A DNA stretch of 35,811 nucleotides from a virus. How positions within the stretch are numbered: the stretch's first letter is position 1; each line of letters opens with the position of its first letter. Where the stretch lies: positions 1 through 35,811 of IMG/VR virus record IMGVR_UViG_3300046011_002027, one strand, 5' to 3'. The position numbers and the translations under genes were made by a program. The notes below the pieces were generated by a model. That model was given only the letters and a program-made list of their open reading frames with translations, had not been told where the DNA came from and ran no database searches. Shown here piece by piece: positions 1-35,811 of this stretch.

Positions 1-15
1 AAAGGAGCGCGAAAA

Positions 16-840
16 TTGGCTAGAGCCAGCGCGTCTATAGTTCCTTCCATGAAACAATGCTTTGAATGCCTCAAGAGTTTTTATGTAAAGACTCAAGAGA
101 TTCGGTGCGAACCTTGTCGAGAAATTCACAAGGCCAGAAAGAAAAAAGAAAAGTATGCTCGAAGTTATCAGAAGCATCGTGAGCAGCTGATCGCTAAACA
201 GAAAGAGCGGATGGCGCGTCTTAAGGCTCTTGGTGTCGCAACCGAATTAAATCGTAAATATAGAAAGACACAGAGGCTAAAGTATTTATCACTCGGGCTT
301 ACTATTAATGGAACCGAGCGCGTACGCAAAGTTAACTTGCAAGAGACGAAAGAAAGGAAATTAAAATTAAGAGTCGCAAAATGGCGCAGGGAATGGTTGA
401 GGCACAATGCTCCCGATCCTTGCGTAGCGGCATGGTATCGAGCAACAGATAAACCGTGGAACAATCCACGCATAACTGCTGGCGAGAAATTTAAAGTTCG
501 CTACAAATTCGATAATGTTTTTAGAGCAAGAGAAATTCTTAAGATTCAAACTCGAAAGAAGACTCGCGCTAGATGGATTGAATTGCAGTCTGATGGAACA
601 TTGACGGCGCAATCTCTCGGCGGGTTATTCGCAGACGCTAAATTCTGCGCCTACTGCATGGAGTCATTTGAAAACTCTAGAGATAAGACGTTAGATCACG
701 TTGACCCGTTATATCTTGGCGGGAAACATTCGCTAGACAATGCGGTTATCGCTTGCCTGTCGTGTAATTCTTCAAAAGGAAAAAAGAGTCTAATTGCATG
801 GCTAATCGCGGCGCCGCAGACGTTGAACTCACGAAGTTAA
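16..840 (+). CDS. HNH endonuclease, probable packaging cofactor
   Basis: Protein of 274 aa. The N-terminus has paired cysteines (CFEC near residue 15, then CEPC) followed by a long lysine/arginine-rich helical region. The C-terminal 60 residues form an HNH/McrA-type nuclease: CAYC, then LDHVDPLYLGG with the catalytic His, then ACLSCNSSKG, so two CxxC knuckles bind a structural zinc. The TTG start is chosen because AAAGGAG (1-7) sits 8 nt before it; an ATG at 49 has no ribosome site. HNH proteins next to terminase genes are a known part of the packaging machine (HK97 gp74) and stimulate cos cleavage; the same role here is inferred from position. The gene is visibly AT-richer than its neighbours, suggesting separate acquisition. 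A free-standing homing HNH is the alternative. Confidence 0.88.
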   Translation: MARASASIVPSMKQCFECLKSFYVKTQEIRCEPCREIHKARKKKEKYARSYQKHREQLIAKQKERMARLKALGVATELNRKYRKTQRLKYLSLGLTINGTERVRKVNLQETKERKLKLRVAKWRREWLRHNAPDPCVAAWYRATDKPWNNPRITAGEKFKVRYKFDNVFRAREILKIQTRKKTRARWIELQSDGTLTAQSLGGLFADAKFCAYCMESFENSRDKTLDHVDPLYLGGKHSLDNAVIACLSCNSSKGKKSLIAWLIAAPQTLNSRS

Positions 841-1334
841 ATCAGCAGCAGATTGCTTTTATCTGCGGCGTGACTTCGCGCAGCATTCGAGACTGGGCCG
901 ACGCGCCACGCAATGCTGATGGGACATACAACGCGCAAGAGTTCGTCGCGTGGTTTTTGCAACGATCCTCTGGCGGCAACGGAGAGCGCGAGCATAACAA
1001 TCAGCGCGAAAGACTCGCAGCCGCGCAAGCCGAAAAAGTCGAAACCGAAAATCGAGTGCGACGCGGAGAGTTGGCCGACACAAAACAAATGATTGAGATG
1101 TGGTCGGGAGTGCTCGCTGCGGTTCGTGCGAAACTACTTTCGATGCCTACCAAACTAGGGCCACAACTTGTCAACACAGCAGAGCCAGCAATCATCGTCG
1201 GCAGAATTAGAGCAGAAGTCTATTCAGCCCTTGATGAACTTGCCGCAGATTCGACAGAGGCTAGTTTCGATTCTCAAGCCGCCACCGAAATTGACGGTGA
1301 GCCAGTGGGCCGACCAATACCGGAGACTATCTAG
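798..1334 (+). CDS. Terminase small subunit (Nu1-like)
   Basis: Protein of 178 aa that should recognise the packaging site and recruit the large subunit. Residues about 13-54 look like the winged helix-turn-helix of the lambda Nu1 family (LNQQQIAFICGVTSRSIRDW, ending in EFVAWFL). A charged helix rich in Glu/Arg/Ala (about 65-95) follows, as in Nu1, then a C-terminal region likely to contact the large subunit. The ATG lies inside the last 43 nt of the HNH gene, downstream of a GGAAAAAAGAG purine stretch, so translation is probably coupled. The 3' end overlaps the large-subunit gene by at least 100 nt in another frame. Assignment rests on the HTH and on synteny. Confidence 0.85.
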   Translation: MANRGAADVELTKLNQQQIAFICGVTSRSIRDWADAPRNADGTYNAQEFVAWFLQRSSGGNGEREHNNQRERLAAAQAEKVETENRVRRGELADTKQMIEMWSGVLAAVRAKLLSMPTKLGPQLVNTAEPAIIVGRIRAEVYSALDELAADSTEASFDSQAATEIDGEPVGRPIPETI

Positions 1335-3063
1335 CGAGGCATCCGCCGAACCCGGCGTATGGCGCACCTCTCGAGCACCGTACCAGCGCGGCGTTATGGA
1401 TGCCGTCACAGATGAAACGGTCAAAGAGGTCTGGATTCAGAAATCCGCACAGGTAGGCTGGACGGAGATCCTCAACAACGTGATCGGGTATCACGTTCAC
1501 CAAGACCCTGCGCCGATGCTGCTCGTGCAGCCAACGCTAGAGATGGCCGAGTCGTGGAGCAAGGACAGATTCGCACCGATGGTGCGGGACACGCCAGCAC
1601 TGGCCGAGCGGATCGCAGACCCCAAGGCACGCGACAGCGGCAACACGCTGCTGCACAAGAAGTTCACCGGCGGGCATCTGACGGTGGCCGGAGCGAACAG
1701 CCCTTCGGGTCTGGCCTCGCGGCCCATTCGGATCGTGTTATTCGATGAGGTGGACAGATACCCATCAAGCGCGGGCACAGAGGGCGATCCGATCTCGCTG
1801 GGCCGAAAGCGAACGGCTACCTTTTGGAGTCGCAAAGTTTTGGCAGGATCGACCCCGACCATCAAAGGATCGAGCCGCATCGAGGCTGGTTTCGAGTCGG
1901 GCGACCAGCGGTTCTACTATGTGCCATGCCCGCACTGCGGCGAGTTTCAGCGGCTCGTGTGGGCACAGGTTAAATGGCCGGAGGGTCAGCCAGAATTGGC
2001 CGAGTACGTCTGTGTGGCGTGCGGTGCGATGCTGACCGAGGCGGACAAAGCGGAGATGCTACAGGCTGGCGAGTGGCGCGGGAGCAAGCCATTCGCGGGT
2101 ATCGCATCGTTCCATATCAGCGAACTTTACTCTCCGTGGTCTACATGGGCGGAGATAGCGGTCGCGTTTATTCAAGCGAAAAGGTTTCCCGAGACGCTGC
2201 AAACGTGGATTAATACGGCCCTTGGGGAAACCTACGAGGAACGCGGCGAACAGGTGGAGACGGTAGGACTCGCGCAGCGGCGCGAACCGTACACCGCGCA
2301 GAGCATCCCGCAACAGGTGCTGATGCTCACCGCTGGCGTAGACGTACAGGACGACCGGCTAGAGATAACCATCGTCGGCTTCGGCAAGGACGAGGAGACT
2401 TGGATTGTCGAGCACGGCGTGCTGCGAGGCGATCCTGGCTCGGATTCTCTGTGGCACGACCTCGACGGATACATGGCTCGCAAACGCGAGACCGAGGACG
2501 GCCGACCGCTACTGATCGAGGCACAGGCTATCGACTCTGGCGGTCACTTCACGCAGCAAGTCTATGCCTACTGCGCCAAACGCAAAGCGCGGCGCGTGTG
2601 GGCGATCAAGGGAGCCGGTGGCTTCGGTCGGCTGATCTGGCCGAAGTCAGCGGGACGGGCAGGGAAAACCTCGGCGCAGGTTTTTATAGTCGGTGTAGAT
2701 ACAGCCAAAGACGTGCTGTACGGGCGCATGAAGCGCGTGCACCAACCGGGGGCGGGATATATTCATTTTCCCGTCTCGGTCGATGAGGTCTATTTTGACC
2801 AGTTGACCGCCGAGACATTGATCTATCGCATGGTGCAGGGGCGGCGTGTGCGGTCTTATAAGCCGCGCTCCTCGGGCAGTCGGACGGAGGCACTCGACTG
2901 CTTGGTCTACGCCTATGCTGCCTTTATAGGACGGCATGGCCCGATGATATTGCCGAACCGCAAGGTCGAACCAGTTACCGAAACGCAAGTCACAGTACAA
3001 CCGCAAAAACCACAACGTCGCCCAGCGCCCAGTCGCGGCGGGTGGATGAACGGCTGGAGATAA
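1234..3063 (+). CDS. Terminase large subunit (lambda GpA-like)
   Basis: Packaging ATPase and nuclease of the GpA family. Numbered from the ATG at 1234 (609 aa): a deviant Walker A KSAQVGWTE near 70-78 (lambda has KSARVGYSK), Walker B VLFDEVDRY near 168-176, a zinc pair CPHC (about 232) and CVAC (about 260), and a C-terminal RNase H-like nuclease with acidic residues in GVDVQDD, AIDSGGH and EALDC. The frame stays open upstream, and a TTG at 1168 preceded by TAGGG would add 22 residues. I prefer 1234 because the family homology begins just after it, but neither start has a strong ribosome site. The overlap with the small subunit is unusually long. Function is secure; the start is not. Confidence 0.95.
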   Translation: MNLPQIRQRLVSILKPPPKLTVSQWADQYRRLSSEASAEPGVWRTSRAPYQRGVMDAVTDETVKEVWIQKSAQVGWTEILNNVIGYHVHQDPAPMLLVQPTLEMAESWSKDRFAPMVRDTPALAERIADPKARDSGNTLLHKKFTGGHLTVAGANSPSGLASRPIRIVLFDEVDRYPSSAGTEGDPISLGRKRTATFWSRKVLAGSTPTIKGSSRIEAGFESGDQRFYYVPCPHCGEFQRLVWAQVKWPEGQPELAEYVCVACGAMLTEADKAEMLQAGEWRGSKPFAGIASFHISELYSPWSTWAEIAVAFIQAKRFPETLQTWINTALGETYEERGEQVETVGLAQRREPYTAQSIPQQVLMLTAGVDVQDDRLEITIVGFGKDEETWIVEHGVLRGDPGSDSLWHDLDGYMARKRETEDGRPLLIEAQAIDSGGHFTQQVYAYCAKRKARRVWAIKGAGGFGRLIWPKSAGRAGKTSAQVFIVGVDTAKDVLYGRMKRVHQPGAGYIHFPVSVDEVYFDQLTAETLIYRMVQGRRVRSYKPRSSGSRTEALDCLVYAYAAFIGRHGPMILPNRKVEPVTETQVTVQPQKPQRRPAPSRGGWMNGWR

Positions 3064-3066
3064 CGA

Positions 3067-5619
3067 ATGGCCGATAAAAAAATCAGCGCACTGACATCGC
3101 TTGCTCAAGGAGACGTAGCCGCATCAACGGACGTGCTCCCGATTGTGGACACAAGCGCAACGGAGACGAAGAAAGTTACCGCAGCCGCCCTTGTTGGCGC
3201 GGGACTCGCAGCCGGCGTCACAAGTGTTGATATCAATAGCGGATCTATTGACGGAACTACTATCGGGGCGAACTCTGCCGCAGCCGGCACGTTTACCAAT
3301 CTTACCGCCTCGGGAACCGTGTCATTTAACGGAGCAACCGTCTCTAACGGCGGCTCTGTAACAACCGTAGACATTAACGGCGGCACAATCGACGGCGCGA
3401 CTATCGCTACCTCCGACATTACCGTTGGCTCCGGCAAGACGCTCAACGTCTCCGCCGGCACACTCACCCTCGCCGACAACCAGATCAGCGGAGATAAGGT
3501 CGAAGGCGGCACGATTAACGCCATTACGATCAATACGCTTACCTCGACGGCGGTTAACGCGACGACGGTAGACGCGACGAACGTAGAAGTCACGAACCTC
3601 AAGGCGAAGGATGGCACGGCTGCGGCGACGATTGCCGACAGCACGGGCGTTGTTTCGCTCTCGGCTAACCCAACCCTCTCCGGCGGCACCGCCAACGGCG
3701 TGTTGTACTTGAACGGCAGCAAGGTGGCGACGTCGGGGAGTGGGTTTGCATTTGACGGTACTAATTTGACGCTTCCCGCTGAAGGCTATCGACCGTCTGC
3801 AACAAGTTTTCTTCGGCTGTCTGGTGGCGATGGCGCAGGCAGCGGCGCAAATCTTTTAGTGTTTGGCCAATCCCACGCCACTGCTCCGGGCCGTGTCAAT
3901 ATTACTGCAACTGGAACAGGCTATCTCCAACTTGCAACTTTTGGCGGCGCAGCCACGCTTGACTCCTCCGGCAACCTCGGCATCGGGACGAGTTCGCCGG
4001 GAGCAAAATTAGAAGCAGCCTCAACCACGGATGGCGACACTGTTCGTGTTTCGTTCCCTTCCGCAGCAACTGGAACAACGGGTGGCGGCGTCAGTTTCCG
4101 CTCCTACACAAATTCCGCGACGCTGGTTGAACAAGCGCGAGTGCAGGCTATTTGTACGGACGGAAGCGCATCTTACGGTGGCGCTTTGCGGTTTATGACG
4201 GCCAACGCCGGGTCTATTGGCACTCGAATGACTCTCGACTCCTCCGGCAACCTCGGTCTGGGGGCTTCTCCCGCAGCGTCTAATTTTTCTGGTGCTTACA
4301 CCTCATTGCTCGTTAAAGGCAATGCAATCAACAAGGTTGGTACGTTGATTGCTCAATCGTTTGGAACGACCAATGCCACGAACATTGAGATGTTTGCCGC
4401 TGACGGTACTAATGAGGCAGGGCTATTAGTAAAGAGCGCGTCAACTGCAATGACCTTTTACACGGGGTCGGCACCAGATAAGCGCATGACCCTAGACGCC
4501 TCCGGCAACCTCGGCTTGGGCGTCACGCCGAGTGCGACAAATGGCACTTATTTTAGAGCATATGAAGTTGGGAAAGCGGGTTGCACTCTTACTGGGGCAA
4601 CTGTTAGTTTGACCGGTAACTCGCGCCTTTATTTGTCAAACAATGCTTATGGGACTTATTCCGGTTCAGTAGCGTGGGTTTACGGCAATAACGATTCGGC
4701 TGCCCAGTACGCTATGGAAAGCGGAACGCATAAATGGTTCAGCGCAGCCTCCGGCACCGCAGGCAACACCATCTCGTTCACGCAGGCGATGACGCTGGAT
4801 GCGGATGGTGATTTGGGAATTGGGACGACAAATCCTACTCAAAGACTTCATATTGTTTCATCTGGACAGCCAACTATTCTTATTGCAGATGACGCGGGAA
4901 GGCAAGTATCAATAAAATCACCAGACTCTAGTGGTAATCCCGGCTTTGTAGGCACGACTACAAATCACAATTTGCTTTTGCAAGCCGGAACATCTGGGGC
5001 TGGCGCAAATGTTATGCTTTTTAATACCGCCGGTTCCGAACGCGCCCGCATCACGGCAGGGGGGTATAGCAAGTTCTCAAATGATGGGACGTATAACAAC
5101 GCAACGTCAAGCCGACACGAATTTAATCAATCAGTGGATGAAACTGGCTTGTTAATTGCGCCAACAAACGCAACATACACAAGCGCAGCAGTTTTCATAG
5201 GGGCATCGCGTGCAGCAAACTCTGCATATTTCATGCTTCGCGCTCAAGCCAACTCTGTTGACCAGTTTTATGTGCTTGGTAACGGCACCGTTTACGCGCA
5301 AAACACCACCATCCAGTCGTTGTCTGATGGTCGGCTAAAAGAAAATGTCCGAAACGCAACAGAAGGGCTAGATGTTGTCAATGCGCTTCGACCAGTTCGC
5401 TATGACTGGAAGGCTGGCTATGGAAATGATCGCAAGGATCAGTTGGGCTTCATTGCTCAAGAAGTTGAGGCTGTATTCCCGGACGCGGTTAGCGAATGGA
5501 GCAAAGCCGAAGGGGACGATGAGCCTTATAAGACAGTCGGCCCCGGCGCGTTGATACCCGTGCTGGTCAAGGCCATTCAAGAGTTAACGGCGCGTGTCGC
5601 CGCATTGGAGAACAAATAA
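3067..5619 (+). CDS. Tail fibre/spike with C-terminal S74 chaperone
   Basis: Protein of 850 aa, probably a trimeric host-binding fibre. The N-terminus (MADKKISALTSLAQGD) resembles phage fibre attachment domains. Residues 50-250 hold loose beta-repeat motifs such as GGTIDGATI. Residues about 300-590 carry four copies of LD(S/A)(S/D)G(N/D)LG(I/L)G, typical of a beta-helical shaft. The last 100 residues are a peptidase S74 intramolecular chaperone: SDGRLKENV supplies the Ser753-Lys758 dyad, followed by LGFIAQEVEAVFPDAV and a terminal coiled coil (AIQELTARVAALENK). This domain normally trimerises the fibre and then cleaves itself off. GGAG lies 8 nt before the ATG. Its place between terminase and portal is unusual. 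Base composition changes along the gene, a sign of mosaic exchange. Confidence 0.88.
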   Translation: MADKKISALTSLAQGDVAASTDVLPIVDTSATETKKVTAAALVGAGLAAGVTSVDINSGSIDGTTIGANSAAAGTFTNLTASGTVSFNGATVSNGGSVTTVDINGGTIDGATIATSDITVGSGKTLNVSAGTLTLADNQISGDKVEGGTINAITINTLTSTAVNATTVDATNVEVTNLKAKDGTAAATIADSTGVVSLSANPTLSGGTANGVLYLNGSKVATSGSGFAFDGTNLTLPAEGYRPSATSFLRLSGGDGAGSGANLLVFGQSHATAPGRVNITATGTGYLQLATFGGAATLDSSGNLGIGTSSPGAKLEAASTTDGDTVRVSFPSAATGTTGGGVSFRSYTNSATLVEQARVQAICTDGSASYGGALRFMTANAGSIGTRMTLDSSGNLGLGASPAASNFSGAYTSLLVKGNAINKVGTLIAQSFGTTNATNIEMFAADGTNEAGLLVKSASTAMTFYTGSAPDKRMTLDASGNLGLGVTPSATNGTYFRAYEVGKAGCTLTGATVSLTGNSRLYLSNNAYGTYSGSVAWVYGNNDSAAQYAMESGTHKWFSAASGTAGNTISFTQAMTLDADGDLGIGTTNPTQRLHIVSSGQPTILIADDAGRQVSIKSPDSSGNPGFVGTTTNHNLLLQAGTSGAGANVMLFNTAGSERARITAGGYSKFSNDGTYNNATSSRHEFNQSVDETGLLIAPTNATYTSAAVFIGASRAANSAYFMLRAQANSVDQFYVLGNGTVYAQNTTIQSLSDGRLKENVRNATEGLDVVNALRPVRYDWKAGYGNDRKDQLGFIAQEVEAVFPDAVSEWSKAEGDDEPYKTVGPGALIPVLVKAIQELTARVAALENK

Positions 5620-5940
5620 ATGTCTACTGTAATTACATGGAATATTTCCGTCTTGAACTGCATCCCGCAAACCGCAGAGGGCGCGGATTACGTCGTCACG
5701 GCGCACTGGCAGTGCAACGGCGTAGACGGCCAATACAACGGCAGCGTCTACTCGACCTGTTCGTTTCCCGTCGTGCAGGGTGCTTTCACCCCGTATGCCG
5801 ATCTCACGCAGGATCAAGTGCTGGGCTGGATTTGGGCCAACGGCGTGGACAAGGCCGCGACCGAGGCTGCGGTGGAGCAGCAGATTGCGAACCAGAAGAA
5901 TCCTCCGATTGTGTCGCCCAAGTTGCCGTGGGTGGCTTGA
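5620..5940 (+). CDS. Small fibre-associated protein of unknown function
   Basis: Protein of 106 aa, starting directly after the fibre stop codon, with GGAG 8 nt before the ATG. No signal peptide or membrane segment. The sequence (TWNISVLNCIPQ, VVTAHWQCNGVDG, YADLTQDQVLGWIWA) resembles small conserved phage proteins found next to fibre genes, perhaps the group called DUF7936; that family name is recalled, not tested. A beta-rich N-terminal part is followed by a helix with AAVEQQIANQ and a proline-rich end. It is likely co-translated with the fibre and may be a chaperone or fibre/capsid accessory, but no function can be read from it. Confidence 0.75.
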   Translation: MSTVITWNISVLNCIPQTAEGADYVVTAHWQCNGVDGQYNGSVYSTCSFPVVQGAFTPYADLTQDQVLGWIWANGVDKAATEAAVEQQIANQKNPPIVSPKLPWVA

Positions 5941-5970
5941 GTTTTTGCAATAACTTTTTGAGGGTAGTAT

Positions 5971-6558
5971 ATGGCTAACCTTTTTGACTCTGCTAACTAC
6001 CCGACACGAGAGCCGACGGCGTTACAGGCTGGCGATCTCTGGGCGTGGAAGCGCACCGATCTCGTCACGGACTACCCATCGTCGGCCTATAGCCTTTCGT
6101 ACATTGCGCGTCGAGAAATCACGGGCGAGAAGATCGCCATCTCGACCACTGGCTCGACCGAGGGATACACCGTCTCGGTATCCTCGACGACGACCGACAA
6201 CTACGAAGAAGGCCGCTATCACTGGGTGGCATACATCACCCGCACATCGGACTCTGCCCGTATCGAAGTCGATAAGGGCGTATTTGAGGTTGCGCCAAAC
6301 CGCTCAACCAGTTCAGCCGATCCGCGCTCGTTCGCGCAGATTGCGCTCGATAACATCGAGACGTACTTAAAAGACCCAACCAACCTTGCAGCCGCGTCCT
6401 ACTCGATTGCCGGACGCTCGCTCTCGCGCTGGAATCGTGCCGACCTTTTGACCGAACGCGAACGGCTCAAGGGCGAGGTGACCAGAGAGCGCAGGGCCGA
6501 ACAGATCGCCAAGGGATTGGGAACTAACGCCACAATTCGCGTGAGGTTTACGGCATGA
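5971..6558 (+). CDS. Head-tail connector, gpW-like C-terminus
   Basis: Protein of 195 aa just before the portal gene, where lambda encodes gpW. The first 110 residues look like a beta-sandwich (GDLWAWKRTDLV, YTVSVSSTTTDNYEEGRYHW). The last 80 residues are helical: a helix ending IETYLKD, then YSIAGRSLSRWNRADLLTER and a basic helix GEVTRERRAEQIA. This matches the pattern of gpW-type adaptors (small hairpin, then a helix, then basic residues). AGGG precedes the ATG by about 6 nt, and the stop overlaps the portal start as ATGA. The connector role is inferred from synteny and this C-terminal pattern; the N-terminal domain could be an independent decoration. Confidence 0.6.
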   Translation: MANLFDSANYPTREPTALQAGDLWAWKRTDLVTDYPSSAYSLSYIARREITGEKIAISTTGSTEGYTVSVSSTTTDNYEEGRYHWVAYITRTSDSARIEVDKGVFEVAPNRSTSSADPRSFAQIALDNIETYLKDPTNLAAASYSIAGRSLSRWNRADLLTERERLKGEVTRERRAEQIAKGLGTNATIRVRFTA

Positions 6559-8186
6559 GTCTACTCGACTATTTCAAAAGACAAACGCCAAAGCCTCGTA
6601 AGCGATCCTTTGACGCAGCAAACACCGGACGGCTTTTCTCCGACTGGCTTGTTCAAACCAAGACCGTCGACAGCGATCTACGCTATGCGCTCAAGGCTAT
6701 GCGTGCACGCTCGCGTGATCTCTGTCAAAACAATGACTATGCGCGTCGGTATCTTGATCTCGTAGCAACCAACGTCGTCGGGCCGCGTGGAATCACGCTA
6801 CAGGTGCGTGCGCGTGAGCAGACAGGTGCGCTCGATCAAGTAGCCAACCAGCAGTTAGAAGCAGCGTTTTATGCGTGGGCGCAGCCGGGCGTATGTACGG
6901 TAGACGGGCGGCTGTCGTGGATCGACGCACAGCGCGTCTTTATTGAGAGCGTAGCGCGAGACGGCGAGTGCTTTGTGTTGTTCGTTGAGGACAATGCAAA
7001 CCCATTCCGTTTTCGCTTACAGTTCATTGATCCCGACCTTGTTGACCAAGACAAGAACGAGATTCTTGCCAACGGCGGGCAGATTCGCATGGGCATCGAG
7101 ATCGACGCCTCTGGCCGTCCTGTCGCTTACCATGTGCGAGTACGTCCGCCCGATGATTACCAAATCGGCACGACGAACCCCAAGACGGAGCGCATTCCAG
7201 CCGAGCGCATGATTCACGCATTTCGCGTGGATCGTATCGGCCAAAATCGCGGCAGTCCGTGGACGGCCACCTCGATGACGCGACTCAAGATGCTCGGCGG
7301 TTACGAAGAGGCCGAGTTAGTCGCCGCGCGAGTGTCGGCTTCGAAGATGGGCTTCTTCGTCTCGGAATCCGGCGATGAGTATCAGGGCGACGGCACCGCA
7401 CCGGATGGCACGCTCAATATGGACGTGCAGCCCGGCCAGTTCTCGCAACTGCCCGCGGGCGTAGACTTTAAGGCATACGATCCGCAGCATCCCTCGACGG
7501 CCTTCAAGGACTTTGAGAAGGCGATGCTGCGCGGCATAGCCTCGGGCCTCGGTGTGTCTTATACGTCGCTAGCAAATGATCTGGAGGCGGTATCGTATTC
7601 GTCCATCCGCCAAGGACTGCTCGAGGAGCGCGACCATTGGCGTACCGTGCAGCACTGGGTCATTGAGCATTTCTGCCAGCCGGTTTATCTGCGCTGGCTC
7701 CGACAGACGCTCGACTCTGGCGTGATTAACCTTCCGGCCAATAAGTTTTTCAAGTTCAGCGCCACCCAATGGGTGCCGCGTGGCTGGCAGTGGGTCGATC
7801 CGCGCAATGAGGCGGAGGCGCAGATTCTCGCGATCAACAATGGCTTGATGACGAAGACACAAGCACTTGCGGAGCGCGGACTCGATCTTGAGGACGTACT
7901 GCTAGAGCAGCAAGCCGAAACCGAGTTGAGCGACAAGATTGCACCGGATAGCGCAATCTCTGTGGCGAGCGATTCGGAGCAAGCATTTACGGGCGTGCAG
8001 ATCACTGCAATGATCGACGTGCTTGCGAAGGTGAGGGAGAACATTCTGCCGAAGGACTCGGCGGTTCAAATTCTCATTCAGTCGTTCCCGATCAGTGCTG
8101 AAGATGCACGCAAGATGGTCGATCCGATTGAGCCGATGGAGTTCGTTGAAGCCCCAGTCAGACCGGCTGTTGCGGTGGAGGCATAA
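6555..8186 (+). CDS. Portal protein (lambda gpB-like)
   Basis: Protein of 543 aa that forms the dodecameric DNA channel at the capsid vertex. It has the features of the lambda-type portal family (Phage_portal_2): an N-terminal basic leader (KRQTPKPRKR), the segment LRARSRDLCQNNDYARRYLD-like at residues 45-75 with NVVGPRGI, a central core with FIDPDLVDQD, the stem region, and a conserved helical part around LANDLEAVSYSSIRQGLLEE followed by HWRTVQHWVIEHFCQPVY and WVDPRNEAEA. The length is normal for the family. Start overlaps the previous stop as ATGA. The last 60 residues are acidic and helical, perhaps contacting protease or scaffold. Confidence 0.94.
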   Translation: MSLLDYFKRQTPKPRKRSFDAANTGRLFSDWLVQTKTVDSDLRYALKAMRARSRDLCQNNDYARRYLDLVATNVVGPRGITLQVRAREQTGALDQVANQQLEAAFYAWAQPGVCTVDGRLSWIDAQRVFIESVARDGECFVLFVEDNANPFRFRLQFIDPDLVDQDKNEILANGGQIRMGIEIDASGRPVAYHVRVRPPDDYQIGTTNPKTERIPAERMIHAFRVDRIGQNRGSPWTATSMTRLKMLGGYEEAELVAARVSASKMGFFVSESGDEYQGDGTAPDGTLNMDVQPGQFSQLPAGVDFKAYDPQHPSTAFKDFEKAMLRGIASGLGVSYTSLANDLEAVSYSSIRQGLLEERDHWRTVQHWVIEHFCQPVYLRWLRQTLDSGVINLPANKFFKFSATQWVPRGWQWVDPRNEAEAQILAINNGLMTKTQALAERGLDLEDVLLEQQAETELSDKIAPDSAISVASDSEQAFTGVQITAMIDVLAKVRENILPKDSAVQILIQSFPISAEDARKMVDPIEPMEFVEAPVRPAVAVEA

Positions 8187-8188
8187 CT

Positions 8189-8533
8189 ATGGCCGCCAAG
8201 TACGACATCGTTTGCGATCAAGGCGCAACCTTCGGCCGTCAATTAACGTGGCTCGACGACTCATCGAGCGCAGTAAACTTGACCGGCTACACGGCGCGTA
8301 TGCAAGTGCGCGAAACGGTTGAGTCATCCTCTACGCTGCTGTCGCTGACCACCGAGAACTCGCGCATTGCTCTCGGCGGTACGGCTGGCACTATCACGCT
8401 AACCGTAACGGCAGCGGATACGGCAGCGGTCGTCGCCGGTCACTATGTCTATGACCTCGAGTTAGTCTCGGGCAGCACGGTGTATCGGCTGGTGCAGGGT
8501 TGCTTCACTGTAGACGCAGAGGTGACGCGATGA
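8189..8533 (+). CDS. Small beta-sandwich structural protein
   Basis: Protein of 114 aa with alternating beta strands: YDIVCDQGATFGRQLTW, VNLTGYTARMQVRE, GTITLTVTAADT and YVYDLELVSGS. The VNLTGYTARMQVR element is typical of small phage proteins that resemble the N-terminal domain of baseplate/receptor-binding proteins (BppU-like). GGAGG lies 7 nt before the ATG, and the stop overlaps the start of the next fibre gene as ATGA. That coupling suggests it joins or folds with the fibre, perhaps as its attachment collar. The family link is by motif only, so the role is a guess. Confidence 0.65.
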   Translation: MAAKYDIVCDQGATFGRQLTWLDDSSSAVNLTGYTARMQVRETVESSSTLLSLTTENSRIALGGTAGTITLTVTAADTAAVVAGHYVYDLELVSGSTVYRLVQGCFTVDAEVTR

Positions 8534-11226
8534 CCGAGCGCATCATCGTTGACGAAACTTTGCAATCGGTCGTCATTGAGGAGTCGAACAACGAAGTCGT
8601 CGTTCGTAGCGGCTGGCCCGATGGCGCGAAGAAAGGTGCGAACAGCGACATCACCTCGATGTCGGGACTCACTGGCGGCGTTGCCACGCCGACGTATATT
8701 GACTTTGCAGCGGCTGGTGCCACGGATGCCGAGCGTCGACTGGCGTGGAATCCCGACACTGGCACAGTGCAGATTGGCATGGTCGGCGGTAACGTACAGG
8801 CCGAACTCGGGCAGACGCTCTATGCCTATGTGCACAACGCTGAAGGATCGACGATTGCCAAAGGCAAGCCTGTCTATCTCTATGAAGCGACAGGCAACAA
8901 AGCATCGGTGAAACTGGCCTACAACACCACGGACGCGACCTCTGCCAAAACTTTTGGCCTCGCAGCCGAGAGCATCGCATCGGGTGCGAATGGGTTAGTC
9001 ATCTGTCAAGGCGTGCTCGATAAGATCAACACGAGCGCATATAACGAAGGCGACACGCTGTACCTCGGCGCGACTGCTGGCACGCTTACGGCCACGAAGC
9101 CGAAAGCACCGAACCACATGGTTTATGTTGGTATCGTTGAGCGGGCCAATGCTGGAAACGGGCAGATTTATGTCCGCGTGCAAAACGGCTACGAACTAGA
9201 CGAAATCCACGATGTGCAGATCAACTCGCCCGCCAATGGGCAGTTGATTATTTACGACGCCGTTACCGGGCTTTGGAAAAACGCAAACATTACCGCCGGT
9301 ACTGGCGTCTCGATTACAAACGGCGCTGGCACAATTACTATTTCTGCACCGGAGAACGGCACGGTTAGCAGCGTCGCCACTGGCACAGGGTTAACCGGCG
9401 GGCCGATTACCTCGACTGGCACGATCAGCATTGCGAACACGGCGGTTTCTGCTGGTTCGTATGGATCAGCAAGCGCGGTTCCGACGTTTACTGTCAACGC
9501 GCAGGGTCAACTCACAGCCGCATCAAATACTAACATTGCGATTTCCAATACCGCCGTAAGCGGACTTGGCACAATGTCGACGCAAAATGCTAACAGCGTC
9601 GCTATTACTGGCGGTTCCATCAATGAAACGCCAATCGGCACAACGACAGCCGCAGCGGGCGTATTCACTACACTGTTCGAGACAGTTAGCAGCACGCAAT
9701 ACGCGATCGCTTCGCAGTACGATGTAGGCACAGCGGCTAATCAAATTCCGTTGAATCAATATCTTGGAACCATGGCGTTCCAAGACGCAGCGGGCGTGTC
9801 GCTTGGACAGGTCACGATTGCCGACGGCGTGAAACTTAACGGGTTGACCGCAAGCACCGCGCTTGCAGTCGATTCAAACAAAAACATTGTTAGCGTCACC
9901 AATACCGGCACTGGTAATAACGTACTGGCAACCAGCCCGACGCTCACAACGCCAAACCTCGGTACACCGTCGGCGCTAACGCTCACGAATGCAACCGGCT
10001 TGCCGGTATCGACCGGCATTAGTGGCTTGGGCGCGAACGTAGCAACTTTCCTTGCGACGCCATCGAGCAGCAATCTTGCCGCAGCCGTGACGGATGAAAC
10101 CGGATCAGGCGCGTTAGTGTTTGCAACCAGCCCCACGCTGACCACGCCGAACCTTGGCACACCATCTGCCCTAACGCTGACGAACGCCACAGGGCTTCCA
10201 GTTTCGACAGGTATTTCGGGGCTTGGCGCTAATGTCGCCACGTTCCTTGCTACGCCGTCGAGCAGCAATTTAGCAGCAGCAGTGACAGATGAGACGGGTT
10301 CGGGAGCATTAGTCTTTGCGACTAGCCCGACGCTTACGACTCCGAACCTTGGCACACCGTCGGCAGTCACGCTAACCAACGGAACCGGATTGCCGATTAG
10401 CAGTGGCGTATCGGGGCTTGGCAGCAACGTAGCGACGGCGCTCGCAGTAAACGTCGGCACTGCCGGTGCGTTTATCGTCAACGGCGGCGCATTAGGAACG
10501 CCGTCTAGCGGCACGGTCACGAATCTGACTGGTACGGCCAGTATCAACATTAACGGAACGGTCGGCGCTACTACGCCGAATACTGGCGCGTTTACGACGT
10601 TATCGGCTACCGGCAACGTCACGCTCGGCGATGCTACGTCCGATACGATTACGGCGAATGGCCGATTCAATACCGACATTGTACCTAGCACGAATAATGC
10701 TCGGGACTTGGGTACATCGGCGTTGCAATTCCGCGATGTGTACTCTGTTGAGTATTGGGAGAACGGGTACAACATCGCGTCGCAAGCCGACGTCGGCACT
10801 GCTCCGAACCAACTCCCGCTTAACCAGTATCTCGGAACGATGGCGTTTCAAGATTCAGCGAGTATTACGGTCGGGCAGTTACGCGCTAATGGAACGGGTG
10901 GTATTGGGTACTCGACCGGAGCCGGTAGCGCGGTTACACAGGCTACATCTCGCACCACAGGCGTTACGATCAATGCCGCTTGCGGAGCGATCACGCTGGT
11001 ATCGGCAGCGGGTACAACTTCGTGGCAGACTTTCACGGTCACAAACAGCGCCGTCGCAGCCACTGATACGATTGTGGTGAATCAGAAATCGGGTACGGAC
11101 TTGAATATGATTCATGTAACGAACGTCGCAGCCGGGTCGTTTAAGATTAGTTTTGCAACGACTGGCGGAACGACCGCCGAGCAACCCGTATTCAACTTCG
11201 CTGTGATTAAATCGGTCGCGGCATAA
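8530..11226 (+). CDS. Large repetitive tail fibre protein
   Basis: Protein of 898 aa from the ATG at 8530, which overlaps the previous stop (ATGA); the frame is open further upstream, but that start lies inside the previous gene. Residues 1-230 form a distinct head domain (TERIIVDETLQSVVIEESNN, then a region with YVHNAEGSTIAKGKPVYLYE and YVGIVERANAGNGQIYVRV). The rest is low-complexity Thr/Asn/Gly/Ala beta-repeat sequence. Two 65-residue units beginning TSPTLTTPNLGTPSALTLTN follow each other with identical protein sequence, then a third, degenerate partial copy. A second duplicated block contains LPLNQYLGTMAFQD. Such repeats are common in phage fibres. There is no S74 domain; the C-terminal 70 residues look like a small beta domain. 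Confidence 0.82.
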   Translation: MTERIIVDETLQSVVIEESNNEVVVRSGWPDGAKKGANSDITSMSGLTGGVATPTYIDFAAAGATDAERRLAWNPDTGTVQIGMVGGNVQAELGQTLYAYVHNAEGSTIAKGKPVYLYEATGNKASVKLAYNTTDATSAKTFGLAAESIASGANGLVICQGVLDKINTSAYNEGDTLYLGATAGTLTATKPKAPNHMVYVGIVERANAGNGQIYVRVQNGYELDEIHDVQINSPANGQLIIYDAVTGLWKNANITAGTGVSITNGAGTITISAPENGTVSSVATGTGLTGGPITSTGTISIANTAVSAGSYGSASAVPTFTVNAQGQLTAASNTNIAISNTAVSGLGTMSTQNANSVAITGGSINETPIGTTTAAAGVFTTLFETVSSTQYAIASQYDVGTAANQIPLNQYLGTMAFQDAAGVSLGQVTIADGVKLNGLTASTALAVDSNKNIVSVTNTGTGNNVLATSPTLTTPNLGTPSALTLTNATGLPVSTGISGLGANVATFLATPSSSNLAAAVTDETGSGALVFATSPTLTTPNLGTPSALTLTNATGLPVSTGISGLGANVATFLATPSSSNLAAAVTDETGSGALVFATSPTLTTPNLGTPSAVTLTNGTGLPISSGVSGLGSNVATALAVNVGTAGAFIVNGGALGTPSSGTVTNLTGTASININGTVGATTPNTGAFTTLSATGNVTLGDATSDTITANGRFNTDIVPSTNNARDLGTSALQFRDVYSVEYWENGYNIASQADVGTAPNQLPLNQYLGTMAFQDSASITVGQLRANGTGGIGYSTGAGSAVTQATSRTTGVTINAACGAITLVSAAGTTSWQTFTVTNSAVAATDTIVVNQKSGTDLNMIHVTNVAAGSFKISFATTGGTTAEQPVFNFAVIKSVAA
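9931..10440 (+). repeat. Tandem 195-bp coding repeat, two full copies and a partial third
   Basis: Unit 1 is 9931-10125 and unit 2 is 10126-10320. A degenerate third copy starts at 10321 and fades near 10440. The two full units encode the same 65 amino acids without a single change, yet by my codon-by-codon count about 41 of 65 codons differ, including AGT versus TCG for one serine. The duplication is therefore old at DNA level while the protein was strictly kept. Confidence 0.9.
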
Positions 11227-11239
11227 AGGAGGCTAGCAC

Positions 11240-12490
11240 ATGAGTTTATCCACTAACTTTCCAACGATTCGCCCGACGCTGTTGCTGGACTTTGCAAATT
11301 CTGGGACGGTTGATCCGCGCATCACGTTTACCCGAGCGTCTACGGCAACGTACTTCAACCAACACGGCGTATTGCAATCTGCCGCAGCAGACCAACCGCG
11401 CTTTGACTACGACCCCTCCACGTTGGCGGCTCAGGGGCTGCTGATTGAGGAGTCGAGGACTAACAGCATCCGTAACAATACGATGCAGGGTGCGGTAGCG
11501 GGTACGCCGGGGACTGACCCAACAAATTGGGTAAATAGTATTCCCGCTGGAATCACACAGCAATTAGTTGGCACAGGAACAGAAAACGGCATTACTTATA
11601 TAGATTACAGGTTTTCCGGTACTGCGACTGGTGCAATAGTTATTAGGCCGGATTCAGAATCGCAAGTAGTTGCATCTTCTGGTCAAGCGTGGACGGGAAC
11701 CAGTTACGTCAAACTGATTTCAGGTTCATTAACAAATGTTGGCTGTCGTCTGAATATGCGACAGGGATTAGCGGCTGGCACGCTTGTCTCACAAACAGAT
11801 GTCGTTTTTACTCCGACGACAGCCGCGCTTAACACACAGCGTTTTATTAACTCTGTTGCAAGTATGGACCCAACAACTGAACGAATTATGGTTCGCGTTG
11901 TGTTGGATGCTACTGGCGCCATTGACATCACCCTCCGCATTGGCCTGCCCCAACTAGAGCAAAGCGCATTTGCCACGAGCGTTATCCCCACGACCACCAC
12001 CGCTCTCACGCGCAACGCGGATTTGGCGACTATGACGGGGACTAACTTCTCGTCGTGGTATAACGCGAGTGAGGGGACGTTGTATTACGAAGGCATGGTG
12101 CAGGCTAACAATGACGGCATTGTTTACACCGGAATTGGAAATACTTTTGACAATACCGCTTATTTTGTTAGAGCCGCTCCTAATCAAACATGGATTGTAA
12201 GAAGCGGCGCATCTGCTCAAGCAGCAGTAGATGTAGTTTTTACGCCGACAGCAAATGTGCCATTCAAAATGGTTGGAACTCTAAAAGTTAACGATTTTGC
12301 GTTTTGCGTTAACGGCGGGACTGTTGCAACGGATGTGTCTGGTGCAGTTCCTGCAAGTGCTGTGCGGCTGGGTATTGGTAATTCGCCATGGGCGGCTTCT
12401 GGCGGCAACGCACGGCAGCAATGGATACGCTCTATTCGGTACTACCCCGTGCGCGTTACCAACGCTCAACTTCAGGCTTTAACAGGTTAA
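11240..12490 (+). CDS. Head spike/fibre-like adhesin with lectin-like domains
   Basis: Protein of 416 aa. A strong ribosome site AAAGGAGG (11225-11232) lies 7 nt before the ATG, the best in this region, so the product is probably made in quantity. Residues 28-75 contain TRASTATYFNQHGVLQ, RFDYDPST and LLIEESRTNS, the signature I associate with phage proteins annotated as head spike fibre domain. Two beta-sandwich regions follow, each resembling a carbohydrate-binding or concanavalin-like fold: residues 95-240 ending LRIGLPQLEQSAFATS, and 260-410 with a YNASEGTLYYEGMV strand. Parts around 11560-11900 and 12120-12330 are AT-richer. It probably decorates capsid or tail and binds glycans; which one is unknown. 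Confidence 0.72.
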   Translation: MSLSTNFPTIRPTLLLDFANSGTVDPRITFTRASTATYFNQHGVLQSAAADQPRFDYDPSTLAAQGLLIEESRTNSIRNNTMQGAVAGTPGTDPTNWVNSIPAGITQQLVGTGTENGITYIDYRFSGTATGAIVIRPDSESQVVASSGQAWTGTSYVKLISGSLTNVGCRLNMRQGLAAGTLVSQTDVVFTPTTAALNTQRFINSVASMDPTTERIMVRVVLDATGAIDITLRIGLPQLEQSAFATSVIPTTTTALTRNADLATMTGTNFSSWYNASEGTLYYEGMVQANNDGIVYTGIGNTFDNTAYFVRAAPNQTWIVRSGASAQAAVDVVFTPTANVPFKMVGTLKVNDFAFCVNGGTVATDVSGAVPASAVRLGIGNSPWAASGGNARQQWIRSIRYYPVRVTNAQLQALTG

Positions 12491-12501
12491 GAGGAACTAC
12501 C

Positions 12502-12780
12502 ATGTATATTGACTATTACCTCAAGTTTGACTCCGAAGCCGCAGCAAAGGCGGTGCTGTATCAGGGCGAAGAAGGTAGCGAAATTCCCAAGTACCTTGCG
12601 ATTGACCTCATCGGCACGGTGTATAAGCCAACCGGCAAGATGCTCCAGAGCGAGGAAGGCGAGTTCCCTGAGATGGCTCCGGTGCCGGGGTATCACGCGA
12701 ACGTGCGGGTTGTGGACGCAGCCCCGGAGTTGGAGCCGTACCGCGTGTATCCGGTGACTCCGAGCCGGATGTGGGCGTAG
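12502..12780 (+). CDS. Small conserved phage protein, fibre-linked
   Basis: Protein of 92 aa from the ATG at 12502, with GAGG about 7 nt upstream; the longer open frame reaches back into the adhesin gene and is not needed. The sequence begins MYIDYYLKFDSEAAAKAVLY and ends YRVYPVTPSRMWA, with GTVYKPTGKML between. This resembles small proteins found beside fibre genes in several uncultured phages. It is acidic, with no membrane segment. It could be an assembly factor for the adhesin or a capsid accessory. Function unknown. Confidence 0.75.
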   Translation: MYIDYYLKFDSEAAAKAVLYQGEEGSEIPKYLAIDLIGTVYKPTGKMLQSEEGEFPEMAPVPGYHANVRVVDAAPELEPYRVYPVTPSRMWA

Positions 12781-12781
12781 C

Positions 12782-15178
12782 GTGGCAATCGAGTTAAAGC
12801 CAACCGCGACAATGGCCGAAGAAGCCGAACGCGGGTTATCGTGGCGCGAGGAATTCGGGCGGGGCGGAACCGCCGTCGGCGTCGCTAGGGCGCGTGATAT
12901 AAAAAACCGTGTTACATTATCACCGGAAACTGTCCGGCGCATGGTTTCGTACTTTGCAAGACATGAAGTCGACAAGCAGGGCGAAGGATGGTCGCCGGGG
13001 GAAGATGGCTACCCATCGGCTGGCCGGATTGCATGGGCGTTATGGGGCGGCGATCCGGGCCGCGCATGGGCGAATGAAAAAGACCGGCTATTAGACGCCG
13101 AGGAAAGCGAGGGTCGGAATATGGATCAACAAAGACACGTTATCGCTGTCGTCGAGGACGAGGCAACCGTTACCGTGACATTCGCCAAGTCGGAGTACGA
13201 CATGGACGAAAGCGAGGAAGCGGACGAGGCTATCGAGGCGTTGGAAGAAGCCGCCGAGGATGGCGAGGAAATCTTCGCCGAGGGAGAGCGTCCCAAGGAT
13301 ATGTACGGCAACGAGCCGTATGAAGAGGACTACGCTGGCCCTGCCAAGCGCAAGGGGCCGACCGAGCGTGTATTTCGCTCGGCGATCTTTGAGCGTGCGT
13401 CCATCATGGAAGATCAGCGTCGTGCGACGTTGGCTTTCTCTAGCGAGATGGCGGTAGACCGTGGCTGGGGCATGGAAATCCTCGACCACTCGCCAGGATC
13501 AATCGACATGGAGTTTATTGGCAGTGGCCGTGCGCCGCTGCTTGTGGATCACGAGATGGCCGATCAAGTCGGCGTCGTGGAGCAGATCAGCCTCGGAGCA
13601 GACCGCGTGGCGCGGGCTGTCGTGCGCTTTGGGAAAAGTGCGCGAGCCGAGGAAATCTGGCAGGACGTAAAGGATGGCATACGGTCAAACGTGTCTGTCG
13701 GTTACGTTATCAGCGAGATGGTATCGGACGGAAAGCAAGGAGACCGGGAGGTTTTCCGCGCAGTCAGTTGGATGCCGCTCGAAATCAGTATCGTATCTAT
13801 ACCGGCAGATACCAGCGTCGGCGTTGGTCGTGCGATCAACACTGCGCCGGTGGCCGAACCTAAAATCATTGTCAAGGAGACAAAAATGTCTGACGAAATC
13901 AACAGCGTCCGTGAGGATGCAGCAAAGGCCGAACGCGCCCGCGTTTCGACGATTATGGATCTGGCCTCGCGTCACAATCAGCGCGAGTTCGGCGAGTCGG
14001 CAATTCGTGACGGAGCCTCGATTGAGCAGTTCCGTGGCGCGTTGCTCGACAAGGTGGCCTCCAAGCCGCTGAACGTCGACCACGAGGTCGGCCTCTCCGA
14101 TAAGGAAGTGCGTTCGTTCTCGTTCGTCCGTGCGATCAAGGCTCTGTCGAACCCGCAGGATCGTCGCGCCCAAGAGGACGCGGCTTTCGAGTTCGAAGTG
14201 TCCGAAGCCGCCGCGAAGAAGGAAGGCCGCACCTCGCGCGGTCTCTTGATTCCGGTTGATGTGCTGTACGGTAAGCGCGATCTGACCACCTCGACGGCCT
14301 CTGGCACGGCGAAGGCGGGCAACCTCGTTGCGACCGATCTGCTGGCTGCGTCGTTCATCGACGTGCTGCGTAACAAGATGGTGCTCAACACCCTTGGCGC
14401 GCAGTTCCTCACGGGCCTCAACGGCAACGTCGCCATCCCGCGCAAGACCTCGGCTTCTTCGGCCTACTGGGTCGCCGAGAACAGCGCACCGACGGAGAGC
14501 ACCAACGCTCCGGCGTTCGATCAAGTGACGATGTCGCCGAAGACCCTCGGTGCCTACGTTGACATCAGCCGCCGCTTGATGCTCCAGTCGTCGCTCGACA
14601 TCGAGAACCTCGTCCGCAATGACTTGGCTACCTCGATTGCCGTGGCGATGGACGGTGCTGCGGTCGCTGGCTCGGGCAGCAACAAGCCGACCGGCGTGCT
14701 CAACACGTCGGGCATTGGCTCGGTGACGCTCGGCACGAACGGTGCTGCGCCGACTTGGGCGATGGTGGTAAACCTCGTGAAGGAAGTGGAGACGGACAAC
14801 GCGTTGACCGGCTCTGCGGCGTTCCTTACGAACGGACAGGTGAAGGCGAAACTCTCCACGACCTCTCGGCAGTCGAGCGGCGTGGAAGGCAACTTCATCC
14901 TCGGCCCGGATATGGCGAACCTGTACGGCTACCCGATCTACGTTTCGCAGCAGGTTCCCTCGAACCTCACGAAGGGTTCGGGTTCCAGCCTCTCGGCCAT
15001 GTTGTTCGGTGTGTGGAGCGATCTGCTCATCGGCCAGTGGTCGGGTATCGACATCCTCGTCGATCAGTACAGCGGTTCGAATGCCGGTACGGTGCGCGTC
15101 GTGGCGTTCCACGATTGCGACTTCGCCGTGCGGCACCCCGAGTCGTTCGCCGAGTGCAACGAGATCATCACGACCTAA
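12782..15178 (+). CDS. Fused prohead protease and HK97-fold major capsid protein
   Basis: Protein of 798 aa holding four parts. Residues 1-105 are a basic domain with GRGGTAVGVARARD and GYPSAGRIAWALWGGDPG. Residues 106-195 are a very acidic linker. Residues 196-350 are a U35/S78-type prohead protease, with LVDHEMADQVGVVE (candidate catalytic His257), RSNVSVGY (candidate Ser302 or Ser305) and PLEISIVSIPAD. Residues 369-798 are an HK97-like capsid protein: a helical delta/scaffold segment, then RGLLIPVDVL, AYWVAENSAPTES, TLGAYVDISRRLMLQSS and SGIDILVDQYSG. Protease and capsid are normally separate genes. The GTG start is 1 nt after the previous stop and has a weak ribosome site; an ATG at 12812 is an alternative. 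An internal start at 13886 probably makes free capsid subunit. Confidence 0.92.
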   Translation: MAIELKPTATMAEEAERGLSWREEFGRGGTAVGVARARDIKNRVTLSPETVRRMVSYFARHEVDKQGEGWSPGEDGYPSAGRIAWALWGGDPGRAWANEKDRLLDAEESEGRNMDQQRHVIAVVEDEATVTVTFAKSEYDMDESEEADEAIEALEEAAEDGEEIFAEGERPKDMYGNEPYEEDYAGPAKRKGPTERVFRSAIFERASIMEDQRRATLAFSSEMAVDRGWGMEILDHSPGSIDMEFIGSGRAPLLVDHEMADQVGVVEQISLGADRVARAVVRFGKSARAEEIWQDVKDGIRSNVSVGYVISEMVSDGKQGDREVFRAVSWMPLEISIVSIPADTSVGVGRAINTAPVAEPKIIVKETKMSDEINSVREDAAKAERARVSTIMDLASRHNQREFGESAIRDGASIEQFRGALLDKVASKPLNVDHEVGLSDKEVRSFSFVRAIKALSNPQDRRAQEDAAFEFEVSEAAAKKEGRTSRGLLIPVDVLYGKRDLTTSTASGTAKAGNLVATDLLAASFIDVLRNKMVLNTLGAQFLTGLNGNVAIPRKTSASSAYWVAENSAPTESTNAPAFDQVTMSPKTLGAYVDISRRLMLQSSLDIENLVRNDLATSIAVAMDGAAVAGSGSNKPTGVLNTSGIGSVTLGTNGAAPTWAMVVNLVKEVETDNALTGSAAFLTNGQVKAKLSTTSRQSSGVEGNFILGPDMANLYGYPIYVSQQVPSNLTKGSGSSLSAMLFGVWSDLLIGQWSGIDILVDQYSGSNAGTVRVVAFHDCDFAVRHPESFAECNEIITT
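13874..13888 (+). promoter_or_regulatory. Internal ribosome site and in-frame start for free capsid protein
   Basis: AAGGAGA at 13874-13880 stands 5 nt before ATG 13886, in frame with the protease-capsid fusion. It is a far better initiation site than the GTG at 12782. Starting here gives a 430-aa protein (MSDEINSVREDAAKAERAR...) equal to delta domain plus capsid, the normal size of a separate HK97-type precursor. This arrangement parallels the nested protease/scaffold gene starts of lambda C/Nu3. Confidence 0.75.
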
Positions 15179-15180
15179 GA

Positions 15181-15699
15181 GTGATCGATCTAGCCGCATT
15201 GGAGGGTCGCCATCGGGGGCAGCGTTGCGCTGTTCTCGGTGGTGGCCCGTCCTTGGTGGAAGACATCAAGGCGGTGCAGCCACTGCTATTGCAGGGGGGC
15301 GTGTTGGTTGGAGTCAATCAGCACGCTCTCCTGCTCTCTCTTGATTACATTGTGTATCAAGACAAAGACATCTGGCCGTTGATTAAAGGTCACGCGCCAG
15401 TGATTTCGCACCACAAAGATGCGTGCGATATTTGGTCGGGCATCTGTCCCGACTTCGGATTCTCCGGCGGCACGGCAACGTGGATTGCTGGATTTATGGG
15501 CTTCGAACAGATATACATCTGCGGCTGCGACAACTACATGAGCAACCGGCGGTACTGGCACAGCAAGTTGGGCGATCTGCGCGTCGAGGATGGTATCTCC
15601 AACGTGCAAGCATGGATTAAGGTTCGGGACTACATGAAAGAGCCCGAACGAGTACGAGTGGCTTCTGGCTGTCTAACACAGGTATTCCAAGCATTATGA
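15181..15699 (+). CDS. MptE/DUF115-like Rossmann-type protein
   Basis: Protein of 172 aa from a GTG 2 nt after the capsid stop; the frame is open upstream only as a shadow of the capsid gene. It has a nucleotide-binding style start CAVLGGGPSLVEDI, a strand VLVGVNQHALLL followed by LDYIVYQDKDIWPLI, and later FSGGTATWIAGFMGF then IYICGCDNYM. That order (GxGPSL, then GG-x-A, then IxICGxD) matches the 6-hydroxymethylpterin pyrophosphokinase MptE-like (DUF115) family, also seen in motility-associated proteins of sialic-acid type pathways. The substrate here is unknown. It lies between capsid and connector genes and overlaps the next gene as ATGA. Small relatives occur in other phage head modules. 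Confidence 0.62.
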   Translation: MIDLAALEGRHRGQRCAVLGGGPSLVEDIKAVQPLLLQGGVLVGVNQHALLLSLDYIVYQDKDIWPLIKGHAPVISHHKDACDIWSGICPDFGFSGGTATWIAGFMGFEQIYICGCDNYMSNRRYWHSKLGDLRVEDGISNVQAWIKVRDYMKEPERVRVASGCLTQVFQAL

Positions 15700-15881
15700 A
15701 GGTCGAGATGATCCGCTCCCGTCTTTACAACGGGCAAACGCTTGAACGTGGCCGGGTGGTTGAAGTAGACCCGACCTTCGGAAAGTGGCTTGTGGGCCGT
15801 GGCATGGCGGTCGAGTACACCCGCCCGTCTTTCTTCCAGCCAGAGCAGCCGAAACGTGGACGCCCGCGAAAAGGAGATTGA
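15696..15881 (+). CDS. Small SH3-like head protein with AT-hook tail
   Basis: Protein of 61 aa, translationally coupled (ATGA) to the preceding gene. Residues 1-42 (RLYNGQTLERGRVVEVDP, then WLVGRGMAVEY) fit the small SH3-like barrel found in phage head modules (the DUF7302 type, by recall). The C-terminus PKRGRPRKGD contains the AT-hook core RGRP flanked by basic residues, which in other proteins binds the minor groove of AT-rich DNA. It could contact packaged DNA or the capsid interior. The AT-hook may be chance in such a short basic tail. Confidence 0.7.
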   Translation: MKVEMIRSRLYNGQTLERGRVVEVDPTFGKWLVGRGMAVEYTRPSFFQPEQPKRGRPRKGD

Positions 15882-16401
15882 AAAGTACCGCGACGTCTAT
15901 AGTCGGTATCCGCACTATGCAATGGCCGACGATAGACTGCACCCCGTCCGTGCCGCATTGAAAGGCTATAAGGGGGCTTTTCTGGACGTATCTTGCGGCA
16001 GGGGTGAGTTAATCCGCGAAGCCGCTCTAATGGGCTTTAATCCAGTTATAGGCACGGAGGCTGTGCCGGAACTATGTGGCGGCAATGTGCAAAACGCCAC
16101 CGTCACTAGCCTACCCTTTGCCGATAAGTCATTCGACGTAGTGACTTGCATTGACGTAATCGAGCACATCCTAGAGCCGGACATCGTGCCGGGACTGCGA
16201 GAACTCGAGCGCGTCTGCAGTGGGACGATCATCATTGCTGCAGCCGACTACCCAACATGGTGGGATGGGGTGAACCTACACCCTTCGGCGCGACCTTACC
16301 CAGAGTGGCATCGGCTGTTCAGCGAGACCTTCAGCGGGACGGTGCGATTGATCGGGCCGACCTCAACCAGCGAAATGTGGAGCGTGACGTATGCCAGTTG
16401 A
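15856..16401 (+). CDS. Class I SAM-dependent methyltransferase
   Basis: Protein of 181 aa from a GTG at 15856 that overlaps the previous gene by 26 nt. Motif I FLDVSCGRGELIREA, motif II VIGTEAVPELCGG, then VTSLPFADKSFDVVTCIDVI ending EHI, which is the typical Methyltransf_11/23 pattern. A tryptophan/proline-rich segment (YPTWWDGVNLHP, RPYPEWHRLF) may bind the substrate. No DNA-methylase catalytic motif (PCQ or DPPY) is present, so the target is more likely a small molecule, glycan or protein. An ATG at 15922 would cut into the N-terminal helix; the GTG has only a weak ribosome site. Overlaps the next gene by 11 nt. Confidence 0.82.
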   Translation: MDAREKEIEKYRDVYSRYPHYAMADDRLHPVRAALKGYKGAFLDVSCGRGELIREAALMGFNPVIGTEAVPELCGGNVQNATVTSLPFADKSFDVVTCIDVIEHILEPDIVPGLRELERVCSGTIIIAAADYPTWWDGVNLHPSARPYPEWHRLFSETFSGTVRLIGPTSTSEMWSVTYAS

Positions 16402-16711
16402 AAGCGCATTCGACCGCTCGGCATTTGTATCGGATGCGGCGGTGACCTTTATTTACAAGAACCAAGGCACGCGCTATACCATGCGCGGCATATTCGACAG
16501 CGACTACCAAGGCGTGAATGTCGCCGATCCAGAGTTTGCAAGCGATCAACCGCAGATCACGTTGCCAACCTCTGCGCTGCCCTTTGAGCCGCTGCAAGGC
16601 GATAAGGTCTACTATAACGAAGAGGTCTACAACGTCCGCAATTTCCGAGCAGATGGCACAGGCATGACTGTGCTAGTCCTTGAAATCACAACGGGCTTGT
16701 CTGCGCCATGA
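16391..16711 (+). CDS. Head-tail connector, FII-like (copy 1)
   Basis: Protein of 106 aa. It begins with ESAFDRSAF, as lambda FII-type stoppers begin with a short helix, and continues with a beta domain: YTMRGIFDSDYQGVNVAD, ITLPTSALPFEPLQGDKV and YNVRNFRADGTGMTVLVLE. Such proteins close the head and form the interface for the tail. The gene overlaps the methyltransferase end, and its stop overlaps the start of a second, clearly paralogous copy as ATGA. Its position between capsid and tail terminator supports the call. Confidence 0.75.
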   Translation: MPVESAFDRSAFVSDAAVTFIYKNQGTRYTMRGIFDSDYQGVNVADPEFASDQPQITLPTSALPFEPLQGDKVYYNEEVYNVRNFRADGTGMTVLVLEITTGLSAP

Positions 16712-17115
16712 GTTTTGAGAGCGCATTTGATCGACTGTCGATGGTGGCCTCGACGGATTGGGGCACATCTGCTGTGTACCAAAACCGCAAAACGCGGTTT
16801 CCGATTGTCGGCATATTCGACAACAACTATCAAGGCGTGGATGTTGCCGAGGTTGAATTCGCAAGCAGCACGCCGATCTTGACCATCCCGACGGCAACGC
16901 TGCCGTGCAAGCCGGTAGTCGGCGATTTCGTGATTATCGACTGCCGGAACTACACGGTTCGGAACTTTCGCGCAGACGGCACGGGTATGACCGTGCTGCA
17001 TCTGGAATACATGACCGAGTTGGAAATCGCAACGGTTAACAATCTGCTGCTGCAAGACGGCTCCAATATGCTGCTGGAGAACGGCGGCTTCATCTTGCTT
17101 GAGGTGAGCAACTGA
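16708..17115 (+). CDS. Head-tail connector, FII-like paralogue (copy 2)
   Basis: Protein of 135 aa, a divergent duplicate of the gene just upstream. Shared elements include ESAFDR, GIFD..YQGV.VA, EFAS, VRNFRADGTGMTVL and LE at the same spacing, with about half the residues identical by eye. It adds a 25-residue C-terminal tail, NNLLLQDGSNMLLENGGF, a leucine/acidic repeat pattern seen in phage virion proteins. The two copies could form different rings (stopper and adaptor), or one could be a decoy or regulator. The next gene starts within its stop (TGATG). Confidence 0.75.
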   Translation: MSFESAFDRLSMVASTDWGTSAVYQNRKTRFPIVGIFDNNYQGVDVAEVEFASSTPILTIPTATLPCKPVVGDFVIIDCRNYTVRNFRADGTGMTVLHLEYMTELEIATVNNLLLQDGSNMLLENGGFILLEVSN

Positions 17116-17558
17116 TGGCACACGCACGCACACAAGTACGCAATGCCGTGGTCTCGGTACTGCAAACCGCAGCGGTCGCCGATACAGTGTCGAAGTCGCG
17201 GGTCTATCCGATCCCTGCCGACACAGTATCAATGGCGCTGGTCTACACCAACGCCGAGGCTATCCCGCAGACCACGCTGACATACCCGCGCAAGTTCGAG
17301 CGAGAATTAAATCTTGTCGTCGAATGCGTAGCGCGAGACTCTGACTATTTAGACGACCGCCTTGACCGATTGTGCGAGGCAGTCGAGAACGCCATCGGAG
17401 CGGACAATACGCTCGGTGGCGTGGTAAAGGATTGCGTGTTAAGCGACACGCAAGTGACGCTCGACTTTAACGGCGATGCGCCAATAGGGTCGGCGAGGAT
17501 GCAGTTCCGTGTGTCTTACCGGACTGCGGAGACAGACGCAGGAACTATCATTTCGTAA
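17115..17558 (+). CDS. Tail terminator (gpU-like minor tail protein)
   Basis: Protein of 147 aa. The pattern RTQVRNAVVSVLQ, then SRVYPIPADTVSMALVYT, then RKFERELNLVVECVARD, DDRLDRLCEAVENAIG and MQFRVSYRTAE fits the alpha/beta fold of tail terminators such as lambda gpU, which cap the tail tube at the correct length. It sits between connectors and tail tube protein, the expected place. The ATG overlaps the previous stop (TGATG). No signal peptide. Confidence 0.8.
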   Translation: MAHARTQVRNAVVSVLQTAAVADTVSKSRVYPIPADTVSMALVYTNAEAIPQTTLTYPRKFERELNLVVECVARDSDYLDDRLDRLCEAVENAIGADNTLGGVVKDCVLSDTQVTLDFNGDAPIGSARMQFRVSYRTAETDAGTIIS

Positions 17559-17569
17559 GGAGATAAAAC

Positions 17570-17962
17570 ATGGCAAATCATCATGGCTCGGAAGGCGTGG
17601 TTCGGGTTGGCGCAAACACTGTCGCCGAGGTGACGGGTTTCTCGTTCACCGCGACGGCGGAGTACGCCGAGGACACCACCCTCTCGGATACGGCAAAGAC
17701 CTACAACGTCACCGCGATCACCTCGTGGAACGGCTCTGTGACGGCATTTTGGGACGAGACGGATACCAGTGGGCAGATCGCTCTGGCTCCTGGTGCTAAC
17801 GTCTCGCTCGTGCTCGCGCCAGAGGGCGTGGACAGTGGCGATACGCGCTACAGCGGAAACGCTCTCGTGACCGAGATCACACGCAATGTGCAGCGCGGTG
17901 CGATCACGGAAGTGACCTTCAACTTCATCGGCAACGGCGCTCTGACTGCTGCCACCTCTTGA
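17570..17962 (+). CDS. Major tail tube protein
   Basis: Protein of 130 aa, mostly beta strand, with an initiating ATG downstream of a strong AAGGAG (about 17557-17562), suiting an abundant product. The order VVRVGANTVAEVTGFSFTAT, AEDTTLSDTAKTYN, SWNGSVTAFWDETDTSG, VSLVLAPEGVDSGDTRYSG and ITEVTFNFIGNG is characteristic of simple siphovirus tail tube proteins (lambda gpV N-domain type) that polymerise as hexamer rings. No Ig-like C-terminal domain is present. It lies between the terminator and the G-like chaperone, matching the standard order. Confidence 0.85.
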   Translation: MANHHGSEGVVRVGANTVAEVTGFSFTATAEYAEDTTLSDTAKTYNVTAITSWNGSVTAFWDETDTSGQIALAPGANVSLVLAPEGVDSGDTRYSGNALVTEITRNVQRGAITEVTFNFIGNGALTAATS

Positions 17963-17976
17963 TATAGCGAGGACTT

Positions 17977-18333
17977 ATGAACTGGAAAGAACAGGCGAAA
18001 TCGCAATTCGCTGAACGGCGCAAGCCGGAGACGCTCGTTGCGATACCTGTACCGGCTTGGAAAACGACTGTGTTTTTCTGGCCGGACATGACGCTCGCCG
18101 AGCGTCGTGAAATCTTTATGCTGGCAAAGCAGAAAGGCGACGAAACCGTGCTAGACCTAGAGGCGATGGCGATCACGTTGATCGTTCGCGCTAGGGATAT
18201 CGAGGGCAAGCGTCTGTTCAGCAAAGCTGAGCGCATGGAGTTGATGAACGACTACGATCCCGAGGTTATCGCGGAGATTGTATCGGCCATGAACACCCCA
18301 GTTCCAAGCATTGAGGACGCAGAAAAAAACTAA
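17977..18333 (+). CDS. Tail assembly chaperone, gpG-like
   Basis: Protein of 118 aa located between tail tube and tape measure, where lambda encodes G. It has an N-terminal beta part (ETLVAIPVPAWKTTVFFWPD) and helices (LAERREIFMLAKQ, AMAITLIVRARD, MELMNDYDPEVIAEIVSAM). It ends SIEDAEKN over a run of seven A residues. The last codons AAA AAC form a slippery heptamer, and the minus-one frame stays open for 54 codons, so a longer GT product is expected. G and GT bind the tape measure protein and bring tail tube subunits to it. Confidence 0.85.
   Translation: MNWKEQAKSQFAERRKPETLVAIPVPAWKTTVFFWPDMTLAERREIFMLAKQKGDETVLDLEAMAITLIVRARDIEGKRLFSKAERMELMNDYDPEVIAEIVSAMNTPVPSIEDAEKN
18324..18330 (+). 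promoter_or_regulatory. Programmed -1 frameshift site A AAA AAC
   Basis: The heptamer A_AAA_AAC is in the exact zero frame (codons GAA AAA AAC TAA). It fits the X XXY YYZ rule with a stop codon directly after it. After slipping, translation continues at CTA (18330). Stem sequences a few bases downstream (GAGGACGGGC and later GC-rich arms) might stimulate slipping; I did not fold them. Confidence 0.85.
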
Positions 18334-18494
18334 TAGAGGACGGGCATCTCCGAGCGATTTATGCTCTCGCGCTACGGCTGCACGTCCTCCCCGAGCAAGT
18401 TTTTGAGATGACAGAGAGCGACTTCTACCATCTTCTCGCGGCCTGTAAGTTGGAAGCGGAAGAGCAGGAGAAATCATGGCGCAAGCACAAGTAG
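18330..18494 (+). CDS. T extension of the GT chaperone, made by -1 frameshift
   Basis: Fifty-four codons in the minus-one frame after the slippery site, ending at TAG 18492-18494, with no start of their own. Translation gives LIEDGHLRAIYALALRLHVL, then PEQVFEMTESDFYHLLAACK, then a charged end with EEQEKSWRKHK. It is helical, as T domains usually are. Joined to 118 residues of G it gives a protein of about 172 aa. The end overlaps the tape measure start (18476) by 19 nt. It fills the otherwise empty 140 bases between G and tape measure. Confidence 0.8.
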   Translation, partial: LIEDGHLRAIYALALRLHVLPEQVFEMTESDFYHLLAACKLEAEEQEKSWRKHK

Positions 18495-19723
18495 TCCTCA
18501 CAGCGGTTGACCGCACGCAAGTTGCGATCAACTCCGCACTCAAGGGAATGAAAACCTTGGAGCGGACGGCAAAAGTAACCGCCCGCGCTGTGAATCTTGC
18601 CTTTGGCCTTTTGAGCGGGACGATCCTTGTGAGCGCGTTCGGTAAAATTACCGAAGCCGCAAAGAAGACAGAAGAAGGACGACGCGCACTTGATGACTTT
18701 AACAAGGCGCTAAAAGATCCGGCGTTAGTATCCGCTGCCAACTCATTCACGACAACGATAATCAAAGGCTTCACGGAAGTGGTGAAGTTCGCTGCAGAGG
18801 CAGCAAAGGCGACAACCAAACTCGGGCGCGATCTTGGGTTGATTGCACAGCCTGTAGATCCTTCGCAGTTTGGTAAAGGCGAAGGTGGTAGGAGAGGCCG
18901 TGCGCCACGAGTAGATCCACTCAATAGAATGGAAAACGAGTGGAAGTTTCGACAACAGATGACGGAACTCCAAAGCAAGCGAGACAAAGAGGCTGCTGCG
19001 CTTTCTGCCAAGTTGTTAGAAGGTCTGCGACGCGATAACGATCTGACCATGACCGAGATCGAAAGAACGGTTATGGAGTTCAAAGAGTTCAGCGCGGCGA
19101 TAGATCGGCAACTCAAGGCTGGCACAATATCGCAGTCGCTTGCCGAGTCGCGGATGTCTGAATATCTCGACCGCATACTCCCCGAGGTTGAAGTCACTGG
19201 TAAAAAAACCCCAGTGCAGGAATTCAAAAAAGCAACCGACCAAATGCAAGAGTTTGCCAAGGCAGCAGCCGAAAGCATCCAGTCGAGTTTTGCGGACTTC
19301 CTTTTTGATCCGTTTAAGAACGGACTGAAGGGTATGCTCTCCGGCTTCCTAAACGTGATTCGCCGCATGATTGCAGAGGCCGCAGCAGCGACCATCTTGC
19401 AATCGTTGTTCGGTGGGTTTGTTGGTAGTGGCGGATTCCTTGGAGCATTGGCCGGTGCGCTCATTCCACGCGCAATGGGCGGCTCGGTCTCTGCTGGAAC
19501 CCCGTATCTTGTCGGCGAGCGCGGGCCGGAGATGTTCGTGCCTGGCACCTCGGGCAACATCGTGCCGAACAACAAAATGGGCGGCGTTACCGTGTCGCCG
19601 GTTTACAATATCGACGCTCGCGGTGCGAGTGCTGATCTACAAGATGCGCTGCCAGGTATCCTCGCGGAGAATAACCGGCGCATATTCGACGAACTCGACA
19701 GACGCTATGGGATAGGCCGATGA
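18476..19723 (+). CDS. Tape measure protein, short
   Basis: Protein of 415 aa, rich in alanine and lysine helices. After an N-terminal region (VVLTAVDRTQVAINSALKGM) comes a hydrophobic stretch VNLAFGLLSGTILVSAFGKI, then long coiled-coil helices (residues 150-270), a second hydrophobic part FLNVIRRMIAEAAAATILQS with FGGFVGSGGFLGALAGALI, and the typical end MGGSVSAGTPYLVGERGPEM followed by FVPGTSGNIVPN. This end signature is standard for siphovirus tape measures. Tape length sets tail length; at about 1.5 angstrom per residue this one implies a tail near 60 nm, short for a siphovirus. GGAG is about 6 nt before the ATG. Confidence 0.9.
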   Translation: MAQAQVVLTAVDRTQVAINSALKGMKTLERTAKVTARAVNLAFGLLSGTILVSAFGKITEAAKKTEEGRRALDDFNKALKDPALVSAANSFTTTIIKGFTEVVKFAAEAAKATTKLGRDLGLIAQPVDPSQFGKGEGGRRGRAPRVDPLNRMENEWKFRQQMTELQSKRDKEAAALSAKLLEGLRRDNDLTMTEIERTVMEFKEFSAAIDRQLKAGTISQSLAESRMSEYLDRILPEVEVTGKKTPVQEFKKATDQMQEFAKAAAESIQSSFADFLFDPFKNGLKGMLSGFLNVIRRMIAEAAAATILQSLFGGFVGSGGFLGALAGALIPRAMGGSVSAGTPYLVGERGPEMFVPGTSGNIVPNNKMGGVTVSPVYNIDARGASADLQDALPGILAENNRRIFDELDRRYGIGR

Positions 19724-20727
19724 CAGACTATGTATTGCCGCCCGACCTCGTTGCGTCGGATGTAGAGTGGAGCCTGTTCGACAGCACGGCAGTGTTCGCA
19801 TCGCCGCTCTCTGGCGCAGTGCGTACCGTGTCGCGTCCCGGCACTCGCTGGGGCGTGCGGATGACCTTTCGCAGCGTGTCGGATCAGAAGCGACGACGAC
19901 TGATGTCGCTGATCGCTATCCTGCGAGGCCGTGCCAATCGCGTGTGGCTTACCGATCCCGCCTATACCCTCTCCGGTTCTTTCTCCTGCCCAGAGTTACT
20001 GACTAACAATGCAGCAGTTACAAATACAACTGGATTCAGTTCCAGCAATGCTGAACTCGTCCTTTCGTCTGATAGCCATCTTGGTTTGCGCCTCACTCGC
20101 ACTGGCGTTACTGGCGACCGTTATGTTTATCAGTCTGCCGCTACTACTGTTGCGAGTGCTCCTTACGCGATACGGATGCTCTTGGCCGCTGGTAAGGGCA
20201 ACGCTCGAGCCTCGATGGAGGCTGGTACGTCGCAAGGTGCGACAGATGTTCTAAACGGCGCAACGCGCACGTCGGCCGGAATGTATGTGGACAGTTTCAC
20301 GGCATCTGGAACTAGCACGCATCTGTCCTTCTACGACTACATTTCGGGACGCGCTGCGGGCGACTTCCAGTTTCTCTCGTGGGTATCCTCGGCTCGCTGT
20401 GCGCTGGTCAATGGCGGATCGCAGACAGGCGGCACGCTTATCATCGACGGTTTGCCGACATCGACCAACGGGCTTGCAAAGGCGGGCGACTGGTTCGAAG
20501 TCAATGGCGAACTTAAGCGCATGACCGCTGACCTCAATTCCGACTCATCTGGCAATGGCTTTCTGATGTTCGAGCCTACGCTGCGAACGTCTCCGGCCAA
20601 CAATGCGCCAGTGATCTTCCGCTCGCCAATGGGCCGGTTCATCGTGGCCGACGAGTCAACGTCTATGGGTACGCGGCCCGGTATCATCTCCGATGTCACG
20701 CTGTCCTTTGTTGAGGACATCACATGA
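19720..20727 (+). CDS. Distal tail protein with inserted carbohydrate-binding-like domain
   Basis: Protein of 335 aa, coupled (ATGA) to the tape measure. The outer parts (residues 1-85, VEWSLFDSTAVFASPLSGAV, and 235-335, ending RPGIISDVTLSFVEDIT) look like one domain of a minor/distal tail protein that rings the tail end. Between them, about residues 90-225, is a beta-rich insert (CPELLTNNAAVTNTTGFSSS, YAIRMLLAAGKGNARASM, LSFYDYISGRAAGDFQFLSW) resembling galactose-binding folds. An inserted host-binding module in a distal tail protein is known in other siphoviruses. Exact family not recognised. Confidence 0.65.
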   Translation: MTDYVLPPDLVASDVEWSLFDSTAVFASPLSGAVRTVSRPGTRWGVRMTFRSVSDQKRRRLMSLIAILRGRANRVWLTDPAYTLSGSFSCPELLTNNAAVTNTTGFSSSNAELVLSSDSHLGLRLTRTGVTGDRYVYQSAATTVASAPYAIRMLLAAGKGNARASMEAGTSQGATDVLNGATRTSAGMYVDSFTASGTSTHLSFYDYISGRAAGDFQFLSWVSSARCALVNGGSQTGGTLIIDGLPTSTNGLAKAGDWFEVNGELKRMTADLNSDSSGNGFLMFEPTLRTSPANNAPVIFRSPMGRFIVADESTSMGTRPGIISDVTLSFVEDIT

Positions 20728-21350
20728 GTCGTTTCGTCTCTGCCACTAACGAGACAGAGGCCGATAAACTAGCGGTGACCGTTGTCGTGCTAGCCGATCT
20801 TGACTTTGCGTCTGGCATGGTACGGGTACATGATGGCTCCGGCACGTTATCGTTTGGCGGTAATTCTTACCTTGGCGCAGGGCAATTCGCTGGCGTTGAC
20901 ATCATCGACGAGAACATCGACATCGTGGCACGCGGCATAAAGTTATCGCTATCGGGTGTTGATTCGACGTTCGTTGTGCCGACGATGACCGAGGTCTATC
21001 AAAACCGCGATGTGACCATGTATCTCGGCTTTGTAAGTCAGACCACAGGCGCACTCATCGCCACGCCAGAGACCATCTGGGAAGGGCGAATGAACCAGAT
21101 GGTTTTTAAGATCAACAACGGAAGTGCCGTTGTAGAACTTTCGTGCGAGCATCGTTTGCGCCGGGAGCCTCGCGTTGCTCGATACACCGATGAAGATCAG
21201 CAAGTGCTGTATTCCGGTGATCGGTTCTTCGATTTAACGTATTCCATTCAAGGCTTCATCAGCAAATGGGGCGCACGAGACGCAGCCTATGGCGGTTTCG
21301 GATTCAGCCAGCCCAGCCCTATTGAGCAGCGCGAGGTGCGAAAAGTCTGA
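20724..21350 (+). CDS. Minor tail/hub protein (DUF2163-like)
   Basis: Protein of 208 aa, coupled (ATGA) to the distal tail gene. Strands such as VTVVVLADLDFASGMVRVHD, TLSFGGNSYLGAG and IKLSLSGVDSTFV, and a conserved end RRYTDEDQQ-like (here VARYTDEDQQVLYSGDRFFD), match the hub/adaptor proteins that precede the Cys peptidase and tip protein in many phages and gene transfer agents. It probably joins the distal tail ring to the tip. No enzyme motif seen. Confidence 0.7.
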   Translation: MSRFVSATNETEADKLAVTVVVLADLDFASGMVRVHDGSGTLSFGGNSYLGAGQFAGVDIIDENIDIVARGIKLSLSGVDSTFVVPTMTEVYQNRDVTMYLGFVSQTTGALIATPETIWEGRMNQMVFKINNGSAVVELSCEHRLRREPRVARYTDEDQQVLYSGDRFFDLTYSIQGFISKWGARDAAYGGFGFSQPSPIEQREVRKV

Positions 21351-21748
21351 TGCGCCGCTATGACTGGGCAAGCAAACTGCACGAACATATTGCGGCCAAT
21401 GCTGGCCGTGAGTTTTCGTGGGGCGATAACGACTGCTGCCTGTTCGTGGCGCGTGCAGTTGATGTGATCTGCGACACGAAACACGCCACTAGTCTCGCGT
21501 CTCGTTACCATGACGAGGCTACCGCACAGACTTACATCGCGCAGTCTGGCGGCATCGCTGCGGCAGTCGATACATTTATCGGCCCTCACAAAACAGAAGG
21601 CCGACCTATGCGTGGCGATGTTGTTTTGTTCAGCGGCTCGAACGGCGAAACGCTAGGCATATGTATCGGAAGGCATATCGCAAGCGTTGGGCAATCCGGC
21701 GTTGTGATGGAAGATCGCGCAAAAACTATCTGTTATTGGAGCATCTGA
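21350..21748 (+). CDS. NlpC/P60-like cysteine peptidase, tail assembly
   Basis: Protein of 132 aa. The motif FSWGDNDCCLFVARAVDVIC supplies a catalytic cysteine at the start of a helix, followed by RPMRGDVVLFSG and a histidine in the strand GICIGRHIASVG, the Cys-His layout of NlpC/P60 proteins (DUF6950-like). Such proteins at the tail tip, like lambda gpK, cut peptidoglycan during DNA entry or take part in tip assembly. The ATG shares a base with the previous stop (TGATG). It lies directly before the J-like gene, as in lambda. Confidence 0.78.
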   Translation: MRRYDWASKLHEHIAANAGREFSWGDNDCCLFVARAVDVICDTKHATSLASRYHDEATAQTYIAQSGGIAAAVDTFIGPHKTEGRPMRGDVVLFSGSNGETLGICIGRHIASVGQSGVVMEDRAKTICYWSI

Positions 21749-21749
21749 A

Positions 21750-24170
21750 ATGCCTCAAGCGGTTGCTCAAGCGATAACGCAATTTATTGTCACGACCTTT
21801 GCCGTTAGCGCGTCAAATGCTTATTACGTCTATGCGGTAGTCACGGCTGCAACGTATCTGGCAACCCCCGCAGCACTGGCAAAAATAACCGAGTCGTTGA
21901 TCGGCGTTCCCAAGGTCAACAAGCAACCGGCTGACGTTGAATACACCGGAACGGTAGAGCCTCGCCGTATCATCTATGGAGAGGTTTTGGCGTCTGGAAT
22001 GAACGTTATTCCGCCGATGACCTCCGGCACGACCAACGAGTATCTGCACCAAGTTCTCGCCATTGCGGGCCACGAGTGCAATCAACTCGGCACTGTGTAC
22101 TTCAACCGCGAGGTCATTGGCACGATCTCGGCGATCAGCGGAACCGATGACGACGGCAAGGTAACAACCGGCACCTACGCCAACAAGGCATGGGTGCGTC
22201 GTTATGCTGGAACATCTACGCAGACCGTAGACTATAAGTTAGCAGCGGCAAAGCCAGATCAGTGGACAGCGGCCCACGCTGGCAAAGGCATCGCCTATGT
22301 TGCATTAACATTCAAGTATGACGAGGAGACCTATAGAACCGGCAAGCCGGAACTGACGCTGCTGGTACAAGGGCGCAAGGTCTACGACCCACGGCTCGAC
22401 TCTACGCGCAGCGGTGGCAGCGGATCGCAACGGGTTACAGACCCAACGACATGGGCATATTCGACGAACCCCGCGCTGTGCCTCGCCGACTACCTCATCG
22501 ACGACTCGCTTGGGCTTGGCGAGGACGATACCCGCATCGACTGGCTGAAGGTAATGGATGCGGCAGACATCTGCGACGAGACCGTAAACCTACCAGCGTC
22601 TGCAACGCAGAAGCGATACACCTGTAACGTCGCACTGACCGCGACCGATAGGTTCGAGGACAACATACGGGTGCTGTCGCAAGCGATGGCGGGAGTGTGC
22701 TACTACTCGGGCGGCTTGTGGCGCATCTATGCTGGCGCATGGTCGGCCTCTGCCTTCACGCTCACGGACGGTGACCTAGTCAATGGCGGTATCTCTGTTG
22801 TCACCGCGTACCCGTATAACCAACGGTACAACTCGGTGCGCGGGCGGTTCATCAACAAAGACCGCAACTGGCAAGCGATGGAATACCAGCCGGTTATCAA
22901 TACGTCCTATGTTTCTGCCGATGGCGAGCAGATGTGGCTGGAGACCGACTTTGCAGCCTGCACGAACGAGTACGAAGCGCAGCGGCACGCCATCCTTCTC
23001 TCGCGCCGCAGCCGCAACGGGCAAGTCGCCACGGTTAAATGCGGCATGAGTGCGTTCGGTATCCTGCCGTTTGAAACTGGCACGGTGACGTTCTCGGAGA
23101 TTGGTTGGACGAACAAGACCGTGCGCTGCGAGGGCTGGCAGTTCGACCCTACGGGCGCAATCGAGTTAGTGCTGCGCGAGGAAGCGTCTACAGATTGGAA
23201 CGATCCGCTGACGACCGACTATCTGACACCGACGAGCGTTACCACGCCGACCCCAGATATCTACGAACCTAGCCCGCCGACTAACCTTACCGTCACCACG
23301 CTCGAGAGCAGCATCTATCTCTCGTGGTCTGCGCCTGCCGTCGTGCCGCTTGGCTCCCAATATGATCTCTACGAGTACACCTCGCAGACCCCCTTCTCGT
23401 CAGCCACGAAGGTCTGGACGGGCATCTCGACTAACGTATTCATAGCCAAGACCGACACCACCACGCGCTACTACTGGGTTAAGATCCGCACGCCCGATGG
23501 CGGCGTGTCCGATCCAGAGCCTCCCGTCAATGGCGTGCCAGCGGGCGCAGCATCACTGCCGAGTGCGCTGTCGCTGTCGGTATCACCTAGCAGTCTTACC
23601 ACCTCGGGCACGAGCGCGAGCCTCACCACGGCATCTGCTACGGCGACTGCGGTCGGCGGTACGTCGCCCTATACCTATGCGTGGACACGACAAAGCGGCT
23701 CGACCAGTATCTCGGCGGACAGCGCATCCTCGGCGACCAGCACCTTCACCGGCACGAGTCTCGCCAGCGGCACCACCTACGATGCGGTTTTCCGCTGCAC
23801 CGTAACCGATAACGTTGCGGCCACGAAAACGGCTGACGTTAGCGTGTCGATCACGCGCACCGTCTTTAGCGCATCGGCCAGCCCTGCGACGTTGGTTAAG
23901 ATCGTGCAGACCTCAAGCGCGACGACCAACAGCACCACGGTCACGCCGACTGGCGGCACCTCGCCCTATACCTATTCGTGGGCATTGCTCGAGGGCGACA
24001 CGCTCACGGTCAATAGTCCGACCGCAGCGACCACTACATTCAGCAAGACAGGAATGAACACTGGCGAATCGTTCTATTCGACTTATCGGTGTACCGTCAC
24101 CGATAGCACATCGGGCACCCCGCTGACCGCAACAGCGGATGTGATTATCACCATCGAGCGGAGTGATTGA
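21750..24170 (+). CDS. Tail tip attachment protein (J-like) with Fn3 and Ig domains
   Basis: Protein of 806 aa. The N-terminus has a hydrophobic segment (YYVYAVVTAATYLATPAALA), as many J-like hubs do. The hub region follows: RRIIYGEVLASGMNVIPP, ALCLADYLIDDSLGLGEDD, FEDNIRVLSQAMAGVCYYSG and VRGRFINKDRNWQ. Residues about 505-605 are a fibronectin type III domain (PPTNLTVTTLESSIYLSWSA). Two Ig/PKD-like domains (about 610-705 and 710-800) share GGTSPYTY(A/S)W and YRCTVTD-type cores and are probably duplicates. It should contact the host receptor and open the channel. The Ig domains likely bind surface glycans weakly. Confidence 0.87.
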   Translation: MPQAVAQAITQFIVTTFAVSASNAYYVYAVVTAATYLATPAALAKITESLIGVPKVNKQPADVEYTGTVEPRRIIYGEVLASGMNVIPPMTSGTTNEYLHQVLAIAGHECNQLGTVYFNREVIGTISAISGTDDDGKVTTGTYANKAWVRRYAGTSTQTVDYKLAAAKPDQWTAAHAGKGIAYVALTFKYDEETYRTGKPELTLLVQGRKVYDPRLDSTRSGGSGSQRVTDPTTWAYSTNPALCLADYLIDDSLGLGEDDTRIDWLKVMDAADICDETVNLPASATQKRYTCNVALTATDRFEDNIRVLSQAMAGVCYYSGGLWRIYAGAWSASAFTLTDGDLVNGGISVVTAYPYNQRYNSVRGRFINKDRNWQAMEYQPVINTSYVSADGEQMWLETDFAACTNEYEAQRHAILLSRRSRNGQVATVKCGMSAFGILPFETGTVTFSEIGWTNKTVRCEGWQFDPTGAIELVLREEASTDWNDPLTTDYLTPTSVTTPTPDIYEPSPPTNLTVTTLESSIYLSWSAPAVVPLGSQYDLYEYTSQTPFSSATKVWTGISTNVFIAKTDTTTRYYWVKIRTPDGGVSDPEPPVNGVPAGAASLPSALSLSVSPSSLTTSGTSASLTTASATATAVGGTSPYTYAWTRQSGSTSISADSASSATSTFTGTSLASGTTYDAVFRCTVTDNVAATKTADVSVSITRTVFSASASPATLVKIVQTSSATTNSTTVTPTGGTSPYTYSWALLEGDTLTVNSPTAATTTFSKTGMNTGESFYSTYRCTVTDSTSGTPLTATADVIITIERSD

Positions 24171-24180
24171 GGGCGCACAC

Positions 24181-24441
24181 ATGATTGATATGTCCAAATT
24201 CAAAGTGCCGACAGGTTCGCTGTTGGTCGACGGTGGCTTGGTTGTGGCGCTGATTATCTGGGGCACGCAGATGACCTCAAAACTTGACGCGATCAGCCAA
24301 CGCCTGGAGAAGGTCGAGCAGACCACGATCCAGCCGGAAGCCGATAGGCGCATTGCGGTGATCGAGGCGCGTGTGGCTGATACCAATACCAGGCTGCAAT
24401 CAATCGAGGCCAAGTTAGATCGCGTGCTGGAGCGTCGATAG
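24181..24441 (+). CDS. Small membrane protein with coiled coil (lysis cassette)
   Basis: Protein of 86 aa from the ATG at 24181, with GAGGG about 8 nt upstream; an in-frame GTG at 24163 lies inside the tip gene. One transmembrane helix (LLVDGGLVVALIIWGTQM, residues 14-31) is followed by a heptad-like helix LDAISQRLEKVEQT and a second RLQSIEAKLDRVLERR. It is the first of three neighbours with the same plan. Possible roles are holin partner, spanin-like component or superinfection factor. It lacks a lipobox and a proline-rich periplasmic part, so it is not a clear spanin. Confidence 0.7.
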   Translation: MIDMSKFKVPTGSLLVDGGLVVALIIWGTQMTSKLDAISQRLEKVEQTTIQPEADRRIAVIEARVADTNTRLQSIEAKLDRVLERR

Positions 24442-24597
24442 ATGGACATCTTCGAAATGTTCACCCGCGCATGGCCGGTAATCCTTGCGCTAATCACGCT
24501 CATCATTGTGCTGTCGAAGTTAGACCTTCGCGTCGCGGTACTCGAGGACAAGATCAAAACGCTGTTCGATCTTGTCAACAAACGCAACGACAAATAA
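24442..24597 (+). CDS. 51-aa membrane protein with short coiled coil
   Basis: Its ATG follows the previous stop codon directly, with no gap. The protein MDIFEMFTRAWPVILALITL continues as a transmembrane helix to about residue 26, then LDLRVAVLEDKIKTLFDLVN, a short coiled coil, and ends KRNDK. The positive tail suggests the C-terminus stays in the cytoplasm, though that is uncertain. The layout repeats that of its two neighbours. Candidate holin or antiholin subunit; no family recognised. Confidence 0.65.
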   Translation: MDIFEMFTRAWPVILALITLIIVLSKLDLRVAVLEDKIKTLFDLVNKRNDK

Positions 24598-24616
24598 TCA
24601 CTGGCGAGGGCTTAAC

Positions 24617-24874
24617 ATGAATATGCAGAAGATTGTGGATATGCTCTTCCCTGTACTGCTTGCCGCTGTTGGTTGGCTACTCACGGAGATTGCATCCTTT
24701 AACAATCGTTTGCTCTCGGTTGAAAGCAAGATGCCCGCGCTGATCACCGCAGAGGGCGTGCCGACTGACAGCCCTATATCAGCCGAGCGACGGCACAAGA
24801 TGAAAGAAGAAATCTATACGGACATTCACGATCTGCAAGTACGGGTTAAATTGATTGAGGAGCGCAGCAAATGA
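24617..24874 (+). CDS. 85-aa membrane protein with coiled coil
   Basis: From the ATG at 24617, with GAGGG upstream. One transmembrane segment (MLFPVLLAAVGWLLTEIA) precedes FNNRLLSVESKMPALIT, a Pro/Ser linker and a C-terminal amphipathic helix YTDIHDLQVRVKLIEERSK. Similar small proteins occur beside holin and lysozyme genes in marine and freshwater phages. The stop overlaps the holin start (ATGA), which suggests a fixed ratio of the two products. Role unknown; holin regulator is a reasonable guess. Confidence 0.68.
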   Translation: MNMQKIVDMLFPVLLAAVGWLLTEIASFNNRLLSVESKMPALITAEGVPTDSPISAERRHKMKEEIYTDIHDLQVRVKLIEERSK

Positions 24875-25356
24875 TGACCATGGTTAGCACCTTTCTCTCG
24901 TTCCTCGCTGGCGGCTTGCCGAAGATTCTGTCCATCTTTCAAGACCGGCAGGACAAGAAGCACGAACTGGCTTTAGTCGCAGCCCAGAAGGAGCGCGAGT
25001 TGGCATTGGCAGAGCGTGGCTTTCTCGCACAAGCAAAGGTCGAAGAGATCAAACTAGAACAGATCCAGACGCAGACGGCTGGCGAGGAGCGACAGGCTTT
25101 GTACCAGCACGACATCGAGATCGGCAAGGGCGCAAGCCAGTGGATGATTAACCTACGCGCTTCGGTGCGTCCGGTTGTGACGTACATCTTTGTGCTGGAG
25201 TTGGTCGCGCTCAACGTGGCAGGAGTCTGGTACGCCTACACGACCGGCATCCCGTTTGCCGTTGCGATGGAAAACGTATTCAGTGACGATGAGATGCTGA
25301 TCTTGTCGTCGATCATTGCCTTCTGGTTCGGGACGCAAGCATTCCAGAAAAAATGA
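24871..25356 (+). CDS. Holin, three-transmembrane (GTA-type)
   Basis: Protein of 161 aa. An N-terminal hydrophobic part (MVSTFLSFLAGGLPKILSIF) is followed by a long charged helix with many Lys/Glu/Gln (residues 25-90). Then RASVRPVVTYIFVLELVALN and GVWYAYT form the second segment, and ILSSIIAFWFGTQAF the third. This matches the 3TM holin family first described for gene transfer agents (RPV.TY in the second helix is characteristic). It should form membrane lesions that release the lysozyme encoded by the next, overlapping gene (ATGA at 25353). Confidence 0.83.
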   Translation: MMTMVSTFLSFLAGGLPKILSIFQDRQDKKHELALVAAQKERELALAERGFLAQAKVEEIKLEQIQTQTAGEERQALYQHDIEIGKGASQWMINLRASVRPVVTYIFVLELVALNVAGVWYAYTTGIPFAVAMENVFSDDEMLILSSIIAFWFGTQAFQKK

Positions 25357-25835
25357 AGGTCAGCGAAAACGCCTTGGCGATGATTCGCCACCATGAGGGC
25401 GTAAGGATGCGCCCATATCGGTGTCCGGCCTCGCTATGGACGGTCGGGGTCGGTCACCTTCTATACCCAGCACAGGCCGCGATGCCTGTATCCGATAGGC
25501 TACAGTTCCCACTACGCGCAGAGGATGATCGTGTCTGGACTGCTGAACAGGTTGATGCTCTCCTCGCTCAAGACCTTGTGCGCTTTGAGCGCGGCGTGGC
25601 CCGATATTGCCCTGCTGGCTTTGCTCATCAAGGCCAATTCGACGCTCTCGTTTCCTTTGCTTTCAATGTAGGGCTGGGCAATCTGCAACGCTCGTCGCTG
25701 CGAATGAAACACAATCGTGGCGAGTTTGAAGAAGCAGCAGAAGAATTTATGAAGTGGACGAAGGCCGCGGGCAAGGTGATGCGCGGCCTAGTGAATCGAC
25801 GACTTGATGAGCGGAGCCTGTACCGTGGCAAATAA
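25353..25835 (+). CDS. Endolysin, GH24 lysozyme
   Basis: Protein of 160 aa that cleaves the beta-1,4 bond between MurNAc and GlcNAc. The catalytic region HHEGVRMRPYRCPASLWTVG contains the essential Glu (residue 15) and Thr at the T4-lysozyme positions 11 and 26; the position of T4 Asp20 is a cysteine. The remaining fold is recognisable: FDALVSFAFNVGLGNLQRSS and GLVNRRLDERSLY. No signal peptide or SAR helix is visible, so it depends on the holin. Length is normal for the family. It overlaps the holin by 4 nt. Confidence 0.93.
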   Translation: MKVSENALAMIRHHEGVRMRPYRCPASLWTVGVGHLLYPAQAAMPVSDRLQFPLRAEDDRVWTAEQVDALLAQDLVRFERGVARYCPAGFAHQGQFDALVSFAFNVGLGNLQRSSLRMKHNRGEFEEAAEEFMKWTKAAGKVMRGLVNRRLDERSLYRGK

Positions 25836-26064
25836 ACTCAAGTCGATACAGATGTACGAGGGCAAGTGGTACCGCGTCAAAGGATACAACTACACCGAGT
25901 GCTGCGACTGTGCGCTGATCCACAAAGAAGCATTTCGCCTAGTCGATGGCTCGCTCGAGTGGAGCGGGACGCGCGACGATAAACTGACCGAAGAACGCCG
26001 AAAGGAACTCGGCATTAAGGTCACACGGAAGAAAACCACAAATGACCGAAAAAAAAGCGACTGA
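25825..26064 (+). CDS. Small basic protein, unknown
   Basis: Protein of 79 aa from a GTG at 25825 with GGAG 9 nt upstream; an ATG at 25807 is a longer option. It overlaps both the lysozyme end (11 nt) and the phosphoesterase start (23 nt). The sequence has a compact region YNYTECCDCALIHKEAFRLV, in which CCxC and His could bind a metal, and ends in a strongly basic tail (KVTRKKTTNDRKKSD). Similar short proteins occur near terminase or lysis genes of other phages, but I do not recognise a named family. Confidence 0.68.
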   Translation: MANKLKSIQMYEGKWYRVKGYNYTECCDCALIHKEAFRLVDGSLEWSGTRDDKLTEERRKELGIKVTRKKTTNDRKKSD

Positions 26065-27103
26065 CGAGCAGATCATAGCGGCCCTTGCCAAGCACAAGGG
26101 CATTCGCACGATGGCTGCTGCCGAGTTGAAACTCTCCGAGCGCGGTCTGCTGCGAAGGCTAGCAGTGATGCGCGGTGCAGGGTTAGAGGTTCACGCGACC
26201 ACCTATCAAAATCGCAACCAGCCGCCCACCGCGGACTTTGAGTTCACGCCACTGCCCGATGACGACATCCCGATTGAGCAACTGATCGAGCAGCGAAAGC
26301 GCAAATTTACTCACAAGCGTGAGCACGAAGAGGCCAGCAAACTCATCCCGATTCGCATCAAGATCGGTGGCCCGATTGGGCTGCTGCACTTTGGCGACCC
26401 GCACGTTGACGATGACGGCTGCGACATCGAGTCCATCGAGCGACATACGGCCCTCGTAAACGCCACAGAGGGGCTTTTCGCGTGCAACGTGGGCGACACC
26501 ACGAACAACTGGACGGGGCGACTAGCGCGGCTCTACGCCGATCAGAGCACCTCGGCAGCACAGGCATGGCGGATTGCGGAATGGTTCGTAAATCGGTGCC
26601 GCTGGCTTTACATGATCGGCGGCAATCACGATCTATGGTCTGGATCGGGCGATCCGCTCAAGTGGATTGCGAAGCAGCAGAACTCGCTCTATAAGTCGAG
26701 CGAGGCACGAATCGCGCTGCGGTTTCCGAACGGTGCCGAGGTGCGCGTCAATGCACGGCATGACCACAGCGGCTCGTCAATCTGGAACCCAGCCCACGGC
26801 CCGATGAAGGCCGCGCTGATGGGCACCCGCGACCATATCTACGTCGCCGGACATAAGCACGAGAGCGCATATAGTGTGCTGAAAGACCCCATCCAAGGCA
26901 TCACCATGCACGCGATTAAGGTGGCCTCCTATAAGGTTTACGACCGCTACGCAAAGGAGCGCGGATTCCGCGACAACTCCCTATCGCCGTGCGCCCTCAC
27001 CGTTATCGACCCAAGCCTACCTAACGATCATCCCGACATGGTCAAGGTGTTTTGGGAACCCGAGGTCGGGGCGGATTACCTACGCTGGCTGCGCTCCCGA
27101 TGA
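26042..27103 (+). CDS. Calcineurin-like metallophosphoesterase with N-terminal HTH
   Basis: Protein of 353 aa. Residues 5-50 resemble a helix-turn-helix (QIIAALAKHKGIRTMAAAEL, then LSERGLLRRLAVMR), as in homing or transposase-like DNA-binding parts. The catalytic domain from residue 110 shows all metallophosphoesterase motifs: GDPHVDDDG (Asp119, His121), VGDTTNN (Asp152), GGNHDLW (Asn195, His196), ARHDH and AGHKHES (His271, His273). These ligate two metals and hydrolyse phosphodiesters or monoesters; the substrate could be DNA, RNA or a nucleotide. HTH plus phosphoesterase suggests action on nucleic acid. It sits in the late operon just after lysis genes, a common place in related phages. Confidence 0.86.
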   Translation: MTEKKATDEQIIAALAKHKGIRTMAAAELKLSERGLLRRLAVMRGAGLEVHATTYQNRNQPPTADFEFTPLPDDDIPIEQLIEQRKRKFTHKREHEEASKLIPIRIKIGGPIGLLHFGDPHVDDDGCDIESIERHTALVNATEGLFACNVGDTTNNWTGRLARLYADQSTSAAQAWRIAEWFVNRCRWLYMIGGNHDLWSGSGDPLKWIAKQQNSLYKSSEARIALRFPNGAEVRVNARHDHSGSSIWNPAHGPMKAALMGTRDHIYVAGHKHESAYSVLKDPIQGITMHAIKVASYKVYDRYAKERGFRDNSLSPCALTVIDPSLPNDHPDMVKVFWEPEVGADYLRWLRSR

Positions 27104-27312
27104 AACTGGAAGACGACGCACTCGAAGAGATGGCGTGGGCCGAACCGGATGCGTGCCAGAATTGCGTATGGTTTTGCCCGTGGAACGGCATCGGCTGGGG
27201 CTGCGCCCACGAGACTGTAAACGGACTACTCGGCGGCATCTGTCGCTGCGGCAGCAAACACTTTAAGCAAGCACGGCCCTATAACGTGCGCGGTACTACG
27301 CTAGATCGGTAG
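27100..27312 (+). CDS. Small cysteine-rich protein, zinc-finger-like
   Basis: Protein of 70 aa, coupled (ATGA) to the phosphoesterase. It contains CQNCVWFCPWNGIGWGCAHE and later GGICRCGSKHF, six cysteines and two histidines that could form a zinc site. It ends exactly where the convergent minus-strand gene ends, without any intergenic base. Probably a small regulatory or structural protein; no family recognised. Confidence 0.7.
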   Translation: MKLEDDALEEMAWAEPDACQNCVWFCPWNGIGWGCAHETVNGLLGGICRCGSKHFKQARPYNVRGTTLDR

Positions 27313-27477
27313 TCACCACAGATCGACCCCGCCACGCTTTGCCGCCCACTCCGGCGGAGGCACTCGCCGCCATTCATCCCGCCTTATCTGGTTCAATATC
27401 TTGAGCCACCGTCTTGAAATTAGCACGATGCATAGCAGCACGGGCGTCAGAAAGAGAATAGATACGAGCAGTTGCAT
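27313..27477 (-). CDS. 54-aa membrane protein, overlapping reading frame
   Basis: From the ATG at 27477, with AGGAG (27491-27487) 9 nt upstream, the best ribosome site in this part of the operon. The protein MQLLVSILFLTPVLLCIVLI is a transmembrane helix, then SRRWLKILNQIRRDEWRRV, a basic cytoplasmic tail. Its first 104 nt lie inside the preceding gene in another frame. Start codons further upstream in frame have no better site. Last gene of the operon. Function unknown. Confidence 0.6.
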   Translation of the reverse strand: MQLLVSILFLTPVLLCIVLISRRWLKILNQIRRDEWRRVPPPEWAAKRGGVDLW

Positions 27478-27574
27478 GGTTTGGTTCTCCTGTTGCATCG
27501 CAATACCCACAGCGAAACCAGTCTCCGCTGTAGTCCTCGATCCATAGTCGGCCAAAGCAGCCGGGGCAGTTCAT
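27374..27574 (-). CDS. Small zinc-ribbon protein
   Basis: Protein of 66 aa. The start overlaps the previous stop (ATGA at 27574-27571). MNCPGC and FRCGYCDATGE give two CxxC pairs, a small zinc ribbon, separated by an aromatic strand RLWIEDYSGDW. The rest is helical (YSLSDARAAMHRANFKTVA). Such treble-clef or ribbon proteins are frequent in phage early operons and often bind nucleic acid or host enzymes. The 3' half overlaps the membrane protein frame. Confidence 0.7.
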   Translation of the reverse strand: MNCPGCFGRLWIEDYSGDWFRCGYCDATGEPNHATARIYSLSDARAAMHRANFKTVAQDIEPDKAG

Positions 27575-27780
27575 TTGTCGATCCTCGCACGGATGGCGGC
27601 GGCAAGCGCATAGGCTAGTTCAGACCATTTTGCCGAGTTATCACATATCTCCGCGCATTTCTCCCGCTCGGCTGCGGCAACAAGGGCGGCGAATCGTTCA
27701 AGCGCAAAAATGTTTGGGAAGTCATAATCATGCTCGCTACTAGCCTCCCGCGCCAGTCGGATGATGTCGTCGCGGGTCAT
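27571..27780 (-). CDS. Small helical protein, early operon
   Basis: Protein of 69 aa from the ATG at 27780, which overlaps the previous stop (ATGA); a start at 27795 is possible but not coupled. The sequence MTRDDIIRLAREASSEHDYD continues FPNIFALERFAALVAAAERE and KCAEICDN, similar to short phage helical proteins that share the motif ERFAxLVAAAERE-x-CA. That motif is widespread in phage and prophage early regions, and its function is unknown. Confidence 0.75.
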   Translation of the reverse strand: MTRDDIIRLAREASSEHDYDFPNIFALERFAALVAAAEREKCAEICDNSAKWSELAYALAAAIRARIDK

Positions 27781-27956
27781 GGCTCCTGCACCCATCGGCT
27801 GTCCATTTTTCGCAATTCACGCACCTCTGACTCCAGCGCCTCTATTCTTGAGACGTACCAAACAATGCGTTCACGCAGTTCTCGGATCTCCGCTTTGTAT
27901 TCGGTCGTCGTGTGCGACATTCGATCCCACTCAACGTCCCATGTGTCAAATTCCAT
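27777..27956 (-). CDS. 59-aa coiled-coil protein
   Basis: Short ORF with an ATG at 27956 that overlaps the DUF3310 gene by 11 nt, and a stop that overlaps the next start (ATGA). The protein begins MEFDTWDVEWDRMSHTTTEY and is then a continuous amphipathic helix (KAEIRELRERIVWYVSRIEA, then LESEVRELRKMDSRW). Heptad-like leucines and isoleucines suggest a coiled-coil dimer. Overlaps at both ends support a real gene despite its size. No family recognised. Confidence 0.65.
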   Translation of the reverse strand: MEFDTWDVEWDRMSHTTTEYKAEIRELRERIVWYVSRIEALESEVRELRKMDSRWVQEP

Positions 27957-28284
27957 CGCCTTCGTCCTCGCAGTCTTTCATTGCGACTTGACCACCATCT
28001 TCGCAAATCTGCGCGGCCATAATGCAAAACCACGCTGCTTTTCGAAGGTCTTTCTCTCTTGCATTACCTTGTTTGCGCCCTGCACGGCTTAAATACTTGA
28101 GGGCAGATCCGACGCAATAATTCACGCATCCATCATCGCCAAGCGTGGCGCGTATATAGTCGATTGCCTGTATTGTCGAGCCGTTTGGCATCTTCATCTG
28201 GTAATGCGGTGGGCTATCAATATCGTTTGGCATATAGATCGGCTTGCGCGACGGGGCCGAACTCCGCTGGATGAGCACGCGCAT
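27946..28284 (-). CDS. DUF3310 protein (nucleotide kinase-like family)
   Basis: Protein of 112 aa. SPPHYQMKMPNGSTIQAIDY, then CVNYCVGSALKYLSRAGRKQ followed by KDLRKAAWFC, is the DUF3310 pattern (family also named SaV-like, after a staphylococcal phage protein). It is common in phage replication regions and is sometimes listed as a nucleotide kinase, though the activity is not established. The ATG at 28284 is 10 nt after the nuclease stop; an ATG at 28233 would remove an atypical 17-residue leader and is quite possible. Neither has a clear ribosome site. Confidence 0.82.
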   Translation of the reverse strand: MRVLIQRSSAPSRKPIYMPNDIDSPPHYQMKMPNGSTIQAIDYIRATLGDDGCVNYCVGSALKYLSRAGRKQGNAREKDLRKAAWFCIMAAQICEDGGQVAMKDCEDEGDGI

Positions 28285-28294
28285 TGCTGTGAGG

Positions 28295-29002
28295 TTATGC
28301 TGCCCGCTTCTTTAGTCGCTCGTTCAAGTCATAGAGCGCACGAAGGTGTTTGAAGGCAGGCCACGCATCATCGTCTAGGCTTGGATAAAAGTGATGGCCG
28401 AAGTCGCCATTCTCTTTTGAGAACCGCAGCAGATGATAGCCGCCTGTGATGTACGTCCCGCGTGACTCCTCGTAGGCTTTCGCATACGCGACCAACTGGA
28501 TCAGATACTCGGGATATACCGCACCAGAGGTCTTGAAGTCGCCCAGCACGAGTTGATCGTTCAATCGCCCGATGAAGTCAAGCGTTCCGCCGTACTTGTA
28601 AGTATGCGACAGCACCGGCACCTCGCAGTCGATGATCTTGAGTTGCGTACCCTTTACCCAAAACTCGAACGCGCTGTAGGCGCTTTTGACTTGAGCCTTA
28701 AACGATACAGGGTCAAGCATCCCAGCCTTCTCCATCACTGCATCAAGGTGCGCGTATGGGTCATTGCCCTTGACGAACACCTCGCACATCTCATGCACGC
28801 ACGTCCCGATCTGCAAGGCGTCGTTCGCCTCGTACAGACCGCCGGGCGCATCTCTTCCTTGACCTTCCAGAACGCCATGCGAGCGGCCTGTCTTGTATGC
28901 CCAGTTGATGAGAGCGCCTGGGTCTTTGATCTTTAGAATGGTGGTGACAGACGGCACTTTCGTGCCGTCCGCTAGTTTATAGCCGCCTTTTTGGGTAGCC
29001 AT
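28295..29002 (-). CDS. RecB/Cas4-like PD-(D/E)XK exonuclease
   Basis: Protein of 235 aa. After an N-terminal VPSVTTILKIKDPG segment, the catalytic core shows His70 (IGTCVHEMCEVF), YGGTLDFIGRL with Asp142, LVLGDFKTSG with Asp155 and Lys157, and the trailing helix EYLIQLVAYAKAYEE with Gln169. This order (H, D, D-x-K, QxxxY) is that of RecB-family nucleases. Next to an SSB-like protein it probably works in phage recombination or degrades host DNA. The start lies 3 nt after the previous stop. Length is usual for stand-alone phage members. Confidence 0.85.
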   Translation of the reverse strand: MATQKGGYKLADGTKVPSVTTILKIKDPGALINWAYKTGRSHGVLEGQGRDAPGGLYEANDALQIGTCVHEMCEVFVKGNDPYAHLDAVMEKAGMLDPVSFKAQVKSAYSAFEFWVKGTQLKIIDCEVPVLSHTYKYGGTLDFIGRLNDQLVLGDFKTSGAVYPEYLIQLVAYAKAYEESRGTYITGGYHLLRFSKENGDFGHHFYPSLDDDAWPAFKHLRALYDLNERLKKRAA

Positions 29003-29005
29003 GAC

Positions 29006-29638
29006 TCACCAATTCTGATCGTCAACAAAGGGCTGCTCTGCCGCAGGCTGCGCTGTGGGCTTCTGCGGCGCGGCTTTGGCCTCGACAATCCTGTTTGCGA
29101 TCTTGTCTTGCACCCATGTTGGCAACTTATCGAAAACGTCTGGGTTTGGCGCGTCAGTTGAGAACACCAGAGCCTCGCCCTCAAGAGCCGGAGCGGTCAT
29201 AGACTTGGGCAGCGGCATGATCGAGGTGAGATTGGCATAGGTGCGATCACCTTTAACGCTGTGCGTTACATTGACGAACGCAGGCTTGCCGGCAACCTTG
29301 CCAAGATCAAACTTCTTGAGTTCGTCTTGCGTGAATGCACGACCGCGCCACGAGGTTAGCAGCCCGTATAAGGTTGACTTCTCATTGAGCGACAGACCAA
29401 CCGTGCGGCTTATAACAGCCGGCAGGCTGCGCGTTTCGCCGTCCTTGGTGAACTCAACGCGCACCTCGGGAATCTGGAACCGCAGCAATACGGTACGCTT
29501 TGGGGCGTACTGACCACCGGGCGAGGGCTGCACGCCGAGATCAACAATCATGTCACACACTGCGGCATAAGCACCGGCCTCGATAGGCTTGCGCTCGGGA
29601 TAGTTGCCGCCAGATGTTGCGCTTACAAAAATGCTCAT
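29006..29638 (-). CDS. Single-stranded DNA-binding-like protein
   Basis: Protein of 210 aa. The core (EAGAYAAVCDMIVDLGVQPS, then KRTVLLRFQIPEVRVEF, SLNEKSTLYGLLTSWRGR and KPAFVNVTHSVKGDRTYANL) is a beta-barrel of the phage OB-fold group sometimes annotated as replication initiation protein, NGO0469 family. The C-terminus is low-complexity Pro/Ala/Gln and then ends in an acidic aromatic tip FVDDQNW, like the protein-binding tip of bacterial SSB. AAGGAG lies 9 nt before the ATG. It probably coats ssDNA during phage replication and serves the adjacent nuclease. Confidence 0.78.
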   Translation of the reverse strand: MSIFVSATSGGNYPERKPIEAGAYAAVCDMIVDLGVQPSPGGQYAPKRTVLLRFQIPEVRVEFTKDGETRSLPAVISRTVGLSLNEKSTLYGLLTSWRGRAFTQDELKKFDLGKVAGKPAFVNVTHSVKGDRTYANLTSIMPLPKSMTAPALEGEALVFSTDAPNPDVFDKLPTWVQDKIANRIVEAKAAPQKPTAQPAAEQPFVDDQNW

Positions 29639-29644
29639 TACTTC

Positions 29645-29764
29645 TTACTCCTTAACAATGGTTACTTCTTCACACGAGTGTCCGTCGCATGGCTCGATGG
29701 CGCAGGCGGCGAGGCACAACAAAAAAAAGATGATGGCTTGCGGCCAGAGGGAGGGGCGGCTCAT
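29645..29764 (-). CDS. 39-aa lipoprotein, possible superinfection exclusion factor
   Basis: Short ORF whose ATG overlaps the stop of the previous gene (ATGA, 29764-29761). The protein begins MSRPSLWPQAIIFFLLCLAA, followed by Cys21: a typical signal peptide II, with lipobox LAAC. The mature part is only 19 residues, CAIEPCDGHSCEEVTIVKE, with three cysteines. A run of eight T residues in the coding strand lies in the hydrophobic core. Small lipoproteins made early are known to block phage receptors (for example T5 Llp); that role here is inferred. It is far from the lysis genes, so an Rz1 role is less likely. Confidence 0.7.
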   Translation of the reverse strand: MSRPSLWPQAIIFFLLCLAACAIEPCDGHSCEEVTIVKE

Positions 29765-30039
29765 GCCGCCACCTCTGCGCTGCTCCAAAGGTTGCGCTCG
29801 GCTTCGATCATGGCGCGAGCCTCGGCAGACTTGTAGTTGCTCATGGCTTGGTCGAAGTTCGGATAGGTTTTGCCGAGTTGCTTGAATGCGCGGTTTGATG
29901 CGTTATGCATCACAGCCGTAATGCTGCGATTGCTGACAGATACTGACATCGAGTGCTTGCCGCATTGCATCGTTGCGTAAACGTGGCGGCCGATGGTGGT
30001 GTACTCAACTTGCTTCGATTCGATGATTTGAACTTGCAT
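29761..30039 (-). CDS. First gene of leftward operon, unknown
   Basis: Protein of 92 aa from the ATG at 30039 with AAGGAG 6 nt upstream; the frame stays open further upstream, through the promoter, and is not used. The N-terminal half is beta-rich (MQVQIIESKQVEYTTIGRHV, then HSMSVSVSNRSITAVMHNAS), and the C-terminal half is helical (FDQAMSNYKSAEARAMIEAE). No enzyme motif is seen. Being first after the promoter, it should be the earliest product, which would fit a host-takeover role. No family recognised. Confidence 0.72.
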   Translation of the reverse strand: MQVQIIESKQVEYTTIGRHVYATMQCGKHSMSVSVSNRSITAVMHNASNRAFKQLGKTYPNFDQAMSNYKSAEARAMIEAERNLWSSAEVAA

Positions 30040-30091
30040 TTCTGACTCCTTCTTATCGCTTCTGGCCCGGCACTGCGCCGTCCATGTGTGT

Positions 30092-30120
30092 AGTAAATCA
30101 TGCCATTTTTGCCTTGTCAA
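30092..30120 (-). promoter_or_regulatory. Leftward early promoter
   Basis: Reading the minus strand: -35 TTGACA (30120-30115, perfect consensus), a 17-nt spacer, and -10 TTTACT (30097-30092) preceded by TGA, an extended -10. Transcription should start near 30085, giving a leader of about 45 nt to the first gene at 30039. Confidence 0.78.
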
Positions 30121-30150
30121 GCACTACTTGATGAAAAGGCTTGCTTGATG
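30113..30150. promoter_or_regulatory. Operator region between divergent genes
   Basis: Perfect inverted repeat TCAAG-N5-CTTGA at 30117-30131, overlapping the leftward -35 box. CTTGTCAAG at 30113-30121 is a second small palindrome sharing one arm. A further half-site CTTGATG at 30144-30150 repeats 30127-30133 and overlaps the rightward -35 box. The arrangement suits binding by the Cro-like protein encoded at 30182. Confidence 0.6.
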
Positions 30151-30173
30151 CTCCAGTTGCCCTGTGCTATGTT
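30145..30173 (+). promoter_or_regulatory. Rightward promoter, probably leaderless transcript
   Basis: -35 TTGATG (30145-30150), 17-nt spacer, -10 TATGTT (30168-30173) preceded by TGC (extended -10). The expected start, near 30180, is only about 2 nt before the repressor ATG (30182), which has no Shine-Dalgarno site, so the mRNA would be leaderless or nearly so, as for lambda cI from pRM. Confidence 0.55.
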
Positions 30174-30181
30174 CCCGAAGC

Positions 30182-30397
30182 ATGAGCAAACACAAATCTA
30201 AAAGTCCTAGAGACGCGCTTCTTTTGGCAATTGCCAAAGTTGGCGGACAGGCCGCGCTAGCGCGAAAACTCAAGATAAAACCGCAGGCTGTCCACCAGTG
30301 GGTCGAGGCTGGCCGCGTGCCAGTCATGCGGGTACTTGACATAGAGGCCGCTACGGGAGTACGGAGAAATGCCTTGAGGCCGGATATCTATCCATGA
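30182..30397 (+). CDS. Cro/YdaS-like repressor
   Basis: Protein of 71 aa. The helix-turn-helix GGQAALARKLKIKPQAVHQW (residues 22-41) is followed by VEAGRVPVMRVLDIEAATGV and ends LRPDIYP, which is typical of the YdaS/Cro family of small phage repressors. A basic N-terminal arm (MSKHKSKSPRD) could grip DNA. It faces the leftward operon across a short region with an inverted repeat and overlaps the replication gene start (ATGA). It probably represses leftward and/or its own transcription. No CI partner was found in the window. Confidence 0.83.
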   Translation: MSKHKSKSPRDALLLAIAKVGGQAALARKLKIKPQAVHQWVEAGRVPVMRVLDIEAATGVRRNALRPDIYP

Positions 30398-32403
30398 GAA
30401 AGACAATGACAAGCATTGACGATAGCGGCCCGCTGATTACTTACACGGTCTTTCAAAATGTCCAGGCGCGCGAAAAGACAGAGTATGCGGACGCTGCGTG
30501 GACGGATTTGGTCAAAGCAATTGCCGAAGCGCCTACGTACATTGCGAAGGCAAGTTGCCCGCTGTTAAGTCTGTGCGAGTATGGCGACCTCGTGAGCGAT
30601 GGTGGCGGGTTGAGACATTCCGCAAACGTGAAGCGCGTTTTCGGGGTGGAAGTAGACTATGACGGCGAGGAGGTGTCGCCGGAGGAAGCGCAGAAAAGAC
30701 TACAAGCCGCTGGGCTTATGGCTCTTATCTACACCTCGGCAAGTTACACAGACGGCGCTCCGAGGTGGCGCGCTTTGCTTCCGCTGTCTGAGCCATCAGC
30801 GCCTACTGATCGCGCAAGATTTGTAGCGCGGGCGAATCGCGCATTGCTTGGGATTGCCACGCGAGAAAGTTTCACGCTTTCGCAGAGTTTCTACTTTGGC
30901 AAGGTTCGCGGCGCAAAATACATAGTATTGGAGGCTCACGGTCGGTGCGTTGACCAGGCTGTAGACATTGAACCTTTGTTTTTTGTGGGTGGCACGAGCG
31001 ATCCCAAAACAGGTCGCGACACGCGAAGCAATCAAGAACTGCTGCAATGCTTTGAGCGTGGCGAAGGGCGCTACGAGGCAATGTTGAAACTGACTAGCCG
31101 CTGGGCTGCACGCGGCATGGCTTACGATGACATCGTGGCGGCTTTGGGTGAATTGCTCGACAAGGGGAGCAGCCTAAACGCAGATGGCATTGACTTACGT
31201 AGCCGGATTGAACCGATGGCATCGAGCGCCGTCCGCAAGTTTGGCGGGACGGTGTTTGAGCCGCGAATCGGCGCAACTCCAGAGCCTCCGGCAGACCTCC
31301 CGGCATCCTCGCCGATAGAGGCGCTTATGGAGTTCCCAGAGGCTCAAGGAATGATCCGGAACATTGAGCCGGAAACCGGGGAAACCATCGCCGCGCAGAC
31401 GGAGGCGAACCTAGGGTTCAAGGTTGAGTTGCGGCACGTCGCGGATATTGTCGAGGAGAACCGCGAGCCGGAGTGGTTGCTGCACCGGGTCATTGAGGCA
31501 AAGGTCGTTGCGGTTCTTGCCGGGCCGCGTGCTAGTTTCAAGTCGTTTATTGCTTTGGACTGGGCGATGCGGGTGGCGATGGACAATCACCCTGTGGCGT
31601 TGCTTTCAGGCGAGGGCGGCGGACTTGGGCGGCGCGTTAAGGCATGGATGCAGACATTTGGTGGCGCGGTTAACTTGCGCGATCTGCCGATCTTGGCGCT
31701 TGAGCGGCCGCTGAACCTTAACCGCGATGAGGAGATGGCGCTGCTGGTGCAGGCAATTGATGCGGCCGGGATTGCTCCGAAAATGGTTGTTGTTGATACG
31801 CTGTCAAAATTTAGTGCTGGGATGGATGAGAACTCAAACCAAGAGGTCGCGGCGTACTTGGCTCAATTGAGTAGGTTCGTAAGGGAACGCTATGACGCTA
31901 CGGTTTTGATCGTGGCGCATAGTGGGCACGGCGACTCTGACCGGCCGAGAGGCGCTAGCGCGCTCATGGCAAACCCAGATGCTGAGTACATTGTGAAGCG
32001 CGCGGCGCAACCTAATACCCATGTTGAGGTAACTCGACAGCGGTTTAAGGATACTGGCGAGTTGTCCAACTTGGCTTATGAGGCGGAGGTTGTTGACCTC
32101 GGTGCGGCGGATCGGTACGGGGAGAGGCTCACTAGCCTTGTCATGCGGGAGGCTGTGGCGCATGGCGACAAGCCGGTTTCGGCGCAACTGCCACAGGGTA
32201 AGGCTCAAAAAACGATCCTGCTGGCGTTGAGGGAGAGGCAAAAAAGGGCCGAGGGGGAACTTGTCTGGACGATGGAGGAAATGCGGCAAGTGGGTAGGGA
32301 GTGTGGCTTGAGCCGCCAATCTGTCCACGATGCGGTCGAAAAGTTGATGCTGTCGCCGTTTATGGTTGCCACCGTTGGGGGGTCAAGGCTTGCGGGGGGT
32401 TAG
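30394..32403 (+). CDS. Primase-helicase (AEP-like domain plus RepA-like ATPase)
   Basis: Protein of 669 aa. Residues about 15-195 look like an archaeo-eukaryotic primase domain: VFGVEVDYDGEE carries an acidic pair (Asp88, Asp90), then LIYTSASYTDGAPRWRALLP and TLSQSFYFG. The ATPase, residues 350-560, has Walker A GPRASFKS (377-384), Walker B KMVVVDTLSKF (Asp468), and IVAHSGHGD near 506-514, which is the pattern of RepA/AAA_25 hexameric helicases. The last 50 residues resemble a winged helix (GRECGLSRQSVHDAVEKLML). The start overlaps the repressor stop (ATGA); ATG 30406 is possible. It should unwind and prime DNA at the adjacent iteron cluster. Confidence 0.85.
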   Translation: MRKTMTSIDDSGPLITYTVFQNVQAREKTEYADAAWTDLVKAIAEAPTYIAKASCPLLSLCEYGDLVSDGGGLRHSANVKRVFGVEVDYDGEEVSPEEAQKRLQAAGLMALIYTSASYTDGAPRWRALLPLSEPSAPTDRARFVARANRALLGIATRESFTLSQSFYFGKVRGAKYIVLEAHGRCVDQAVDIEPLFFVGGTSDPKTGRDTRSNQELLQCFERGEGRYEAMLKLTSRWAARGMAYDDIVAALGELLDKGSSLNADGIDLRSRIEPMASSAVRKFGGTVFEPRIGATPEPPADLPASSPIEALMEFPEAQGMIRNIEPETGETIAAQTEANLGFKVELRHVADIVEENREPEWLLHRVIEAKVVAVLAGPRASFKSFIALDWAMRVAMDNHPVALLSGEGGGLGRRVKAWMQTFGGAVNLRDLPILALERPLNLNRDEEMALLVQAIDAAGIAPKMVVVDTLSKFSAGMDENSNQEVAAYLAQLSRFVRERYDATVLIVAHSGHGDSDRPRGASALMANPDAEYIVKRAAQPNTHVEVTRQRFKDTGELSNLAYEAEVVDLGAADRYGERLTSLVMREAVAHGDKPVSAQLPQGKAQKTILLALRERQKRAEGELVWTMEEMRQVGRECGLSRQSVHDAVEKLMLSPFMVATVGGSRLAGG

Positions 32404-32404
32404 A

Positions 32405-32510
32405 TGTCCGAATGTCCGAAAGTGTCCGAATTTGACGTTTTCGGACGGTCATTTATGTCCGAAATGTCCGAGAGACCTATGGTCTCGGACTTTCGGACAT
32501 GACCCGGACA
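32405..32510. repeat. Iteron cluster TGTCCGAA, candidate replication origin
   Basis: Direct copies of TGTCCGAA at 32405, 32413, 32423 and 32456, with TGTCCGAG at 32465. Inverted copies (TTCGGAC, TCGGAC, TTCGGACA, CCGGACA) at 32440, 32485, 32492 and 32504. Nine copies lie in 106 bases, starting 1 nt after the primase-helicase stop. GAGACC-TAT-GGTCTC (32471-32485) and GTCCGAA-N9-TTCGGAC (32424-32446) can form hairpins. TTTGACGTT is repeated at 32431 and 32516. The stretch to 32534 holds no convincing gene. Confidence 0.82.
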
Positions 32511-32534
32511 TGATTTTTGACGTTAGGATTAAAT

Positions 32535-32759
32535 ATGAAAAACAGAAGATTATTGCAAGTTGATCGGGTGTTGCCTGTTAAAGGTGTTGCGCTTTCGCAA
32601 CATGTTGCACGCACTCCACTAGCCAAGAGAATGCTGGCCGAACTTGGCCCGGATGACTACAGCCTGCTCAAGACCTTCCAAGAACGGTTTGGGGCAAGGC
32701 TGGTGCATTACCGTGACCAGCGCGGCGAGGTCGGGACAGATACGCTGGGCGACAAATGA
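32535..32759 (+). CDS. Small basic protein, unknown
   Basis: Protein of 74 aa from the ATG at 32535, with TAGGA about 6 nt upstream; a longer frame start lies in the iterons. The sequence RLLQVDRVLPVKGVALSQHV, then TPLAKRMLAELGPDDYSLLK followed by TFQERFGARLVHYRDQRG, is helical and basic. No motif recognised. It is coupled to the next gene by ATGA, at the head of a run of short genes. Confidence 0.65.
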   Translation: MKNRRLLQVDRVLPVKGVALSQHVARTPLAKRMLAELGPDDYSLLKTFQERFGARLVHYRDQRGEVGTDTLGDK

Positions 32760-32977
32760 ACCAGACCGGACTTCCGCTGCCTCGCTCGCTAACATGGCAC
32801 GACGACCCATTCTGGGGTGCTGTGTCCGCTTGCGGGACGTATGCCATTCGCCCCATATCTGTTAACGGCCGCGCAGAGTTCGTCCTGTGGCGCTTTAGGC
32901 GCGACACGAAGACAGGCATACCCAACTGCCTAGGCACGTTTGAATCGCCTCAAAAGGCTTTAGAATCGATTATATGA
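32756..32977 (+). CDS. Small protein, unknown
   Basis: Protein of 73 aa, coupled (ATGA) at both ends. It looks like a compact alpha/beta fold: WHDDPFWGAVSACGTYAIRP, then GRAEFVLWRFRRDTKTGIPN and a final helix FESPQKALESII. Such small proteins with strand-strand-helix layout and FESxxKAxES endings occur in other phage early regions. Function unknown. Confidence 0.65.
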   Translation: MNQTGLPLPRSLTWHDDPFWGAVSACGTYAIRPISVNGRAEFVLWRFRRDTKTGIPNCLGTFESPQKALESII

Positions 32978-33345
32978 AGGCTAGGAAGGACTGCCCTGTT
33001 TGCGGCGTCGAAAATACGGGCGGAAAAGTCCACTCATGGCATAAGCAAGCCGCCAAGCGGTCGGGCTATACCATGCAAGACCTACAGCAGATGATCTCGA
33101 CATCTAAAACCACGGTCGAACTCATCCAAATTGTGTCCGATGCAGTAGACCGGGCGAGATACCCAGACGGCTGGATGTCAAAGCCGAAGAAGCGCACCGA
33201 GTATCATCGTGAATACTACTGGCGATACGCAGACAAGCGCCGCGCGCAACGCAAGACCAGTAAACTGTTGCGTAGACGTGTGCGACCGATCATCGTCGAG
33301 TTATGCAAGGCAGTGGACATCGGCAGGCTGACGGCAAACTGGTAG
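32974..33345 (+). CDS. Basic protein with CxxC, possible DNA-binding
   Basis: Protein of 123 aa, coupled (ATGA) to the previous gene. CPVCGVENTGGKVHSWHKQA near the N-terminus offers two cysteines and two histidines for a zinc. A helical middle (MISTSKTTVELIQIVSDAVD) and a very basic end (KKRTEYHREYYWRYADKRRA, then QRKTSKLLRRRVR) follow. The basic tail suggests nucleic acid binding. No catalytic residues recognised. Confidence 0.65.
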   Translation: MKARKDCPVCGVENTGGKVHSWHKQAAKRSGYTMQDLQQMISTSKTTVELIQIVSDAVDRARYPDGWMSKPKKRTEYHREYYWRYADKRRAQRKTSKLLRRRVRPIIVELCKAVDIGRLTANW

Positions 33346-33347
33346 CC

Positions 33348-33470
33348 ATGAACATCCTATTTTCCCTCGCCCTATTCGGCCTCTGCTATCTCATCTCGAT
33401 ATGGGCAGACCGGGCAGTGCTCGACGCTGCCCTGCTTTACCTGTTGCTGCGGATACTGGATCGGTCGTGA
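33348..33470 (+). CDS. 40-aa membrane protein
   Basis: Short ORF, ATG 2 nt after the previous stop. The protein MNILFSLALFGLCYLISIWA then DRAVLDAALLYLLLRILDRS contains two hydrophobic segments separated by WADRAVLD, so it may cross the membrane twice. Its stop overlaps the methyltransferase start (GTGA, 33467-33470). The tight spacing on both sides supports it; no ribosome site is obvious. Function unknown. Confidence 0.55.
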   Translation: MNILFSLALFGLCYLISIWADRAVLDAALLYLLLRILDRS

Positions 33471-34270
33471 AAGTTCTAGACTTATTTAGCGGCATTGGCG
33501 GCTTCAGCCTTGGATTAGAACGAGCAGGGATGAAAACCGTTGCGTTTTGTGAGATTGATAAATTCTGCCGCAAAGTTCTAGCGCATCACTGGCCGAGCAT
33601 ACCAATTTACGAGGACATCAAGTTATTAACTGTTCAACGACTTAACGACGACGGTTTAAAAATTGATGTGATATGCGGTGGTTTCCCATGCCAAGACATA
33701 TCAACAGCGGGAAAAGGGGAGGGATTAAGAGGTGAACGATCAGGACTCTGGCGAGAATACGCTAGACTTATTGGCGAAATACGACCCAGATATGTCATCG
33801 TGGAAAACGTCGCAGCGTTGCTTTTTCGAGGACTATCAGACGTTCTCGGAGACTTGGCCTCGCTCGGGTATGATGCAGAATGGCATTGCATACCGGCTTC
33901 TTACATTGGCGCACCTCACCGTCGAGACCGAATCTGGATCATCGCTCATCGCAACTCCGACAACCAAAGCAAATCAATTATCTCCTTCGATGATGAAGCA
34001 TCCAGGGTGCAGAGCAATGCTTCCAACTCCGACAGCGAGAGATTACAAAGGGGCGAGGAAGCCGGAGACAGAAACCAACTCATTACCGGATGCCGTGGAG
34101 TTTCAAGATCAGCCTGGGAGATTGAACCCAACGTGGGTCGAGTGGCTAATGGGGTTCCCGCTCGGATGGACAGACTTAAATCACTAGGCAATGCAGTTGT
34201 TCCGCAAATCCCAGAAATACTTGGCAAAGCGATAATCAGTCATGCGTTACGCCATGCGCCGCGACCTTAA
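33467..34270 (+). CDS. Cytosine-5 DNA methyltransferase
   Basis: Protein of 267 aa from a GTG overlapping the previous stop; the open frame upstream of it is not needed. Motif I LDLFSGIGGFSLGLERAG, motif IV GGFPCQDIS with catalytic Cys75, motif VI ENVAALL (Glu113), motif VIII HRRDRIWIIA, and a C-terminal motif IX/X region RMDRLKSLGNAVVPQIPE are all present. The target-recognition part between VIII and IX is short, about 60 residues. It probably protects phage DNA from host restriction; no partner nuclease of known type is adjacent. The gene is AT-richer than its neighbours. A second ORF lies inside it in another frame. Confidence 0.93.
   Translation: MKVLDLFSGIGGFSLGLERAGMKTVAFCEIDKFCRKVLAHHWPSIPIYEDIKLLTVQRLNDDGLKIDVICGGFPCQDISTAGKGEGLRGERSGLWREYARLIGEIRPRYVIVENVAALLFRGLSDVLGDLASLGYDAEWHCIPASYIGAPHRRDRIWIIAHRNSDNQSKSIISFDDEASRVQSNASNSDSERLQRGEEAGDRNQLITGCRGVSRSAWEIEPNVGRVANGVPARMDRLKSLGNAVVPQIPEILGKAIISHALRHAPRP
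33732..34187 (+). CDS. Nested ORF inside methyltransferase, methylase-associated family
   Basis: Frame of 151 aa lying wholly inside the methyltransferase gene, shifted +1. A GTG start follows AGGGGAGGG (33715-33723) by 8 nt, a strong ribosome site. The protein has SSWKTSQRCFFEDYQTFSET then WPRSGMMQNGIAYRLLTL, LPTPTARDYKGARKPE and a final NPTWVEWLMGFPLGWTDLNH. From memory, these four elements in this order occur in phage methyltransferase C-terminal regions and in stand-alone proteins. At the same bases the main frame encodes its own motif IX/X. Both frames thus look like real protein. It could instead be a relic of an older, longer methyltransferase. Confidence 0.6.
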   Translation: MNDQDSGENTLDLLAKYDPDMSSWKTSQRCFFEDYQTFSETWPRSGMMQNGIAYRLLTLAHLTVETESGSSLIATPTTKANQLSPSMMKHPGCRAMLPTPTARDYKGARKPETETNSLPDAVEFQDQPGRLNPTWVEWLMGFPLGWTDLNH

Positions 34271-34583
34271 CGATTCGGAGATCACCGCAGCGGTGAAGGC
34301 GGCGGGGTTTAGCGTCATCGACTACACGAAAGCCGGCCTAGGCATCCCCGACAAACTCGCTATCAAGCCCTTACCTCAACCTGGAGAGAACGGCGAGCGG
34401 GTGTTCTTCATCTGTTGGCTAGAGATCAAGAGCGCGAGCGGTCGGCTCTCCGAAACCCAGCAGATAGCACGGGCAGTCTGGGAGCCTAGGGGCGAGTGGA
34501 TCGAGGCACGCGAGGCCGACCAAACAGTGCGCGATCTGATGGAAAGATACCAGGCAAAAGTAAAGCCGGAGTGTGCGCGATGA
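34242..34583 (+). CDS. VRR-NUC-like nuclease (PD-(D/E)XK)
   Basis: Protein of 113 aa, overlapping the methyltransferase end by 29 nt; a second ATG at 34254 is possible. It has AKAAGLGIPDKLA-like (here KAGLGIPDKLAIKP) with Asp37, CWLEIKSASGRLSETQ with Glu61 and Lys63, and Gln in the following helix. This PD...ExK...Q pattern is that of VRR-NUC and small phage Holliday-junction-type nucleases. It probably resolves branched DNA before packaging. The stop overlaps the next gene (ATGA). Length is normal for phage members. Confidence 0.8.
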   Translation: MRYAMRRDLNDSEITAAVKAAGFSVIDYTKAGLGIPDKLAIKPLPQPGENGERVFFICWLEIKSASGRLSETQQIARAVWEPRGEWIEAREADQTVRDLMERYQAKVKPECAR

Positions 34584-34927
34584 TCGAGTGGACGCGAGTT
34601 AGGCTGGCGCAGTGGGGCAGATGGTCTAGGGGGCGGGCGGTCTCGGGCTACCCTTCCGCCTCGGCGTTCGTATTCGCTAACTCGGGCGCACGCGCAGCGC
34701 ACGACGCATCCACGGCACCGGATGATATCGCCGAGATCGACTCGGCTGTTGCTAAGATCTCGGCCCCTCTGCGACAGGTCTTGGTCATCTATTACTGCAC
34801 CTCTGCCCCGCTCTGGTTCAAGGCTGCGAGGCTTTACATGAGCCGACGTACACTGATGCGCCGGGTTAAGACAGCCGAGGAAAAGGTAAACTTCTACTTG
34901 CTACTTGATGCCGCCCCGAAAACATGA
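34580..34927 (+). CDS. Q-like late gene regulator
   Basis: Protein of 115 aa from the ATG at 34580 (coupled). VRLAQWGRWSRGRAVSGYPS at the start, then AEIDSAVAKISAPLRQVLVI followed by YYCTSAP, and a helix-turn-helix-like end KAARLYMSRRTLMRRVKTAE. This is the pattern of small phage antitermination (Q-type/DUF1133-like) proteins, which resemble sigma-70 region 4. It lies last before the late genes if the genome is joined end to start, the usual place for Q. A direct link to the antiterminator activity is inferred, not seen. Confidence 0.68.
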   Translation: MIEWTRVRLAQWGRWSRGRAVSGYPSASAFVFANSGARAAHDASTAPDDIAEIDSAVAKISAPLRQVLVIYYCTSAPLWFKAARLYMSRRTLMRRVKTAEEKVNFYLLLDAAPKT

Positions 34928-35031
34928 TACAAGCGCGCATAATTGGGGGTTGTGCGCCCAATATGGTTCAGCCTCGACCGGCACACATTCACATGATTGA
35001 TTGATCGTTTGAGCCGACCACCGAGGCACTT
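34928..35031. other. Intergenic region with hairpin, possible late control region
   Basis: No gene. An inverted repeat ATTGGG-N9-CCCAAT lies at 34942-34962, without a T-run, so it is more likely an operator or pausing signal than an intrinsic terminator. CATAAT at 34938 could be a -10 box but has a poor -35. TGATTGATTGAT at about 34994-35005 is a short direct repeat. The region follows the Q-like gene, where a late promoter and pause site are expected. Confidence 0.4.
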
Positions 35032-35679
35032 ATGCAAATCGACGTTAGAGTTAACATCGATGACGCTATCCGAAGAATCGGATGGCAACTGAAAGATGAG
35101 ATACAGAAGGCTGTGCCCACAACTCTTAACAGAGTGGCAACGTCTGCTCGCGTCACAGCGATTGATGAGATCAACAAGATCACCGGGCTAAAGCGCACGT
35201 CCATTCGACAGAGGTTGCCGATTACTAGGGCGACTCGTGCATTGCCAGAGGCCAAGATCACGGCTCTGCGATACGCTCCTAACCTTCGCAACTTCGATGC
35301 GTATGAGGTTAAAGAGGGCGTCAGCGCGAAGGCATGGAACGTCCGCAAGATTTACCGTGGCGCGTTCATCGGCAACAAGGATAGAACAGTCTTCACAAGA
35401 GTTGACTACCGACCGCCAACCAATGCGAAGCGACGGATTGGGCAGCACACTCGCAAGGCTCATAACAGGACAAGGAACGGCACGACATTCAGCGTAAGTC
35501 AGCACACTGTCGGCGCTGGCGCGAAGAAGCCTAGATCTGACATTCGGCCTTTGTTTGGCCCTTCAGTCCCTAGAACCTTCATACAAGAGGCTGTTAATCG
35601 TTCCATTAAGAAGACAATCGACGAGAAGTGGCCTATAGAGTTTGAAAGGCAAATTGCCTTTAGACTGTCGAAAATTTGA
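35032..35679 (+). CDS. Minor tail protein Z-like
   Basis: Protein of 215 aa. IDVRVNIDDAIRRIGWQLKD, then VPTTLNRVATSARVTAIDEI, and a highly basic middle (PPTNAKRRIGQHTRKAHNRT) with an end FGPSVPRTFIQEAVNRSIKK fit the prophage minor tail protein Z family (lambda gpZ), which acts at the head-facing end of the tail. It is separated from the other tail genes by the whole early region and lies just before the terminase block if the genome is circularly permuted. GAGG lies about 6 nt before the ATG. Confidence 0.75.
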   Translation: MQIDVRVNIDDAIRRIGWQLKDEIQKAVPTTLNRVATSARVTAIDEINKITGLKRTSIRQRLPITRATRALPEAKITALRYAPNLRNFDAYEVKEGVSAKAWNVRKIYRGAFIGNKDRTVFTRVDYRPPTNAKRRIGQHTRKAHNRTRNGTTFSVSQHTVGAGAKKPRSDIRPLFGPSVPRTFIQEAVNRSIKKTIDEKWPIEFERQIAFRLSKI

Positions 35680-35763
35680 CGAAAATGTCTCAATAAACAG
35701 CATATTCACAGGCTTATCCACAGGTTTAGGCAGTTATCCACAGTGATTTGTAAGTTATTCACA
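35675..35763 (+). other. DnaA-box cluster with AT-rich flank, candidate origin
   Basis: DnaA boxes in the same orientation: TTATCCACA at 35714-35722 and 35734-35742, TTATTCACA at 35755-35763, and a near match ATATTCACA at 35702-35710. Start-to-start spacings are 12, 20 and 21 nt, close to whole helical turns. The 40 bases before them are AT-rich and could open. The first two match the bacterial consensus TTATNCACA exactly. Confidence 0.78.
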
Positions 35764-35811
35764 GGATGTCCACGGGTCCCTCCACAGGCTTCTAGCCTCG
35801 CGCCTCCTCTT
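35764..35811 (+). other. End of window, no gene
   Basis: About 48 bases with no ORF. TGTCCAC and CTCCACAGG are weaker relatives of the DnaA-type motif. The last bases (CGCGCCTCCT at 35799-35808) are nearly the reverse complement of AGGAGCGCG at 3-11, so an end-to-start join would create an imperfect hairpin in front of the HNH gene. Confidence 0.4.

Follow-up and report, generated by a model that had tools for sequence, protein, structure and literature searches.

DnaA boxes beside the right genome end

What binding sites for the bacterial initiator DnaA might do beside the packaging genes of a phage is the question raised by the linear virus contig IMGVR_UViG_3300046011_002027, which was analysed over its whole length of 35,811 bp (referred to as the window). 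Its plus strand carries exact matches to TTATNCACA at positions 35714-35722 and 35734-35742 (boxes 2 and 3, both TTATCCACA) and 35755-35763 (box 4, TTATTCACA), preceded by a one-mismatch copy (ATATTCACA) at 35702-35710 (box 1). The four boxes share a single orientation, have start-to-start spacings of 12, 20 and 21 nt and lie between the last gene (35032-35679) and a cosQ-like element, 10-72 nt to the left of the latter, with box 4 being the closest at 10 nt. The pattern search thereby confirmed an earlier note on this DNA, which had reported three exact boxes and a near match with this spacing and orientation. The AT-rich flank described in the same note is likewise present in the window, the 60 nt left of the boxes having an AT content of 65% compared with 44% for the genome.

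Exact boxes are absent from the other 35.7 kb of the window, where about 0.5-0.6 would be expected under a Markov model, while the 20 one-mismatch matches in the whole window correspond to chance level (17 expected). The match of the cluster to TTATNCACA exceeds chance and is conserved, as would be expected of DnaA sites. A search for DNA similar to the box region gave no match in phage and plasmid collections, and no DnaA C-terminal domain was found to be encoded by the phage.

The gene preceding the boxes is predicted to encode a tail completion or minor tail protein similar to Z (35032-35679, plus strand; phrog_27, E=2e-18; PF06763, E=1e-5). Further upstream a gene on the same strand (34583-34927) weakly matches antitermination protein Q (PF06530 under its cut-off; phrog_79, E=1e-4). 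The stretch following this Q-like gene (34960-35031, CCTCGACCGGCACACAT..CCGACCACCGAGG) looks common to contigs L036, L039 and L042 and represents a candidate late promoter or Q-site region. The left end of the window starts with plus-strand genes putatively encoding an HNH endonuclease (49-840; PF01844, E=9e-12), a Nu1-like small terminase subunit, TerS (798-1334; phrog_57, E=4e-25), and a large terminase subunit, TerL, of the lambda gpA type (1168-3063; PF05876, E=2e-95; PF20454, E=1e-89). A separate observation concerns an open reading frame of 908 amino acids (8500-11226) which contains near-identical protein repeats (TTPNLGTPSALTLTNATGLPVSTGISGLGANVATFLATPSSSNLAAAVTDETGSGALVFATSP).

Genome ends and cos site

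Two contigs of related phages (L004, L005) end at the sequence GGTTACGCGGC, four others (L013, L014, L015, L028) begin with it and a further four (L003, L007, L008, L027) read across the junction. Taken together, the common contig ends and the spanning contigs indicate that GGTTACGCGGC is an 11-nt cohesive end and that the two ends of the window are adjacent; a length of 12 nt would also be compatible, 11 nt being common to both ends. Judging from these contigs, the window represents a linear virion genome that was cleaved at cos. The boxes are thus indeed next to the packaging genes, as the earlier note had stated, namely across the joined ends (L003, L008, L027), since the HNH, TerS and TerL genes are located at the other end of the window. 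A second set of relatives begins at GGTAATTCGGAC, which represents another cohesive-end allele.

In the window itself GGTTACGCGGC is missing. The right genome edge before the cohesive end, CCTCGCG on the plus strand (35796-35802), was assigned from contig ends and starts and from spanning contigs of relatives, and is followed by CCTCCTCTT (35803-35811), which does not match the relatives at this position and is probably a non-phage library tail. The left end carries AAAGGAG (1-7), probably a library tail as well, and the phage sequence restarts at CGCGAAAATTGG. A purine-rich start and a pyrimidine-rich end therefore replace the cohesive end in this assembly, and several related contigs look similar, with purine-rich starts just inside their own overhang in L029, L046, L047 and L054. 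Low-complexity tails on 3' ends are known to originate from library making (adaptase tails; PMC6511391). Since the tails are found at what would be recessed 3' ends, in an adaptase-like pattern, the overhangs, as read from assemblies, are presumed to be 5' overhangs. The same pattern may allow a general mapping of cos ends from metagenome contigs.

The cosQ-like element GGGTCCC is located on the plus strand at 35774-35780, 29 nt from the cut. It contains the core GGGTCC of the sequence GGGTCCT, which we take to be the cosQ of lambda and which starts 30 nt from the right end of the lambda genome. This core is kept in the relatives with a visible cos. In lambda, cosQ is a conserved 7-bp element that is needed to stop and cut at the end of packaging (PMC4669245, PMC4856287). 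The distance of cosQ to the cut, the terminase types and a fixed cohesive-end sequence at left ends, right ends and in spanning contigs all agree with a lambda-type cos.

Conservation and loss of the boxes

The contig L008, whose TerS, TerL and Z-like proteins are 89%, 91% and 88% identical to those of the window, harbours four boxes at unchanged spacing. Between the two genomes 32/36 box positions are identical (89%) compared with 30/54 positions (56%) in the rest of the gap outside cos (Fisher p=0.001), and the changes within the boxes are restricted to positions 5 and 6. Box 1 reads ATATTCACA in L005 and ATATCAACA in L008, box 2 reads TTATCAACA in both, and box 4 is unchanged in both. Box 3 is TTATTCACA in L005 and TTATGCACA in L008 and differs solely at the free fifth position, which is C in the window, T in L005 and G in L008.

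Other arrangements were detected in relatives that have a different upstream gene and the other cosN allele (L063, L025, L079, L302, L031, L036, L034). Four of them (L063, L025, L079, L302) possess two TTATGCACA boxes 11 nt apart and 6 nt from cosQ, L031 and L036 have a single box 7 nt from cosQ (TTATGCACA and TTATCCACA, respectively), and the two boxes of L034, each with one mismatch, occupy almost the same positions. The nearest exact box in relatives is found 6-10 nt left of cosQ. Of 22 cos flanks examined in relatives, 9 contain exact boxes, compared with a mean of 0.06 in shuffled sequences (at most 2 in 2000 shuffles), a proportion that overstates independence because of near-duplicates among the flanks (L063/L351, L051/L344, L034/L255). 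A search over the full length of 12 records of relatives (about 250 kb) yielded 12 exact boxes, every one of which is located at cos in a single orientation relative to it.

The contig L016 spans cos to cos without any box, despite a nearly identical terminase (TerS 99%, TerL 98%) and cosN, and boxes are also absent from L051, L044 and L048. Since close relatives lack the boxes, the element is regarded as optional. Conservation in close relatives, on which the earlier note had made its proposal depend, is accordingly mixed, as the boxes are kept in L003, L005 and L008 and lost in L016 and L051. A broad scan for cosQ-cosN arrangements covering at least 117 distinct cosQ flanks revealed exact boxes in the lineage of the window only, among the matches listed, which suggests that the link between boxes and cos is confined to some lineages. 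In the marine relative Roseobacter phage CRP-811 no GGGTCC was detected in the stretches examined, and its cos was not located.

Contrary to what would be expected of R-site-like repeats, the presence of boxes does not follow the small terminase: TerS is 99% identical in L063, which has boxes, and L016, which has none, and only 38% identical in L025, which has them. The HNH gene has no match in the box-bearing L063. Nor do the boxes travel with the replication module, since the replication helicase is related (about 61-62%) in the box-bearing L063 and the box-free L016, and no match to it was found in L008, which has boxes. They thus persist through swaps of TerS, the HNH gene, the upstream gene and the replication module. 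This independence of the phage packaging and replication proteins points to an optional add-on to cos and fits a host protein as its ligand.

The earlier note had also described iterons forming a second origin-like region. Direct and inverted repeats of TGTCCGA(A) do exist at 32404-32500, just past the helicase gene, and appear origin-like. Among the relatives checked they were found only in the near-identical contigs L006, L009 and L011 and were absent from L004, L010 and L008, for which reason we rejected them as a conserved partner origin.

Boxes at cos in a second phage group

A second group of phages with boxes at cos surfaced in a scan for two reverse-orientation boxes before GGGTCC, which was intended as a control and whose pattern required boxes. 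As the reverse-orientation scan contained true cos sites with inverted boxes, the raw hits of 27 (forward) and 44 (reverse) do not constitute an enrichment test. Most of the other forward hits (L355-L368) were dismissed as probable chance matches, without a recognisable cosN after GGGTCC.

The layout of the second group is TGTGGATAA-CC-TGTGGATAA-(2-3 nt)-GGGTCCTTCC followed by genes for a phrog_57 TerS and a phrog_15 TerL, with two further direct boxes upstream, 20-21 nt apart, and small lysis-type (spanin-like) genes before the boxes. In these phages two to four boxes precede cosQ at a distance of 2-4 nt on its left, and TerL and TerS are 38-40% and 24-30% identical to those of the window. 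In the contigs G015 and G016 (43.3 and 40.8 kb; TerL 40%, TerS 24% identical to the window) the four boxes at cos are the sole exact boxes. A related type is represented by L397, with three boxes at 12-nt steps, and L383, with two, while L369 has two boxes ahead of a contig end resembling cos. The cultured relatives Achromobacter phage Mano, Pseudomonas phages PPpW-3 and Persinger, Burkholderia phage Mica and Enterobacter phage Arya keep GGGTCCTTCC without a box. Across the groups the spacings of 11-12 and 20-22 nt recur, corresponding to about one and two helical turns, while the number of boxes (1-4), their orientation and their distance to cosQ (2-10 nt) vary.

The contig of L406 (G023, 83,411 bases) contains two copies of the box-cos arrangement separated by about 44 kb, which is close to one genome length, and may have arisen by the joining of assemblies or comprise two phages. 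In L371, L385 and relatives, and in L417 (Mano) and L424 (Persinger), an inverted repeat like GCACCATGGTGGTGC was observed to the left of cosQ, in some cases surrounded by DnaA boxes and in others not. Other short repeats just left of cosQ are of the GAACCTGAAC type and the TCGATTTT type (L262, L242, L270, L275; L215, L290, L321, L254). The occurrence of different repeats in other phages may indicate that repeats on this side of cos are a wider theme.

Possible functions of the boxes

The position, orientation and helically phased spacing of the boxes, their conservation above that of the gap and their recurrence in the same cosQ neighbourhood of unrelated phages are direct observations. That they are sites for host DnaA under selection is well supported at the sequence level by the exact consensus, the variation mainly at the free fifth position, the conservation above the gap and the recurrence in other phages. 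We tentatively interpret them, at somewhat short of even confidence, as host-DnaA binding sites within the left (cosQ) flank of a lambda-type cos.

The host-DnaA-dependent replication origin proposed in the earlier note would imply that DnaA, once bound to the boxes, melts the AT-rich DNA on their left and brings the host helicase onto the circularised genome near cos. The four clustered boxes and the 65% AT flank of the window, and the retention of the cluster in L008, would be consistent with such a function. It seems unlikely, however, since the boxes are few in relatives (one in L031 and L036, two in L063, L079 and L302), the AT-rich DNA is not kept (35-48% AT in the left flanks of L063, L079, L031, L036 and L385) and the replication genes, including the helicase, are not tracked. 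There is also no GC-skew turning point at the site, and a general origin would have no reason to adjoin cosQ in unrelated phages. Slightly less probable still is the binding of a phage protein, either the small terminase or another one, to the repeats, the match to the DnaA consensus being convergence. Helix-phased repeats beside a packaging site do resemble terminase-binding repeats, and other repeats were found left of cosQ in other phages. A small-terminase site is nevertheless difficult to reconcile with the TerS comparison of L063, L016 and L025 and with the known TerS sites, which in lambda (PMC4669245) and in HK97 (+15 to +29, PMC11331095) are found on the right side of the cut, and convergence would have to account for two unrelated groups sharing the exact DnaA consensus with its free fifth position.

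Another doubtful explanation, which we rate marginally below the latter, is that the boxes soak up host DnaA in a datA-like manner, thereby slowing the initiation of host chromosome replication during infection. By analogy, datA consists of two consensus boxes and four boxes with one misfit, and box-carrying plasmids alter host initiation (PMC5835720); the optional presence of the boxes would also suit a fitness add-on. Titration would leave unexplained why the boxes are invariably next to cosQ and absent elsewhere, and why one box suffices in some phages. The least probable of the alternatives is that DnaA controls the late transcription which passes from the Q-like gene over cos to the genes for terminase. 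No sigma-70 promoter-like or terminator-like site was detected in the box gap, and the orientation of the boxes differs between the phage groups, despite their location between the Q-like gene and the late operon and despite the binding of DnaA to lambda DNA downstream of pO and the documented DnaA-stimulated transcription at the lambda origin (PMC3985674). The link to cosQ is explained neither by titration nor by transcription control, both of which are of low probability.

The likely DnaA sites are located beside the cut site, in unrelated phages too, which suggests a role in packaging or end handling rather than as a replication origin. The box element is most likely accessory to cos processing or to the right DNA end. 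Of the suggestion in the earlier note that DnaA controls packaging or late transcription, the packaging part fits best; cosQ is the fixed neighbour across the phages. Host DnaA would presumably bind the boxes cooperatively as a small oligomer, and this complex may, less certainly, act as an accessory host factor at cos. Its nearest parallel would be IHF at cosB of lambda, although the boxes are on the other side of the cut. The complex could either aid the terminal cut, by bending the DNA or stalling it on arrival of the motor at cosQ, or shield the right cohesive end, which is left exposed by terminase; in lambda the right end is nuclease-accessible after the cut (PMC4856287). That host DnaA serves in this way as a packaging or DNA-end factor in several lambda-type phages, binding beside cosQ and aiding the stop and cut of the motor or protecting the right cohesive end, is a proposal we put forward slightly more cautiously than the assignment of the sites. 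The variable number, orientation and distance of the boxes count against it, as they appear loose for a precise part of the packaging machinery.

Comparison with known systems

The locus resembles the cos of lambda (cosQ-cosN-cosB) in its gpA-type TerL, its phrog_57 TerS, the GGGTCC cosQ at a distance of about 30 nt from the cut, cohesive ends fitting 5' overhangs and a host DNA-binding protein as likely helper. It differs in having DnaA boxes left of cosQ, whereas lambda has IHF sites within cosB on the right side and lacks exact DnaA boxes over its final 603 bp, and in the HNH gene that separates cos from TerS. An HNH endonuclease gene (gp74) beside the terminase genes is shared with HK97, in which gp74 stimulates cos cleavage in vitro (PMC11331095). 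In contrast to the 5' overhangs presumed here and the boxes on the left, the overhangs of HK97 are 3' overhangs of 10 nt, and its TerS site is located to the right of the cut.

Exact boxes in helical phase are a common feature with the E. coli oriC arrays and datA. The 11-nt steps in the L063 and L371 groups, with 2 bp between boxes, match the arrayed sites of oriC, whose 2-bp distance permits cooperative DnaA binding (PMC6070618). Unlike oriC and datA, the relatives of the phage lack an AT-rich opening region, have few boxes and show a fixed tie to the packaging site. Host DnaA on phage DNA has a precedent in lambda, for which footprints were reported (PMC3985674), yet those boxes are located at pO and the replication region and not at cos. 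A search of the open-access literature revealed no paper joining DnaA boxes to cos sites or terminase.

If DnaA acts at cos, the initiator of chromosome replication would also serve phage packaging or end protection, as IHF does for lambda. Such a role would bear on the stopping of the motor at cosQ and on the survival of the exposed right end. The contigs L063 and L016 provide a ready comparison, with boxes naturally present in the former and absent from the latter at nearly unchanged packaging genes.
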